This document shows positions 1 to 64,000 of a stretch of 64,000 nucleotides of DNA, one piece after another. The position numbers and the translations under genes are program-made. The notes beneath the pieces were generated by a model. That model was not told where the DNA came from, made no database searches, and saw only the letters and a list, made by a program, of their open reading frames with translations. Numbering within the stretch: position 1 is the first letter of the stretch; each line of letters starts with the position of its first letter. This DNA is from Micromonospora yangpuensis (lineage in GTDB: Bacteria; Actinomycetota; Actinomycetes; Mycobacteriales; Micromonosporaceae), in NCBI RefSeq assembly GCF_900091615.1, contig NZ_FMIA01000002.1, positions 1,178,001-1,242,000 on the forward strand, written 5' to 3'.

Positions 1-1
1 T

Positions 2-337
2 GCCCCGGACGCCCCCCTGGCCAGCGCGAACGAGGTCGAGGTGGTACGCGCCGGAGCCGACGGGTACGTCGCCGCCGTCGACGCGTACGCCATCGGGGTG
101 GCCGCGTGGCGGCTCGGTGCCGGCCGGGCCCGCAAGGAGGACCCGGTGGTCGCCGCCGCCGGGGTGGTGCTGCACAAGCGGCCGGGCGAGGCGGTGCGGG
201 CCGGTGAACCGCTGTACGAGCTGCGCGCCGACGACGCCGGGCGGATACCCGCGGCGCTGGCCGAGGCGGCCGAGGCGGTCCGGATCTCGGCCACCGCGCC
301 ACCGGTCGCACCGTTGGTCATCGAGCGGATCGACTGA
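2..337 (+). CDS. deoA: Thymidine phosphorylase, C-terminal part (5' end outside window)
   Basis: About 111 residues are visible, open from the window edge to the stop codon. They match the C-terminal domain of pyrimidine-nucleoside phosphorylases: the stretch AYAIGVAAWRLGAGRARKED followed by GVVLHKRPGEAV is the family signature that packs against the catalytic domain. The enzyme converts thymidine and phosphate to thymine and deoxyribose-1-phosphate in the cytosol, feeding the deoxyribose pathway whose aldolase (deoC) lies near 22 kb. Catalytic and phosphate-binding residues are upstream of the window, so function is inferred from the C-domain alone. About 100 bp separate it from the next gene on the same strand. 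Confidence 0.85.
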   Translation, partial: APDAPLASANEVEVVRAGADGYVAAVDAYAIGVAAWRLGAGRARKEDPVVAAAGVVLHKRPGEAVRAGEPLYELRADDAGRIPAALAEAAEAVRISATAPPVAPLVIERID

Positions 338-434
338 GCGGGGCGGCGTCGGTGCCGACCAGCTCAACGACTATTCTCCCTGGCCGGGGGGAACAGACCG
401 GCGCCGGGACGACGTCAGACAGGGGTCTTCAGCC

Positions 435-1115
435 GTGACCGTACCTGCCCCCGACCCGCAGGCCGTCCGGGAGGCGAGCCTGGAGGAGCTGGAGCGGCTC
501 CGGCTACCGCTGCCGCCCAGCCAGTTCCCGCTGGTGTGGGAGAGCGGCGACGAGATCGAGCTACGCCCCACCGGCGAGATCGAGGCCCGGATCGCGGTGC
601 TGCACGTCATCCTGGCCCGCTGCTTCGGGATGCCGCCGCAGGCCGCGATGAGCTGGCTGCTCGGCTCGCACCTGGTCGACCTGGTCACCCCGCCGGAGTG
701 GCAGTTCCTGATGGGCGGTCGGGGGGACCACCGCTCCTTCGTGCTGCACCACGACGCGCTCTTCTCGCTGGCCTGGGTGCTCGGCCTGACCAAGCAGCTC
801 GACCCGACCCTGCCGGTCGACGAGCGGCTGGTGGAACGGCTGCCGCAGATCTCGGTGGGGGAGACCTTCGACCAGTGGCGGGGCCGGATCCTCGCCGCGC
901 CGCAGCATCCGGCCGACGCCGCCGCCCTGCTCGACCTGCACTACTGCCTGGACTGGGCGTACCTGGAGTTGGAGAAGGCCGGCCGGGCGCTGCCCGGTCT
1001 GGTCGACGCGAACGCCATCGGCCAGCGCCGGTGGGCGCTGGAGTGGGCGGTGGTGCTGCGCGGCCCGTACCACGACGAGCCGCCCGGCTGGGAAGAGGTC
1101 GACCTCTCCACCTGA
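435..1115 (+). CDS. DUF4272 domain-containing protein
   Basis: A 226-residue cytosolic protein that starts at a GTG preceded by AGGGGTCTTCAGCC. The body matches the DUF4272 family: an N-terminal helix-rich segment (LARCFGMPPQAAMSWLL), a central EWQFL/HHDALFSLAWVLGL block and the conserved tail with DLHYCLDWAYLELE and QRRWALEWAV. No signal peptide or membrane segment is seen. The biochemical role of the family is unknown. The gene sits downstream of deoA on the same strand with its own ribosome-binding region, so co-transcription is possible but not shown. Upstream in-frame codons lack family similarity, which is why the GTG is preferred. Confidence 0.8.
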   Translation: MTVPAPDPQAVREASLEELERLRLPLPPSQFPLVWESGDEIELRPTGEIEARIAVLHVILARCFGMPPQAAMSWLLGSHLVDLVTPPEWQFLMGGRGDHRSFVLHHDALFSLAWVLGLTKQLDPTLPVDERLVERLPQISVGETFDQWRGRILAAPQHPADAAALLDLHYCLDWAYLELEKAGRALPGLVDANAIGQRRWALEWAVVLRGPYHDEPPGWEEVDLST

Positions 1116-1144
1116 GGGCTCCGGCCGGTGGGTGGCCCGGCCGG

Positions 1145-2119
1145 TCAGCGGGGGCGGTGCACGCCGAGTCGGACGGCCAGGGTCACCGTGACCGGCTCGG
1201 GCCGGGTGGCGATCCGCTCGGCCAGCGCGCCCGGGTCGGTGTGCCAGGCGCTCGGGCCCATGCCGACCAGGGTGCCGACCTCGGCGTGGGTAAGGCTCAG
1301 CCGGCCGCGCAGCACCGTCGCGGCGACCTCGGTGAAGTGCCCGGCCAGGCTCCCGGCGACCCGGTCGGCCTTGGCCGGATCGACCCGGAGCAGCCCGAGC
1401 GCGTCGACCAGCTCGGTGAGATGGTCCTCGGCCGGCGTCACCACCAGCAGCCTGCCGTCGGTAGCCAGCACCCGACGGAACTCCGCGCCGTTGCGCGGGG
1501 CGAAGACGTTGAGCAGCACCGCGACGCAACCGTCGGCCAGCGGCAGCCGCTGCCAGGTGTCGACAAGCGCCGCCGCCGCGCGCGGATGCGCCCGCGCCGC
1601 CCGGCGCAGCGCCGGCTTCGACACGTCCAGGGTCAACCCCACGGCCCCGGGCAGCGCCGCCAGCACCGCCGCGAGGTGCCAGCCGGTCCCGCCCCCGGCA
1701 TCGACCACCAGCGGGTACGCCGCCCGCCCTGGCTCATCGGTGCGGTCCGGCGGTACGGCCTCGGTCCGTGCGGCCCCGGTCCGTACGGCCTCGGTCCGTG
1801 CGGCCCCGGTCCGCGTGCTGTCGGTCGGCTCGGTGGCGGCCAGCGTGGCGGTGCGGGCGGCGTCGGTCAGGGCGGTGGAGATCGCGGCGTAGTGGCCGGC
1901 GGCCAGGAAGTCGCTGCGGGCGGCCACCATCTCGGCGGTGTCCCCGACGTGTGGGGCCCGTCCGGCGAGCAGGTTGACGTAACCCTGCCGGGCCACGTCG
2001 AAGCTGTGCCGGCGTGGGCAGCGCAGCGTCCGGGCGGTGCCGGCGACGGCCTCGGCAAGTGGCTCGGCACAGACCGGGCAGCGCAGCCGGTCGACGACGT
2101 ACGGGTTCATCCGGGCCAT
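1145..2119 (-). CDS. 23S rRNA (guanine-N1) methyltransferase, RlmA/TlrB family
   Basis: A 324-residue SAM-dependent methyltransferase. The N-terminus carries the zinc finger typical of RlmA-type enzymes: CPVC at residues 14-17, then CPRRH at 34-38 and SFDVARQGYVNLL. SAM motif I is VVDAGGGTGWHLA. The family methylates N1 of G745 or G748 in 23S rRNA helix 35; the TlrB branch gives tylosin/mycinamicin resistance, but sequence alone cannot separate the RlmA-I and RlmA-II specificities. Between the N-terminal helices and motif I lies an Ala/Thr/Arg-rich insert built from two copies of a ten-residue unit, encoded by a 30-bp tandem repeat. A second in-frame ATG at 2110 is an alternative start. It is divergent from add. 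Confidence 0.82.
   Translation of the reverse strand: MARMNPYVVDRLRCPVCAEPLAEAVAGTARTLRCPRRHSFDVARQGYVNLLAGRAPHVGDTAEMVAARSDFLAAGHYAAISTALTDAARTATLAATEPTDSTRTGAARTEAVRTGAARTEAVPPDRTDEPGRAAYPLVVDAGGGTGWHLAAVLAALPGAVGLTLDVSKPALRRAARAHPRAAAALVDTWQRLPLADGCVAVLLNVFAPRNGAEFRRVLATDGRLLVVTPAEDHLTELVDALGLLRVDPAKADRVAGSLAGHFTEVAATVLRGRLSLTHAEVGTLVGMGPSAWHTDPGALAERIATRPEPVTVTLAVRLGVHRPR
1759..1818 (-). repeat. 30-bp in-frame tandem repeat inside the rRNA methyltransferase gene
   Basis: Two adjacent 30-bp units (1759-1788 and 1789-1818) are near identical and encode TGAARTEAVR-type decapeptides on the minus strand. The length is a multiple of three, so the reading frame is kept, and the insert falls in a loop before SAM motif I where length change should be tolerated. 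Confidence 0.8.
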
Positions 2120-2199
2120 CCTCGCAGTCGGCGACGGACCCGGTGCCCTCGACCGGCGTGGCGGTGGTGGTCCCGGCAGCGGTCCGGGCGGCGGCTGAC

Positions 2200-2205
2200 T
2201 AGGGT
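2200..2205 (+). promoter_or_regulatory. Probable -10 hexamer of add (leaderless transcript)
   Basis: TAGGGT lies six bases before the ATG of add and there is no Shine-Dalgarno sequence. With the usual distance from -10 to start point, transcription would begin at or next to the A of the start codon. No good -35 is seen. Confidence 0.5.
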
Positions 2206-2211
2206 CTGCCC

Positions 2212-3294
2212 ATGGCAGCGATCTCGTACCAGGACATCGTCAAGGCGCCGAAGGCGCTACTGCACGACCACCTCGACGGCGGGCTGCGACCGGCGACGGT
2301 CGTCGAGTTGGCCGCCGAGGTCGACCACGAGCTGCCCACCACCGACCCGGAGGCGCTGGGCCGCTGGTTCGTCGAGGCGGCCAACTCGGGCTCGCTGGAG
2401 CAGTACCTGGAGACGTTCGCGCACACGGTCGCGGTGATGCAGACCGAGTCGGCGCTGCGCCGGGTGGCGGCCGAGTGCGCGCTGGACCTGGCCGCCGACG
2501 GGGTGGTCTACGCCGAGGTGCGGTTCGCCCCCGAGCAGCACCTGGAGCGGGACCTGACCCTGGACGAGGTGGTGGCGGCGGTGCTGGCCGGCTTCGCCGA
2601 GGGCAGCGCGGCGGCCGCCGCGGCCGGTACGCCGATCCGGGTGGGCACCCTGCTCACCGCGATGCGGCACGCCGCCCGGTCACAGGAGATCGCCGAGCTG
2701 GCGGTCCGGCACCGGGACACCGGGGTGGTGGGCTTCGACATCGCCGGTGCCGAGGCCGGCTTCCCGCCCACCCGCCACCTGGACGCCTTCGAGTACCTCC
2801 AGCGGGAGAACTTCCACTTCACCATCCACGCCGGGGAGGCCTTCGGGCTGCCCTCGATCTGGCAGGCCATCCAGTGGTGTGGCGCCGACCGGCTCGGGCA
2901 CGGGGTACGGATCGTCGACGACATCACCGTCGGCGCGGAGCCGCAGCTGGGTCGACTGGCCGCGTACGTGCGGGACAAGCGGATCCCGCTGGAGCTGTGC
3001 CCGTCGTCGAACGTGCAGACCGGTGCCGTGGCGTCGATCGCCGAGCATCCCATCGGGCTGCTGCGGGACCTGCGGTTCCGGGCCACCGTCAACACCGACA
3101 ACCGGCTGATGAGCGGCACCTCGATGTCCCGGGAGATGGCGCTGCTGGTGGAGGCGTTCGGCTACGGCTGGAAGGAACTCCAGTGGTTCACCATCAACGC
3201 GATGAAGAGCGCGTTCATCCCGTTCGACGAACGGCTCCGGATCATCGACGAGGTGATCAAGCCGGCGTACGCGAAGCTGCTCGGCCAGCGGTGA
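2212..3294 (+). CDS. add: Adenosine deaminase
   Basis: 360 residues, the normal length for bacterial adenosine deaminase. It hydrolyses adenosine or deoxyadenosine to inosine or deoxyinosine and ammonia in the cytosol for purine salvage. Zinc and catalytic residues are in place: H18 and H20 in LLHDHLDG, H206 and E209 in [11 protein letters not shown]230 in RLGHGVR, and D296 in [13 protein letters not shown]. The ATG follows a TAGGGT hexamer by six bases without a ribosome-binding site, suggesting a leaderless mRNA. Its last 38 bases overlap the convergent kinase-like gene. Together with deoA, upp, deoC and guaB1 it makes this window rich in nucleoside and nucleotide salvage. Confidence 0.95.
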
Positions 3295-3886
3295 CCGACG
3301 GCTGCCCCAGGCCGGCCACCCGGCGCAGCACCTCGGCGGCCCGGGTCGGTTCCGCACCGAGCGCGGCCTGTCGGCGCAGCACCTGAGGCTCGGCGCGCAG
3401 CAGCGCGATCCCGCGTCGTACCAGCAGGCCCGGGGCCTTGCGCCGCTGCGCCAGGTCGCGGGCGAGCCGGCGCAGGAAGGTCGTGCCGCGCGGCCGGCGC
3501 AGCGCGTACGCCCCGGCGAGCAGCCCCTGCCGGCGACATTCCGCGACGATCTCGGCGGCGAAGATACCTTCGGCCATGAAAAGTGGCGATCCGGTGAGTT
3601 CGAGTGTCCTTGTGTCCACTCTGCGGTCCGCGCCGAGCGCGTAGACGGGTACTTCGGCCCGGCCCTGTTGGGCCAGAAGGGCAATGGCCGCCACCGCCGC
3701 GCCCGCGTCCCAGGCCTCGGGTGAATCCCAGTCCACCAGCCCGTTACGCCGGGGCAACGTAGGGTCGTCACCGTCCTTGTAGAAGTCATCCAAACAGAGG
3801 ACGGGAAGACCCGTTCGATGCGCTATGTACGACTTTCCGGAGCCGGACGCGCCGGCGAGCAAAACAACGCGATGAAGGTGTGTCAT
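3257..3886 (-). CDS. Uridine kinase-like P-loop NTPase
   Basis: 209 residues with a Walker A loop at 12-19 (GASGSGKS), [16 protein letters not shown] matching the nucleoside-binding segment of uridine kinases, WDSPEAWD, and the acidic [11 protein letters not shown] strand. It probably phosphorylates uridine/cytidine or a related small substrate with ATP in the cytosol; exact specificity is not certain because the family also includes other small-molecule kinases. The 3' end overlaps add by 38 bp in convergent orientation. It is divergent from the conservon, with about 190 bp between the two start codons that must hold both promoters. Confidence 0.78.
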
Positions 3887-4077
3887 TACCGTGGGTGACT
3901 CCGCCCAGGCAGATTGCCAGCAAATTGCATCAACATCTCATCACACCGTCCGTGACTGCCAGGCTGGGCTTTCTCTTTGCGTGACGGCGTGATGGAATCT
4001 CGGAGGTCCGACCCGCCGGGTCGGTCGCTGGGCGTTGCCCTGGCAACGCGCGAAGCTGTGATCGCAAGGGCGGTGAC

Positions 4078-7000
4078 GTGAGCAAACGACCAAAGACGGC
4101 AGGCTCCTTCCGGTCGCGGCTGCGCCCCACCGGGCGGCTGCGCGACATGCCGATCTGGTCCAAGCTCGGTCTCATCATGATCGTGCCGACCATCGCCACG
4201 GTGGTCGTGGGTACCAGCGGTCTGGTCGACCACCTGGACACGCTCAACACCGCGAACCGCGCCGGCGACCTGGCCAACCTCACCGGCTACTCGGGTGACC
4301 TGGTCAACTCGCTGCAGGACGAGCGGACCTCCGCGGTGCTGTTGCTCGGTGCCGCCAACGGCCCGACCAAGGAGCGCTACCGCGAGGCGTACGGTCAGGT
4401 CAACCAGCGGGTGGACGACGCCAAGGGCCCGTACTCCCAGCAGCGTTCCGAGGTCGACGACCTGCCGAACAGCCTCGACGTGCTGCTCAACCGGATCGAC
4501 GAGAACCTCACCGAGCTGCCCGGCACCCGCAGTCAGGTCTTCAACGGCCGACTCAAGCTGACCGACGCGGTCCGCACGTACGAGGTGCTGATCAAGGACC
4601 TGCTCGACATCCGCGACTCCGCCGCGCAGCTGGCCGGGGACAACGACCTCGGCGAGCGCATGCGCGCCGCCGCGGCGACCGCCCAGTCCAAGGAATGGCT
4701 GTCCAAGCGCCGGGTGGTGGTCCACCGCGCGCTCATCCAGCAGACCCTCAACCCGGCCCTGCGTGAGGACTACATCGCCACCGGCACCGGCCAGGACCAG
4801 TTCCTGGAGAGCTTCTTCACGGTCGCCAACGAGGCCGAGGAGCAGTTCTACACGGCCACCGTCGCCGGCCCCGACCTGCGCGAGGCGGACAACTACAACG
4901 GTTGGATCAAGAGCAACACCACCGAGAGCATGGCCGACGCGCCCTTCGGACCGGACCAGTGGGACGGCGCGATGACCGCCAACGCCAAGCTGATGCGGAC
5001 CGTGGAGACCAAGCTCGACGGTGACGTGGTCCGACAGGCCGACGCGATCCGCTCCGACGTCCAGCGTCAGGTCTTCCTGGAGACCGGCCTGCTGCTGAGC
5101 ATGCTGCTGCTGGCCATCCTCTTCGCGTACCTGGTCGCCCGCTCGATGGCCAGGTCGCTGCGGGAGCTGCGCCAGGGCGCGCTCAACATCGCCCAGTACG
5201 GCCTGCCGCACGCGGTGGCCCGGCTGCGGGATCCGCAGCTGACCGGCCAGCTCTCCCCGGTGCAGCTGGCCAACCAGATCGCCGAGCCGCTGCCGGTGCG
5301 CAGCAAGGACGAGTTCGGTCAGGTGACCGAGGCGTTCAACGCCGTCCACCTGGAGGCGGTCCGGACCGCCGCCGAGCAGGCCGCGCTGCGGGCCTCCGTC
5401 GCCACCATGTTCGTCAACCTGGCCCGTCGGTCGCAGATCCTGGTCGACCGCCTGATCGGTCACCTCGACCGGTTGGAGCGCGGCGAGGAGGACCCGGACC
5501 GGCTGGCCGAGCTCTTCCAGCTCGACCACCTGGCCACCCGGATGCGCCGTAACGACGAGAACCTCCTCGTCCTCGCCGGCGCGGACTCCACCCGGGTCCA
5601 GCGTGAGCCGGCCGCCCTGATCGACGTGCTGCGCGCCGCCCAGTCCGAGGTCGAGCACTACACCCGGATCGAGTTCGGCGTGATCGACCGGGACATCGAG
5701 GTCGCGGCGCACGCGGTCAACGACCTGGTGCACCTGGTCGCCGAGCTGTTCGACAACGCCACCGCCTTCTCACCGCCGGACTCCCAGGTCATGGTGGAGG
5801 CCCGGCGGGTCGGCGAGCGCGCCTCGCTGTACGTCGAGGACCGGGGCATCGGCATCAGCGTCGACCAGCTCGCCGACCTCAACGAGCGGCTCGCCACGCC
5901 ACCCCAGGTCGACGTGGCGGTCTCCCGGATGATGGGCCTGGTCGTGGTCGCCCGGCTGGCCTCGCGCCACGGCGTCAAGGTGGAGCTGCGTCCCGGCACC
6001 GACCGGGGCACGGTCGCCGACGTCACCATGCCCACCTCGGTGCTGGTGCCGCGGGCACTCTCCGGACGGCAGCAGATGCCGGCGCTGCCGGCCTCGGCGG
6101 GTGGCCTCCTGCCGGCCGGACCGCAGTCGTCCAGCCCGCAGTCGTCCGGTCCGCAGTCGTCCGGTCCGGCGCCGGCCTTCGGTGGCTCGTCGACATCGAG
6201 CTTCGCGGGCTTCGGTGCCGCGCCGGCGCTGGGCAGCGCGCCGACCGGCCAGATCCCGGCGCAGCGGACGGGCGGCTCGGGCAACCAGATGACCCTCGGT
6301 GGCCGGTCCGTCGACCCGGCTCCGCGCAACGGCACCCCGGTGACCGCCGGTCCGGGCCGGGCCCTGCCGGCCTGGTCCGACCTGACCGGCGCCACCGGCA
6401 CCAACGGTGACGACTCCTTCGGCGCGCCCCGGACCGCCAACGGGCAGCAGATCGACCCGCTGCCGCAGCGTCGCGCCGGCGGCGACGGCGACCCGATCGG
6501 CTCCGGACAGCAGCCGGCCATCCCGCGTCAACCCACCTCGTACGCCCCGCCGGTGTCGAGCCCGCCGGTCTCCGGCGCCCCCATCTCCGGCGTGCCGGTC
6601 TCGGGTCAGCCGATCTCCGGTGCCCCGGTCTCCGGTCAGCCGGTGTCCGGGTCCCCGGTCTCCGGTCAGCCGGCGTACCCGGGCACCGGGCAGTCGGACA
6701 GCGGCGGCTTCGCCGCGTTCGGCGGGACGGGTTCCGGGCTGCCGTCGCGACCCGCCCCGAACGCGCCGGCACCGCCGGTCTGGCCACCGGTTCCGGGTAC
6801 GGAGCGCGAGGCGGCCACCCCGCCGGTGCCTGAGCGGCTGGCCGCAGCCCTGGACATGACCACCGAACTGCCCCGGGTGCCCCGTACCGACCCGGAGCAG
6901 CGGCCCGCGGCGCAGGACACCGCCCGGCAGCCCGCCCCGGCTCCGGCCCGCCCCACCCAGCAGAACCGGAAGCCGTACGCCGACGAGACGATGGAACTGC

Positions 7001-7629
7001 CCATCTTCCGCGAGCTGGAATCGGCCTGGTTCCGGACCCGCCGACCGGGGTCGGACGAGACCACGGGAGCCGAGGCTCCGCAGCCGGTGCCGGTGAGCGC
7101 GGCGGCCACCCAGCAGATCCCGGTGGTCGACGCGAACGGCCGACCCGTGCAGCGGACCGCCACCGGGACAGGTGACACACCGATGGCAGACACCCCGAGA
7201 TCCACCGGATCGCCGGGCGACGACGGGCCGGACCAGCGGGGCGGGGTCGCCGACGCCTTCGGCTCCCGTCGTGCCGGCCAGCCGCCGTACCAGGGTTGGC
7301 AGACCGCCGCCGACGACGGCTGGCGCGCGGCCACCGCGGCGAGCGAGGTGCCGGTCGCGGCCACCACCCAGACCGGTCTGCCGAAGCGGACCCCGATGGC
7401 GCAGCTCGTGCCCGGTGCGGTGGAGAAGCCGACCACGTCGGTCCAGCGGCGGACGCCGGAGGCCGTACGCGGTCTGCTCTCCGCCTACCATCGAGGGGTG
7501 CAACGCGGCCGGACCAATCCGTCCGACGGCAACCCGACCAACCCGGGGGAGACCCCGGGAGGGCAGCAATCCTCGCAGTCTGGCTCAGGCTCAGCGGCCG
7601 GGAGCGGGCAGAAGGAGCAACAAGGATGA
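4078..7629 (+). CDS. cvnA: Conservon sensor histidine kinase with NIT domain (CvnA)
   Basis: 1183 residues, GTG start. TM1 is at about 30-50, followed by an extracytoplasmic nitrate/nitrite-sensing (NIT) type domain to about 330, TM2 at about 333-352, HAMP, a dimerisation region with [10 protein letters not shown] (His484 a candidate phosphoacceptor) and a HATPase domain with N-box ELFDNATAF (556-564) and G-box DRGIGIS (near 588). The C-terminal 480 residues are a disordered Pro/Gly/Ser linker with ISG/VSGxP hexapeptide repeats (DNA 6550-6680) ending in a conserved module: [10 protein letters not shown] (976-985), DGW, GLPKR (1100-1104), LVPG (1110-1113) and YHRGVQRGR. It is the first gene of a four-gene set matching the Streptomyces conservons, in which the kinase works with roadblock, DUF742 and GTPase proteins as a membrane-bound G-protein-like switch. 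It overlaps cvnB by ATGA. Confidence 0.93.
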
Positions 7630-8030
7630 CTACTACGCAGGATCTCGGTTGGCTGTTGGCCAACTTCGCCGACCGGGTGCCCGGCGTCGCGCATGCGGTC
7701 GCCGTCTCCGCGGACGGCCTGCTCCTCGCGTCGTCACGAGACCTCCCCCGGGACCGGGCCGACCAGTTGGCCGCGATCGCGTCCGGGCTGGTCAGCTTGA
7801 CCCAGGGCGCGGCCCGCTGCTTCGAGGGCGGCGCGGTGCTACAGACAGTGGTCGAGATGGACAATGGCTTCCTGTTCCTCATGTCCATCTCCGACGGCTC
7901 GTCGTTCGCCGTGCTCGCCGCCCGTAGCTGTGACGTCGGGCAGGTCGGCTACGAGATGGCGTTGCTGGTGGACCGGGTGGGCGACGCACTGACCCCGCAG
8001 ACGCGGGCGGCTGCGGGCATGCTGGGCTGA
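7626..8030 (+). CDS. cvnB: Roadblock/LC7 domain protein (CvnB)
   Basis: 134 residues consisting almost wholly of one roadblock/LC7 domain: [19 protein letters not shown] at the N-terminus, [13 protein letters not shown], then the alpha-beta segment ending in [10 protein letters not shown]. The ATG overlaps the kinase stop codon (ATGA), implying translational coupling, and AAGGAG-like bases precede it. In conservons the CvnB protein binds CvnA and CvnD and is thought to act as a platform or GTPase-activating partner, as in Ras-like MglA/MglB pairs. A 99-bp gap with a hairpin separates it from cvnC. Confidence 0.93.
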
Positions 8031-8084
8031 TCCACCCGCTGACCGGCAGGTCGGCAGGGCAACGAGAACAGGTACGACGAGTGC

Positions 8085-8102
8085 CACCGGTGAAGACCGG
8101 TG
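8085..8102 (+). other. Intercistronic hairpin upstream of cvnC
   Basis: CACCGGT-GAAG-ACCGGTG forms a perfect seven-bp stem with a tetraloop, ending ten bases before the strong ribosome-binding site of cvnC. There is no T tract. It could stabilise or process the mRNA between cvnB and cvnC, or modulate access to the ribosome site. Confidence 0.45.
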
Positions 8103-8129
8103 CCGGGTACGAAGGAGGTGAGCGGCGAC

Positions 8130-8510
8130 ATGGCCGATCGTGACGAACCGACCGGAGCGTTGGTCCGTCCATACGCCGTGACCCGCGGTCGTACCCGTCC
8201 CCGGTTGGACATCGCACTGGAGGCACTCGTCGAAACGACGGTGCGCGGCCGGGCCACCGCCAATGGCAACAGCGGTGGCCAGGGCCGGGAACACCAATAT
8301 ATTGCCGCGCTGTGTGACGGACGCGTGCAGTCGCTCGCGGAGATCGCGGCGCGGATGCAGCTTCCGCTTGGCGTGGCCCGGGTGCTCATCGCCGACATGG
8401 CGACGGATGGCCTGGTCGCGGTCCACGAGCCGACCATTCTGGACGACTCGGATGACGCGGTGGGCACTGAACTGCTGGAGAGGGTGCTGAGTGGACTTCG
8501 CAGGCTCTGA
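8130..8510 (+). CDS. cvnC: DUF742 domain protein (CvnC)
   Basis: 126 residues. The start ATG at 8130 is chosen because AAGGAGGTG (8112-8120) is correctly spaced from it; an in-frame GTG at 8118 lies inside that site. The sequence has the DUF742 hallmarks: GALVRPYAVTRGRT at the N-terminus, EHQYIAALC, and a winged-helix-like half with SLAEIAARMQLPLGVARVLIADMATDGLVAVH. DUF742 proteins are the third member of conservons; they resemble a winged helix, but their role is not settled. The 3' end overlaps cvnD by 20 bp. Confidence 0.92.
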   Translation: MADRDEPTGALVRPYAVTRGRTRPRLDIALEALVETTVRGRATANGNSGGQGREHQYIAALCDGRVQSLAEIAARMQLPLGVARVLIADMATDGLVAVHEPTILDDSDDAVGTELLERVLSGLRRL

Positions 8511-9105
8511 CATGTCGCGCCGCCCGCCGACCCCGAGCGGGCGGGTGACCTCGGCGAAGATCGTTATCGCCGGTGGTTTCGGTGTCGGTAAGACGACGCT
8601 CGTCGGCTCGGTCTCCGAGATCACGCCGCTGACCACCGAGGCCATCATGACCTCCGCCGGTGTGGGCGTCGACGACACCCGGCAGGTGCCGGGCAAGATG
8701 ACCACCACCGTGGCGATGGACTTCGGCCGGATCTCGATCGACCGGGACCTGATCCTGTACCTCTTCGGTACCCCGGGTCAGACGCGTTTCTGGTTCATGT
8801 GGGACGAGCTGGTCCGGGGCGCGATCGGGGCGGTGGTGCTGGTCGACACCCGTCGGCTGGCCGACTGCTTCGCGGCGATCGACTTCTTCGAGCACCGACG
8901 GCTGCCGTACCTGGTGGCCATCAACTGCTTCGACGGGATGCAGTACCACGACCCGCAGGACGTCCGGGACGCCTTGGCGATCTCCCACGACGTGCCGGTG
9001 GTGGCCTGCGACGCCCGTAACCGGGAGTCGACCAAGCACGTACTGATCTCGCTTGTCGAGTACGTGCTCACCATGCGTCGCTCGCGCGCCGTCGCACCGG
9101 CCTGA
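8491..9105 (+). CDS. cvnD: Small Ras-like GTPase (CvnD)
   Basis: 204 residues. P-loop GGFGVGKTT at residues 28-36, the switch region around LTTEAIMTSAGVGVDDT, and a G3-like FGTPGQTRFWFMWDELVRGAIGA-type segment (no DxxG aspartate; glycine-threonine-proline instead), followed by VVLVDTRRL. The canonical NKxD is replaced by INCFDG, as is usual in this family. Start GTG at 8491 has GGAGAGGG seven bases upstream; ATG at 8512 (MSRRPP) is an alternative. CvnD proteins bind and hydrolyse GTP and are the output switch of the conservon. No terminator is evident directly after the stop codon. Confidence 0.92.
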   Translation: MDFAGSDMSRRPPTPSGRVTSAKIVIAGGFGVGKTTLVGSVSEITPLTTEAIMTSAGVGVDDTRQVPGKMTTTVAMDFGRISIDRDLILYLFGTPGQTRFWFMWDELVRGAIGAVVLVDTRRLADCFAAIDFFEHRRLPYLVAINCFDGMQYHDPQDVRDALAISHDVPVVACDARNRESTKHVLISLVEYVLTMRRSRAVAPA

Positions 9106-9691
9106 CCGGCCCGCTCAGCACCCGGTGACGGCACTGCCGACCCCGGGCGTACGTCGCTGACCCCCGCTCGGCGAGTAACCGCGTCCGCCGGGTCTGTGGC
9201 GTCTGCACCGCGTCCGTCGGTCCTGCACGTCCCCACCGCGTCCGTCGGGTCTGTGGCGTTTTCATCGCCGTCCGTCGGTCCTGCTGCGGACCGACCAGCC
9301 TGTCCCCACCGCGTCCGCCGGGCCAGCGTCGGGCCCGCGCTGCGTCTCGCCTTGGTCTGCGGGAGCCGCACCGGGTGGGTCCCGGGCGTCCAAGAAGGCC
9401 CATCGCCGGGTTACCGGTGACGTGGTTGCCGGGGTCCTGACGGGTGCCATGCGCTCGGGCATGGTGCCCTGTGGCCGCCGGTCTGGCCGTCCGCCGGTCT
9501 GGCCGTCCGCCGCTCGGCCGGGCGCCAGTCTGGCCGGTGACGGCCCCCTGAGCCCGCCCGGTGGGAGTGTCGCGCCCGTGCGGTGGTTCCCGCACCGTCG
9601 CCGTGGCTCATCACGAAGCGGCAGGCGTCATCCCGCCGACAGCCCTACCGGTGCCAGGAGCCGCCGCGCCCGGGTACTCCCCGATCAGCTC
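9106..9691. repeat. Repeat-rich intergenic gap after the conservon
   Basis: No convincing gene. From 9178 to about 9320 there are two and a fraction copies of a degenerate unit of about 57-73 bp beginning ACCGCGTCCGYCGGGTCTG; within each unit the CCGYCGG core recurs. At 9481-9512 a 16-bp unit (GTCTGGCCGTCCGCCG) is perfectly duplicated. Short open frames here have no family features. The gap separates the convergent cvnD and the minus-strand repeat-protein gene. Confidence 0.7.
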
Positions 9692-9746
9692 TGTGAGAGG
9701 GGTGCCCCGCTCTACCGAAAGCGTTAAGAAGGGGCCCTTCCTTACA
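9692..9746 (-). repeat. 55-bp dispersed element, copy A
   Basis: Reading on the minus strand: AAGGAAGGGCCCC, then TTAACGCTTTCGGTA, AGCGGGG-CA-CCCC and CTCTCACA. It starts three bases after the stop codon of the 918-residue protein gene. The same 55-bp unit occurs at 22935-22989, 54371-54424 and 56294-56348. It contains a CGCT/AGCG stem with an eight-base loop next to a GGGG/CCCC stem. Confidence 0.85.
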
Positions 9747-9749
9747 CCT

Positions 9750-12506
9750 TTAGTAGCCGGCGGAGCGGAACTCGTACTCCCGGTCGTCGTCGCGGTCACC
9801 GGTGTCCCGGCTGAAGTCCCAGCCCCCGGCGGCCTCCCGGCCCGGTCGGCCGCCGACGGCGAAGCCGCCGATCTCCTGACCACGACGCCAGCCGCGGAAG
9901 TATCCGGTGGTGTTCTCGGCGAGGCTGGCCGCGTCACGCACTATGCGCAGGGGACGCTCCTCGCGGAGCGGCGAGCCGGGCACCAGGTTGGCCTGGGGTA
10001 CCCGCTTGGGCAGGCCGGCCGAGGTCGCCGCACCAACCGCAGGCTCGGCGGCCTGCTCGGCGGCCTGCCAACCGGTGTCGGCGGTGCTCGTCCACTCGAT
10101 GTCGGTCTCGTCGCCGTGCCCGACGAACCAGGCGGACTTCGCCGCGGCGAAGATGAGCAGGTCCCCGTCGCCCTCGTCGGCGATCGGCGGCGGCCGGTGC
10201 TCCACCGGGGGCCGGTGCTCCACCGGGGGCCGGTGCTCCAGCGGGGAACGCTGCCCCAGCGGCGAACGCTGCTCCAGCCCGGAGCGCTCACCCAGCGGTG
10301 AGCGGTGTTCCAGCGACGGGCGCTCCAAGGAGGCCCGCTGTTCCAACGAGGTCCGGTGCTCCAACGAGGACCGCTGGTCCGACGCGGAACGCTCCTCCAG
10401 TGGTGACCGGTGTTCGAGCGAGGCGCGCTGTTCCAGCGAGGGACGGCGCTCCAGGGACGACCGCTGCTCCAACGACGCCCGCTGCTCCAGGGAAGGCCGG
10501 TGCTCCAGCGACGAGCGCTGCTCCAACGATGGGCGCGGCTCCAGGGATGAGCGCTGGTCCAGGCCTCGGCGCTGGTCCACGGGGGAGCGTTCGCCCAGCG
10601 GAGGACGGTGGTCGAGCGGGGAACGGTGACCCGGCGGGGGCTGTTCGGCGCGGGCGGCGGCCCGGCCACCACGCGTGGCGTCCTCCCCGACCAGCCGCAG
10701 CGGCGGGTTCTCCAGCTGCGGCGGGTCGGCCGGCGCGGTGCCGCCGTCGCGGCGCGTCCGGTCGCCCAGCGGCGGCGGCTCGACGAGCCGCAGCATCGGC
10801 GGCTCCGGGGGCAGGTCGTCGGCCAACCAGGGCGGGGTGACCCGGCCGTCGGTCGTACCGGGGTCGGTGTTCGAGTCGATGCTCCGGCCGGCCGGCTCGC
10901 CGGGGTACGCCACCGCGTTGTCGGCGGAGCTGTCGGAGTGGTCGTCGGCGTTGGCGACCAGCGGCCAGTTCGCCCGTGACCCGGGCGGTGCGGTCGGCTC
11001 CGGACCGGGCCGAGGGGTGGGCACCGGCACATTCAGGTCGGTCACGCTGAAGCCGCCCGTCGGCGGGTCCCCGGCAGTGGTCTGCGGGCGGGGCGGGATC
11101 ACCGTACGCTGCCGCTCCGCGCGGGCGCTGTTGATCGCCGCGGTGGTCAGTGTCGGACGGAAGGGCTCACCGGCCTCGGCGGGCGGCACCTTGTGGCGCT
11201 GCGCCGGGGTGATCGGGGTGATCCCGGGCGGCGGCGGTGGCGGCGCGGAGACCGGCCGGTTGGCCGGCGGGTCCACCCGGGTGGGCGCGTCGATCAGCGA
11301 GGGCCGGGGCTCGGTACGGCCGGGCGGCGTCGAGACCGGCGGTCCGGCCACCGCGGCCGGGGTAAGCGGGGACGGTGCCACCGGCGGCGGAGCGATCGGG
11401 GTCGGTGCCACCGGCGGGGGACCGAGGGGGCGGGGTGGCGGTGGTGGCGTGCCCTGCCCGACCGGCTCGGGGCGGCTGCGCCGCCCGCCACCGGGTGCCG
11501 GTGGCGTCTCGACCGGCCGGACGGACCGGAGCCCGGGGCCGCTGCCACCGGTCCCGGGCAGTTCGCCGACGGCTTCGCCCCGACGCGCGGCGGCCCGGCG
11601 GCCGGGGACCGGCGTGGGGGCGGTGACCCGGGCGCTGAGCGCGCTCACCAGCGCCTCGCAGCCGGCGTCGCAGGCCCGTACCGAGGCGACCGCCTGCCGG
11701 ACGGTCTCCGCGACCGCAGAGGTGAGCGCGCGGTTGACGGTGGCCCGTCGGGGCGTCTCCGAGATGGCGACCCGCAGCGCGGTGACCGCCTCATTGATCT
11801 CGTCGGCCTCCGCCACGCCGTCGGCGGCGAGGTGCGCCGCGACCGCGTCGGCGGCGACCGAGATCTCCCGGCCCCGGGCCATGGTGCCGGTCAGCATGCC
11901 GGGCTCCGGCAACGCGTCGAGCACGGCCAGCGCGACCGGCTCGGCCGGGTCCGGGTACGCCCGCAGCGCGGCCGGGTACAACTCGCGGAGCACCTCACGC
12001 AGCGCCGCCGCCGCCGCGTGCCTGCCGGTGGACAGGGCCGCGTGCGCGGCGAGCACCTGCTTGTAGTTGGCCAGGTCACGGGGAGCGGGCAGGGTGACCG
12101 CCGACAGCGCGCCGGCCTGCAACGCCCGGGCCAGGCCGACGGCCCGCCGCTCGGCCGGTGCGGAGTGCATCTCCTCCACCGAGTCGTCGTCGGCGAAACG
12201 CTCGGCGAAGTCGTCCACCGAGTCGTCGTCGGCGATCGCGAGTGGACGACCGGCGGCACTGAGCAGCGAGGTGATCGTGTGGTCGTCGCTGTCGGCGGCG
12301 ATCGCCGCACCGCTCGGGCCGCCCGAGCGCTCGACGAGCAGCGCGACCAGCCGGGCGTAACCGGCTGGTTCGTCGCCGATCTCACAGAGATGCAGCAGAC
12401 GGCCTGCGTCGTCGACCACGGCGGAGGTCAGCGCCGAGCCGGCCGCGGCCGATCCCTCGGTCGCATCCGCCGAGGCCAGACCGCAGTACACGCGCACGAG
12501 CGCCAC
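9750..12506 (-). CDS. Repeat protein with degenerate IS110-like N-domain and conservon-kinase C-terminal module
   Basis: 918 residues, GTG start with GAGGAGG upstream. Residues 1 to about 310 follow the layout of IS110-family DEDD transposase N-domains (AGYARLVALLVE, SLLSAAGRPLAI, VGLARALQAGALSA, LPAPRDLANYKQVL), but the acidic catalytic positions appear lost. Residues 310-630 are Pro-rich and low complexity. Residues 629-771 are 24 tandem units, all hexapeptides except one of five residues, of the type SLEQR-S/P/A. Residues 782-877 carry LLIFAAAKSAWF, ADTGWQAAE, SAGLPKRVPQANLVPG (831-844) and YFRGWRRGQ, the same ordered motifs as the CvnA C-terminus encoded 2.2 kb away. No TM or signal peptide. 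I infer a conservon-associated scaffold rather than an active transposase; function is unknown. Confidence 0.7.
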   Translation of the reverse strand: MALVRVYCGLASADATEGSAAAGSALTSAVVDDAGRLLHLCEIGDEPAGYARLVALLVERSGGPSGAAIAADSDDHTITSLLSAAGRPLAIADDDSVDDFAERFADDDSVEEMHSAPAERRAVGLARALQAGALSAVTLPAPRDLANYKQVLAAHAALSTGRHAAAAALREVLRELYPAALRAYPDPAEPVALAVLDALPEPGMLTGTMARGREISVAADAVAAHLAADGVAEADEINEAVTALRVAISETPRRATVNRALTSAVAETVRQAVASVRACDAGCEALVSALSARVTAPTPVPGRRAAARRGEAVGELPGTGGSGPGLRSVRPVETPPAPGGGRRSRPEPVGQGTPPPPPRPLGPPPVAPTPIAPPPVAPSPLTPAAVAGPPVSTPPGRTEPRPSLIDAPTRVDPPANRPVSAPPPPPPGITPITPAQRHKVPPAEAGEPFRPTLTTAAINSARAERQRTVIPPRPQTTAGDPPTGGFSVTDLNVPVPTPRPGPEPTAPPGSRANWPLVANADDHSDSSADNAVAYPGEPAGRSIDSNTDPGTTDGRVTPPWLADDLPPEPPMLRLVEPPPLGDRTRRDGGTAPADPPQLENPPLRLVGEDATRGGRAAARAEQPPPGHRSPLDHRPPLGERSPVDQRRGLDQRSSLEPRPSLEQRSSLEHRPSLEQRASLEQRSSLERRPSLEQRASLEHRSPLEERSASDQRSSLEHRTSLEQRASLERPSLEHRSPLGERSGLEQRSPLGQRSPLEHRPPVEHRPPVEHRPPPIADEGDGDLLIFAAAKSAWFVGHGDETDIEWTSTADTGWQAAEQAAEPAVGAATSAGLPKRVPQANLVPGSPLREERPLRIVRDAASLAENTTGYFRGWRRGQEIGGFAVGGRPGREAAGGWDFSRDTGDRDDDREYEFRSAGY
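10194..10622 (-). repeat. 18-bp coding tandem repeats (24 hexapeptide units, one of five residues)
   Basis: Degenerate 18-bp units encode SLEQRS/SLEHRP/SPLGER-type hexapeptides at residues 629-771 of the gene above. Units vary mostly at positions 1-2 (SS, PS, AS, SP, PP) and 5 (Q, H, E, R, P), while Leu/Val, Glu/Asp/Gly and the final Arg are kept. One unit is a residue short. The array alternates acidic and basic residues and is probably an extended linker. Confidence 0.85.
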
Positions 12507-12569
12507 GGCGTCGTCCTCCTCACGAACACAGGTCGTTCTCTGCCAGTGACTGATGCTCCCTGGTGCGGG

Positions 12570-13529
12570 TCAGTCGCGCCAGTCCACCACTGCAGAGATC
12601 TTCCCGACAATGGTGCGCCAACCCAAACTGGCGGTCTGCGCCCCGATCTTCTTCAGCCGTCGGCGACCGAGGAAACCACCGACCCCGCCGTTGACGGTGG
12701 CCCGCAGCGCCTCGTCCAGGTCGTCGAGGCTGGAGCCCGAGGAGAGCATGTCCAACACCGACGGCAGACGCAGCGAGTACGCCAGGTCACGGGCCACCTC
12801 GCCGGCCTGGATCAGGAGGTTGGGATCCCAGGTGTCGTGCCCGCCGCGCAGGTTCTCCACCACCAGGTCGAGCTCGTAGGTGTCCTCGTCGAGCGGGACG
12901 ACGTCGGCCGGTTCGAGCCGTTCGGACAGTTCGCGCCAACCATCCAGTTGGGACAGGTCGTTCGGCGCGCCGGACCGGACGAAGGTGACGAGCGACTCCG
13001 GGGTCTTGAAGAGCAGCAACCGCCCCTGGTGGGTCAGGAAGGCCGGCACCTCCTCGTCACCGGCGTCGTCGTCCGTCTCGTCCTCGTCCTCGTCGTCCTC
13101 GGCGGTGTCGCCGCCGGCCCGCTTGCCAGCGGCTTCCTTGTCGCTCTCGGCGAACTCCTCGGCGACCTCCTCGTCGAGGATCACCACCGTCTCGTCGTCC
13201 TCGTCCTCCGCCTCGGCGGCGGCCTGCCGGCGGGCGAGGAACGGGTCGTCCTGGTCCCGCTCGGTCACGTCCGTCGGGGTGACCTCGCGAGCCGGCCGGT
13301 ACGCCCGCAGCGTGAAGCCGGTGCCGGCGGGCAGGGCGACCTCCACCGGATCGATCCGCGTCTCGGCCCAGAGCGCGCGGTCGGGTGCCGTGGTCGGCTC
13401 GGCGACAGCCTCGATGTCGACCTCGTCGGGCTCGGCCGACCCGGTGGTCTCGTCGGACTCGGCCGATCCCGTGGTGTCGTCGAGCTCGGGCTCGTCGGCG
13501 TCGGGCCGTTGGGGCGACTGACGGGCCAC
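12570..13529 (-). CDS. Conserved acidic actinobacterial protein of unknown function
   Basis: 319 residues. The GTG at 13529 is chosen because GGAGG sits exactly five bases upstream (13535-13539). Residues 1-80 are polar with ESDETTGSAE-type repeats. Around 85-105 is ALPAGTGFTLRAYRP. Residues 120-190 are extremely Asp/Glu-rich (EDDEDEDETDDDAGDEE). The C-terminal 130 residues are folded: LTHQGRLLLFKTPESLVTFV, LDLVVENLRGGHDTWDPNLLIQAGEVARDLAYSL. No signal or membrane segment. I do not recognise a function; the acidic middle suggests a protein that contacts a basic or nucleic-acid-binding partner. A TAGGGT-like -10 lies about 75 bp upstream on the minus strand. Confidence 0.7.
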   Translation of the reverse strand: MARQSPQRPDADEPELDDTTGSAESDETTGSAEPDEVDIEAVAEPTTAPDRALWAETRIDPVEVALPAGTGFTLRAYRPAREVTPTDVTERDQDDPFLARRQAAAEAEDEDDETVVILDEEVAEEFAESDKEAAGKRAGGDTAEDDEDEDETDDDAGDEEVPAFLTHQGRLLLFKTPESLVTFVRSGAPNDLSQLDGWRELSERLEPADVVPLDEDTYELDLVVENLRGGHDTWDPNLLIQAGEVARDLAYSLRLPSVLDMLSSGSSLDDLDEALRATVNGGVGGFLGRRRLKKIGAQTASLGWRTIVGKISAVVDWRD

Positions 13530-13665
13530 GCTGACCTCCGTATGCTTCGGGTTGCCCACTCGTCGGCCTTCCGACCGCCAAGTGACTCTGGGCACATACC
13601 CTAGTGGGCGACTCCGGTACCGCGCTGCGCGCACCCCGCCGGCACGTCGGATCAGGGCCGGAGGA

Positions 13666-15606
13666 TCAGGGGGCCAGGGCGAGGTAACCCCGCTCGGCGG
13701 CCTCCTGCGCCAGCCACTGGTCCCGGTACCAGCCGGGCACCCGGACCAGCTCGGCGTGCGGACCCTGCTGCACCACCCGGCCGGAGTCCAGCACCAGGAT
13801 GTCGTCCAACGCGTCAAGTCCGCTGAGCCGATGGCTGATCAGCAGCACCGAGTGCCCGGCCGGGGTGGCGGCCAGCGCCGAGGCGAGGACGGCGTCGGCG
13901 GCGGCCGGATCGAGCCCCTCGGTCGGCTCGTCGAGCACCAGCACCCCCGGCGCGGCCAGCAGGGCGCGGGCCAGGGCGAGTCGTTGCCGCTGCCCACCGG
14001 AGAGCTGTTCGCCCTGCTCACCCACGATGGTGTCGTACTGCTCGGGTTGGGCGCGTACCCAGTCCAGCAGCCCGGCCGCGGCGGTCGCCGCGGTCAGTTC
14101 CCCCGGGTCGGCGTCGGGGCGGCCGAGCAGCAGGTTCTCCCGGACCGAGGCGTGGAAGACGTACGCCTCGGCGAGCAGGCCGCCCACCGTGCGGGGCAGC
14201 TGCTCCGCCGGTAGCTCGGCGAGGTCCACGCCGGACAGGGTGACCCGCCCGGAGCGGGGCCGGACGGCACCGGTGAGCACGGCGGCCAGGGTGCTCTTGC
14301 CGGCGCCGCTCGGCCCGACCACGGCGACCCGGCGGCCGGCCGGCAGGTCCAGGTCGAACCGGTCGAGGGCGGCCGGGCCGCCGTCCCGGTACCGGACGGT
14401 CACCCGGTCGAACCGGACGTCGCACGGCCCCTCGGCCGGCTCCGAATGGGCCTCGGGCGGCCCCTCGGCCGGCTTCGAATGGGCCTCGGGCGGCCCCTCG
14501 GCCTGGCGCGCCGCGCTCGTCGGGGCGGGCGAGGTGGCCGGCGGGTCGAGCAGCGCGGCGACCCGGGCCAGCCCGGCGCGCAACTGGGTCCACTGTCGGG
14601 CGGCACCGACCAGGGCCAGGGCGATCTCGACGGCGGCGAGGGTGCCGACCGCGAGTACCCCGACGAGCACCCCGTCCACCCCGGCGCGGAGTGCGACCAG
14701 CACCACCGCGGCGGCGGTCAGTCCGGCCACCAGCACCCCGGCCGCGTCGACGGCGAACCCGACCGCGGCGAGGCGGCGCTCCAGCCGGCCCAGCCGGTCG
14801 GCCCGCTGCCGGGCGGCCCGCCACGCGTACCCGGTGGCGCCGAAGGCGGCCAGGTCGGCCGCGCCGTGGGTGAGGTCGACGGCGTCCGCGGCCAGTTCAC
14901 CCCGCAGCGGGGCGACCTCGGCGGCCCCCCGGCGGGTGAGCGCGGTGGCCAGCACCGGCAGGACCACCCCGGCCACCAGCAGTCCCAGCGCGAGCGCCCC
15001 GGCGGCGGCCGGGGAGACCAGCGCCGCCCCGCCCACGGCCAGCACCCCGACCAGCCCGGCGGCGGACGCCGGTACGAGCACCCGCAGCAGCAGGTCCTGC
15101 ACCGTCTCGACGTCGGAGACGAGCCGGCTGAGCGCGTCGCCCGAGCGTTGCCCGACGCTGTCCCGGCTGGCCGCCAGGCTGGCGAAGACCCGGGCCCGTA
15201 CGTCGGCGACCAGGCGCAGCACGGCGTCGTGGCCGGCGAGGCGCTCGGTGTAGCGGAACACCCCCCGGCCGATGGCGAGCGCCCGGACGGCGACGATCGC
15301 CACGGTGAGCCGGTCCAGCGGTGGCTGGCCGGCGGCGCTCATCAGCAGCCAGGTCGCGGTCGCCATCAGGGCCAGTCCGGCCAGCTCGGTGGCCGTGGCG
15401 AGCAGCCCCGCGCCGAGCAGTCGGCGCAGGTACGGCCGGGTGAGCCGCAGCACGGCCCGCTCGGCGGCGAACCGGCCCGACCGGCTCGACCGGCTCGGTT
15501 GGCTCGGCTGGCCCGGTTGGCTCGGCTGGCCCGACTGGCTCTGCCGGCCCGGCTGCCCGGTCCGGGCCCCCGACCCGGCGGGGACGCTGGTGGGCTCGTC
15601 GCTCAT
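13666..15606 (-). CDS. cydC: Thiol reductant ABC exporter subunit CydC
   Basis: 646 residues: a low-complexity Gln/Ser/Pro/Gly N-terminus (1-45), a six-helix transmembrane domain (about 50-330) with TATWLLMSAAGQPPLDRL and RYTERLAGHDAVLRLVADVR typical of CydC, and an ATPase domain with Walker A GPSGAGKST, signature [15 protein letters not shown] and Walker B VLVLDEP. CydDC exports cysteine and glutathione and is needed for cytochrome bd assembly. A duplicated 11-residue unit (PPEAHSKPAEG) joins the two domains. Its start overlaps the cydD stop (ATGA, 15603-15606), so the pair is coupled. cydAB are not in this window. Confidence 0.88.
   Translation of the reverse strand: MSDEPTSVPAGSGARTGQPGRQSQSGQPSQPGQPSQPSRSSRSGRFAAERAVLRLTRPYLRRLLGAGLLATATELAGLALMATATWLLMSAAGQPPLDRLTVAIVAVRALAIGRGVFRYTERLAGHDAVLRLVADVRARVFASLAASRDSVGQRSGDALSRLVSDVETVQDLLLRVLVPASAAGLVGVLAVGGAALVSPAAAGALALGLLVAGVVLPVLATALTRRGAAEVAPLRGELAADAVDLTHGAADLAAFGATGYAWRAARQRADRLGRLERRLAAVGFAVDAAGVLVAGLTAAAVVLVALRAGVDGVLVGVLAVGTLAAVEIALALVGAARQWTQLRAGLARVAALLDPPATSPAPTSAARQAEGPPEAHSKPAEGPPEAHSEPAEGPCDVRFDRVTVRYRDGGPAALDRFDLDLPAGRRVAVVGPSGAGKSTLAAVLTGAVRPRSGRVTLSGVDLAELPAEQLPRTVGGLLAEAYVFHASVRENLLLGRPDADPGELTAATAAAGLLDWVRAQPEQYDTIVGEQGEQLSGGQRQRLALARALLAAPGVLVLDEPTEGLDPAAADAVLASALAATPAGHSVLLISHRLSGLDALDDILVLDSGRVVQQGPHAELVRVPGWYRDQWLAQEAAERGYLALAP
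14425..14490 (-). repeat. 33-bp in-frame tandem repeat in cydC
   Basis: Two 33-bp units (14425-14457, 14458-14490) encode PPEAHS(K/E)PAEG in the linker between the membrane and ATPase domains. The two copies differ at only a few bases. Confidence 0.75.
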
Positions 15607-17429
15607 CGCAGGGCCTCGGCGGTGGGGGTGAGTTCGGTGACCCGGCCGTCGACGACCCGCAGGATCCGGTCGGCGTCGGCGAGCAGGGCGGGGCGGTGCG
15701 CCACCAGCAGGGCGGTCCGCCCGGCGACGAGGCGGCGGGTGGCGGCCAGCACGGCCGTCTCGCTGGCGGTGTCCAGCCGGGCGGTCGGCTCGTCGAGCAG
15801 CACGATCGGGGCGTCCCGCAGGAACGCCCGGGCCAGCGCCACCCGCTGCCGTTGCCCGCTGGACAGGCCGTGGCCGCGTTCACCGAGCCGGGTGGCGAGT
15901 CCGTCGGGCAGTGCGGCGAGCACCTCGTCCAGCGCGGCGTCCCGGACCGCGCGGGCCAGCTCCTCGTCTGGGGTGTCCGGCGCGCCGAGCCGGATGTTGT
16001 CGGCAAGCGTGGTGGCGAAGAGGTGGGCCCGCTGCGGCACCCAGGCCAGCTGCCGACGCCAGGCGTCCCGGTCGACCCCGGCCAGGTCGATCCCGGCCAC
16101 GGTGATCCGGCCCTCGGTCGGGGTGACGAAGCCGAGCAGGAGGCCGAGCAGGGTGCTCTTGCCCGCACCGCTGGGACCGACGACCGCGATCCGCTCGCCG
16201 GGCCGGATGGTCAACGTCACGTCGCGCAGCGCCGTGGTACGCGGGTAGGCGACGCTCACCCCCACCAACCGGATCTCGCCCCGCCCGTCCGGAACCGGCC
16301 CGCTCCCGGCCGGGCTGCCTCCCGCCGGGCTGCCTCCCGCAGGGCCGGTCCTGGCCGGGCCGGCGGTGGCGGTCGTTGTCACGGCGAGGGCCGGGCCGGC
16401 GGTGGCGGTCGTGGCGGTGTCCCGGCCGGGGGTGTCGGTGGTCACCTCGAAGGCGTCGTTGAGCGCGGTCAGCCCCTCCATGCTGGCGTGGAACCGGGCC
16501 CCGGCGGTCCGCAGCGGAAGGTACGCCTCCGGGGTGAGCAGCAGCACCAGCAGGGCGGTGGCCAGCGTCAGCCCGCCGTCGAGCAGCCGGATGCCCACCG
16601 GCACGGCGACCAGCGCCACCGACAGGGTGGCTACCAGTTCCAGCACCAGCCCGGAGAGGAAGGCGATCCGCAGCGTCCGCATGGTGGCGACCCGGTGCCC
16701 GTCGGCCATCCGGTGCACCACGTCGACCTGGGCGCGGGCCCGGCCGAAGGCCCGCAGGGTGGGCAGGCCGGCGACCATGTCGAGGAAGTGCCCGCCGAGG
16801 CGGGACAGCCGTCGCCACTGCCGTTCGGTGGCGGCCTGGGCCTGCCAGCCGAGCAGCGCGCCGAAGATCGGGATCAGCGGCAGGGTGGCCGCGATGACCA
16901 GCGCCGAACTCCAGTCGGCGACCAGGACCCGCAGCAGGACGGCGGCCGGCACGGTGACGCTGAGCAGCAGCTGGGGGAGGTACCCGGTGAAGTAGGCGTC
17001 GAGCGCGTCGAGCCCGCGTCCGGTGAGGGTGGCCAGTTGGCCGGCGCGCTGCCCGGCGACCCAGCCGGGGCCGTTGCGGCCGACCGCGCCGAGCAGCTCA
17101 CCGCGCAGGGTGGCCTTGACGATCGCGGCCACCCGCGCGGCCACCGTGCCCTGCGCCCAGGTGAGCGCCGACCGGGCGGTCACCGCCACCAGGAAACCGG
17201 CAAGCGCGCCCCGGTCGAGCCGGCCGTCGAAGCCGGCCGCCAGCAGCGTGGCCAGCGCGGTGGCCTGCGCGACGATCAGCAGTGCCGCCAGCACCGCGAG
17301 GGCGGTGAGCAGCACGAGGTCGCCCCGGGCCGCGGGGACCCGGCGCAGCAGTCGCGGATCGAACGGACGGCGGTTCACCAGTACGTCGGTGTCCTGTCGT
17401 CGGGTCGTCCTCGGAACACCCACCAGCAC
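15603..17429 (-). CDS. cydD: Thiol reductant ABC exporter subunit CydD
   Basis: 608 residues from the first GTG; the alternative GTG at 17378 (beginning NRRPFDPRLLRR) fits the family start better. Transmembrane domain about 35-325 with ALTWAQGTVAARVAAIVKATLR and GRNGPGWVAGQRAGQLATL, the CydD hallmark; ATPase domain with GPSGAGKSTLLGLLLG, SSGQRQRVALARAF and IVLLDEPTARLD. The domains are joined by a Thr/Ala/Gly repeat linker. Partner of CydC in exporting cysteine/glutathione. No strong ribosome-binding site is seen before either start. The gene precedes cydC in the operon and follows a gap of about 100 bp from the M56 peptidase gene. Confidence 0.87.
   Translation of the reverse strand: MLVGVPRTTRRQDTDVLVNRRPFDPRLLRRVPAARGDLVLLTALAVLAALLIVAQATALATLLAAGFDGRLDRGALAGFLVAVTARSALTWAQGTVAARVAAIVKATLRGELLGAVGRNGPGWVAGQRAGQLATLTGRGLDALDAYFTGYLPQLLLSVTVPAAVLLRVLVADWSSALVIAATLPLIPIFGALLGWQAQAATERQWRRLSRLGGHFLDMVAGLPTLRAFGRARAQVDVVHRMADGHRVATMRTLRIAFLSGLVLELVATLSVALVAVPVGIRLLDGGLTLATALLVLLLTPEAYLPLRTAGARFHASMEGLTALNDAFEVTTDTPGRDTATTATAGPALAVTTTATAGPARTGPAGGSPAGGSPAGSGPVPDGRGEIRLVGVSVAYPRTTALRDVTLTIRPGERIAVVGPSGAGKSTLLGLLLGFVTPTEGRITVAGIDLAGVDRDAWRRQLAWVPQRAHLFATTLADNIRLGAPDTPDEELARAVRDAALDEVLAALPDGLATRLGERGHGLSSGQRQRVALARAFLRDAPIVLLDEPTARLDTASETAVLAATRRLVAGRTALLVAHRPALLADADRILRVVDGRVTELTPTAEALR
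16300..16435 (-). repeat. In-frame repeats in the cydD interdomain linker
   Basis: Repeated GGCCGGGCCGGCGGTGGCGG and CCCGCCGGGCTGCCT blocks encode TTATAGPA and PAGGS units between the transmembrane and ATPase domains. The unit lengths keep the frame. Confidence 0.6.
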
Positions 17430-17525
17430 ATCGCCGGAGAGCCTAGTCGGGCCGGCAGGAGGGTTTCCCAGCGCATGGAGGCCACCTCGACGTGGGTCGG
17501 GGCCCGGGAACGGGCGGGCCGGGGA

Positions 17526-18431
17526 TCAGGTGAGGAAGAGGGTGATGGGCAGCGCGGCCAGGGTGGTGGTGGCCGCCAGGACGATGGCGCCGATCAGGCG
17601 GGGCGGATGGTCGGCGACCAGCAGCCGCTGCACCCGGACGTCGAGGTCACGGTCGCCGAGGCCGAGGGTGCCGGCCGGGGTGATCCGGTTGCCGGCGGCG
17701 GCGAACCGGCGCAACGCCCCGGCCAGGGGGGCCTCGGCGTGCAGGTGCCGGGCCTTGTCGTCGGCGCGCATCTCGACCAGCAGGGCGACCCGGTCGTGCG
17801 CCCGGCGCACCCAGCGGAGCCAGGGCAGCGCCCGGCAGAGCGCGGTGAACGGCAGCAGCACCAGGTCGTGTCGCTCCTGGGCGTGGGCGCGTTCGTGGGT
17901 GAGCACCGCGGCCAACTCGGCCCGGTCCAGCAGGTCCAGCGTGCCGGCGCTGACCACCACCCGGGGCCGCATCCCGGGCAGGCAGTAGGCGGCGGCACCG
18001 GGATGGTCCAGCACCAGCGCGCCGGGGGCCGCCGGGTCGTCCCGGGCGACCAGGGTCAGCAGGTCCCGGTGGCGGCGCTGGGCGCGTACCGTGCCGTGGA
18101 TGCTGCGCACGGTGGTGGCCAGCAGCACCGCGCCGATGCCGAACCCGACACCCACCAGCCCGAGGTGCACCGCCCCCACTCCGGCCGGCAGCCTGCCGTG
18201 CAGGAGGTCGTCGCCGAGGGCGACCAGCGCGCTGCCGGTCGGCCGGTCGTACGCGGCGACGCCGAGCGCCATCGGCAGACCCATCGCGGAGAGGCCGAGA
18301 GCCAGGCCGATCGCCTGCCAGCAGAGGATCGCCACCCCCGGGCCGCGCCAGGTCCAGGTCGACCGGGCCAGCACCTGGGCGAAGAGCCAGCAGGCCAGCA
18401 CCGCGGCGGCGAAGTGCACGGCGTACGCCAT
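17526..18431 (-). CDS. M56-family membrane metallopeptidase (BlaR1-like)
   Basis: 301 residues with four or five hydrophobic segments: about 1-18, 33-55, 88-108 and a C-terminal helix (LIGAIVLAATTTLAALPITLFL). The zinc protease motif HERAH is in AAVLTHERAHAQERHD, preceded by AAYCLPGMRPRVVVSAGTLDLL, the typical M56 pattern. It lacks the extracytoplasmic penicillin-binding sensor domain of true BlaR1. With the BlaI-type repressor encoded ten bases upstream it forms a two-gene unit in which a membrane protease would inactivate the repressor upon a signal; the signal is unknown. The target may be these genes themselves or others outside the window. Confidence 0.87.
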   Translation of the reverse strand: MAYAVHFAAAVLACWLFAQVLARSTWTWRGPGVAILCWQAIGLALGLSAMGLPMALGVAAYDRPTGSALVALGDDLLHGRLPAGVGAVHLGLVGVGFGIGAVLLATTVRSIHGTVRAQRRHRDLLTLVARDDPAAPGALVLDHPGAAAYCLPGMRPRVVVSAGTLDLLDRAELAAVLTHERAHAQERHDLVLLPFTALCRALPWLRWVRRAHDRVALLVEMRADDKARHLHAEAPLAGALRRFAAAGNRITPAGTLGLGDRDLDVRVQRLLVADHPPRLIGAIVLAATTTLAALPITLFLT

Positions 18432-18441
18432 GGTCGTCGCC

Positions 18442-18840
18442 CTACCGGGCCTGGGGCGGGGCGGGGCGTTCGGTGCCGGCGGCCTCGGCGGTGAGCGCCG
18501 CCCGGAGCACCTCGGCCTCGGTGCCGGTCACCGACCGGGCGAAGCGGACCAGCGCGGCGTCCCGGCTGCCACCGAGGTCGAGCGCGTCGAGCATGAGCTG
18601 GGCGATGTGCGCCTCCCGGGTGGCCGAGGCCCGGTACCGCCAGGCCCGCCCCTCCCGCTCGCGCTGCACCATGCCCTTGCCGGCCAGCCGGTCCAGGACG
18701 GTCATCACCGTCGTGTACGCCAGCTCGCGGCCGTCCAGCGCCTCGGCGACCTCCCGCACGGTCACCCCGCCAGACGTGTCGGGCACACCGTCCCACAGCA
18801 CGTCCATCACCGCACGTTCCAACTCACCCAGCCGAGTCAC
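18442..18840 (-). CDS. BlaI/MecI/CopY family transcriptional repressor
   Basis: 132 residues: winged helix with LGELERAVMDVLWDG, TVREVAEALDGRELAYTTVMTVLDRLAGKGMVQRER and GRAWRYRASATREAH, then a dimerisation helix containing AQLMLDALDLGGSRDAALVRF. It is a dimeric DNA-binding repressor; family members are removed by cleavage by an M56 protease, and such a protease is encoded ten bases downstream. GTG start at 18840, with a G-rich stretch immediately upstream serving as ribosome site. No clear TACA/TGTA-type BlaI operator was found by eye in the 60-bp gap before the terminator. Confidence 0.9.
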   Translation of the reverse strand: MTRLGELERAVMDVLWDGVPDTSGGVTVREVAEALDGRELAYTTVMTVLDRLAGKGMVQREREGRAWRYRASATREAHIAQLMLDALDLGGSRDAALVRFARSVTGTEAEVLRAALTAEAAGTERPAPPQAR

Positions 18841-18872
18841 CCCCCAATCCTACCCCCCGTAGTAGATCCCCA

Positions 18873-18901
18873 CCCCACCCCGGGCCTGCCCCGGGGTGGG
18901 G
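18873..18901 (-). terminator. Hairpin terminator after the deoC-aldehyde dehydrogenase operon
   Basis: CCCCACCCCGG (18873-18883), a seven-base loop and CCGGGGTGGGG (18891-18901) form a perfect 11-bp stem. It begins one base after the stop codon of the shorter aldehyde dehydrogenase gene (read on the minus strand) and lies between it and the blaI start. There is no T run, as is common for actinomycete terminators. Confidence 0.65.
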
Positions 18902-18902
18902 G

Positions 18903-19727
18903 TCAGGGGGCTTTGGGGTGCCAGACGGTTTTGGTCTCCAGGAGGGTGGTCATTCGGGTCAGGGCGGGGGTGGTGGTCCAGTCGTGGTCGGGTGGGAGGG
19001 GGCGCAGGACCCGCTTGAGGTTCTCCGCCGCCTTGGCCTCCAGGTCGGTGGCGAGGGCGGGGTCAGCGATGCCGGCCAGGTCCAGGGCGTTGACGTCCAG
19101 GTGGGCGGCGAGGGTCGGGACGGTCTCGCCGATCGCGCCGGTGAGCAGGTTGACCACGCCGCCGGGCAGGTCGGAGGTGGCCAGCACCTCGGCCAGGGTC
19201 ACCGCCGCCAGGGGGGCCGACTCGCTGGTGGCCACCACCACCGTGTTGCCGGTGACGATCGCCGGGGCGATCACGCTGACCAGGCCCAGCAGCGCCGGGG
19301 ACCCGGGGGCCACCGCGGCCACCACCCCGGTCGGCTCGGGTGCCGAGAGGTTGAAGTACGGGCCGGCTACCGGGTTCGCGCCGCCGTACACCTGGGGGAG
19401 CTTGTCGGACCAGCCGGCGTACCAGACCCAGCGGTCGACCGCCGCGTCCACCTCGGCGGCCGGTACGCCGAGGGCGACGAACTGCTCGCGGCGGCCCTCC
19501 AGCATCTCGGCGATCCGGTAGAGGATCTGGCCCCGGTTGTACGCGGTCGCGCCCGACCAGCCCTTGCCGGCGGCGCGGGCGGCGACCACGGCGTCCCGGG
19601 CGTCCTTACGGGAGGCCAGGGCGACGTTTGCGGACTGCACGAGATACGACCGTCCCGACTCGCTGCGCGGGAACTTCCCGCCGATGAAGAGTTTGTACGT
19701 CTTGCGTACCGCGACCCGCTCAGACAT
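18903..19727 (-). CDS. Aldehyde dehydrogenase-family protein, short form
   Basis: 274 residues, about half of a normal aldehyde dehydrogenase (near 480). It keeps the N-terminal cofactor-binding half: KLFIGGKFPRSESGRSYLV, a DAVVAARAAGKGWSG motif, PTGVVAAVAPGSPALLGL and GNTVVVATSESAPLAA. It then reaches LPGGVVNLLTGAIGETVPTLAAHLDVNALDLAG without the LGGK and catalytic cysteine segments. It is therefore probably catalytically inactive by itself. Its start overlaps the stop of the full-length paralogue by eight bases, so it is likely made together with it and may be a partner subunit; such long/short pairs beside deoC recur in actinomycetes. Confidence 0.85.
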   Translation of the reverse strand: MSERVAVRKTYKLFIGGKFPRSESGRSYLVQSANVALASRKDARDAVVAARAAGKGWSGATAYNRGQILYRIAEMLEGRREQFVALGVPAAEVDAAVDRWVWYAGWSDKLPQVYGGANPVAGPYFNLSAPEPTGVVAAVAPGSPALLGLVSVIAPAIVTGNTVVVATSESAPLAAVTLAEVLATSDLPGGVVNLLTGAIGETVPTLAAHLDVNALDLAGIADPALATDLEAKAAENLKRVLRPLPPDHDWTTTPALTRMTTLLETKTVWHPKAP

Positions 19728-21174
19728 CGAGATACGCCTCCAGCCCGTGCCGGCCGCCCTCGCGGCCGTAACCCGACTCCTTGTACCCGCCGAACGGCGA
19801 GGTGGGGTCGAACTTGTTGAACGTGTTGGCCCAGACCACCCCGGCGCGCAGCCGGTCGGCCGTCCAGAGGATCCGCGAGCCCTTCTCCGACCAGATGCCG
19901 GCCGAGAGCCCGTACGGCGTGTTGTTGGCCTTCTCCACCGCCTCGGCCGGGGTGCGGAAGGTAAGCACGGACAGCACCGGGCCGAAGATCTCCTCCCGGG
20001 CGATCCGGTGCGCCTGGGTGACCCCGGTGAAGATCGTCGGGGCGAACCAGAACCCGCGTTCGGGCAGCTCGCACGGGGGTGACCAGCGCTGCGCGCCCTC
20101 GGCGGCGCCGGCGTCGGTCAGCTCCCGGATCCGGGCCAGCTGGGCGGCGGAGTTGATCGCGCCGACGTCGGTGTTCTTGTCCAGCGGGTCGCCGACCCGC
20201 AGCCGGGCCATCCGGCGCTTCAACGACTCCAGCACCTGCTCGGCGACGTTCTCCTGGACCAGCAACCGGGAACCGGCACAGCAGACGTGCCCCTGGTTGA
20301 AGAAGATGCCGTTGACGATCCCCTCGACCGCCTGGTCGACGGGGGCGTCGTCGTACACGATGTTGGCGGCCTTGCCGCCCAGCTCCAGGGTGACCTTCTT
20401 GGTGGTCCCGGCGGCCGAGCGGGCGATGGCCTTGCCGACCTCGGTGGAGCCGGTGAAGGCGACCTTGTCCACGCCGGGGTGCTCGACCAGGGCGCGGCCG
20501 GTCTCGCCGGCCCCGGTGACGATGTTGACCACGCCTGGCGGCAGGTCGGCCTGCTGGCAGATCTCGGCGAAGAGCAGCGCGGTCAGCGGGGTGGTCTCGG
20601 CCGGCTTGAGCACCACCGTGTTGCCGGCGGCCAGCGCGGGGGCGATCTTCCAGGCCAGCATGAGCAGCGGGAAGTTCCACGGGATGACCTGCGCGGCTAC
20701 CCCGAGCGGCGGCGGCACCGACCCGCCGCGCCGGCCCGCCGACCCGGGGCCGAACCCGGCGTACTCCAGCTTGTCGGCCCAGCCGGCGTAGTAGAAGAAG
20801 TGCGCGGCGACCAGCGGCAGGTCGACGTCGCGGGCCTCCCGGATCGGCTTGCCGTTGTCGAGTGACTCCAGCACCGCCAGCTCGCGGGAGCGTTCCTGCA
20901 GGAGCCGGGCGATCCGGAACAGGTACTTGGCCCGGTCCCGGCCGGGCATCGGACCCCACACCTTCCGGTACGCCTTGCGGGCGGCCCGGACCGCGCGGTC
21001 CACGTCCGCCTCGCTGGCCCAGGTGACCTCGGCGAGCACCTCCTCGGTGGCCGGGTTGACCGACTTGTGGCGGTCCTCGCCGTCGACGAACCTGCCGTCG
21101 ACGAACAGCCCGTAGGACGGCTTCAGGTCGACGATCGCGCGCGACTCGGGCGCGGGGGCGTATTCGAACATCAC
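19720..21174 (-). CDS. Aldehyde dehydrogenase, full length
   Basis: 484 residues. NAD(P)-binding and catalytic elements are complete: VIPWNFPLLMLAWKIAPALAAG with the conserved Asn, VAFTGSTEVGK, TLELGGKAANIV with the catalytic Glu, FFNQGHVCCAGSRL with the catalytic Cys, and EEIFGPVLSVLTF. It oxidises an aldehyde to the acid. Being directly downstream of deoC (two bases apart), the natural candidate is acetaldehyde released by deoxyribose-phosphate aldolase, converted to acetate; that substrate is inferred from context only. It overlaps the short paralogue downstream. Confidence 0.92.
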   Translation of the reverse strand: MMFEYAPAPESRAIVDLKPSYGLFVDGRFVDGEDRHKSVNPATEEVLAEVTWASEADVDRAVRAARKAYRKVWGPMPGRDRAKYLFRIARLLQERSRELAVLESLDNGKPIREARDVDLPLVAAHFFYYAGWADKLEYAGFGPGSAGRRGGSVPPPLGVAAQVIPWNFPLLMLAWKIAPALAAGNTVVLKPAETTPLTALLFAEICQQADLPPGVVNIVTGAGETGRALVEHPGVDKVAFTGSTEVGKAIARSAAGTTKKVTLELGGKAANIVYDDAPVDQAVEGIVNGIFFNQGHVCCAGSRLLVQENVAEQVLESLKRRMARLRVGDPLDKNTDVGAINSAAQLARIRELTDAGAAEGAQRWSPPCELPERGFWFAPTIFTGVTQAHRIAREEIFGPVLSVLTFRTPAEAVEKANNTPYGLSAGIWSEKGSRILWTADRLRAGVVWANTFNKFDPTSPFGGYKESGYGREGGRHGLEAYLDV

Positions 21175-21176
21175 GG

Positions 21177-22166
21177 TCAGTCCAGGGTGAAGTAGTCGGG
21201 ACCGGAGTAGACGCCGGTCGTCAGCTTGGTGCGCTGCATCAGCAGGTCGTTGAGGAGACTGGACGCGCCGAACCGGAACCAGTCCGGGTCCAGCCAGTCC
21301 GCGCCGACGGTCTCGTTGACCAGCACCAGGTACTTGATCGCGTCCTTGGTGTTCTTGATGCCGCCGGCCGGCTTCACGCCCACCTGCCGCCCCGTGGCGG
21401 CCCGGAAGTCACGGACCGCCTCCAGCATCACCAGGGTCACCGGCAGGGTGGCCGCGACCGGGACCTTGCCGGTGGAGGTCTTGATGAAGTCGCCGCCGGC
21501 CAGCATCGCCAGCCAGGAGGCCCGGCGCACGTTGTCGTAGGTGGCCAGCTCGCCGGTCTCCAGGATCACCTTCAGGTGCGCTGCCGGCCGCCCCTGGCGA
21601 CCGCCATCAGCAGAGCCGCAGGCCTCCTTCACCGCGACGATCTCGTCGTACACCTCGGCGTAGCGGCCGGCCAGGAAGGCACCCCGGTTGATCACCATGT
21701 CGATCTCGTCGGCGCCGGCGGCCACGGCCGCCCGGGTGTCGGCGAGCTTGATCTCCAGCGGGGCCTGGCCGGACGGGAAGGCGGTCGCCACGCTGGCCAG
21801 GTGTACGCCGGAACCGCGCAGCACCTCGGCCACGTGCCCGACCATCGCCGGGTAGACGCAGACCGCGCCGACGTGCGGGCAGGACGGGTCGGCCGGATCG
21901 GGGCGCAGCGCCTTGGCCGCGAGGGCGCGTACCTTGCCGGGGGTGTCCGCCCCCTCCAGGGTGGTCAGGTCGACCATCCGGATGGCCAGGTCGATGGCCT
22001 GGGCCTTGGCGGTGGTCTTGATGGAGCGGGTGCCGAGTTGGGCTGCCCGCTGCTCCGCGCCCACCTGATCCACGCCCGGTAGGCCGTGTAGGAAGGTCCG
22101 CAGAGCGGTCTCGGATCGTCCCAGCTCGGTGAGGTCCGACCGGGCCGACGTCGTTGTCGCCGTCAT
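21177..22166 (-). CDS. deoC: Deoxyribose-phosphate aldolase
   Basis: 329 residues, longer at the N-terminus than E. coli DeoC (259) as usual for actinomycetes. The Schiff-base lysine lies in GGDFIKTSTGKVPVAAT and the second active-site lysine in VGVKPAGGIKNTKDA; EIDMVINRGAFLAG is also family-specific. It splits 2-deoxyribose-5-phosphate into glyceraldehyde-3-phosphate and acetaldehyde, completing deoxynucleoside breakdown started by deoA. First gene of a three-gene operon with two aldehyde dehydrogenases. A TAGACT hexamer seven bases before the ATG suggests a leaderless mRNA. Confidence 0.95.
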   Translation of the reverse strand: MTATTTSARSDLTELGRSETALRTFLHGLPGVDQVGAEQRAAQLGTRSIKTTAKAQAIDLAIRMVDLTTLEGADTPGKVRALAAKALRPDPADPSCPHVGAVCVYPAMVGHVAEVLRGSGVHLASVATAFPSGQAPLEIKLADTRAAVAAGADEIDMVINRGAFLAGRYAEVYDEIVAVKEACGSADGGRQGRPAAHLKVILETGELATYDNVRRASWLAMLAGGDFIKTSTGKVPVAATLPVTLVMLEAVRDFRAATGRQVGVKPAGGIKNTKDAIKYLVLVNETVGADWLDPDWFRFGASSLLNDLLMQRTKLTTGVYSGPDYFTLD

Positions 22167-22173
22167 GCCGGGA

Positions 22174-22179
22174 AGTCTA
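22174..22179 (-). promoter_or_regulatory. Probable -10 hexamer of deoC (leaderless transcript)
   Basis: On the minus strand TAGACT is followed by TCCCGGC and the ATG; no Shine-Dalgarno sequence is present. The spacing places the start point at or beside the start codon. Confidence 0.5.
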
Positions 22180-22286
22180 CGCAGCCCCGGATCGGTTGAT
22201 CTTGAGCGAGCGGCGTGCGCACCCCGCCGGTGGTGAGCGAGGTCGCTGGTCTGCCCACGGGCACGGTGCCGACGGCGACCGGCGGG

Positions 22287-22292
22287 TAGGTT
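22287..22292 (+). promoter_or_regulatory. Probable -10 hexamer of upp (leaderless transcript)
   Basis: TAGGTT is followed by eight bases and the GTG start of upp, with no ribosome-binding sequence between. It shares the roughly 130-bp divergent region with deoC. Confidence 0.5.
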
Positions 22293-22300
22293 GAGCGATC

Positions 22301-22933
22301 GTGGACGTACACGTCATTGACCATCCGCTCGCCCAGTCGCGGCTGACCGCCATGCGGGACACGCGCACCGATTCCGCCACCTTCCGGGCAGCGCTGCACG
22401 AACTCACCACCATGCTGGTGTACGAGGCCGCCCGCTCCTTCCCCGTGGAGAAGTACCCGGTCCAGACCCCGGTCACCGGCGCCGAAGGCACCCGGCTGGC
22501 GAACCCGCCGCTGCTGGTCCCGGTGCTGCGGGCCGGGCTCGGGATGGCCGACGCCGCCCTCGGGCTGCTGCCGGAGTCGTCGATGGGCTTCGTCGGCCTG
22601 GCCCGCGACGAACAGACGTACGAGCCGCGCGCCTACATGGAGTCGCTGCCCCGCGACCTGACCGGCCTGCCGGTGCTGGTGCTCGACCCGATGCTGGCCA
22701 CCGGCGGCTCCCTGGAGCACTGCTGCCGGCTGCTGGCCGACCGGGGCTGCACCGACATCACCGTGCTCTGCGTACTGGCCGCACCGGTCGGCATCGAACG
22801 CCTCGCCCAGTCGGGTCTCCCGCTGCGGCTGGTCACCGCCTCGATCGACGACGGCCTCAACGACAGCAAGTTCATCGTGCCCGGCCTCGGCGACGCCGGC
22901 GACCGCCAGTTCGGCGGCATGCCCCGCTTCTAG
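22301..22933 (+). CDS. upp: Uracil phosphoribosyltransferase
   Basis: 210 residues, standard length. It condenses uracil with PRPP to UMP and pyrophosphate. The PRPP loop is [14 protein letters not shown]; other family blocks are [15 protein letters not shown] at the N-terminus, [14 protein letters not shown], and the uracil-binding C-terminal tail [23 protein letters not shown]. The GTG start follows a TAGGTT hexamer by eight bases and there is no ribosome-binding site. The gene is divergent from deoC, so both ends of pyrimidine salvage share a control region. A copy of the 55-bp dispersed element begins one base after its stop codon. Confidence 0.96.
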
Positions 22934-22934
22934 C

Positions 22935-22989
22935 TGTAAGGAAGGGCCCCCTGTTAACGCTTTCGGTATAGCGGGGTTCCCCTCTCACA
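22935..22989 (+). repeat. 55-bp dispersed element, copy B
   Basis: TGTAAGGAAGGGCCCCC, GTTAACGCTTTCGGTATAGC, GGGG-TT-CCCC, CTCTCACA. It starts one base after the upp stop codon, in the same polarity as copies A and C relative to the gene before them. GC-rich short repeats follow it. Confidence 0.88.
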
Positions 22990-22998
22990 CCCGTAGGC

Positions 22999-23080
22999 CG
23001 GACACGCGGCGGCGGGGCGGGACACGCGGCGGCTGCGGGCGGGGCGGGGCGCGCGGCAGCGGGGCGGGGCGCGCGGCAGC
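22999..23080. repeat. Short GC-rich tandem repeats between upp and the GPP34 gene
   Basis: GGACACGCGGCGGC occurs twice near 22999-23034, then a 20-bp unit GGGGCGGGGCGCGCGGCAGC is perfectly repeated at 23041-23060 and 23061-23080. No gene is seen in the 246-bp gap. Confidence 0.7.
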
Positions 23081-23165
23081 GGTGGGTGGGGCGTGCGGCG
23101 ACTGCCGGGGGAGGGCCGCTTCTCACCTCACGGGCGAGTCGATGCGCGGGGGTGCGGAGACCGGC

Positions 23166-23171
23166 TAGCGT
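23166..23171 (+). promoter_or_regulatory. Probable -10 hexamer of the GPP34 gene (leaderless transcript)
   Basis: TAGCGT lies eight bases before the ATG at 23180; there is no Shine-Dalgarno sequence. Confidence 0.45.
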
Positions 23172-23179
23172 CTGCGGCC

Positions 23180-23857
23180 ATGACTGGTGTTGCGCTCGCC
23201 GAAGAGTTGCTCCTGCTCGCGTACGACGATGAAACCGGCAAGGCGACCATGCCCCGGATCAGCCTTGACCTGGGCATGGCCGCGGCGGTCCTGGTGGAGT
23301 TGGCGCTCGCCGGGCGGGTCGCGTACGACAGCGGGAACCTGACCGTGGTGGACCCCACGCCGACCGGTGAGCCGACCGTCGACGAGGTGCTCGCCCGGAT
23401 GGCCGACGAGCAGCCCCACTCGCCCTCCTCCTGGGTGCAGCGGCTTCGCCACGGCCTGCGGGACCGGATCCTCGGCGACCTGGTCGAGCGGGGTGTGGTG
23501 CGTGACGTCGAGGAGACCGAACTCGACTTCATCGTGGTCCACCGGTACCCGACGGTCGATCCGGCGGTGGAGGAGGACACCCGGCGGCGGCTGACCGAGG
23601 CGCTCACCGGTGGCCCGGCACCCGACGAGCGGACCGCCGCCCTGGCCACCCTGGTCGCCGCGGTACGCATGGAGCCCGCGCTCGGGCTGACCGGCGAGGA
23701 CGCCCGCGACGTGGGCAAGCGGCTGGAGGAGATCGCCGGGGGCGCCGGCTTCTCCGGTGAGATCAGCATGGAAGATTCGGTGGTACGCCCGTCGATCGCG
23801 CTGGTCGTGGCCGTGCTCGGGCAGGCGATCAACGCCGCCCTCGGCCCCCGCCGCTGA
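23180..23857 (+). CDS. GPP34 family phosphoprotein (GOLPH3/Vps74-like)
   Basis: 225 residues. N-terminal LAEELLLLAYDDETGKATMPRISLDLGMAAAVLVEL-type segment and ELALAGRVAYDSGNLTVVD match the GPP34 fold; the middle has WVQRLRHGLRDRILGDLVERGVVR and the C-terminus a helix ALVVAVLGQAINAAL. Eukaryotic relatives bind phosphatidylinositol-4-phosphate on Golgi membranes. Actinobacterial members are common but their role is not established. The ATG at 23180 follows a TAGCGT hexamer by eight bases and no ribosome site is present. A 33-bp unit is tandemly duplicated starting at its stop codon. Confidence 0.87.
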   Translation: MTGVALAEELLLLAYDDETGKATMPRISLDLGMAAAVLVELALAGRVAYDSGNLTVVDPTPTGEPTVDEVLARMADEQPHSPSSWVQRLRHGLRDRILGDLVERGVVRDVEETELDFIVVHRYPTVDPAVEEDTRRRLTEALTGGPAPDERTAALATLVAAVRMEPALGLTGEDARDVGKRLEEIAGGAGFSGEISMEDSVVRPSIALVVAVLGQAINAALGPRR

Positions 23858-23920
23858 GGGCCCGGGACGCTGCGGGCCCAATGCCACTGAGCGCCCCGGA
23901 CGCTGCGGGCCCATGCCACT
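23856..23920. repeat. Tandem 33/32-bp duplication at the end of the GPP34 gene
   Basis: Units 23856-23888 and 23889-23920 (GAGNGCCC..GGACGCTGCGGGCCCA..ATGCCACT) are almost identical, and a third copy begins at 23921 (GAGGGCCCC). The first unit includes the last bases of the GPP34 stop codon. Confidence 0.75.
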
Positions 23921-23986
23921 GAGGGCCCCGCCCGCCGTACCTCATTGGTTTTCGGGTGGGGTGCGGCGGCCGGGCGGGGCGGGGAG

Positions 23987-24190
23987 TCAGTGCCCGAAGC
24001 GGTGGGTCCGGACGGCGCGGACGAAGTCGGCCCAGCCGGCCGGGGCGAGGGTGAGCACCGGTCCGGCCGGGTCCTTGCTGTCCCGGACGGCGACGACGCC
24101 GGTGAGGTTGTCGGCGACCTCCACACACTCGCCACCGTTGGTGCCGCTGTGGGTGCTGGTGCGCCAGCGGGCTCCGGTCAGGTCATTCAT
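23987..24190 (-). CDS. DUF397 domain-containing protein
   Basis: 67 residues covering a single DUF397 domain: ARWRTSTHSGTNGGECVEVAD, VAVRDSKDPAGPVLTLAP and AGWADFVRAVR. Small DUF397 proteins are the usual partners of XRE regulators with a DUF5753 (Scr1-like) domain in actinomycetes and behave as toxin-like or antagonist components in Streptomyces development. Its start overlaps the upstream regulator stop by eight bases (24183-24190), indicating coupled translation. Confidence 0.92.
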   Translation of the reverse strand: MNDLTGARWRTSTHSGTNGGECVEVADNLTGVVAVRDSKDPAGPVLTLAPAGWADFVRAVRTHRFGH

Positions 24191-25067
24191 AGCACTCTCC
24201 CAGGATGGCGTCGATCAATTCCATCGATTGTCGCTCATCGAGGGCGAGGGATTCCAGCCCGGACCAGACCCGTTCGTACGCGATGATTTCCTCCGGCTGG
24301 TCGAGATAGAGCGCGCCGGTGAGCCCCTCGACGTAGACGGTCGGTGGCTCGCTCGGGTTGCCGACGGCGTTCGTCGGGAAGTCGAGCAGGACGAAGGTGC
24401 CGGCCTCGGCGGCCAGCGGCGGCCCGGCGGCCAGCGGCAGCACCCGGACGGTGATGTTGGACCGTTCGCCGACCGCGAGCAGGTGCCGGAGCTGCTCGGC
24501 CATCACCGGTCGGCCCGGCACCGGGCGGCGGAGCACCGCCTCGCTGAGAACGACGGTCAGGTCGGGAGCCGGTGGGAGCCGCCGGGCCAGTAGCCCCTGC
24601 CGCTGGATCCGCAGGCTCACAATTTTCTTCCGCTCCTCCTCGCTCAGCTCCGGCCGGTTGTGCAGGAAGAGTGCGGTGGCGTATCCCGGGGTCTGGAGTA
24701 TTCCCGGGACCAACTCGGCGTTGTAGTACCGCACCTGGCGGGCGACATTTTCCAGCCCGATGTAGAGCGAGAACCAGATCGGAATGGACCGGCCGTACGC
24801 GTGCCACCAGCCCTCGGCCTTGCTCAACTCGGTGAGCCCGAGCAGCACGGCGGCCTGCTCCTGGTTGGCCCGGTACAGCTCGCAGAGCACCCGGACGTCG
24901 GGGCCGCGCGCCGCGGTCAGGCCCCGCTCGATCCGCCAGATCTTCTGCCGCGAGCAGTCCAGCTCGTCGGCGGCCGACTCGATGGTGACCTGCGCGTCCT
25001 CCCGGAGCTTGGTGAGCAGTCTGCCGAGTTGTCGGCGTGGTACCGAAGAACCGTTCGTTGCATGCAT
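24183..25067 (-). CDS. XRE-family regulator with DUF5753 (Scr1-type) domain
   Basis: 294 residues. N-terminal helix-turn-helix (about 10-70) with LGRLLTKLREDAQVTIESAADEL and CSRQKIWRIERG; the rest is DUF5753: EGWWHAYGRSIPIWFSLYIGLEN, ELVPGILQTPGYA, LRIQRQGLLARR, LTVVLSEAVLRRPVPG and VYVEGLTGALYLD. The ATG at 25067 is chosen because GAAAGGTG lies about 10 bases upstream; longer in-frame extensions lack similarity. It forms a two-gene unit with the DUF397 protein. A GTTGCA/TGCAAC inverted repeat overlaps the start codon and could be an autoregulatory site. Confidence 0.9.
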   Translation of the reverse strand: MHATNGSSVPRRQLGRLLTKLREDAQVTIESAADELDCSRQKIWRIERGLTAARGPDVRVLCELYRANQEQAAVLLGLTELSKAEGWWHAYGRSIPIWFSLYIGLENVARQVRYYNAELVPGILQTPGYATALFLHNRPELSEEERKKIVSLRIQRQGLLARRLPPAPDLTVVLSEAVLRRPVPGRPVMAEQLRHLLAVGERSNITVRVLPLAAGPPLAAEAGTFVLLDFPTNAVGNPSEPPTVYVEGLTGALYLDQPEEIIAYERVWSGLESLALDERQSMELIDAILGECYE

Positions 25068-25075
25068 CGTGCAAC
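25057..25075. promoter_or_regulatory. Inverted repeat over the start codon of the XRE regulator
   Basis: GTTGCA (25057-25062), seven bases, TGCAAC (25070-25075) surrounds the ATG of the regulator. A further ATGCAAC half-site lies near 25091. A symmetric site here would fit autorepression, by analogy with other XRE proteins. Confidence 0.4.
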
Positions 25076-25323
25076 ACCTTTCCGTCCCGAAATGCAACAG
25101 CCGAAAGCCACAAATGAAACGTGCCGAAGAATGCAATCACCATGGCGTCGGTAAATGGCCGGACTTGACGCGGAGATACTAATTATCAAACGTTCTGCAG
25201 GCAAGCGATGACGGTGGGTGTCTGGGTGGGCGTCGGGTCGGTCAAGGTCAACTGCCGGCCGGGCGCGGCAGTCGCGAAGGGCCATCTCGGGTCTCGGGTG
25301 CGCGCTCCGCCTCCGGCTGGGTC

Positions 25324-25336
25324 TACACGCAGTGTA
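25324..25336. promoter_or_regulatory. Putative PadR operator
   Basis: TACAC-GCA-GTGTA is a perfect inverted repeat 25 bases upstream of the padR-like start codon, and GTGTATAG is repeated directly at 25332-25339 and 25345-25352. The site would overlap the -35 region of the promoter with -10 TATAGT, fitting autorepression. Confidence 0.55.
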
Positions 25337-25347
25337 TAGCTCGTGTG

Positions 25348-25353
25348 TATAGT
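25348..25353 (+). promoter_or_regulatory. Probable -10 hexamer of the PadR-ABC operon (leaderless)
   Basis: TATAGT is followed by seven bases and the ATG at 25361. No ribosome-binding sequence is present, so the mRNA probably starts at the start codon. Confidence 0.55.
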
Positions 25354-25360
25354 GTGCCTC

Positions 25361-25891
25361 ATGTCTGTTGGCTTTGCACTGTTGGGCCTGCTGGAGCACG
25401 GACCCCGGCACGGCTACGAGTTGAAACGCTCCTACGACGACCAGTTCGGTCACGGCCGGTCGCTGCACTACGGGCAGGTCTACGCGACCCTGGCCCGGCT
25501 GCTGAAGAACGGCCTCGTGGAGGTGGAGTCCGAGCCCGGTGACGGCCCGGACCGCAAGCGGTACGCGATCACCTCGGCCGGTGTCACCGACGTGGAGCAG
25601 TGGCTGAGAAAACCGGAGCAGCCCGAGGCCTACCTGCAGAGCAAGCTCTACACCAAGGTCGTGCTGGCGCTGCTCACCGGCCGGGACGCGACCGACCTGC
25701 TGGACATCCAGCGCGCCGCCCATCTGGGGCAGATGCGGGAGCTGACCAACCGCAAGCTCACCGGTGACCTCGCCGACCAGCTCGTCTGCGACCACGCCCT
25801 GTTCCATCTCGAAGCCGACCTGCGTTGGCTGGAGCTGACCGCCGCCCGGCTGGACCAGCTCAGCGCCCAGGTGCGGAAGGGGAACCGATGA
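25361..25891 (+). CDS. PadR family transcriptional regulator
   Basis: 176 residues. N-terminal winged helix with FALLGLLEHGPRHGYELKRSYDDQFG, LHYGQVYATLARLLKNGLVEVE and PDRKRYAITSAGVTDVEQWL; the C-terminal half is the vinculin-like dimerisation helix bundle (Vir_act_alpha_C type). The ATG at 25361 is seven bases after TATAGT. The stop overlaps the ABC ATPase start (ATGA), so it is the first gene of a three-gene unit. PadR proteins commonly repress an adjacent exporter and are released by its substrate; here a palindrome lies over the promoter. Confidence 0.92.
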   Translation: MSVGFALLGLLEHGPRHGYELKRSYDDQFGHGRSLHYGQVYATLARLLKNGLVEVESEPGDGPDRKRYAITSAGVTDVEQWLRKPEQPEAYLQSKLYTKVVLALLTGRDATDLLDIQRAAHLGQMRELTNRKLTGDLADQLVCDHALFHLEADLRWLELTAARLDQLSAQVRKGNR

Positions 25892-26583
25892 CCGTCCCGA
25901 CGACCGACGCGCCGCTGCTGGCGGCGGAGGACCTGACCAAGGTCTTCGGTGCCACCCAGGCCCTGAGCGGCGCATCCCTGCGGGTGTACGCCGGTGAGGT
26001 GCTGGCCCTGATGGGGCCCTCCGGGTCCGGCAAGTCCACCCTGCTGCACTGCCTCGCCGGGATCGTCGCTCCCGACGCCGGCCGGGTCAGCTACGCCGGC
26101 CGGGACCTGTTCGCCGGCTCCGACGCCGAGCGCAGCGCCCTGCGCCGTACCGACTTCGGGTTCGTCTTCCAGTTCGGTCAGCTGGTGCCCGAGCTGACCT
26201 GCCTGGAGAACGTGGCGCTGCCGCTGCGGCTGGCCGGCACGCGGCGCAAGGAGGCGGCCCGGCGGGCGGCGGCCCTGCTGGCCCGGCTGGAGGTCGCCGA
26301 GGTGGCGGACAAGCGCCCCGGCGAGGCCTCCGGTGGGCAGGGCCAACGGGTCGCGGTGGCGCGTGCGCTGGTCACCGGCCCCAAGGTGATCTTCGCGGAC
26401 GAGCCGACCGGCGCACTCGACTCCCTCAACGGCGAACGGGTGATGCAGCTGTTCGTCACGGCCGCCCGGGAGACCGGCGCGGCGGTCGTGCTGGTGACCC
26501 ACGAGGCGCGGGTGGCGGCGTACTCCGACCGGGAGGTCGTGGTCCGCGACGGCAAGGTCCGGGCCCCGGAGTACGCCCGATGA
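25888..26583 (+). CDS. ABC transporter ATP-binding protein (MacB/LolD type)
   Basis: 231 residues. Walker A GPSGSGKSTLLHCLAG, Q-loop FVFQFGQLVPELTCLENVALPL, a signature with the leading Leu replaced (ASGGQGQRVAVARAL) and Walker B VIFADEPTGALDSLNGE, then H-loop VLVTHEARVAA. The Q-loop and TGALD pattern place it with the FtsE/LolD/MacB group that powers FtsX-type permeases. ATG overlaps the PadR stop and its own stop overlaps the permease start (both ATGA), so all three are translationally coupled. Confidence 0.94.
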   Translation: MTVPTTDAPLLAAEDLTKVFGATQALSGASLRVYAGEVLALMGPSGSGKSTLLHCLAGIVAPDAGRVSYAGRDLFAGSDAERSALRRTDFGFVFQFGQLVPELTCLENVALPLRLAGTRRKEAARRAAALLARLEVAEVADKRPGEASGGQGQRVAVARALVTGPKVIFADEPTGALDSLNGERVMQLFVTAARETGAAVVLVTHEARVAAYSDREVVVRDGKVRAPEYAR

Positions 26584-28871
26584 GCGCCCCCGGCCGGCGC
26601 GGCCCGACGGCGTGGCTCCACGACCTGTTACTCGGGGTACGGCTCAGCGTGGCCGGCGGTCCGACCGGCTGGGCCCGGCTGGCGATGACCGCGGTCGGGG
26701 TGGGGCTGGGCGTGGCGATGCTGCTGACCGCCACCGCGTTGCCCACCGTCGGGCTGGCCCGCTCCGACCGGAGCGAGGGACGGGACCCGGGCCCCGACGT
26801 GACGGCGGCCGGCCCGGACACCCTGCTCTACGCCGAGGCCGACACCGACTGGCGTGAGCTCCGCGTCGAGGGGCTGCTCGTGCAACCCGAGGGTGGTCAG
26901 GCGCCGGTCCCACCCGGGTTGAGCCGGCTGCCCGCCCCCGGCGAGATGGTCGTCTCGCCGGACCTCGCCGAGCTGCTGGCCTCCCCGGACGCCCGCCTGC
27001 TGGTCGAGCGGCTGGATGCCACGGTGGTCGGCACCATCGCCCCGGAGGGCCTCGCCGGCCCCCGCGACCTCTACTACTTCCGCGGTGCCGACTCGCTGGC
27101 AGCCGGCTCCTTCGGCGTGAGCCGGACGGACACCTTCGGTGGCGGTGGCGGCCCGGGAGACAGCGGCAGCCTGCCGGCGGTGCTGCTGGTGCTCTCCCTA
27201 CTCGGGGTGGTCGTCCTGCTCCTACCCGTCATGATCTTCGTGACCACCGCCGTACGCTTCGGCAGCGAGGCCCGGGACCGGCAGCTGGCCGCGATCCGAC
27301 TGGTCGGCGCGGACACCACCATGACCCGCCGGATCGCCGCCGGGGAAACCCTGGTCGGGGCGTTGCTGGGGATGGTCGTCGGCGCGTTGCTCTTCTTCGG
27401 CGTCGGTCGGCTGGTCGGTGAACTCCTCCCGGTCAGGTTCAGCTTCTTCCCCGCCGACCTGCGGCCGGTGCCCGCCCTGGTGGCCCTGGTCGTCCTGGCC
27501 GTGCCGACCGCCGCCGTGCTGGTCACCCTCTCCGCGTTGCGGCGGGTGATGATCGAACCGTTAGGTGTGGTGCGGCGGGGTCGTGAGCGCCGTCGTCAGC
27601 TCTGGTGGCGGCTGCTGCCCCCGGCGCTCGGCCTGCTGCTGCTCGCCCCGCTGACCGGCCGGATGTCCGAGGTCACCGGCGAGCTGGTCGAGGTACAGGT
27701 CGTCGCGGGGATCACCCTGCTGCTGCTCGGCCTGGTGCTGCTGCTGCCCTGGGTGGTCCAGTCGGTGGTCCGTCGGCTCGGGGGCGGGGGTGTGGCGTGG
27801 CAACTCGCCGTGCGTCGACTCCAACTCGACAGCGACACGGCGGTCCGGGCGGTCTCCGGCATCGCCGTCTCGGTGGCCGGCATCATCGCCGTGCAGGGCG
27901 TGCTCGGGGCCGGGCAGCTCGCCGCGATCGGCCGGTACGGCGACACCAGCCAGTTCCAGGCCTCCGTGTCGACCTACCGCGAGCCGGCGGACCGGCTGGC
28001 CGGCCAGGTCGCCACGGCCCTCGCGGAGGCCCCCGGCGTGGGTCCGGTCACTGCGGTCTCCCAACTGCGCACCAGTCCGGACACGCCGGCCTACGTGGAG
28101 ATGTGGATCGCCGACTGCGACGGTCTGCGACACTACGCCGACCTGCCGAGCTGCGCCGACGGGGACAGCTTCGTCGCCAGCGGTCGGGAGCGCCCGGAGG
28201 TCGCCCCCGGGGCGACCGTCACCTTCGACACCGACGGCGACCAGACCAGGTGGACGGTGCCGGCCGACATGCGCGCGGTCGAGCAGTACGACAAGCTTGT
28301 CATGGCGGACCTGCTGGTCACCCCGGGCGCGCTGGGCGCGCCCGCGCCAGAGCCGGTCACGTACCTCGCCGGGTTGGACGGCACCGACCCGGACGCGATC
28401 GAGCAGCTGCGCACCGCCGTCTACCGGATCGACCCGCTCGCCTTCGTCACGGGCTTCGCGCGGCCCGGCAACGGCCTGCTCGGTGACTTCGAACAGGCGC
28501 TGCAGGTGGGGGCGATAGCGCTGCTGCTGATCATCGGGGCGAGCCTGCTGGTCAACGTCCTGGAACAGCTCCGCGAGCGCCGGCGGCTGCTGGCCGTGCT
28601 CACCGCCTTCGGCACCCGACGCCGGACCCTCTCCGGATCGGTGCTCTACCAGGTGGCGATCCCGGTGCTGCTCGGGCTGGCCCTGGCCGTCGTCACCGGC
28701 GGAGGGCTGGGCGCGCTGCTGCTCGCCATGGTGGACGAGCCGATCGTCTTCAACTGGGCGGCGATCGCCGGTGTCTCGGGCACGGCAGCGCTGGTGGTGC
28801 TGGCCGTCACCGCCGCCAGCCAGCCGCTGCTGTGGCGACTCACCCGGCCCGACGGGTTACGCAGTGAGTGA
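26580..28871 (+). CDS. FtsX-like ABC transporter permease
   Basis: 763 residues. TM1 about 24-46, a periplasmic segment, then three FtsX helices around 200-335 (VLLVLSLLGVVVLLLPVMIFV and following), a second membrane cluster around 345-480, a second extracytoplasmic domain and three C-terminal helices around 640-755. RQLAAIRLVGADTTMTRRIAAGE is the coupling motif. It likely exports a hydrophobic compound, peptide or lipid with the adjacent ATPase; the substrate is unknown. The codons for PDGLRSE and the stop are part of a 47-bp tandem duplication that runs into the neighbouring gene. Confidence 0.9.
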   Translation: MSAPGRRGPTAWLHDLLLGVRLSVAGGPTGWARLAMTAVGVGLGVAMLLTATALPTVGLARSDRSEGRDPGPDVTAAGPDTLLYAEADTDWRELRVEGLLVQPEGGQAPVPPGLSRLPAPGEMVVSPDLAELLASPDARLLVERLDATVVGTIAPEGLAGPRDLYYFRGADSLAAGSFGVSRTDTFGGGGGPGDSGSLPAVLLVLSLLGVVVLLLPVMIFVTTAVRFGSEARDRQLAAIRLVGADTTMTRRIAAGETLVGALLGMVVGALLFFGVGRLVGELLPVRFSFFPADLRPVPALVALVVLAVPTAAVLVTLSALRRVMIEPLGVVRRGRERRRQLWWRLLPPALGLLLLAPLTGRMSEVTGELVEVQVVAGITLLLLGLVLLLPWVVQSVVRRLGGGGVAWQLAVRRLQLDSDTAVRAVSGIAVSVAGIIAVQGVLGAGQLAAIGRYGDTSQFQASVSTYREPADRLAGQVATALAEAPGVGPVTAVSQLRTSPDTPAYVEMWIADCDGLRHYADLPSCADGDSFVASGRERPEVAPGATVTFDTDGDQTRWTVPADMRAVEQYDKLVMADLLVTPGALGAPAPEPVTYLAGLDGTDPDAIEQLRTAVYRIDPLAFVTGFARPGNGLLGDFEQALQVGAIALLLIIGASLLVNVLEQLRERRRLLAVLTAFGTRRRTLSGSVLYQVAIPVLLGLALAVVTGGGLGALLLAMVDEPIVFNWAAIAGVSGTAALVVLAVTAASQPLLWRLTRPDGLRSE

Positions 28872-28942
28872 CCCCGGCACCGGCCCACCCACGGGCCGAC
28901 GGGCTGCGCCGCGAGTGACCCCGGCACCGGCTCACCACCCCA
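28849..28942. repeat. 47-bp tandem duplication spanning the ends of two convergent genes
   Basis: Unit 1 (28849-28895) encodes PDGLRSE-stop of the permease. Unit 2 (from 28896) repeats CCGACGGG, GAGTGACCCCGGCACCGGC and CACC with a few changes, and would read PDGLRRE-stop. Unit 2 also covers the last codons and stop codon of the convergent phosphosugar mutase gene. Confidence 0.75.
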
Positions 28943-30650
28943 GGGCCGTGGCCACCTCGGCGCGCAGGGCGCGCAGCGCGGCGTCCGCGCGCTGGCGGGC
29001 CGCGCCGAGGTCGCCGCCGTCGACCGGTTCCACCACCTCCAGGTACGCCTTGAGCTTCGGCTCGGTGCCCGACGGTCGGACCACCACCCGGGCGGTTCCG
29101 GTACGCAGGATCACCACGTCGGCGTCGGGCAGCAGGTCCTCCGCCGAGGTGACCGGTGCGCCGAGCAGACTCTGCGGGGTGTGCTGCCGGAGTCGGGCCA
29201 TCGCGTCGGCGATCTGCGTCAGATCGGTCACCCGGACGGAGAGCTGGTCGGTCTGGTGCACGCCGAACTCGGCCGCCAGCTCGTCCAGCCGGTCGGTGAG
29301 CGTCCGCCCCTGCGCCTTCAGCCCGGCAGCCAACTCGGCGACGGTCAGCGCGGCGGTGATGCCGTCCTTGTCGCGTACGTGGTCCGGGGCGACGCAGTAG
29401 CCGAGCGCCTCCTCGTACCCGTAGGCCAGCGGGTCGGCGCCGTCACCAGCCCGGACGATCCACTTGAACCCGGTGAGCGTCTCGGCGTACGGCCGGTCCC
29501 GGGCCGCGCACATCGCCTTGAGCAGGGACGACGAGACGATGGTGGTGGCGAAGCAGCCCTGGACGCCCCGGCGCATCAGGTGGTCGGCGAGGAGCACCCC
29601 CACCTCGTCCCCGCGCAGCATCCGCCAGGCCGACCCCGCCCCGGCACTGTCTGCCGCCCCGGCACTGCCTGCCGCCCCGGCACCGGCGGGTTGGCGGACG
29701 ACGACGGCGCAGCGGTCCGCGTCCGGGTCGTTGGCGATGGCCAGGTCCGCGCCGGTGGCCTCGGCGAGCGCCACGAGGCGGTCCACCGCGCCGGGCTCCT
29801 CCGGGTTGGGGAAGGCGACCGTCGGGAAGGCCGGATCCGGCTCGGCCTGGTCCGGCACGATCCCGGGGATGCCGAAGCCGGCCCGGGCGAAGGCGGCGGT
29901 CAACACGGCGGCACCTACCCCGTGCAGCGGGGTGTACGCCACGGCCAGGTCACGCGGGCCGCCCGGGGCGACCACCGCAGCGGCCCACTCCACGTACCCG
30001 GTCGTCAGGTCGTCGCCGAGCAGCTCACCGGTCGGACCTAGCGGCACCTCGGTGAGCGGGCCGACGGCCCGGATGGCCACCTCGATCCCGGTGTCGGCCG
30101 GCGGCACGATCTGCGCCCCGGCACCGGTGGCACCGCCCAGCTCGGCACCGAGGTAGACCTTGTAGCCGTTGTCCTGCGGCGGGTTGTGGCTGGCGGTGAC
30201 CATCACACCGGCCGCCGCGCCGAAGTGACGGACCGCGTACGCGAGGACCGGGGTGGGCAGCGGTCGGGGCAGCACCAGCGCCGGGCGGCCCGCCCCGGTG
30301 GCGACCTGGGCGGTGCGGAGCGCGAACTCGTGCGAGCCGCGCCGGGCGTCGTACCCGATCACCAGCGGGCCGGTGGCACCCTGGGCGGCGAGCCAGCCGA
30401 CCAGGCCGGCGGCGGCTCGGGTGACCACGGCCAGGTTCATGCCGTTGGGGCCGGCGCGCAGCGGGCCCCGCAGCCCGGCGGTGCCGAAGGTCAGCGGCCC
30501 GGCGAAGCGGTCGGCCAGCTCGGCGGCGCTGTCCGGCAGCCGGTCGAGCAGGGCCCGCAGCTCGTCCTGGCTGGCCGGGTCGGGGTCGTCGGCGAGCCAG
30601 CGTTGAGCCTGCCCGCGAAGGTCGTCGATGTCAGTGGTGTCCGCCGCCAT
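28932..30650 (-). CDS. Phospho-sugar mutase (phosphoglucomutase/phosphomannomutase family)
   Basis: 572 residues. The phosphoserine loop is TASHNPPQDNGYK with Ser154; the metal loop is NDPDADRCAVV; the sugar-binding loop is GYEEALGYC; and the phosphate-binding loop is RPSGTEPKLKAY. The order and length match actinobacterial phospho-sugar mutases related to PgmB/phosphopentomutase-like enzymes, so the substrate could be glucose-, mannose- or pentose-1-phosphate. A role in ribose/deoxyribose-1-phosphate salvage would fit the deoA/deoC genes nearby but is only inferred. A Gly/Ala/Ser repeat (DNA 29636-29695) is inserted near the middle. Confidence 0.88.
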   Translation of the reverse strand: MAADTTDIDDLRGQAQRWLADDPDPASQDELRALLDRLPDSAAELADRFAGPLTFGTAGLRGPLRAGPNGMNLAVVTRAAAGLVGWLAAQGATGPLVIGYDARRGSHEFALRTAQVATGAGRPALVLPRPLPTPVLAYAVRHFGAAAGVMVTASHNPPQDNGYKVYLGAELGGATGAGAQIVPPADTGIEVAIRAVGPLTEVPLGPTGELLGDDLTTGYVEWAAAVVAPGGPRDLAVAYTPLHGVGAAVLTAAFARAGFGIPGIVPDQAEPDPAFPTVAFPNPEEPGAVDRLVALAEATGADLAIANDPDADRCAVVVRQPAGAGAAGSAGAADSAGAGSAWRMLRGDEVGVLLADHLMRRGVQGCFATTIVSSSLLKAMCAARDRPYAETLTGFKWIVRAGDGADPLAYGYEEALGYCVAPDHVRDKDGITAALTVAELAAGLKAQGRTLTDRLDELAAEFGVHQTDQLSVRVTDLTQIADAMARLRQHTPQSLLGAPVTSAEDLLPDADVVILRTGTARVVVRPSGTEPKLKAYLEVVEPVDGGDLGAARQRADAALRALRAEVATALGW

Positions 30651-30699
30651 CTGATGTTGATAGCACGACGGCGGACCGCCACGTGTCGCCCCCGGCAGC

Positions 30700-33045
<2,346 letters not shown>

Positions 33046-33194
33046 AACCCCCCTATCTTGCTTGTTCCGACGCCCGATGCGAAACCCGGCGCGACGGACG
33101 TTTACTGAAACGATGGTCCCGACCCGGGGGTTCACCTCCGGTGTCGGCGGCGTGATGTGCGCAATCCCTCACCCGGCTGACCAGCTGAGCGGCC

Positions 33195-33200
33195 TACCAT
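33195..33200 (+). promoter_or_regulatory. Probable -10 hexamer of the acyl-CoA mutase gene (leaderless)
   Basis: TACCAT is followed by six bases and ATG at 33207; no ribosome-binding site. Confidence 0.45.
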
Positions 33201-33206
33201 CCGGTG

Positions 33207-34790
<1,584 letters not shown>

Positions 34791-35065
34791 CCCCGGTACG
34801 GGTCGCGCAGGGCGCCGGTCGAGGTGATGATCGTGAGCGCACGGGGTAATCCGATCGGGTGAAGCGGGACGCACAGCGTGTGCGGTCGAGCCGGGGTCCG
34901 GCGTGTGAGCGTCGGGGCTCCGCTGTTGCCGGGTGTCGTCGGGTAATTGTCGGAGGGTCACTCTCCTAGAGCGGCCAATGCGACAATTCGGCACGACGAT
35001 CGTTGGTCCTCGGTACCGATTTGGTGATTGCCGGCCGGTTACGCGTTGTAGGAGGTGTGGGGCAG
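34791..35065. other. Intergenic region before the M20 amidohydrolase
   Basis: 275 bp without a gene. The second half is less GC-rich than its surroundings. GGTAATTGTCGGAGGGTCACTCTCCTAG-like sequence near 34944-34970 contains a GAGGGTCACTCTC imperfect palindrome that could be a promoter or operator; nothing else is evident. Confidence 0.35.
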
Positions 35066-36508
35066 ATGACCGCCTTGAACCCCGATCTACCTGCTGTCCC
35101 GCAGATTGTCGACCCCTCTCACCAGGGCGTACGTGACGCTTTGCGGTCTGATCACTACCGGAACGAGGTTGCGCAGCGTCACCGTCGGCGGTCTAGGCTG
35201 TCTGCTGTCCCACCCGAAGATCCATCCATTTCTAGTGATCGAGAATTCGACGTGACGAGTGCTTTGACGCTGCCCGGTGCCGGCCAACTCGGCTCGGATC
35301 CGCAGCTTCCAGCCGGGTCCCAGCCGCTGCCCTTCGAGCTCGACCACCTGCTCGCCCGCCGGGTGCCGGGGCTGATCGCCACCCGCCGTCACATCCACTC
35401 CCACCCGGAGCTCTCCGGCACGGAGTTCGAGACCGCGGCGCTGGTCGCCCGGGAGCTTTCCCTCGCCGGGCTGCACCCCCGGCTGCTGCCCAAGGGCAAC
35501 GGCGTGATCTGCGACATCGACGGCCGCCCCGACGGTCCGGTGGTGGCCCTGCGGGCCGACATCGACGCGCTGCCGCTGACCGACGCCAAGGACGTGCCGT
35601 ACCGCTCGACGGTCGACGGGGTCTGCCACGCCTGCGGGCACGACGTGCACACCACCGTGCTGCTCGGGGTCGGCATGCTGCTGGCCCAGCTCGCGGACGC
35701 CGGCCAGCTGGACGGTCGGGTCCGGCTGCTCTTCCAGCCGGCCGAGGAGATCCTGCCCTGCGGGTCGCTGGAGGTCATCGAGGCCGGCGGGCTGGAGGAC
35801 GTGGTCCAGATCTTCGCCCTGCACTGCGACCCGAACCAGCCGGTGGGCAAGGTCGGCCTGCGGGTCGGCCCGATCACCGCTGCCGCCGACAACGTCACCG
35901 TCCGGCTCAGCGGACCGGGCGGGCACACCGCCCGCCCGCACCTCACCGTCGACCTGGTCGACGCCCTCGGCCGGCTGGTCACCGAGGTGCCGGCCCTGGT
36001 CAGTCGCCGGGTACCGGCGAACAGCGGCCTGCTGCTGGTCTTCGGCCACGCCGCCGCCGGCACCCGGAACAACGTCATCCCCTCCGAGGCCTCCGCCTCC
36101 GGCACCCTGCGGGTGATGGACCGCGACACCTGGGAGCTCGCCCCCAAGATCGTGTCCCAGGTGGTCCGGGACGTGATCGCCCCGACCGGGGCCACCGTCG
36201 ACCTGGAGTACCTGCGCGGACGTCCCCCGGTCAGCAACGACGCCCGCGCCATCGACGTGCTCACCGCCGCCACCGCCGCCGCGCTCGGCCCCGAGGGGGT
36301 CGCCGAGACCCCGCAGAGCATGGGCGGCGAGGACTTCTCCTGGTACCTGGAGCACGTTCCCGGCGCGCTGGCCCGGCTCGGCGTCGGCCGGACCGGCCCC
36401 AACGTCGACCTGCACCGCCCCACCTTCGACGTCGACGAGCGGGCCATCCCGGCCGGCGTCCGGGTCCTGGTACAGACCGCCCTGCGGGCCCTGGCAGCGG
36501 CTCGCTGA
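35066..36508 (+). CDS. M20-family amidohydrolase/peptidase
   Basis: 480 residues from ATG 35066, which has AGGAGGTG eight bases upstream; a GTG at 35252 (418 residues) gives the usual family length but has no good ribosome site. Metal and catalytic residues: LRADIDALPL, CHACGHDVHTTVLLG, PAEEILPCGSLEVI; the lid domain has GPGGHTARPHLTVD. It belongs to the M20D group that hydrolyses N-acyl amino acids or similar amides in the cytosol. The first 62 residues are Arg/Pro-rich, encoded by DNA with low GC at third codon positions, and look unlike the rest. A long hairpin follows the stop codon. Confidence 0.8.
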   Translation: MTALNPDLPAVPQIVDPSHQGVRDALRSDHYRNEVAQRHRRRSRLSAVPPEDPSISSDREFDVTSALTLPGAGQLGSDPQLPAGSQPLPFELDHLLARRVPGLIATRRHIHSHPELSGTEFETAALVARELSLAGLHPRLLPKGNGVICDIDGRPDGPVVALRADIDALPLTDAKDVPYRSTVDGVCHACGHDVHTTVLLGVGMLLAQLADAGQLDGRVRLLFQPAEEILPCGSLEVIEAGGLEDVVQIFALHCDPNQPVGKVGLRVGPITAAADNVTVRLSGPGGHTARPHLTVDLVDALGRLVTEVPALVSRRVPANSGLLLVFGHAAAGTRNNVIPSEASASGTLRVMDRDTWELAPKIVSQVVRDVIAPTGATVDLEYLRGRPPVSNDARAIDVLTAATAAALGPEGVAETPQSMGGEDFSWYLEHVPGALARLGVGRTGPNVDLHRPTFDVDERAIPAGVRVLVQTALRALAAAR

Positions 36509-36549
36509 CCGTCGGGCCCGTGCTCGCTCCGCGCTCCACCAAGCTCTAG

Positions 36550-36594
36550 ATCTTGGACACTTACCGTCCAAATAGGACGGTAAGTGTCCAAGAT
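36550..36594. terminator. Perfect 20-bp stem-loop between convergent genes
   Basis: ATCTTGGACACTTACCGTCC (36550-36569), loop AAATA, and its exact reverse complement (36575-36594). It lies 41 bases after the M20 stop and directly abuts the stop codon (36595-36597) of the convergent DUF4349 gene, so it can serve both transcripts. It is unusually AT-rich and long for a chromosomal terminator in this genome. Confidence 0.85.
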
Positions 36595-37641
36595 TCACTT
36601 CGGGTCGTACCCTGAGGGTTGGGTGGGGGGTGCGGGGGGCGGGGTGGGTGCGCCTGTCGGGGTGGGTGTGGGGGGCGGGGTGGGGGTGGGGGTTTGGGTG
36701 GGCGGGGCCAGCCCGAAGCGGGTGGGCGGCCCGCCCGGTGGGGGCGGCGTCGACCGCTTCCGGCGGCGCAGCCACACGACCAGTGCCCCTACCGGTACGC
36801 CGAGCACGATGAGCCACGGCAGCAGTGCGCCCAGCACGGTCAACAGGACCGTCACCGATATCCCGAAGACCCGCCAGCCGGCGCGCAGGCCGGCCAGGAA
36901 GCCCGTCTCGGACTCCTCCTCGGCGGTGCTCGCGTCCGCCCCGACCAGGGTCACCGTGATGGTGGAGAGCGCCGTCAGGTCCGCCAGCCGGCGCTTCTTC
37001 GCCTCCAGCGAGGCCAGGTCGGCCTCCCGCCGGGCCAGTTCGCTCTCCAGGGTGACCAGGTCGCTTATCGACTCCGCGCGGGCCAGCAGCCGTCGGGCGC
37101 TCTCCACCCGGGCCCGCTGGGTGGCGATCCGCGCATCGAGGTCGACCACCGCCTCGGTGACGTCCTCGGTGCTGATCCGCCGGGACTCCTGCCGGCCCAG
37201 GCCGGCGAGCTGGTCGAGGATCGAGGTGAACTTCTCCGCGGGTACCCGAAGTTGCAGTTCGGCGCGGGCGTTGCTGCCGGTGCTGTGCCGTTCGTCGGCG
37301 CCGACGAACCCGCCGGCCCCGGTGGCCGCGGCGGCGGCGTCCCGGGCGGCGGCCTCCACGTCGCCGTCCACCCGGACCCGCATCGTTCCGCTGTAGACGA
37401 TCGACCGCTGCTCCACCCGCAGGTCGGTGGCCCCCCGCTCCGGCGGCGGGGCCTCGCCCTCGGCCGGGGCCCGCCCCGCCTCGGGGGCCTGCGGCAGGGC
37501 CGGCTGCGGGGCTGCCGCATCCGACCTGGCGGTGCCCGAATCCTCCGAGCCGCCCCGGCTGCACCCCCCGGCGGCCAGTACCGCTACCAGACCCAGCGCC
37601 GCCAGGGTCCGCACCCGTCGCCGTCTACTGCCTGTCGTCAT
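36595..37641 (-). CDS. DUF4349 lipoprotein
   Basis: 348 residues. Lipoprotein signal peptide with positively charged start and lipobox VLAAGGC (Cys27). The mature part has a Pro/Ala/Glu-rich spacer, then DUF4349: RSIVYSGTMRVRVDGDVEAAA, GGFVGADERH, LRVPAEKFTSILDQLAGLG, a coiled coil about 150-225 rich in Arg/Glu/Leu, and STITVTLVG. A TM helix (VFGISVTVLLTVLGALLPWLIVLG) and a Pro/Thr-rich cytoplasmic tail follow. The tail is encoded by an extremely G-rich plus strand. The family is anchored outside the membrane; its role is unknown. Its stop codon touches a 20-bp stem-loop. Confidence 0.9.
   Translation of the reverse strand: MTTGSRRRRVRTLAALGLVAVLAAGGCSRGGSEDSGTARSDAAAPQPALPQAPEAGRAPAEGEAPPPERGATDLRVEQRSIVYSGTMRVRVDGDVEAAARDAAAAATGAGGFVGADERHSTGSNARAELQLRVPAEKFTSILDQLAGLGRQESRRISTEDVTEAVVDLDARIATQRARVESARRLLARAESISDLVTLESELARREADLASLEAKKRRLADLTALSTITVTLVGADASTAEEESETGFLAGLRAGWRVFGISVTVLLTVLGALLPWLIVLGVPVGALVVWLRRRKRSTPPPPGGPPTRFGLAPPTQTPTPTPPPTPTPTGAPTPPPAPPTQPSGYDPK
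36612..36722 (+). other. G-rich tract with quadruplex potential
   Basis: The plus strand has many GGG to GGGGGG runs separated by one to five bases (GGGTGGGGGG, GGGGGGCGGGG, GGGTGGGGGT). It is the antisense of the Pro/Thr-rich DUF4349 tail codons, so the tract is non-coding on the plus strand and C-rich in the mRNA. Confidence 0.6.
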
Positions 37642-37757
37642 TCCCCGCTCCCGTCCTCGACCCTCGGCGTGCGATACGTCGGACGCGGCGCGGTGCCGCG
37701 CCGGTTCCGGCAGACTGCGCTTCAGGACGTCACGATTGAGTAAATCGAGGAGGAGCG

Positions 37758-38384
37758 ATGCAGCTCACCAAGTACGCCCACTCCTGCCTCCGGATCGAAC
37801 ACGAGGGTGCGGTGCTCGTGGTCGACCCGGGTGGGTTCTCCGAGCCGGCGGCGTTGACCGGGGCGGACGCGGTGCTGATCACCCACGAGCACCCGGACCA
37901 CGCCGACGTCGGGGAGATCACCCGACAGCTCGACCGCAAACCGTTCGTCATCCACGGCCCGGCGTCGCTGTCCGGGGTGCTCGGCGACGCCGCCGAGGTG
38001 CTACGCCCGGTCGAGCCGGGCCAGACGTTCACCGCGGCGGGCGTGCCGGTCCGGGCGTACGGCGGCCGGCACGCCCTGATCCACCCCGACATCCCGGTGG
38101 TGGACAACCTCGGGTACCTCCTCGACGGGACCGTCTACCACCCGGGGGACTCACTGGTGGTCCCGGACGTACCGGTGGAGACGCTGTTCGCGCCGATCCA
38201 CGCGCCGTGGTCGAAGTTCTCCGAGGTGCTCGACTTCATCCGGGCGGTCGCCCCACGCCGCGCCCTGGCCCTGCACGACGGTCTGCTCAACGACAACGGC
38301 CTGACCGTGCTCAACCGGCAGTTCACGGCCCTGTCCAACTGCGAGTACCAGCGGTTGGCACCGGGCACCCGGCTCGACGGCTGA
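37758..38384 (+). CDS. MBL-fold metal-dependent hydrolase
   Basis: 208 residues. Metal motif HEHPDHAD in VLITHEHPDHADV (HxHxDH), a further histidine in YGGRHALIHPD and YHPGDSLVVPDVPVETLFAPI, matching UlaG-like/L-ascorbate lactonase-type MBL proteins. ATG with GGAGGAGCG upstream. It starts MQLTKYAHSCLRIEHEG, a typical N-terminus for this actinobacterial group. The substrate is unknown. The next gene begins four bases after its stop codon, so the two are probably co-transcribed. Confidence 0.88.
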   Translation: MQLTKYAHSCLRIEHEGAVLVVDPGGFSEPAALTGADAVLITHEHPDHADVGEITRQLDRKPFVIHGPASLSGVLGDAAEVLRPVEPGQTFTAAGVPVRAYGGRHALIHPDIPVVDNLGYLLDGTVYHPGDSLVVPDVPVETLFAPIHAPWSKFSEVLDFIRAVAPRRALALHDGLLNDNGLTVLNRQFTALSNCEYQRLAPGTRLDG

Positions 38385-38388
38385 GCCG

Positions 38389-39456
38389 GTGCCGGAGTCC
38401 TCCTCCGACGACGTCGTCCGGCGGCTGTACGGCACGCCACCGGCGCGGTTCGTCGCCGCCCGGGACGCCGCCGTCGCCGAGGCCCGCCGGGCCGGCGACC
38501 CGGCCACCGCCCGTCGGCTCGCCCGACTGCGCCGACCCACCGTCGCGGCCTGGCTGGTCAACCTGCTCGCCCTGCGCCGGCCGGACCTGGTCGCCGAACT
38601 GGCCGGGCTCGCCGAGGCGCTGCGGTCGGCCCAGCGCGAGCTGCGCGGCCCCCGGCTACGGGAACTTTCCGCCCAACGGCGTGCCGTCGTCGGTGCGCTG
38701 GTCGCCGAGGTCCGCCGGCTCGCCGCCGAGGAACCGGCGGCGCCACCGGCCGGGAAACTGCCGCTGGCCGAGGTGGAGGCCACCTTCAACGCCGCGCTCT
38801 CCGATGCCGGGGTGGCCGAGCAGGTCCGCTCCGGCCAGCTCCGACGGGCCGCCAGCTACGCCGGATTCGGCGAGGTGCCCCGACCACACCTGCGGCTGGT
38901 CACCGGCGGGGAGGAGGTGCCGGCCGTACCCGAACCGGCGCCGGCACCGTCGCGCGGCGGGCCGGACCGGGCGGCCCGGACCGAACGGGCCCGTCGGCGT
39001 CGGGCGTTGGAGCGGGAGCTGGCGGCGGCGCGTACCGGGGCGGACCGGGCGGCGGCGGAACTGGCCGGCGCGGCGGCGGCCGAGCGCGACGGCGTCGCCG
39101 CCCTGGCCGCTCTCGACGCCGAACTGGCCGAGCTGGAACGGCGTCGGGCCGGTGCCGAGCAGGAGGTGCAGCGGGCCCGGTCGGCCCGCCGGGCGGCGGA
39201 GCGGACCCACGCCGCCGCCCGGCGGCGCGCCGGCGAGGTGGAGGCCGCGATCGAGGCCCTCACCGAGCAGACCTCCGCAGCCCACCCCACCGAGGACGGT
39301 CCCGGCGACACCACCGGGCAGCCTCCGGACGCCGGGCCGGCATCGGGCGGTGGGCAGGCTTCGGCCGCCGGTGCCGCCGGTGCCGCCGGTGCCGCCGGTG
39401 CCGCCGGTGCCGCCGGTGCGCGGGGCAGCGGACCGGGCCGTCGCCGGGCACACTGA
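38389..39456 (+). CDS. Conserved coiled-coil protein of unknown function
   Basis: 355 residues from a GTG four bases after the MBL stop. The N-terminal 170 residues (VVRRLYGTPPARFVAARDAAV, LRRPTVAAWLVNLLALRRPDL, LSAQRRAVVGALV, VEATFNAALSDAGVAEQVRSGQL in pieces) form a helical domain common in actinobacteria. Residues about 195-300 are a long Ala/Arg/Glu coiled coil, and the C-terminus is low-complexity Gly/Ala with six GAA-type tripeptides and a basic end. No signal or membrane segment. Basic and coiled-coil character suggests a structural or nucleic-acid role, but I do not recognise a function. Confidence 0.75.
   Translation: MPESSSDDVVRRLYGTPPARFVAARDAAVAEARRAGDPATARRLARLRRPTVAAWLVNLLALRRPDLVAELAGLAEALRSAQRELRGPRLRELSAQRRAVVGALVAEVRRLAAEEPAAPPAGKLPLAEVEATFNAALSDAGVAEQVRSGQLRRAASYAGFGEVPRPHLRLVTGGEEVPAVPEPAPAPSRGGPDRAARTERARRRRALERELAAARTGADRAAAELAGAAAAERDGVAALAALDAELAELERRRAGAEQEVQRARSARRAAERTHAAARRRAGEVEAAIEALTEQTSAAHPTEDGPGDTTGQPPDAGPASGGGQASAAGAAGAAGAAGAAGAAGARGSGPGRRRAH
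39370..39423 (+). repeat. (GCCGCCGGT)6 microsatellite-like tandem repeat
   Basis: Six consecutive nine-base units encoding Ala-Ala-Gly at the C-terminus of the coiled-coil protein. Perfect short tandem repeats of this kind can vary in copy number by slippage without changing frame. Confidence 0.75.
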
Positions 39457-39543
39457 CCAGGATGAATGGGTACGCTCAGTGAAGCCGGGCGGGGAGGCGG
39501 GAATGAGTACATGCGGTGGGCTGGGCCGCCCGGGACCTCGGAC

Positions 39544-40332
39544 ATGACGCCGGAGCAGATCGCCACCGCCAGCCGGGCCGTGGTGCTCGCCCTCGGCGAT
39601 GCCTACAACCGGGATGCCGGCACCCTGCGCCGGGCCCGGTTGCTCGGCATCTCCGTGTGGGCGTTCCGGGTCACCGGCTGGGCGGGGCCGCTCGGTGACG
39701 TCTCCGCCGGTACGGTCACCGCCGCGCTCGGCCTGGTCGCCCCCGACGCGGTGGCCGAGGGGTGGGAGACGGCGACCCGGACGGTACGCCCGGTCGAGGT
39801 GGCCGCCGTGAGCCTCGCCGAATGCTGCCGGTGGGGTGACGAGCGGCTCACCGCGCTGCCCGGGGTGGACCGGCTGGCCGCGCTGCTGGTCCGGGTGGTC
39901 GCCGCGGCGGACGCCACCGGGATGCCACTCTTCGCCGCCTGGCGGGCCATGCCGGTGCCCCGCGACACCCCGGGCGCGCGGGCCGCCGTGGGGCTGCGCC
40001 TGCTGCGCGAGCACATCCTCGGCGGGTACCTGATCGCGTCGCGGGCCAGCGGGCTGAGCCCGCTTGAGGCGCTGCTCGCCGGAGGGCGGGGTGAGGCCGA
40101 CGCGATCGCCTGCGGATGGCTGCCGCCGTACCCGCCGGTCGGCCCGCTGATCCGGCGGCAGCTGCGGGCGGAGATGGTGACCGACCGGCTGATCTCGACC
40201 GCGTTCCGGGCGCTCAGCTCGCGTGAGGGCATCGAGCTGGTGCGCCTGCTCAACGAAGCCCGGCGGCACCTGACGGAACCCGAGGTCCGGCGGCACCTGA
40301 CGGGGCCCGGGGACCGGCGGCAGCCGGACTGA
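39544..40332 (+). CDS. SCO6745-family protein
   Basis: 262 residues if started at ATG 39544 (MTPEQIATAS), which matches the usual family N-terminus; in-frame ATG 39511 and GTG/ATG 39466 are alternatives and ribosome sites are weak for all. Conserved blocks: RRARLLGISVWAFRVTGWAGPLGDV, AALGLVAPDAVAEGWETA, CCRWGDERLTALPGVDRLA, GMPLFAAWRAMPVP, LREHILGGYLIASRASGLSPLEALLAG-type segment, and ACGWLPPYPPVGPLIRRQLRAE. The family is helical and widespread in actinomycetes with no established function. It follows the coiled-coil gene by about 90 bp on the same strand. Confidence 0.8.
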   Translation: MTPEQIATASRAVVLALGDAYNRDAGTLRRARLLGISVWAFRVTGWAGPLGDVSAGTVTAALGLVAPDAVAEGWETATRTVRPVEVAAVSLAECCRWGDERLTALPGVDRLAALLVRVVAAADATGMPLFAAWRAMPVPRDTPGARAAVGLRLLREHILGGYLIASRASGLSPLEALLAGGRGEADAIACGWLPPYPPVGPLIRRQLRAEMVTDRLISTAFRALSSREGIELVRLLNEARRHLTEPEVRRHLTGPGDRRQPD

Positions 40333-40437
40333 CCGGCCGGGTCAACCATCCGTCACTCTGTGTGATTCACCGCCGGGGTGGCCCCCCGGCGGGCGCCCGG
40401 TGTGCCGACGGCGCAGACTGTGGGGGTGACAGTCGTG

Positions 40438-40893
40438 CTACGCCGAGGCGGTGCCGGTGGGGCGGGACCGCAGCTCCAGGACGTAGTCGTCCGGCGCGCC
40501 CGCCTTCTCGGCGGCGTTGGCGATCTCCGAGAGGTACCAGGACGTGGGCAGGCCGCCCTCGTACCCGGTGAAGACGTAGATCCAGGCGGTCACGTCCCCG
40601 TCCAGCGTCTCCACGCGTACGTGCAGCTTGCGGTAGGTGCCGGCGGTCACGCCCTCCAGCTCGTCGAGCTGGGCGGCGTCGTACGGGTGGATGTCGTAGA
40701 GGGCCACGAAGACCCGGTCGCCGGGCGACTCCACGACGGTGCTTACCGCACCCTCCCAGCCGATCACGTCCTCACCGGCGAAGGTGAGTCGCCACCCTTC
40801 GAGCCAGCCGACACCCACCATGGGCGAGTGCGGGCAGTAGGCGCGCATCCGGGCGGGGTCCAGGTTTGAGCCGTAGGCGGCGTAGTGACGCAC
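40438..40893 (-). CDS. Gamma-glutamylcyclotransferase family protein
   Basis: 151 residues. Starts HYAAYGSNLDPARM, where YGSN is the substrate-binding signature of the gamma-glutamylcyclotransferase fold; GWRLTFAG, the acidic residue region in GVTAGTYRK and AWIYVFTG also fit. The fold releases 5-oxoproline from gamma-glutamyl amines or acts in related cyclotransfer; the acceptor here is unknown. GTG start preceded by TATCGT and seven bases, with no ribosome site, so probably leaderless. It is divergent from the flavoprotein gene. Confidence 0.87.
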   Translation of the reverse strand: MRHYAAYGSNLDPARMRAYCPHSPMVGVGWLEGWRLTFAGEDVIGWEGAVSTVVESPGDRVFVALYDIHPYDAAQLDELEGVTAGTYRKLHVRVETLDGDVTAWIYVFTGYEGGLPTSWYLSEIANAAEKAGAPDDYVLELRSRPTGTASA

Positions 40894-40900
40894 GGCGATG

Positions 40901-40906
40901 ACGATA
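40901..40906 (-). promoter_or_regulatory. Probable -10 hexamer of the gamma-glutamylcyclotransferase gene (leaderless)
   Basis: TATCGT on the minus strand, followed by seven bases and the GTG start at 40893. Confidence 0.45.
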
Positions 40907-40999
40907 GCCCGACGGACGGGTGAGGGAGAATACGACGGTGCGTGTCGGACGCGATGGGGAGAAGAAAGTCACTGTGGGCACGAGCGAGGGGCGGAACCG

Positions 41000-42403
41000 G
41001 TGAGCCAGATCGTGATCATCGGCGGTGGGCCGGCCGGTTACGAGGCCGCACTGGTGGCCGCGCAGTTGGACGCCGAGGTGACGGTGGTCGAGGCCGAGGG
41101 CGCCGGGGGCGCCTGCGTGCTCTCCGACTGCGTCCCGTCGAAGACCTTCATCGCCAGTTCCCAGGTGGTCACCGCGTACCGGGACAACGAGGCCTTCGGG
41201 GTTCTCTCCGCCGGGCTGGAGGCGGTCACCGTCGACGCCACCCTGGTCCACGAGCGGGTCAAGCGGCTCGCCCTGGCCCAGTCCGCCGACATCCAGGCCA
41301 AACTGGTCAAGGCCGGGGTGACCTTCGTGGCCGGCAGCGCCCGGCTCGGCGAGGACATGCTCGGGCACACCCACCGGGTCATCGTCACCCCCGCCGACGG
41401 CGGCCCGGAGTACTCGCTGGACGCCTCGACCGTGCTGGTCGCCACCGGCGCTACCCCCCGGCAGCTGCCCACCGCCGTGCCCGACGGGGAGCGCATCCTC
41501 ACCTGGCGTCAGGTGTACGACCTGCCCGCCCTTCCGGAGCACCTCATCGTGGTCGGCTCCGGCGTCACCGGCGCCGAGTTCGCCAGCTCCTACCTCGCCA
41601 TGGGTGTCGAGGTCACCCTGGTCTCCAGCCGGGACCGGGTGATGCCCCACGAGGACGCCGACGCCGCGATGGCCATCGAGCAGGTCTTCCGGACCCGCGG
41701 CATGAGCATCCTGAACAACTCCCGCGCCCAGGGCGTCCGCCGTACCGCCGACGGCGTCGAGGTCGAGCTGGCCGACGGTCGTACGGTCACCGGCTCGCAC
41801 GCGCTGATCGCGGTCGGCTCGATCCCCAACACCGACGGGCTCGGCCTGACCGAGTACGGCGTGGAGCTGGCCAAGGGCGGTTACGTGACGGTGGACCGGG
41901 TCTCCCGGACCAACGTGCCCGGCATCTACGCCGCCGGTGACTGCACGGGGGTGCTGCCGTTGGCGAGCGTCGCCGCCATGCAGGGGCGGATCGCGATGTG
42001 GCACGCCCTGGGCGAGGCGGTCCGGCCGCTGCGGCTGCGTACCGTCGCCGCCAACGTCTTCACCGACCCGGAGCTGGCCACCGTCGGCGTCTCGCAGGAC
42101 GAGGTGGACGCCGGCCGGATCCCGGCGCGTCCGGTGATGCTGCCGCTGTCCGGCAACGCCCGGGCCAAGATGGACGAACTCTCCGACGGCTTCGTGAAGC
42201 TGTTCTGCCGGCCGGCCAGCGGGCAGGTGATCGGTGGTGTGGTGGTGGCGCCCAAGGCCAGCGAGCTGATCCTGCCGATCACCATGGCCGTGGAGAACAA
42301 CCTGACCGTCAACGAGCTCGCCCAGACCATCACCATCTACCCCAGCCTCTCCGGCTCCATCACCGAGGCCGCCCGCCAGCTCATGCTCCACGAGCTCGAA
42401 TAA
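41000..42403 (+). CDS. NAD(P)H-quinone dehydrogenase / LpdA-type flavoprotein disulfide reductase
   Basis: 467 residues. FAD motif IVIIGGGPAGYEAALVAAQ, redox centre GGACVLSDCVPSKT (CxxxxC present), NAD motif IVVGSGVTGAEFASSYLAMG and FAD motif IYAAGDCTGVLPLAS. The C-terminal His-Glu catalytic pair of dihydrolipoamide dehydrogenase is missing; instead the end is YPSLSGSITEAARQL. This combination matches the group of M. tuberculosis LpdA (Rv3303c), an NAD(P)H:quinone/dye reductase, although that enzyme lacks the first cysteine. GTG 41000 preceded by GAGGGGCGGAAC is chosen, since the upstream codons have no similarity. Confidence 0.88.
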   Translation: MSQIVIIGGGPAGYEAALVAAQLDAEVTVVEAEGAGGACVLSDCVPSKTFIASSQVVTAYRDNEAFGVLSAGLEAVTVDATLVHERVKRLALAQSADIQAKLVKAGVTFVAGSARLGEDMLGHTHRVIVTPADGGPEYSLDASTVLVATGATPRQLPTAVPDGERILTWRQVYDLPALPEHLIVVGSGVTGAEFASSYLAMGVEVTLVSSRDRVMPHEDADAAMAIEQVFRTRGMSILNNSRAQGVRRTADGVEVELADGRTVTGSHALIAVGSIPNTDGLGLTEYGVELAKGGYVTVDRVSRTNVPGIYAAGDCTGVLPLASVAAMQGRIAMWHALGEAVRPLRLRTVAANVFTDPELATVGVSQDEVDAGRIPARPVMLPLSGNARAKMDELSDGFVKLFCRPASGQVIGGVVVAPKASELILPITMAVENNLTVNELAQTITIYPSLSGSITEAARQLMLHELE

Positions 42404-42477
42404 CCCGCCCCGAGCGCCCGCCGGTCGCGGCAGCTCCGTGGCTGTGGTCTGCCGCGCAGGTGGGCGCCACCCCGCGG

Positions 42478-43110
42478 TCAGGTGGCCGGTGGCAGTGGGG
42501 GTGCGGGTGCGGGTGCGGGGTTGCGGGGGCCGAGCAGGGCCATCGCCCAGCCGGCCGCCGCGAAGCCCACCGCCGCCACCCCGGCCACCAGGGCGAGACG
42601 CCAGGCCGACCCGGTGAGGGCCACCCCGCCGAGATGCCCGACCAGTACCCCGTACGTGGCCCAGCCCAGCGCCGCGGCCGCGTCGTAGCAGAGGAACAAC
42701 CGGTACGGGTACCGGCTGCGGCCGGCGGAGAAGCAGGCCGCCATCCGTCCGCCGGGCACGAAGCGGCAGAGCAGGATGACCAGCGGCCCCGGCTGGCGTA
42801 ATCGGTGCAGGACCCGGGCGGCGGCCCGCCGGGCCCGGCCGGCGACGGTGGTGCGGGGTGGCCGGCGGTCCGGGGCGACCCGGCCGAGCAGGTAGCAGGC
42901 CAGGTCGCCGACGAAGACGCCGAGCGCGCCGACCCCGATCGCCAGCGGCAGGTTCAGCTCGCCGTAGACCGTGAGCGCACCCGTGGTGATCATGAGGAGC
43001 TGGGTGGGGATGATCGGCACGAAGGCATCCGCCACCAGCAGCCCCAGCAGGACGAGGTACGCCCAGAGGGGTGACGTGACATCAACGGGTGCTTCGAGCA
43101 TGACCGCCAT
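42478..43110 (-). CDS. DedA family membrane protein
   Basis: 210 residues with four to five hydrophobic segments: about 14-45, 52-72, 130-160 and 165-190. Family motifs: FVPIIPTQLLMITTGAL, GVGALGVFVGDLACYLLGR and the catalytic-like FCRFVPGGR-type segment LLCRFVPGGRMAACFSAG. DedA/SNARE-associated proteins are membrane transporters or lipid scramblases involved in undecaprenyl- or phospholipid recycling and proton-dependent physiology. Start could be at 43110 or the in-frame ATG three codons later. The tail is Pro/Ala-rich. No operon partner; a gap of 340 bp lies upstream. Confidence 0.87.
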   Translation of the reverse strand: MAVMLEAPVDVTSPLWAYLVLLGLLVADAFVPIIPTQLLMITTGALTVYGELNLPLAIGVGALGVFVGDLACYLLGRVAPDRRPPRTTVAGRARRAAARVLHRLRQPGPLVILLCRFVPGGRMAACFSAGRSRYPYRLFLCYDAAAALGWATYGVLVGHLGGVALTGSAWRLALVAGVAAVGFAAAGWAMALLGPRNPAPAPAPPLPPAT

Positions 43111-43449
43111 CTCGCCGGGTTCGGCCCATCGGACGTTGCCAGCCTGAGGGTACGTCCCTCGTCACCTGGGATGGGCCCGGCTGCTGGTGACGCCGACCAC
43201 CGTAGCGATCAACCAGAAACAACGACACACCGTCACGACGGTGACGGGACAACCGTGATCTGACCGCAACGGGTGACCGCCAGTCGTCGGATCGGGGTCG
43301 ACCGCGTACCGTTGTCTGCGCGCGGCCAAACGACGTCAGGTCCCCCGTTCCTGGCGGTCGGGGCCGCCGGGCCGCCGGCAGGTCCCGTGCCGGCGGCCCA
43401 CCCTCAACCGCCCGGCCCCGCGCCCGCCAGTTGCCGTTACCGGGCGGGA
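43111..43449. other. Intergenic region upstream of dedA and downstream of the ABC operon
   Basis: 339 bp with no gene. It contains CCGTCAC-GACG-GTGACGG, a seven-bp inverted repeat at 43230-43247 that could be an operator for dedA, and a strong hairpin at 43369-43399 listed separately. Confidence 0.5.
43369..43399 (-). terminator. Hairpin terminator of the DoxX-MarR-ABC operon
   Basis: GGGCCGCCGGCA (43369-43380), loop GGTCCCG, TGCCGGCGGCCC (43388-43399): a perfect 12-bp stem 51 bases after the stop of the last ABC gene. No T tract. Confidence 0.7.
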
Positions 43450-45549
43450 TCAGCCCGCGACGGGCTCGGGCACCGCCTCGCTGTCGGTGGCCACCACCGG
43501 CTGGGAGAACTGCGCCTGGTACAGCCGGTGGTACGGCCCGTGCGCGGCGAGCAACTCCTCGTGGGTGCCCTTCTCGACGATCCGGCCCCGCTCCATCATC
43601 AGGATCAGGTCGGCGTCGCGGATGGTGGAGAGCCGGTGGGCGATGACGAAGCTGGTCCGGTCCGAACGCAGGGCCGCCATCGCCCGTTGCAGCAACACCT
43701 CCGTGCGGGTGTCCACCGAGCTGGTCGCCTCGTCCAGGATCAGCAGGGACGGCTCGGCGAGGAAGGCGCGGGCGATGGTGATGAGCTGCTTCTCCCCGGC
43801 GCTGATGTTGCTGCCCTCGGAGTCGATGACGGTGTCGTACCCCTCGGGCAGGCTGTGCACGAACCGGTCCACGAAGGTGGCCCGGGCGGCGGCCAGGATC
43901 TCCTCCTCGGTCGCCTGCGGCCGGCCGTAGGCGATGTTCTCCCGGATGGTGCCGCCGAAGAGCCAGGCGTCCTGGAGCACCATGCCGACCCGGCCCCGCA
44001 GGTCGTCGCGGCGCATGGTGGTGACGTCCACCCCGTCGAGGGTGATCCGCCCGGCGTCCAACTCGTAGAAGCGCATGATCAGGTTGACCAGGGTGGTCTT
44101 GCCGGCACCCGTCGGCCCGACGATCGCCACCGTCTGACCCGGCTCGGCCACCAGGGACAACTCCTCGATCAACGGCTTGTCGGCCGCGTACCTGAAGCTG
44201 ACCTGCTCGAAGGCGACCCGGCCGCGCGGCTCGGTGATCCGGGCCGGCTCGGTCGGGTCGGGGCTCTGCTCCTCGGCGTCGAGCACGGCGAAGACCCGCT
44301 CCGCCGAGGCCACGCCGGACTGCAGCAGGTTGGCCATCGAGGCCACCTGGGTCAGCGGCTGGGTGAACTGGCGGGAGTACTGGATGAACGCCTGCACGTC
44401 GCCGAGGCTCATGGTGCCGCTGGCCACCCGAAGGCCACCGATCACGGCGATCACCACGTAGCTCAGGTTCCCGATGAACATCATCGCCGGCATGATGATC
44501 CCGGAGACGAACTGGGCACCGTAGCTGGCCTTGAACAGCTCCTCGTTCTTGGCGTGGAAGGCCGCCTCCACCTCGTGCTGCCGGCCGAAGACCCTGACCA
44601 GCTCGTGGCCGGTGAAGGCCTCCTCGATCTGCGCGTTCAGCTGGCCGGTGTGGGTCCACTGGGCGATGAACTGCCGCTGCGAGCGCTTTGCGATCTGCTG
44701 GGTCACCACCACCGACAGCGGCACGGCGACCAGCGCCACCAGGGCCAGCAGCGGCGAGATCACGAACATCATCACCACCACCCCGACCACGGTGAGCAGC
44801 GAGGTGAGCAGCTGGCTCAACGTCTGCTGGAGGGTCTGCGAGATGTTGTCGATGTCGTTGGTGACCCGGCTGAGCAGCTCACCCCGGGGCTGCCGGTCGA
44901 AGTAGGGCAGCGGCAGCCGGTTGAGCTTGTCCTCCACGTCGGCGCGCAGCCGCAGCATGGTCCGCTGCACCACCCCGGTGAGCAGCCACCCCTGCCACCA
45001 CAGCAGCAGACTCGCGGCGAGGAAGAGCACCAGCGCCAGCAGCAGCACCCGGCCCACGGCGGCGAAGTCGATGCCCACCCCGGGCACCACGTCCATCCGG
45101 GCGAGCATGTCGGCGTAGCTGTCGTTGCCGGCCGCCCGGGCCGCCGCCACGGCCTGCTCGGCGGTGGTCCCCTCGGGCAGGGACCGGCCGATCACGCCGG
45201 TGAAGATCAGGTCGGTGGCGTGCCCGAGCAGCTTCGGCCCGATGACGGTCAGCGCGATGCTGACCACCGCCAGCGTGATGATCGCGACCAGCTGCACCCG
45301 GTGCGGCTGTAGCCGGCGCAACAACCGACGAACCGACGGACCGAAGTTCATCGACCGCTCGGCGGGCATCCCGGCATTCATCCACCCGTGACCGCCACGA
45401 GGCCCGCCCGGCAGGCGCTTGGGCGTCACCTCACCCTCCGGCGTCGCCCCCTCCGCGGGCTCCGGTCCGTCGGTCGGTCCCGGTCGTTCGGTGTCGCCGG
45501 GTTTCTGCTCGGGTACGGCCACTGCCCGCTCCTCGCTCTGCTCGCTCAT
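43450..45549 (-). CDS. ABC exporter half-transporter (TM + ATPase), second gene
   Basis: 699 residues: a 75-residue Pro/Glu/Gly-rich cytoplasmic extension, ABC type-I exporter membrane domain (about 85-400) with [23 protein letters not shown], and ATPase domain with [46 protein letters not shown] and [17 protein letters not shown]. The degenerate signature (ISAGEKQ) is typical of one half of heterodimeric multidrug exporters such as BmrCD, LmrCD or TmrAB. ATG overlaps the preceding ABC gene stop (ATGA, 45546-45549). Substrate unknown; the adjacent regulators suggest drug-inducible efflux. Confidence 0.92.
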
Positions 45550-47279
45550 GCCGGCACCTGCGTGGTCTGTTGGGAGGCGACGATCTCGGCGTAGGTGGGG
45601 CAGCTCTCCAGCAACTCGGCGTGGCGTCCGACGCCGACGACGGCACCGTCCTCCAGCACGATGATCTGGTCGGCGTCGATGATGGTGGAGACCCGTTGCG
45701 CCACGATCACCACCGTGGCGTCCGCGGTGACCGGCCGGAGCGCGGCGCGCAGGCGGGCGTCGGTGCCGAGGTCGAGCGCGGAGAACGAGTCGTCGAAAAG
45801 GTAGATCTCCGGTTTGCGGATCAGCGCCCGGGCGATCGCCAACCGTTGTCGCTGACCGCCGGAGACGTTCGTGCCGCCCTGCGCGATCGGCGCGTCCAGG
45901 CCCTCCGGCAGCTCCGCGACGAAGTCGCGGGCCTGGGCCACCTCCAACGCCGCCCAGAGGTCCGCGTCGGTGGCGTCCGGGTCGCCGTACCGCAGGTTGC
46001 TGGCGATGGTGCCGGTGAACAGGTACGGCCGTTGCGGGACCAGCCCGATCCGTTGCCACAGCTGCTCGCCGGCCAGCTCGCGGACGTCCACCCCGTCCAC
46101 CAGCACCGCGCCGGAGGTGACGTCGACCAGCCGGGGGATGAGGGAGAGCAGGGTGGTCTTGCCGGCACCGGTGCTGCCGATGATCGCCGTGGTCTGGCCG
46201 GCCCGGGCCCGGAACGAGACCCCGCGCAGCACCGGGGCTGCCGCCCCGGGGTACTGGAATCCGACGTCCCGTAGCTCCAACTCGCCGTGTGTGGTCAACT
46301 CGCCGGCCGGCCGGGTCGGGGGCAGCACCGAGGAGGGGGTGTCCAGCACCTCGACGATCCGCTCGGCGCAGACCGCCGCCCGGGGCACCATCATCAGCAT
46401 GAAGGTGGCCATCATGACGGCCATCAGGATCTGCATCAGGTACTGCAGGAAGGCGGTGAGCGCGCCGACCTGGATCGCTCCGGCGTCCACCCGCTGGGCG
46501 CCGAACCAGAGGACGGCGACGCTGGAGACGTTCAGCACCATCATCACCACGGGGAAGATCAGCGCCATCAACCGACCGGTACGCAACGCGGTGGCGGTCA
46601 GCTCGGTGTTGGCGACGCCGAACCGCTCGGTCTCGTACGGCTCGCGGACGAAGGCCCGGACCACCCGGATGCCGGTGATCTGCTCGCGCAGCACCCGGTT
46701 GACCGCGTCGATGCGGGTCTGCATGAGCCGGAAACCCGGCACCATCCGACGGATGACCGCGCCGAGCGTGACCGTCAGCACCGGCACGCTCACCAGCATC
46801 AGCCAGGAGAGCCCGATGTCCTCCCGCAGCGCCATCACCACCCCGCCGACGCTCATGATCGGCGCGGCGACCAGCATGGTGCAGCTCATCAGGACGAGCA
46901 TCTGCACCTGCTGCACGTCGTTGGTGTTGCGGGTGATCAGCGAGGGCGCGCCGAAGTGGGCCACCTCGCGGGCGGAGAACCGGTTGACGTGTCCGAAGAT
47001 CTCCGCCCGGAGATCCCGGCCGAAGCCCATCGCGGTGCGCGCGCCGAGCCGGACCGCGGCGATCGCGCAGACGATCTGCAGGAGACTGACCAGCAGCATC
47101 CACCCGCCGGTGCGCACGATGTAGTCGGTGTCACCGCGGGCCACCCCCAGGTCGATGATGTCGGCGTTGAGGCTCGGCAGGTAGAGCGAGGCCATCGTGC
47201 CGACGAACTGGAACAGCACCACCGCCAGCAGCGGCCGGTGGTAGGGCCGGAGATAGCCCCGCAGCAGCCGGATCAGCAT
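45546..47279 (-). CDS. ABC exporter half-transporter (TM + ATPase), first gene
   Basis: 577 residues. Membrane domain about 15-310 with [19 protein letters not shown] and [15 protein letters not shown]; ATPase domain with [50 protein letters not shown] and [17 protein letters not shown]. The Walker B glutamate is replaced by Asp in FDDSFSALD, as expected for the catalytically degenerate half of a heterodimeric exporter, matching the complementary pattern in its partner. ATG at 47279 with GGAGGTCATCG upstream; it overlaps the MarR stop by seven bases. Confidence 0.93.
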
Positions 47280-47743
47280 CGATGACCTCCGTCGGTGGTG
47301 AGCTGTGGATCCTCGCCGTTGCCGATGACTTCGAGGAGGAACTCGCGGACCACCGCGGCCCGCGCGGGGTCGTGGTCGACCGAGGTGAGTGGCTGCTCGG
47401 CCCGGCTGGCGGTATTGACCGCGGTGACCTTCGCCCGCCCGGCGGCGGTGAGGGCCAGCCGCACGGTACGCCGATCGGTGGCGTCGCGCTGCCGAATTAC
47501 CAACCCGTCGCGCTCCAGCGTGTCGATGATGCCGGTGAGGGTGGCCGGCCGGACGAAGCACCGCTCGGCGACGACGCCGTGCGGCTGCTCCCCGTGCTGG
47601 CCGATGGCGGTCAGCGCGCCGAGCCCGGCCTGGGTCAAGCCGTGCTCGTCGGCGAGGTAGCGGTTCCACCGTTGGCTCGCGACGTGCGCCGCGACCACCA
47701 GCAGTCGCCCGAGGGGCACGTCGCTGAGCGTTATCAGGTCCAC
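47273..47743 (-). CDS. MarR family transcriptional regulator
   Basis: 156 residues from GTG 47743 (DLITLSDVPLGRLLVV); a TTG at 47779 would extend it into the upstream gene but has no ribosome site. Winged helix: LTQAGLGALTAIGQHGEQPHGVVAERCFVRPATLTGIID-type region, ERDGLVIRQRDATDRRTVRLALT. It is encoded between doxX and the ABC pair and overlaps the first ABC gene, so it probably senses an exported compound. A 17-bp palindrome lies 16 bases upstream of its start codon. Confidence 0.9.
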   Translation of the reverse strand: MDLITLSDVPLGRLLVVAAHVASQRWNRYLADEHGLTQAGLGALTAIGQHGEQPHGVVAERCFVRPATLTGIIDTLERDGLVIRQRDATDRRTVRLALTAAGRAKVTAVNTASRAEQPLTSVDHDPARAAVVREFLLEVIGNGEDPQLTTDGGHRC

Positions 47744-47758
47744 ACCCGGAAGCTTAGC

Positions 47759-47775
47759 CCCCTGACTGTCAGGGG
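47759..47775. promoter_or_regulatory. 17-bp palindrome between doxX and marR
   Basis: CCCCTGAC-T-GTCAGGGG overlaps the doxX stop codon (47769-47771) and ends 16 bases before the marR start. With a one-base centre it is better suited to a dimeric regulator operator than to an RNA hairpin; a weak attenuator cannot be excluded. Confidence 0.5.
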
Positions 47776-48215
47776 CCAAACGATATGGTCAGGGCCGTGC
47801 CGACGAAGAGGAGCTGCAGGACGGTGCGCGGCAGGAGGGGGGTGACCGGTCGCCCGTCCAGGGTCAGTCGACGCCGCGCGGCCGACACGTTCGCCGGGAA
47901 CATGGCGACCATCAGCACCGCCAGCGCGGCGGCCGTCGGTCGGGCGGTGGTCGGGAGGAGCAGGCCCACCGCGCCGGCCAGTTCCAGTACGCCGGTGAGG
48001 GTGACCAGGAGGTCGGGTCGGGGGAGTCGGGGCGGCACCATGGCGATCAGGTCCGCCCGGCGGCGGGGGGTGAAGTGCGCGATGCCGGTCAGGATGAAGA
48101 GGGCGGCGAGGCCGACCCGCAGGGCCGGCTGCCAGGCGTCGAGCGCGTCCACGCCGAGCAGGCCGGCCAGCCGGGCCAGGGCGGCGCCGACGATCAGTGC
48201 GAGCAGGGGTGCCAC
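47769..48215 (-). CDS. DoxX family membrane protein
   Basis: 148 residues with four hydrophobic helices: LLALIVGAALARLAGLLG, VGLAALFILTGIAHF, LLVTLTGVLELAGAVGLLL and a C-terminal LLFVGTALTISF. DoxX/DoxD-like proteins are small quinone-pathway or stress-related membrane proteins; TIGR-type members like this (with HFTPRR and ELAGAVGLLLP) have no set function. GTG at 48215 with GGAGGAGG upstream. It is the first gene of a four-gene operon with MarR and two ABC proteins, read away from three TetR-type operators. Confidence 0.85.
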   Translation of the reverse strand: MAPLLALIVGAALARLAGLLGVDALDAWQPALRVGLAALFILTGIAHFTPRRRADLIAMVPPRLPRPDLLVTLTGVLELAGAVGLLLPTTARPTAAALAVLMVAMFPANVSAARRRLTLDGRPVTPLLPRTVLQLLFVGTALTISFGP

Positions 48216-48235
48216 GGGACCTCCTCCGTCCGGAA

Positions 48236-48250
48236 CTTGTCAGTGACAAG
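48236..48250. promoter_or_regulatory. TetR-type operator 1
   Basis: CTTGTCA-G-TGACAAG, a perfect 15-bp palindrome 20 bases upstream of the doxX start codon. Identical half-sites recur at 48271 and 48304. Confidence 0.8.
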
Positions 48251-48270
48251 ACTTCCTCGCGGATCGCTAT

Positions 48271-48285
48271 CTTGTCAATGGCAAG
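48271..48285. promoter_or_regulatory. TetR-type operator 2
   Basis: CTTGTCA-A-TGGCAAG, one mismatch from the perfect palindrome. Midway between the divergent genes; ATCTTGTCA bases could overlap both promoters. Confidence 0.75.
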
Positions 48286-48303
48286 ATTCTCCCGAGCTGT
48301 CAT

Positions 48304-48318
48304 CTTGTCAACGACAAG
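48304..48318. promoter_or_regulatory. TetR-type operator 3
   Basis: CTTGTCA-A-CGACAAG, one mismatch, 13 bases upstream of the tetR start codon. Spacing between the three sites is 35 and 33 bp, about three helical turns, so bound dimers would lie on nearly one face. Confidence 0.78.
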
Positions 48319-48331
48319 TTATTCTTTCCGG

Positions 48332-48913
48332 GTGACCGGACCACGTGCGTACCATCACGGCGACCTGCGCCGGGTCTTGCTCCGCGCCGCCGTGACGGCG
48401 CTCGACGAGGTCGGGCCGGCGGCGCTCAGCCTGCGCGACCTGGCTCGGCGGGCGGGTGTCTCGCACGCCGCGCCGGCCCACCACTTCGGCGACAAGGCCG
48501 GGCTGCTCACCGCCCTGGCCGTGGAGGGCTTCGACCTGCTGGCCGAGGCACTGCGAGCCGCCGGCGGCGACCTGCTCGACGCCGGCGTGGCGTACGTCCG
48601 GTTCGCGGTCGACCACCGCGCGCACTTCGAGGTGATGTTCCGGCCGGAGCTCTACCGGCCCGACGACGCCGCGGTGGTCGCCGCCCGGGCCAGGGCCGGT
48701 GCCGAGTTGCGCGCGGGGGTGGGCGGCCGGTCGACCGGCCCGGCCGAGGAGCGGGAGGCCGACGTCCTGGCTGCCTGGTCGATCGTGCACGGCTTCGCCA
48801 CCCTCTGGCTGTCCGGCGCGTTCCCCGAGCGGGTCGGCGCGGACCCGGAGGCCGCCGCCCGGGTCGTCATCCGCCGGCTCTTCACCTCCCGCCCCGAGTC
48901 GGCCGACAGCTGA
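48332..48913 (+). CDS. TetR/AcrR family transcriptional regulator
   Basis: 193 residues from GTG 48332. DNA-binding domain: YHHGDLRRVLLRAAVTALDEVG, LSLRDLARRAGVSHAAPAHHFGDKAGLLTALAVEG in sequence; the C-terminal ligand domain (WHG/TetR_C type) has VDHRAHFEVMFRPELY and AWSIVHGFATLWLSG. It is divergent from the doxX-marR-ABC-ABC operon, and the 116-bp shared region contains three palindromic operators, so it very likely represses both itself and the exporter operon, which is unusual in also holding a MarR gene. Confidence 0.92.
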   Translation: MTGPRAYHHGDLRRVLLRAAVTALDEVGPAALSLRDLARRAGVSHAAPAHHFGDKAGLLTALAVEGFDLLAEALRAAGGDLLDAGVAYVRFAVDHRAHFEVMFRPELYRPDDAAVVAARARAGAELRAGVGGRSTGPAEEREADVLAAWSIVHGFATLWLSGAFPERVGADPEAAARVVIRRLFTSRPESADS

Positions 48914-48986
48914 CGGGCGCCGAGCGGCTGCGGGTCGCGCGGGTCCGGCCCCGGACCGGACTGGCCGCGCAGCCTCGGCGCCGGGG

Positions 48987-49499
48987 TCAGGCCGGGCGGC
49001 GGGGCGGGTCGGTGGGGCTGGCCGCGGCGTACCCGCGCATCACCTCGGCGACCTCGCGCAGGAACGCGGTGGTGGCGGCGGCCTGCTCCGGGGTGAGCCG
49101 GTCGACCGCCTGCTCGATCCCGGCCAGCATCGGGTCCAACGCCTCGACGACCTCGGTGAAAGCCTGCTCGGTGACCTGCAGGGCGACCCGGCGGCGGTCG
49201 CCCGGGTGCGGGGTCCGCTCGACGTGGCCGGCCTGTACCAGGCGGTCGACCAGGGTGGTCGCGGAGGCGGACCGGATGCCGAGCCGGTTGCCCAGCTCGA
49301 CCGGGCCGAGCGGCTCCGGGCTGGAGACGAGGTGGTCGATCGCGGCGGCGTCGGTCGCGCCGATGCCCAGCCGTCTGGCGAGGGCACCCCGGGTGTCCCC
49401 GGCGGCCCGGATCACCGCGCGCAGGGCGCGGGCGGTCTCGCTGCGGCCCGGACTCTCCCGGGGTCCCTGGTGTGTCGACGTTGACCCGGTGCCCGCCAT
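48987..49499 (-). CDS. MarR family transcriptional regulator
   Basis: 170 residues, ATG 49499 without a clear ribosome site. Helices and wing: ALRAVIRAAGDTRGALARRLGIGATDAAAIDHL, LGPVELGNRLGIRSASATTLVDRLVQAGHVERTPHPGDRRRVALQV in order, followed by a C-terminal dimerisation helix. Divergent from an MFS drug exporter; the 54-bp gap holds a perfect GCTAGAT-type palindrome. Likely represses the exporter and itself until an aromatic or cationic drug binds. Confidence 0.9.
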   Translation of the reverse strand: MAGTGSTSTHQGPRESPGRSETARALRAVIRAAGDTRGALARRLGIGATDAAAIDHLVSSPEPLGPVELGNRLGIRSASATTLVDRLVQAGHVERTPHPGDRRRVALQVTEQAFTEVVEALDPMLAGIEQAVDRLTPEQAAATTAFLREVAEVMRGYAAASPTDPPRRPA

Positions 49500-49523
49500 G
49501 GGTAGAAGCTAGCAGCACAGGTA

Positions 49524-49538
49524 GCTAGATAATCTAGC
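49524..49538. promoter_or_regulatory. Putative MarR operator in the marR-MFS divergent gap
   Basis: GCTAGAT-A-ATCTAGC is a perfect 15-bp palindrome; a shorter GCTAGC lies 10 bases away at 49508-49513. The AGATAAT core could be the -10 of the exporter, so binding would block it. Confidence 0.75.
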
Positions 49539-49553
49539 AATCAGGGAGGCGTC

Positions 49554-53303
<3,750 letters not shown>

Positions 53304-53345
53304 ACCAGTCCAACTGAACTTTCTGCACTGCCATAAGCTGAGCTG

Positions 53346-54281
53346 ATGGAAAGGCTGGACGCCACGCAGCTGCGTACCCTCGCCGCCGTGGTGGCCGAGG
53401 GCAGCTTCGAGGCCGCCGCCCAGACGCTGCACGTCAGCCAGTCGGCGGTCAGCCAGCGGATCCAAGCCCTGGAGGCCACCGTCGGGCAGGTCCTGGTCCG
53501 GCGCAGCCGCCCCTGCCGGGCAACCACCGCGGGCCAACCGCTGCTACGGCTCGCCGGGCAGCTGCTCCTGCTGGAGCGGGAGGCGTTGACCGAGGCCCGC
53601 GGCCCGCTGACCGGTACGCCCCACGCCCCCGGCGCACCCGTCCGTACCCGGGTGGCGGTGGTGGCCAACGCCGACTCCCTGGCCACCTGGTTCGTCACCG
53701 CGCTGGCCCGGCTCCCGGCGGAACTGGCGGTCTCCTTCGACATCCGGCAGGACGACCAGGAGCACACCGCCGAGCTGCTCCGCGACGGCTCGGTGATGGC
53801 CGGGGTGACCGCCCAGCGGGTAGCGGTGCAAGGCTGCCGGGTACGCCCACTCGGCGCCATGCGCTACCTCGCGCTGGCCGCACCCGCCGCGGCCGCCCAC
53901 TGGTTCCCGGACGGCCTGACCGTCCCGGCCCCGCCTGCGGCGGCTTTGGCGCTTGCGGTGGCCCCGGTTGTCGTCTTCGATCGCCGGGACCGGGTGCAGC
54001 ACCGGTTCATCCGGTCGCTGGTCGGGCGGGACCTCGACCCACCGGTGCACTACGTGCCGTCGGTGCCCGCCTTCAGCGAGGCGATCCGCCGTGGCCTGGG
54101 CTGGGGCCTGGTGCCCGAGCAGATCGCCCACGCCGACCTCGCCAGCGGTGCCTGCGTGGACCTCACCCCCGGCCGGTACGTCGACGTGCCGCTGTACTGG
54201 CAACACTGGCGGCTCGACTCACCGGTCCTGGACACCCTCACCGACGCCGTCCGCTCCGCCGCCGCCGACGCCCTACGCTGA
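53346..54281 (+). CDS. LysR-family regulator ArgP/LysG type
   Basis: 311 residues. N-terminal helix-turn-helix: LDATQLRTLAAVVAEGSFEAAAQTLHVSQSAVSQRIQALE-type block and VGQVLVRRSRPCRATTAG, which is characteristic of ArgP (rather than other LysR). The effector domain has VVANADSLATWFVTAL and GLGWGLVPEQIA. It is divergent from lysE and separated by 42 bp, so both promoters and the operator overlap; the ATG has no ribosome site and is likely leaderless. Confidence 0.93.
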   Translation: MERLDATQLRTLAAVVAEGSFEAAAQTLHVSQSAVSQRIQALEATVGQVLVRRSRPCRATTAGQPLLRLAGQLLLLEREALTEARGPLTGTPHAPGAPVRTRVAVVANADSLATWFVTALARLPAELAVSFDIRQDDQEHTAELLRDGSVMAGVTAQRVAVQGCRVRPLGAMRYLALAAPAAAAHWFPDGLTVPAPPAAALALAVAPVVVFDRRDRVQHRFIRSLVGRDLDPPVHYVPSVPAFSEAIRRGLGWGLVPEQIAHADLASGACVDLTPGRYVDVPLYWQHWRLDSPVLDTLTDAVRSAAADALR

Positions 54282-54283
54282 AC

Positions 54284-54370
54284 CGCGCCGTAGCGCCTTC
54301 CGCCGTAGCAACCCCCGCCGTAGCGCCTTGCGCCATCACGCCTTCCGCCGGTAGCGCCTCGGGCCCGAGG
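54284..54370. repeat. Short CGCCGTAGC repeats in the argP-accA gap
   Basis: CGCCGTAGCGCCTTCCGCCGTAGCAACC then CGCCGTAGCGCCTTGCGCC and CGCCGGTAGCGCC: three CGCCGTAGC cores and one CGCCGGTAGC in 60 bp. No gene is seen. Confidence 0.6.
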
Positions 54371-54424
54371 TGTGAGCGGGGTGCCCCGCTATACCGAAAG
54401 CGTTAACAGGGGGCCCTTCCTTAC
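54371..54424 (-). repeat. 55-bp dispersed element, copy C (supplies a stop codon)
   Basis: Reading on the minus strand: TAAGGAAGGGCCCCC, GTTAACGCTTTCGGTATAGC, GGGG-CA-CCCC, GCTCACA. The first TAA (54421-54423) is the stop codon of accA, so the coding region ends inside the element. Confidence 0.88.
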
Positions 54425-56172
54425 GAGATGGTGCAGATGGGGGTGCCGGCGGTGATCACCGCGCCGACCTCGGCGGCCAGGCCGTTGACCGTGCCCGCCC
54501 TGTGGGCGTGCAGCGGCTGCTCCATCTTCATCGCCTCCAGCACCACCACCAGATCGCCCTCGGTGACGATGTCGCCGTCGGCCACCGCGATCTTCACGAT
54601 CGTGCCCTGCATCGGGGAGGTGAGCGCGTCCCCGCTCACCGCCGCGCCGGCCTTGGCCCCGCCGCCGCGTCGGGCCGGCTTGCGGGCACCGGGGACGGCG
54701 CTGGTCGTACCACCGCCGAAGCCGGCGGGGAGGCTGACCTCCAGCCGCTTGCCGCCCACCTCGACCACGACGGTTTCCCGCTCGGCGGCCGGCTCGGCGG
54801 GGCCGGCCACGGCGGCGAACGGTGGCACGGTGTTGTCGAACTCGGTCTCGATCCACCGGGTGTGCACGGTGAACGGCTCGGCGGTGAAGGCCTCGTCGCG
54901 CACCACGAGCCGGTGGAAGGGCAGTGCGGTGGCCATCCCCTCGACCACCATCTCGTCCAACGCCCGGCGGGCCCGTTCCAGGGCCTCGGTCCGGGTCTCA
55001 CCGGTGACGATCACCTTGGCCAGCAACGAGTCGAAGTTGCCGCTGACCACGTCACCGGCGGCGACGCCGGTGTCCACCCGCACCCCCGGTCCGGTGGGCA
55101 GCCGCAGTGCGGTGACCGTGCCCGGGGCGGGCAGGAAGTCGCGGCCCGGGTCCTCCCCGTTGATCCGGAACTCGATGGCGTGCCCGCGTGGGGTCGGGTC
55201 GGTGGTGTGCCGTAGCTGCTCCCCTTCGGCGATCCGGAACTGCTCACGGACCAGGTCGATGCCGGCGGTCTCCTCGGTGACCGGGTGCTCCACCTGCAGC
55301 CGGGTGTTCACCTCCAGGAAGGAGATGGTGCCGTCCCCGCCGACCAGGTATTCCACCGTGCCCGCGCCGTGGTAGCCGGCCTCCCGGCAGATCGCCTTGG
55401 CGCTGTCGTGGATCTGGGCCCGCTGGGCGTCGGTGAGGAACGGCGCGGGTGCCTCCTCCACCAGCTTCTGGTGCCGGCGCTGCAACGAGCAGTCCCGGGT
55501 GCCGACCACGATCACGTTGCCGTGCTGGTCGGCCAGGACCTGCGCCTCGACGTGCCGGGGCTGGTCCAGGTACCGCTCGACGAAGCACTCGCCCCGACCG
55601 AACGCGGCGACCGCCTCCCGGGTGGCCGACTCGAACAGCTGCGGGATCTCCGTCATGCTGCGGGCGACCTTCAGGCCACGCCCGCCACCACCGAAGGCGG
55701 CCTTGATGGCGACCGGCAGCCCGTGCTCGGCGGCGAACGCCATCACCTCCTGCGGGTCGGCGACCGGGTCGGCGGTGCCGGGGACCAGGGGAGCGCCGGC
55801 CCGTTGGGCGATGTGCCGGGCGGTCACCTTGTCGCCGAGGTCGCGGATCGCCTGCGGGGTCGGCCCGATCCAGGTCAGCCCGGCGTCGATCACCGCCTGG
55901 GCGAAGTCGGCGTTCTCGGAGAGAAAGCCGTACCCGGGGTGGACGGCGTCCGCGCCGGAGCGGGCGGCCACGTCCAGCAGCTTGTCGATCCGCAGGTACG
56001 TCTCGGCCGCGCTGTCCCCACCGAGGGCGTACGCCTCGTCGGCCCCGGTGACGTGCAGCGCCTGCCGGTCGGAGTCGGCGTAGACGGCGACGCTGCCCAG
56101 CCCGGCGTCGCGGCAGGCCCGGATGACGCGGACGGCGATCTCGCCGCGGTTGGCGATGAGTACCTTGCGCAC
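54421..56172 (-). CDS. accA: Acetyl/propionyl-CoA carboxylase alpha chain (biotin carboxylase + biotin carrier)
   Basis: 583 residues. Biotin carboxylase: [38 protein letters not shown] loop [48 protein letters not shown] and [13 protein letters not shown]. The C-terminal 75 residues are the biotin carrier domain with [15 protein letters not shown] (biotinylated Lys). It carboxylates biotin for a beta subunit that transfers CO2 to acetyl-, propionyl- or butyryl-CoA. With maf and accE it forms the conserved actinobacterial carboxylase neighbourhood, but the beta gene is not in the window. Its stop codon is provided by a dispersed element. Confidence 0.95.
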
Positions 56173-56293
56173 CTTGGTGGCTCCTCCCGGGAGGTCGTTG
56201 ACCGGGAGTGTATCGGCCCCACTACGCTCACCTAACGATCGCTAAGTGTGGCATTCTGCACTCCACCCCAGCTCACCGCCACCCACCCCCACC

Positions 56294-56348
56294 TGCAAGG
56301 AAGGGCCCCCTGTTAACGCTTTCGGTATAGCGGGGAACCCCTCTCACA
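56294..56348 (+). repeat. 55-bp dispersed element, copy D
   Basis: TGCAAGGAAGGGCCCCC, GTTAACGCTTTCGGTATAGC, GGGG-AA-CCCC, CTCTCACA. It lies between the accA start and the O-methyltransferase stop, 15 bases from the latter, in opposite polarity to copies A-C relative to the gene it follows. Confidence 0.88.
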
Positions 56349-56363
56349 CCTCGCGGACAGGCG

Positions 56364-57017
56364 TCAGCGGACCCGGGCCAGGGTGAGGCCGTCCGCCACC
56401 GGCAGCATGACCGCCTCGACCCGGACATCGGCGAGCACGTCGTCGTTGAAGGCGGCGATGGCCCGGTCGGCCTCGTCCCGGGGCGCCACCACCCGGCCGC
56501 CCCGCAGCACGTTGTCCACCAGGATCAGCCCACCCGGCCGCATCCGGGGCACCAGCTCCGCCCAGTAGACCGGATAGCCGGTCTTGTCGGCGTCGACGAA
56601 CGCCAGGTCCAGGTACCGTTCCTGCGGCAACTCGCGCAGCGTCTCGGCGGCCGGCCCGATCCGCAGCTCGATCCGGTCGTCGACCCCGGCCCGCGCCCAG
56701 TAACGCCGGGCGATGCCGGTGTACTCCGTCGAGATGTCGAAGCAGGTCAACCGCCCGCCGTCGGCGAGACCACGGGCGATCGCCAGCGACGACAGCCCGG
56801 TGAAGGTACCCACCTCCACCGCCTGCCGTACGCCGGCGATCCGGGTGAGCAGGGTCAGGAACGCGGCCTGCTCCGGCGCGATCTGCATGCCGGCCTCCGC
56901 CGGCAACGCCGCCAGGGTCTCCTCGGCCAGGTCACGCATGATCTGGTCCGGCGGCGATCCGTGCGCCACCAGGTACGCGTGCAGTTCATCGGTAAGCGGC
57001 AGCGACTTCAAGGTCAT
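56364..57017 (-). CDS. SAM-dependent O-methyltransferase (class I, catechol-O-MT-like)
   Basis: 217 residues. Motif I VEVGTFTGLSSLAIARGL, LTCFDISTEYTGIARRYWARAG, LDLAFVDADKTGYPVYW (metal-binding Asp) and ILVDNVLRGGRVV, all of the O-methyltransferase 3 family (MdmC/CCoAOMT). It methylates a hydroxyl group of a small aromatic or similar substrate, unknown here. A TAACGT hexamer is six bases before the ATG, so its mRNA is probably leaderless although it is in line with maf. It is located between maf and accA in the carboxylase neighbourhood. Confidence 0.9.
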   Translation of the reverse strand: MTLKSLPLTDELHAYLVAHGSPPDQIMRDLAEETLAALPAEAGMQIAPEQAAFLTLLTRIAGVRQAVEVGTFTGLSSLAIARGLADGGRLTCFDISTEYTGIARRYWARAGVDDRIELRIGPAAETLRELPQERYLDLAFVDADKTGYPVYWAELVPRMRPGGLILVDNVLRGGRVVAPRDEADRAIAAFNDDVLADVRVEAVMLPVADGLTLARVR

Positions 57018-57023
57018 GCCTGG

Positions 57024-57029
57024 ACGTTA
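57024..57029 (-). promoter_or_regulatory. Probable -10 hexamer of the O-methyltransferase gene (leaderless)
   Basis: TAACGT on the minus strand followed by CCAGGC and the ATG; no ribosome site. Confidence 0.45.
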
Positions 57030-57683
57030 GACCAGTGGTTGCACCGATTGTCCGCCCGGCGCGACCTTCGTCCACAGATCGACGATCCGCAGCCCCAGGT
57101 CGGCGAGCAGCCGGCGCAGCAGCGGCAGTGACAAGCCGACGACCGTACTCGGGTCGCCCTCGATCCCGTCCAGGAACACCCCGCCGATCCCGTCGATCGT
57201 GAACGCACCGGCCACCGCCAACGGCTCACCGGTGGCGACGTACGCCGCGATCTCCTCGTCGTCGATCTCGGCGAAGTGCACCACGGTCGAGGCGACCGCC
57301 TCGGCCCGCCGCCCGTCACCGACCTCGATCAGGCAGTGTCCGGTGTGCAGCACCCCGCTACGCCCCCGCATCCGCTCCCACCGCCGGCTGGCGTCCGCCG
57401 CGTCGACCGGCTTGCCGAGAATCTCCCCGTCGAAGGCCAGCACCGAATCGCAGCCGATCACCAACGTCCGCTCGTCGGCACCGGTCCGTAGCCGACCGAG
57501 CACCGCCTCCGCCTTCAGTCGGGCCAGCTCCAGACACAGATCCTCGGCCCGCTCGCTGACCACCTGGGACTCGTCGACCCCACTGACCAGCACGTCGGGC
57601 TCGATCCCGGCGGCCTGCAGCAACTTACGACGGGCAGGGCTCGCCGAGGCGAGCACGAGACGTAACGGCATCGAGTCAGGCAC
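57027..57683 (-). CDS. maf: Maf family nucleotide pyrophosphatase
   Basis: 218 residues. SASPARRKLLQAAG signature at the N-terminus, VIGCDSVLAFDGEILGKPVDA, HTGHCLIEVG and GAFTIDGIGGVFLDGIEGD. Maf proteins hydrolyse non-canonical or modified nucleoside triphosphates to the monophosphates (house-cleaning) and are tied to septum control in some bacteria. GTG 57683 has TAGGTT six bases upstream. In S. coelicolor maf lies between the carboxylase alpha gene and accE; here the mycosin gene immediately follows upstream (10 bp away) instead of accE. Confidence 0.94.
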   Translation of the reverse strand: MPDSMPLRLVLASASPARRKLLQAAGIEPDVLVSGVDESQVVSERAEDLCLELARLKAEAVLGRLRTGADERTLVIGCDSVLAFDGEILGKPVDAADASRRWERMRGRSGVLHTGHCLIEVGDGRRAEAVASTVVHFAEIDDEEIAAYVATGEPLAVAGAFTIDGIGGVFLDGIEGDPSTVVGLSLPLLRRLLADLGLRIVDLWTKVAPGGQSVQPLV

Positions 57684-57689
57684 GCCCCG

Positions 57690-57695
57690 AACCTA
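57690..57695 (-). promoter_or_regulatory. Probable -10 hexamer of maf (leaderless)
   Basis: TAGGTT on the minus strand, then CGGGGC and the GTG of maf. It lies just inside the end of the mycosin gene, so maf can be transcribed independently of the cassette before it. Confidence 0.5.
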
Positions 57696-58859
57696 CCGGC
57701 TGATCCTCGGCGGTGGATCGTCGCCACGACGCCGACGCCGGACCACGTACGCCCACGCTCCGCCGCCCACCACCAACACCCCGAGCGTGACCAGACCGCG
57801 CACCGTCGACCCGTCGCCGCCCGCCCCCCGACCATCCGCCACCGGCCCGGCCGCCGTCGAGGTCGGTCCCTGACCCGCCGACGCATCCGCCGTCGGCAGT
57901 GCCGACCAAGACGGGGGTACGTCTGCCGTCAGCGCCGCCACCAGATCGATCACCCCATACCCGTACTGGTCGTCCCGACCGGGCGGCCCCTTGTCGACAG
58001 CGGTGTAGGTGAGCCGGTGTACGACCTCACGTGCCGGCAGCGACGGGTACTTCGCCCGAATCAACGCCACCGCCCCCGCCACAATCGCAGTGGCCCCGCT
58101 GGTGCCGGTTCCCTTCGAATACTTGCCCTGGTAGCTGGTGCTGTAGAGGTCGACAGCGGGCGCAACCACATCGATCTCCGGCCCGGTAACCGAAACAGTT
58201 GCGTGGTTGCCCTCCCGATCGATGCCTCCCACCGCAACGACGCCGGGTTCGCTGGCCGGGTACCCGACAGCCTGCTCCCGGGGCTGATTCCCTGCGCCCG
58301 CAACTACAACAATATTTGAAGCGGCTGCTTGTCGGACTGCCTGAGTAAGTCGAGGGCTGGAGCCTCCACCGCTGGAGATGCTGATGACATCTGCGCCGCG
58401 GGAGACAGCATACTCAACGCCTTGAGCGAGGGCCTCCGGGTCGCCATCTGCCAGCGGCGGGGAATCATAGATGGGAAGGATCTTTGCCTTTGGTGCGACC
58501 CCTAGAGCGCCGAGTTGACCTTGTCCGTGGGCGGCGATGAGGCCAGCCATGGAAGTGCCGTGACTGTCCTGGTCGCGTCGGCCGTCCCCGTTGCCCCCGG
58601 GAATTATATCTGTTCCTGGAAGAAGGTTTTCGCGAAGGTCGGGATGGGGATCAACGCCCGTATCCGGGACGGCTACTAAGATTCCTTCACCCTTGCCGAA
58701 TTTGTGAACTTTAGCAATTCGCAGGAATTGCAAGTGCCATTGCTCTCCTCGAATTCTCTCAAGGTCTGGATTTTGGTTGAACTGGAGACTGTTGGTGGGC
58801 GGGGCGGCTGCCAGAGTTAGTGCAATAATGGCCAGGAAGCGAAACGCGTAGGATGTCAA
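57693..58859 (-). CDS. Mycosin-like S8 subtilisin (type VII secretion-associated serine protease)
   Basis: 388 residues from TTG 58859, whose bases overlap the stop of the preceding gene (TTGA). Signal peptide/TM about 6-20 (FRFLAIIALTLAAAPP), then the protease: catalytic Asp66 in VAVPDTGVDPHPDL, His100 in DSHGTSMAGLIAA, oxyanion Asn191 in GAGNQP, Ser254 in GTGTSGATAIVAG. A Pro/Ala/Gly spacer, TM anchor GLVTLGVLVVGGGAWAYVV and basic tail RRRRRG close it: the mycosin (MycP) plan. Mycosins are part of ESX systems, but no eccB/C/D genes are here. The N-terminal half is encoded by DNA of only about 43-55% GC, far below the surroundings. Confidence 0.88.
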   Translation of the reverse strand: MTSYAFRFLAIIALTLAAAPPTNSLQFNQNPDLERIRGEQWHLQFLRIAKVHKFGKGEGILVAVPDTGVDPHPDLRENLLPGTDIIPGGNGDGRRDQDSHGTSMAGLIAAHGQGQLGALGVAPKAKILPIYDSPPLADGDPEALAQGVEYAVSRGADVISISSGGGSSPRLTQAVRQAAASNIVVVAGAGNQPREQAVGYPASEPGVVAVGGIDREGNHATVSVTGPEIDVVAPAVDLYSTSYQGKYSKGTGTSGATAIVAGAVALIRAKYPSLPAREVVHRLTYTAVDKGPPGRDDQYGYGVIDLVAALTADVPPSWSALPTADASAGQGPTSTAAGPVADGRGAGGDGSTVRGLVTLGVLVVGGGAWAYVVRRRRRGDDPPPRISR

Positions 58860-58860
58860 C
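58580..58860. other. Low-GC patch in the mycosin gene
   Basis: Line counts give about 43% GC at 58681-58740 and 50% at 58741-58800, against roughly 70% elsewhere. Third codon positions carry many A and T. The patch ends abruptly at the join with the secreted-protein gene, whose middle (59650-59750) is also AT-richer. Confidence 0.75.
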
Positions 58861-60292
58861 GGTTCAGGCCGATTGCCGGACCAGGATCGATCGGACCGTC
58901 CTCGTCTGGCGGCCGGACTACCGGCGCAACCCCCTGATCGGTCTCCCACGGGTGATCGGGATCCCAGTGGCGTGAATCGGCATCTTCGTAATCTCGGCGA
59001 CTTGGTCGGCTAGGAGCGGCACCAATTCCCGGGGCGCCGCCAAGCCCGAAAGCACCACCACCCGGTGTCATGCCGTGTCCGTTGAAATGAGGTCCTCGCC
59101 CGGAGTTGGGACGCGAACCGGCCCCACCGGTCGGCCCAGTGCCAGCACCACCGCCACCGATGAGACCTCCGATGGGATTTACCCGCCGAGGTGGGACGCC
59201 CCCGGGTCCCGGCTGTCCCAGGCCCATTCCTGGTGCTCCGCCGATGATGCCGCCGGGCGGCATCGCTCGTGGCGGGGGCGGCTGCACGGTGTGAGGGGAG
59301 CCGGTCCCTAGCCTTCCGACCGGACTGTGAACGGGGCCGGGTAAACCCCGGCCTGTCGTGGTGCCAGGGGAGACAATTGGTGGTACGCCCAACCCGAGAC
59401 CAGGCGAAGGCGATGGCGCAGCGGGCATGGTTGCCGGAGATCCGAGGTTCACGGCTGCCGGAGCCGGTATCAGTCCACTGCCGGTGCCCCCGAGTACTGG
59501 ACCCACCACTGGTGTGGACGATCCCGCTGCCGGTCCGCCCAGCACCGGGCCTGTAGTCGGCGCGGTGGGTGTGGAGACCGGCCCGATCGTCGTTGCCGGA
59601 TTGTTCGACGAGACGTTTCCGGCCGCCGGAAGCGGCACCGGGACAATCGGCGGAATTATTGGTGCTTGGGTGCTCGTTATTGCAAACACGTCAGGGTCAG
59701 TATTTTGAATCGGAGAGCGTGGAAGAGGTGGTTTTTGGAGCATTACCTGGGCGTGTTGGAGTTCGCTGCCGAGCCCCGACATCATGCGGCGGGCCTGTGA
59801 GTTCAGTGCCTCCAGGTCGGCGTCGCTGACCGGTGGCCGTGCCGGTAGGCGGCTTCCCGCCACCGCCTTCGGATCGGCGACCATCGTCTCGTACGCCTGC
59901 TTGTCCTGGCTCTTCGCGACGTACTGGTCGTAGATCTTCTTCAGGTCGTTGCGGGTGGTGGTGATGGCCTGGGTCGCGGCGGAGAGCGCGGTGTAGTTCG
60001 CGGCGGCGGCGTCGTGGGTGCGCTGCACCCGGTCGATCAGATCGTCCAGCTCGCCGAGGTAGGCGCGGGCGGCGGCGTTGGTCTCGGGCGGCCAGGCCTG
60101 GGCCAGGCCGCGACGGTACTCGTGCAGTCGACCGAGGTGGGTGGTGGCCAGGTCACAGACCTTGCGCCAGCCGGCGACCTGCTGCCACTGGGTGGTGGTG
60201 TCCTGGTCCTGCAGGCAGGCCCACATGTTCGGCACGCTCATCAGGTGCCAGTCGGTGAGCCCGGCGGTGCGTCCGCCGCCCCGCTCGATCAT
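58856..60292 (-). CDS. ESX-like secreted protein with Pro/Gly-rich C-terminus
   Basis: 478 residues. The N-terminal 180 residues are helical with an early tryptophan-rich segment (DWHLMSVPNMWACL, WQQVAGWRKVCDLATTHL) and a second helix pair (AAARAYLGELDDLIDRVQRTHDAAAANYTAL in order), like WXG100/PPE-type helical hairpins. Residues about 185-430 are Pro/Gly/Thr-rich low complexity (TGPVLGG and GGIIGGAPGMGLG repeats), ending with an acidic tail. No signal peptide, as expected for type VII substrates. It overlaps the upstream small gene (ATGA) and the mycosin start. Role inferred from structure and context only. Confidence 0.65.
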   Translation of the reverse strand: MIERGGGRTAGLTDWHLMSVPNMWACLQDQDTTTQWQQVAGWRKVCDLATTHLGRLHEYRRGLAQAWPPETNAAARAYLGELDDLIDRVQRTHDAAAANYTALSAATQAITTTRNDLKKIYDQYVAKSQDKQAYETMVADPKAVAGSRLPARPPVSDADLEALNSQARRMMSGLGSELQHAQVMLQKPPLPRSPIQNTDPDVFAITSTQAPIIPPIVPVPLPAAGNVSSNNPATTIGPVSTPTAPTTGPVLGGPAAGSSTPVVGPVLGGTGSGLIPAPAAVNLGSPATMPAAPSPSPGLGLGVPPIVSPGTTTGRGLPGPVHSPVGRLGTGSPHTVQPPPPRAMPPGGIIGGAPGMGLGQPGPGGVPPRRVNPIGGLIGGGGAGTGPTGGAGSRPNSGRGPHFNGHGMTPGGGAFGLGGAPGIGAAPSRPSRRDYEDADSRHWDPDHPWETDQGVAPVVRPPDEDGPIDPGPAIGLNR

Positions 60293-60747
60293 GGGAGCAC
60301 CACCGGGCCGGCATCGTCGGGGCCGGTGGGGTCGACCAGTCGGGGCGCGGGGACGGGCAGCGCGGGAGTGTGCGCGCCGGCAAGGGCCTGTTCGACGTCA
60401 CCTACCCGGGCGGCCGAGAAGGCGTCGGTCTTCTCGTACTCCCGGGCGACCGTGCCGGCGGCCTGGGCGAGCCGGCCGGTCATCCCGCCCACGGCGTAGA
60501 CCGTGTCGGTGGTGGCCTGCTGGGTCTCGTGATGGGCCCGGAGGAAGTGGACCAGCTCGATGAACGCGTCGCAGGGATTCGGCAGCTTCGCCTGCATGTC
60601 GTGGGCGATGTACGCCAGGTGCGGTGCGTAGTTCTTCTGCACCTCGGCTTCGAGCTTCACCGCGAACTCGCGCAGCTGGCGGATGTCGGCCTCGATGCTG
60701 CCGTAGCCGCTCAACCAGGAAGCTGGGCGGTCCTCCTCCGGGATCAT
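60289..60747 (-). CDS. Small helical protein, WXG100/ESX-like
   Basis: 152 residues: SIEADIRQLREFAVKLEAEVQ, then DMQAKLPNPCDAFIELVHFL and GGMTGRLAQAAGTVAREYEKTDAFSAARVGDVEQAL, two amphipathic helical stretches joined by a turn, and a Pro-rich tail. No signal peptide. Its stop overlaps the start of the larger secreted protein (60289-60292), and it is first of the three-gene cassette ending with the mycosin. Such small partners of secreted helical proteins are usual in type VII loci, but there is no clear WxG triplet, so the assignment is tentative. Confidence 0.6.
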   Translation of the reverse strand: MIPEEDRPASWLSGYGSIEADIRQLREFAVKLEAEVQKNYAPHLAYIAHDMQAKLPNPCDAFIELVHFLRAHHETQQATTDTVYAVGGMTGRLAQAAGTVAREYEKTDAFSAARVGDVEQALAGAHTPALPVPAPRLVDPTGPDDAGPVVLP

Positions 60748-60832
60748 CGACCCTCCCCATGCGTCACGGCATCGTCTCCCTGAGTGAGATTAGCCGCTCC
60801 CAGGTGGCCCGTCAGCCCCGCATCCCGGTGTC

Positions 60833-61039
60833 TCAGCGGGGCAGGCCGGAGGCGCGCCACCCGCCGGTGCCGCGGGTCGCACCGGCCGGGTGGGCGCTGC
60901 GGGCCCAGGCGGACGCGGTGGGCCGGACGGGCGGGGCGCTCGGACGGGACCGGGCCGCGAGCACGCCCACCAGGGCGACCAGTTCCTCGTCGCTCGGCAC
61001 GCCCCGGACCACGCGGAACAGCGGCTCTTCGGATGACAT
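60833..61039 (-). CDS. accE: Acyl-CoA carboxylase epsilon subunit
   Basis: 68 residues. LFRVVRGVPSDEELVALVGVLAAR at the N-terminus and GTGGWRASGLPR at the end are the AccE family hallmarks; the middle is a variable Pro/Ala/Arg linker with SAWARSAHPAG. It binds the alpha and beta subunits and stimulates propionyl/acetyl-CoA carboxylase. It is separated from maf and accA by about 3.1 kb occupied by the mycosin cassette. ATG 61039 follows TACCCT by six bases. It is divergent from a Ser/Thr kinase gene. Confidence 0.9.
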   Translation of the reverse strand: MSSEEPLFRVVRGVPSDEELVALVGVLAARSRPSAPPVRPTASAWARSAHPAGATRGTGGWRASGLPR

Positions 61040-61045
61040 GGCATC

Positions 61046-61051
61046 AGGGTA
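61046..61051 (-). promoter_or_regulatory. Probable -10 hexamer of accE (leaderless)
   Basis: TACCCT on the minus strand followed by GATGCC and the ATG of accE. Confidence 0.5.
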
Positions 61052-61117
61052 CGCGTCGTCCTGCCGACCTTTGTGGCACAGTGGCGTGCCGCCGGTGTGA
61101 GCGTCGCACCCGCCGGG

Positions 61118-61123
61118 TACCGT
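61118..61123 (+). promoter_or_regulatory. Probable -10 hexamer of the second Ser/Thr kinase (leaderless)
   Basis: TACCGT followed by eight bases and ATG 61132; there is no ribosome-binding site. Confidence 0.45.
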
Positions 61124-61131
61124 CTCTGGCG

Positions 61132-63564
61132 ATGTCTGACGCGCTGCCCCAACTTGTCGCCAACCGGTACCGGCTCATGTCGCCGCTCGGTCAGGGCGGC
61201 ATGGGACGGGTGTGGAAGGCCCGCGACGAGGTGCTGCACCGGGACGTCGCGATCAAGGAGTTGGTCCCGCCGCCCAGTCTCACCGACGAGGAGCGTCGGG
61301 AGATGCGGGAGCGTTCGCTCCGGGAGGCGCGGGCCATCGCCCGCCTCAACAACATCAACGTGGTACGCATCTTCGACGTGCTGCGCACCGACGGCGACCC
61401 GTGGATCGTCATGGAGTACGTCGCCTCGAAGTCGTTGCAGGACACCCTCGCCGAGGACGGTCCGGTGACACCGGCGCGGGCGGTCGAGATCGGGCTGGGC
61501 GTGCTCGGCGCGCTGAAGGCGGCGCACAAGGCCGGCGTGATGCACCGGGACGTCAAGCCCGGCAACGTGCTGCTCGGCACCGACGGTCGGGTGGTGCTCA
61601 CCGACTTCGGGCTGGCGACGATTCCCGGCGACCCCAACGTGACCCGGACCGGCATGGTGCTCGGCTCACCGGCGTACATCGCTCCGGAGCGGGCCCGCGA
61701 CGGCACGGCCGGGCCGGAGGCCGACCTCTGGTCGCTGGGCGCGACGCTCTACGCCGCGGTCGAGGGCAAGTCGCCGTACGCGCGGCCGTCGGCGATCGCC
61801 ACGTTGGCGGCGCTGGCCACCGAGCCGATGCCGCCGGCGAAGAACGCCGGTCCGCTCAAGGCGGTGCTGAACGGTCTGCTCCGCAAGGACCCGGCGCAAC
61901 GCATCGACGCCGAGGTCGCCGAGCGCCTGCTGCGCCGCGCCCGGGGCAAGCGGACCCGGACGATCGCGCTGCTCGACGGGGTACGTCGGCCGGGGCCGAA
62001 CGGTCCGCGGGAGCCGCGTCCCCTGGTGGTGCCGGCCCCGCGCCCGGAGCCGCCATCCGCGAGCACGCCGCCGACGAAGCAACCGCCCGCAACCACGCAA
62101 CCGCCCGTGGCCAGGCCGACGTCACCGGCCCCCCGGTCCACGACGGGTGCCGTCGCCGGCGCGGCAGCCGGAGACGCCACCGCCAGGGTTCCCGCTCCGA
62201 CCGGGCCGACGGACGCGGTCGACGCCACCGCGAAGATGCCGCCCGGTGGCGCGGGCGACGCCACCGCGAAGATGCCGCCCGGCGGCGCGGCCGACGACAA
62301 GACGACGGCTCTGACCAACGGGGATACCGACCGCACGACCGCAGCGGCCCCGACCACCGGCGACGACTCCGCCGCCGCGGCCAGCGGGAGGAAGACGACC
62401 GGCGCCGCCGGTACGGCCGGTGGCAAGGCTGCCGGTGGTGCGGTGGCCGGTGCCGGTACGGCTGGCGGATCGGACGCGGCCGGCGGTTCGGAGGCGGTCG
62501 GAGACACGACGGCCGGTGCCGAGGCTGGCGCCGTCGATCCGGCCGGCGGTGCGGCCACGACCAAGCTGCCCTCGCCGGATGCCGCCGGAAAGACCGGTGC
62601 GACCAACTCGATCGGCGCCGCCGGCGCGGCGGGTGCCGCCGCCGACGTCGCGGCGACCGCCAAGGTGGACCTGCCGACGACCGGCGGGGCGTCGACCGAC
62701 GGCACCGGCAGCGGATCGCCGGGCGGGTCGGCCGGGCCGTCGGCGAAGCGGGCTCCGGTCGGCTCCGCTCAGACCAACCCGACCTCGGTGCTGCCCCCGG
62801 CCACCTCGTCGTCCGGGCGGGCCCCGGTGCGGCCCGGCGTGGCGGCCGAGCCGACCGACAAGCGGCGCAATCTGCTGATCGGCGTGGTGGCGGTGGTGCT
62901 GCTGATCGCGGTCGCGGTGGCGGTGCCGCTGTTGAACTCCGGCGACACCGAGAGCCCGCCGAACGAGCAGGCGGCCGGCACCAATGCCGTGCCGACCGCC
63001 GCGTCCGAGCCGGCCGCTCCCGCACCCACCAGCGCCGCACCGAGCCCGTCCGCCAGTCCGAGTGTCTCGCCCAGCCCGTCCGCGCCCAGTCCGACGCCGA
63101 GCGCCCCGGCGCAGCCGGGTCTGCCGGCCGGCTGGAAACTGCACCGGGACCCGGCCGGCTTCAGCGTGCCGCTGCCCGACGGTTGGCGGCGCAGCAGCCC
63201 GGGCCGCAACACCGTCGTCTTCACCGAGCCCGGCGGGGTGGGTGAGCTGCTCATCCAGTGGACCAGCAGCCCGCAGGAGGACGCGGTCGCGGACTGGCGG
63301 GCACAGGAGCCGAACCGGAAGAACTTCGTCCGCAACTACCAGTACATCGACATCAAGCGCTGCGACTACTACATCACCTGTGCCGACTGGGACTGGCGGG
63401 AGACCCGCGACGACACCCGGATCCGGGTCCGCAACCGGGGCTTCGCCACCGCCAGTAACCGTGGGTACGCCATCCGCTTCGAGGTCGCCGACCGGGACTG
63501 GTCGGCTCAGCTGGCCAACTTCGATCTGATCACCAAGGGCTTCGTGCCGGATCGCAAGGACTGA
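61132..63564 (+). CDS. Transmembrane Ser/Thr protein kinase (second)
   Basis: 810 residues from ATG 61132. Kinase domain about 12-275: GQGGMGRVWKA, VAIKEL (Lys42), VMHRDVKPGN, DFGLATIPG, GSPAYIAPERARDG. A Thr/Ala/Gly/Pro-rich linker (300-580) carries ATARVP, two DATAKMPPGGA repeats, ATTKLPSP and ATAKVD. TM helix NLLIGVVAVVLLIAVAVAVPLL, a Pro/Ser stretch, then an extracytoplasmic domain of about 150 residues (GFSVPLPDGWRRSSPGRNTVVF) with two cysteines. The plan is identical to the kinase at 30.7-33.0 kb, so the pair are likely paralogues. No PASTA domains. Divergent from accE. Confidence 0.9.
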   Translation: MSDALPQLVANRYRLMSPLGQGGMGRVWKARDEVLHRDVAIKELVPPPSLTDEERREMRERSLREARAIARLNNINVVRIFDVLRTDGDPWIVMEYVASKSLQDTLAEDGPVTPARAVEIGLGVLGALKAAHKAGVMHRDVKPGNVLLGTDGRVVLTDFGLATIPGDPNVTRTGMVLGSPAYIAPERARDGTAGPEADLWSLGATLYAAVEGKSPYARPSAIATLAALATEPMPPAKNAGPLKAVLNGLLRKDPAQRIDAEVAERLLRRARGKRTRTIALLDGVRRPGPNGPREPRPLVVPAPRPEPPSASTPPTKQPPATTQPPVARPTSPAPRSTTGAVAGAAAGDATARVPAPTGPTDAVDATAKMPPGGAGDATAKMPPGGAADDKTTALTNGDTDRTTAAAPTTGDDSAAAASGRKTTGAAGTAGGKAAGGAVAGAGTAGGSDAAGGSEAVGDTTAGAEAGAVDPAGGAATTKLPSPDAAGKTGATNSIGAAGAAGAAADVAATAKVDLPTTGGASTDGTGSGSPGGSAGPSAKRAPVGSAQTNPTSVLPPATSSSGRAPVRPGVAAEPTDKRRNLLIGVVAVVLLIAVAVAVPLLNSGDTESPPNEQAAGTNAVPTAASEPAAPAPTSAAPSPSASPSVSPSPSAPSPTPSAPAQPGLPAGWKLHRDPAGFSVPLPDGWRRSSPGRNTVVFTEPGGVGELLIQWTSSPQEDAVADWRAQEPNRKNFVRNYQYIDIKRCDYYITCADWDWRETRDDTRIRVRNRGFATASNRGYAIRFEVADRDWSAQLANFDLITKGFVPDRKD

Positions 63565-63654
63565 CGCCGGGAATCGCACCGAGCGTGACATTCACGCATG
63601 GGTCGTACCCCAGCTGGGTATCTCATCTCCTGAGGACGGAAGGAGGTGCGACCG

Positions 63655-63870
63655 ATGAGTTACCGAAACCGGGCCAGCAAACCCTGCGTGGCCCTCTGGA
63701 TGCTCATGGCGCTGCTGCTGGTCGCCGCCGGGATACCCACAATGATCGCCCTGCTCGGTGCCATCACCGCGACGCTCGTCGTGTTGTCCGGCTGGCTGCT
63801 GGTACGCCGCGGCGGCCTGGCCCGGACCGAGACGTCCGCAGCCCCGCTGCCCGCCCGCCGTCGGGCCTGA
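63655..63870 (+). CDS. Small two-helix membrane protein
   Basis: 71 residues from ATG 63655, which has AAGGAGGTGCGACCG upstream (a strong ribosome site). Hydrophobic segments LWMLMALLLVAAGIPTMIALLG and ITATLVVLSGWLLVRRG flank a short loop; the ends are basic. No family recognised. It follows the kinase by 90 bp and may be co-transcribed. Confidence 0.6.
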   Translation: MSYRNRASKPCVALWMLMALLLVAAGIPTMIALLGAITATLVVLSGWLLVRRGGLARTETSAAPLPARRRA

Positions 63871-63895
63871 CCCCCCGCACGTAACGCCTGTCGAG

Positions 63896-64000
63896 TCAGG
63901 TGTTGTTGGCCAGGGCGATCAGGCGGGTGCGGTCGCCGTTCCAGTTGTTGCGGTCGACGCCACCGCTGATGCCGGAGACGCTGCCCGAGTCGGTGTACTG
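63896..64000 (-). CDS. C-terminal end of a GH25-type lysozyme (5' part outside window)
   Basis: The last 34 codons are visible on the minus strand: QYTDSGSVSGISGGVDRN, NWNGDRTRLIALANNT, stop. The pattern of a trailing strand with SGSVSGISG..VDRN and a Trp-Asn/Phe-Asn-Gly motif is typical of the end of glycoside hydrolase family 25 (Chalaropsis-type) muramidases. Catalytic residues lie beyond the window edge, so this is a tentative assignment. Confidence 0.55.
   Translation of the reverse strand, partial: QYTDSGSVSGISGGVDRNNWNGDRTRLIALANNT

Follow-up and report, generated by a model that had tools for sequence, protein, structure and literature searches.

The conservon locus and a facing gene

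The stretch of DNA analysed here, hereafter the window, comprises 64,000 nucleotides of Micromonospora yangpuensis (NCBI RefSeq assembly GCF_900091615.1, contig NZ_FMIA01000002.1, positions 1,178,001 to 1,242,000). It contains a conservon, cvnA-cvnB-cvnC-cvnD, on the plus strand, and this conservon is faced by a minus-strand gene for a protein that we call REP ("repeat protein"). The genes of the locus are the following:

4078..7629, plus strand: cvnA, a conservon sensor kinase of 1183 amino acids (Pfam NIT, E 1.5e-41; HATPase_c, E 5.5e-13; HAMP, E 6.8e-07)
7626..8030, plus strand: cvnB, a roadblock/LC7 protein and the proposed partner of the tail described below (Pfam Robl_LC7, E 4.3e-23)
8130..8510, plus strand: cvnC, a DUF742 protein (Pfam, E 1.8e-30)
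8491..9105, plus strand: cvnD, a small GTPase (Pfam ATP_bind_1, E 6.2e-34)
9750..12506, minus strand: REP, with an IS110-derived N-terminal half, a proline-rich linker with repeats, and a tail shared with CvnA
12570..13553, minus strand: a SatS-like open reading frame that lies upstream of REP and shares its orientation (NCBIfam NF050072, E 3.5e-11, 42.7 bits)

Counted from a candidate GTG start codon at 12506, REP is 918 amino acids long. It had no Pfam match up to an E value of 5 and no NCBIfam match, and none of the domains of the sensor kinase core (NIT, HAMP and HATPase_c) was found in it by the Pfam scan. The gap between cvnD and REP contains tandem repeats of about 29 bp and about 16 bp (at 9178-9278 and 9475-9536), and an Rfam scan of window positions 3500-13700, including these repeats, gave no match reaching the gathering score. 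The score of the SatS-like open reading frame is far under the NF050072 cut-off of 700. A homologue of this frame was found on the strand of REP in 108 of the 117 REP loci compared (from 115 genomes, G073 and G075 contributing two apiece; G049, G099 and G108 are not included in this set); a SecA2-chaperone-like gene travels with REP.

A C-terminal tail common to CvnA and REP

Near its C-terminus, REP carries a segment that is also found in CvnA. The positions given for this segment in the initial annotation (REP residues 782-877, DNA 10163-9876 on the minus strand; CvnA residues 972-1145, DNA 6991-7512) were correct. Its parts are the following:

9876..10163, minus strand: the tail of REP, residues 782-877, common to CvnA (motifs, BLASTP, shuffles and profile alignments)
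7003..7032, plus strand: a ten-residue stretch (976-985) within the tail of CvnA (motif reading)
7297..7512, plus strand: the core of the CvnA tail, W1074 to R1145 (BLASTP to REP and profile alignments)

Among the motifs listed in that annotation, IF-x4-SAWF, GW-(Q/R)-AA, A-x-LVPG and Y-x-RG-x2-RG occur in both proteins and in the same order, whereas (T/S)-x-GLPKR-x-P is unmatched in CvnA; the eleven residues at that site of CvnA depart from the strict pattern, in which the residue before GLPKR is misplaced. SAWF and GLPKR lie about 113 residues apart in CvnA, and in REP the distance is about 36. By BLASTP, REP 805-877 aligned with CvnA 1074-1145 at 50.4 bits (E 4e-10), and a local alignment of the two tails scored 139, whereas 1000 shuffles averaged 37 and reached 65 at most. 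These two results rule out chance or low-complexity similarity and confirm that the similarity between the tails of REP and CvnA is real. The proline-rich linkers of REP and CvnA also align with each other (score 125), as does the CvnA tail with the REP linker (score 73), and similarity outside the tail was therefore given no weight.

The module is slightly longer than first described, with W-x(S/T)-x2-D added before GW and R-x11 added before Y-x-RG. Its joint consensus begins with L(P/L)IF-x4-SAWF, a gap of variable length and W-x(S/T)-x2-D-x-GW-x2-A, continues with T-x2-GLP-x-R-x-P-x-(A/Q)-(N/Q)-LVPG in most rows of the family (more loosely elsewhere), and ends with R-x11-Y-x-RG-x2-RG in the family Micromonosporaceae. 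The SAWF element, sought with a loose LP[IVL]F / WF pattern, was present upstream of GLPxR in 92 of 92 family kinases and in 19 of 30 class kinases. The SAWF, GW, LVPG and RG motifs were each found in 118 of the 120 homologues listed. Structure prediction for the REP tail alone gave, with low confidence, a mostly unstructured chain with two helices (pLDDT 58.4, pTM 0.20), which agrees with the earlier description of a disordered tail rather than a folded domain.

When CvnA tails were counted in, a match to the REP tail was found in every one of 121 Micromonosporaceae genomes. REP itself, judged by scores, was present in 118 of them. The other genomes (G002, G019 and G038) had CvnA-like matches only, the absence of REP being confirmed at the locus in G019 and read from the score alone in G002 and G038. 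In the family loci, all 92 tail-bearing CvnA genes have a roadblock gene directly after them. Of 69 genomes of the class, 19 contained matches to the REP-tail profile, 35 in total. Outside the genome that contains the window there were 30 distinct class loci (two of 32 tail open reading frames were left out as cut fragments of neighbours already counted), and at all 30 the tail lies on a conservon kinase core. The roadblock gene is directly downstream in 29 of these loci, the exception being one (L144) where the tail is present and no roadblock gene was found. A joint profile found matches in at least 145 of 325 class genomes, and the matches listed were mostly open frames of kinase size. We followed up 12 odd-sized or edge carriers from this wider survey: six had a kinase core, on the same open reading frame or on an overlapping frame-shifted one, and six were cut by contig ends. 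A roadblock gene was downstream in 11 of the 12, and no new type of protein with the tail was found among them. A plasmid collection yielded one Nonomuraea record, with two places. REP was the sole non-kinase carrier of the tail seen in the family loci, the 30 class loci and the 12 odd carriers. A spread of the motifs over many unrelated disordered proteins, which the initial annotation had named as the result that would speak against it, was not seen in the class loci or the odd carriers. The tail appears to be a general feature of conservon kinases at large.

Of eight roadblock loci examined in the genome that contains the window, five have a tail upstream, two have a kinase in which no tail was detected, and one has neither. 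Some kinase-roadblock pairs therefore do without the tail. At one of the loci surveyed (L291, 3474-9632, minus strand), an open frame of 2053 residues combines the tail with a kinase core of the CvnA type, which is preceded by about 850 residues.

The closest known proteins with respect to the tail are the conservon kinases CvnA/MfpE, which have the same C-terminal segment and a roadblock gene as the next gene. Unlike these kinases, REP has no NIT, HAMP or HATPase domain. According to a 2026 preprint, the longer C-terminal domain of actinobacterial MfpE has no notable sequence conservation (PMC13015309); short conserved elements were found in it here. Unstructured terminal regions are mentioned for CvnA8 in the CvnF8 paper (PMC13343842). 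No publication joining a conservon with IS110, and none on a conserved CvnA tail, was found among the titles and abstracts listed.

IS110 ancestry of REP

The initial annotation saw REP as a repeat protein and missed both its IS110 transposase origin and the generality of the tail in conservon kinases. Besides the tail, REP is made up of the following parts:

12087..12506, minus strand: REP 1-140, a RuvC-like (IS110, PF01548) domain that has lost the catalytic Asp
11616..12086, minus strand: REP 141-297, long helices that align with Nop5/Nop56-type helices
10164..11576, minus strand: the proline-rich linker, with an 18-bp repeat tract at about 10188-10562
9753..9875, minus strand: the C-terminal extension after the tail

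The first approximately 300 residues of REP correspond to RuvC plus a coiled coil. A REP profile found PF01548 proteins at an E value of 1.9e-30. The Pfam model of PF01548 misses the REP of the window and, on five other REP N-terminal halves (the only part of other REPs covered by the Pfam scan), it matched only those of L064 (E 5.8e-4, 20.1 bits with a cut-off of 29) and L062 (E 0.037); PF01548 is precomputed on three proteins (P0125, P0128 and P0129). Plain Foldseek with the REP model returned no match at an E value of 0.001 or below, with Spt6 complexes first in the list, and IS621/ISCro4 were the top fold rows in a second look with VIA-align. From these comparisons the common descent of REP and IS110 is clear, and assignment to PF01548 by cut-off is not.

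REP resembles the IS110-family recombinases IS621 and ISCro4 in having a RuvC-like domain and long helices, according to sequence and fold matches. Unlike in these recombinases, the catalytic Asp column (D11) is acidic in none of 109 REP rows, and the Tnp domain (PF02371) with the catalytic Ser was not recognised in the REP of the window by Pfam up to an E value of 5. In no row are more than two of the four DEDD columns acidic, and the E60 column is occupied by Asp in 93 rows and by Glu in seven. In addition, REP differs from IS110 recombinases in its few copies per genome (by scores, one locus in 116 of 118 genomes and two in G073 and G075) and its conserved neighbours, and for these reasons it does not look like a mobile element. 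Its sequence marks REP as a derivative of IS110 that is catalytically dead, has been exapted and is tied to a conservon.

Among the REP homologues listed, most of the named ones are called "transposase" and one is called dihydrolipoyllysine succinyltransferase; both names look wrong. The repeat units of the REP linker are six residues long (e.g. SLEQRS / PLEHRP), and the tracts in relatives are shorter or different. The second REP-like copies in G073 and G075 (L071 8882-10384 and L231 7776-8444) had neither a roadblock gene nor a conservon found nearby.

RB2 and the candidate partner of the tail

A roadblock gene belonging to REP itself, here called RB2, lies directly downstream of it on the same strand in the deeper-branching REP lineages. 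This arrangement was found in 22 of 115 REP loci (those with at least 900 nt of flank), with 380-520 nt between the stop codons of REP and RB2, and the amino acid identity between RB2 and CvnB was 37-45% in the 12 cases measured. Apart from those of a convergent conservon, the 22 REP-RB2 loci yielded neither a CvnC nor a CvnD, and in 10 of the 22 there is no conservon within 5 kb. The REP of the window has no roadblock gene directly downstream, and no RB2 remnant was detected between cvnD and REP (best tblastn E 0.18). Among the REP loci without RB2, 84 of the 87 with enough flank have a convergent cvnD no more than 5 kb away, as do 12 of the 22 loci with RB2, a contrast that is confounded by kinship and for which an independent-pairs test has no power.

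A quick tree of 109 REPs, which leaves out eight of the 117 loci that have no N-terminal half on the same open reading frame (contig ends or interrupted frames), places the rows without RB2 inside the RB2-bearing ones (two changes, one of them forced by well-supported branches). This topology fits one loss of RB2, provided that the midpoint root is right; several long branches meet in the tree. On the roadblock tree, which has few columns and long branches, RB2 forms one separate group, which gives no support to a recent origin of RB2 by copying of the neighbouring CvnB. Relocation of RB2 elsewhere in the genome was also rejected; in the genome that contains the window, the best match to an RB2 profile is the neighbouring CvnB (104.4 bits), followed by a match of 91.0 bits.

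The downstream roadblock gene is common to both tail-bearing genes, whereas the kinase, CvnC and CvnD are not. On the basis of this gene order, the tail is, on balance, probably a docking segment, transferable and in large part disordered, to which roadblock (CvnB-type) proteins bind. The stronger conservation of the tail than of the N-terminal half of REP, with and without RB2, also speaks for this reading. Only the REP-RB2 pair counts as independent evidence from gene order, since adjacency of cvnA and cvnB is part of any conservon, and the association of REP with RB2 may go back to one evolutionary event. A roadblock dimer would be bound by the short elements L(P/L)IF-x4-SAWF, W..D.GW and GLPxRxP..LVPG and by a last helix ending in YxRGxxRG. 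The binding mode may be like that of p18/LAMTOR1 in the eukaryotic Ragulator, described as an extended chain that winds around roadblock dimers and anchors them to a membrane or scaffold; the likeness proposed is one of working mode, and no kinship is claimed. The MfpE preprint describes MfpD, the mycobacterial counterpart of CvnB, as a GAP for the GTPase (PMC13015309). Through its tail, CvnA would keep CvnB, the regulator of the GTPase, at the membrane sensor. REP would provide a soluble, coiled-coil body for a roadblock protein, which in the deep lineages would be RB2. In the lineage of the window, RB2 is absent, the tail is kept and a conservon adjoins REP in 84 of 87 loci; therefore, REP may use the CvnB of the neighbouring conservon. 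As a second scaffold or competitor for CvnB, REP without RB2 would share it or compete for it and thereby tune the GTPase switch. The conserved Trp and Phe of helix 1 of CvnB/MfpD are missing from RB2 in all 12 rows, and this Trp/Phe surface is unsupported as a common dock. The lack of these residues, together with the separate grouping of RB2 on the tree, weakens the idea of one docking surface for CvnB and RB2.

The initial annotation had proposed that the two otherwise unrelated proteins share a binding partner, such as a conservon GTPase or a membrane docking component. That the two share a tail and may share a partner is supported, and the interpretation as a whole is partly supported; we redirect it from the GTPase or the membrane to the roadblock protein. 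The strongest of the alternatives, though unlikely, is that the tail binds CvnC, the GTPase CvnD or the membrane, with the roadblock gene as a mere neighbour. Two-hybrid contacts among CvnA9, CvnB9, CvnC9 and CvnD9, first published in 2006, are reported in PMC8510531, together with a model that places both CvnB9 and CvnC9 on CvnA9. These contacts agree with a CvnA-CvnB contact and equally allow CvnC or CvnD, and the RB2-less REP, which keeps its tail, adjoins a complete conservon. However, the 22 REP-RB2 loci with no CvnC or CvnD of their own make the roadblock protein the likelier partner, and the 10 of them without a nearby conservon point the same way.

It is still less probable that the tail acts on the kinase, with REP docking on CvnA, or being modified by it, through a tail-tail contact to which the roadblock protein is irrelevant. 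The tail is the only segment common to the kinase and REP, and accessory proteins can act on a conservon kinase, as seen for CvnF8, a GAF protein modelled at the HATPase and DHp domains of the kinase (PMC13343842). REP is like the accessory proteins CvnE and CvnF8 described there in being an extra protein tied to one conservon. Unlike CvnF8, it is transposase-derived and carries the kinase's own tail. A tail-tail contact is at odds with the roadblock gene that follows REP in every RB2 locus and with the lack of a conservon near 10 of them, although kinases may be encoded elsewhere. A passive relic, formed by insertion of an IS110 copy into a duplicated cvnA-cvnB pair or by recombination between the two, and made up of a transposase N-terminal half, a kinase C-terminus and a roadblock gene, could account for the fusion and the roadblock neighbour by one event, but as a full account it is very unlikely, since it leaves unexplained both the presence of the SAWF, GW, LVPG and RG motifs in 118 of 120 homologues each and a tail that is better conserved than the N-terminal half (mean pairwise identity of 58.6 vs 36.8% in the 22 loci with RB2), even without RB2 (69.8 vs 62.8% in 87 loci).

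Docking to a roadblock protein can be extended, more tentatively, to a family-wide account, in which an IS110 recombinase domain lost catalysis, took over the disordered roadblock-docking tail of the kinases and came to serve a Ras-like G-protein system as a soluble arm, at first together with a roadblock protein of its own and, once RB2 was lost, by sharing CvnB. It would suggest that this recombinase domain has been exapted for signalling throughout the family, which the name "transposase" now hides. Should the dead RuvC / Nop-like half have kept an ability to bind nucleic acid, a membrane G-protein switch would be coupled to DNA or RNA. The phosphorylation target of the conservon kinases is called unknown in the CvnF8 paper (PMC13343842). 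The recurrence of the tail on an unrelated protein, again with a roadblock neighbour in the deep lineages, makes it a concrete and mutable candidate for the link between kinase and roadblock protein.

REPs without RB2 also have a conserved extension after the tail, ending in EYEFRSAGY in the window, which is short or missing in REPs with RB2. The residues after the tail model number 24-48 in the former and 1-30 in the latter, and the extension may replace something that RB2 did.
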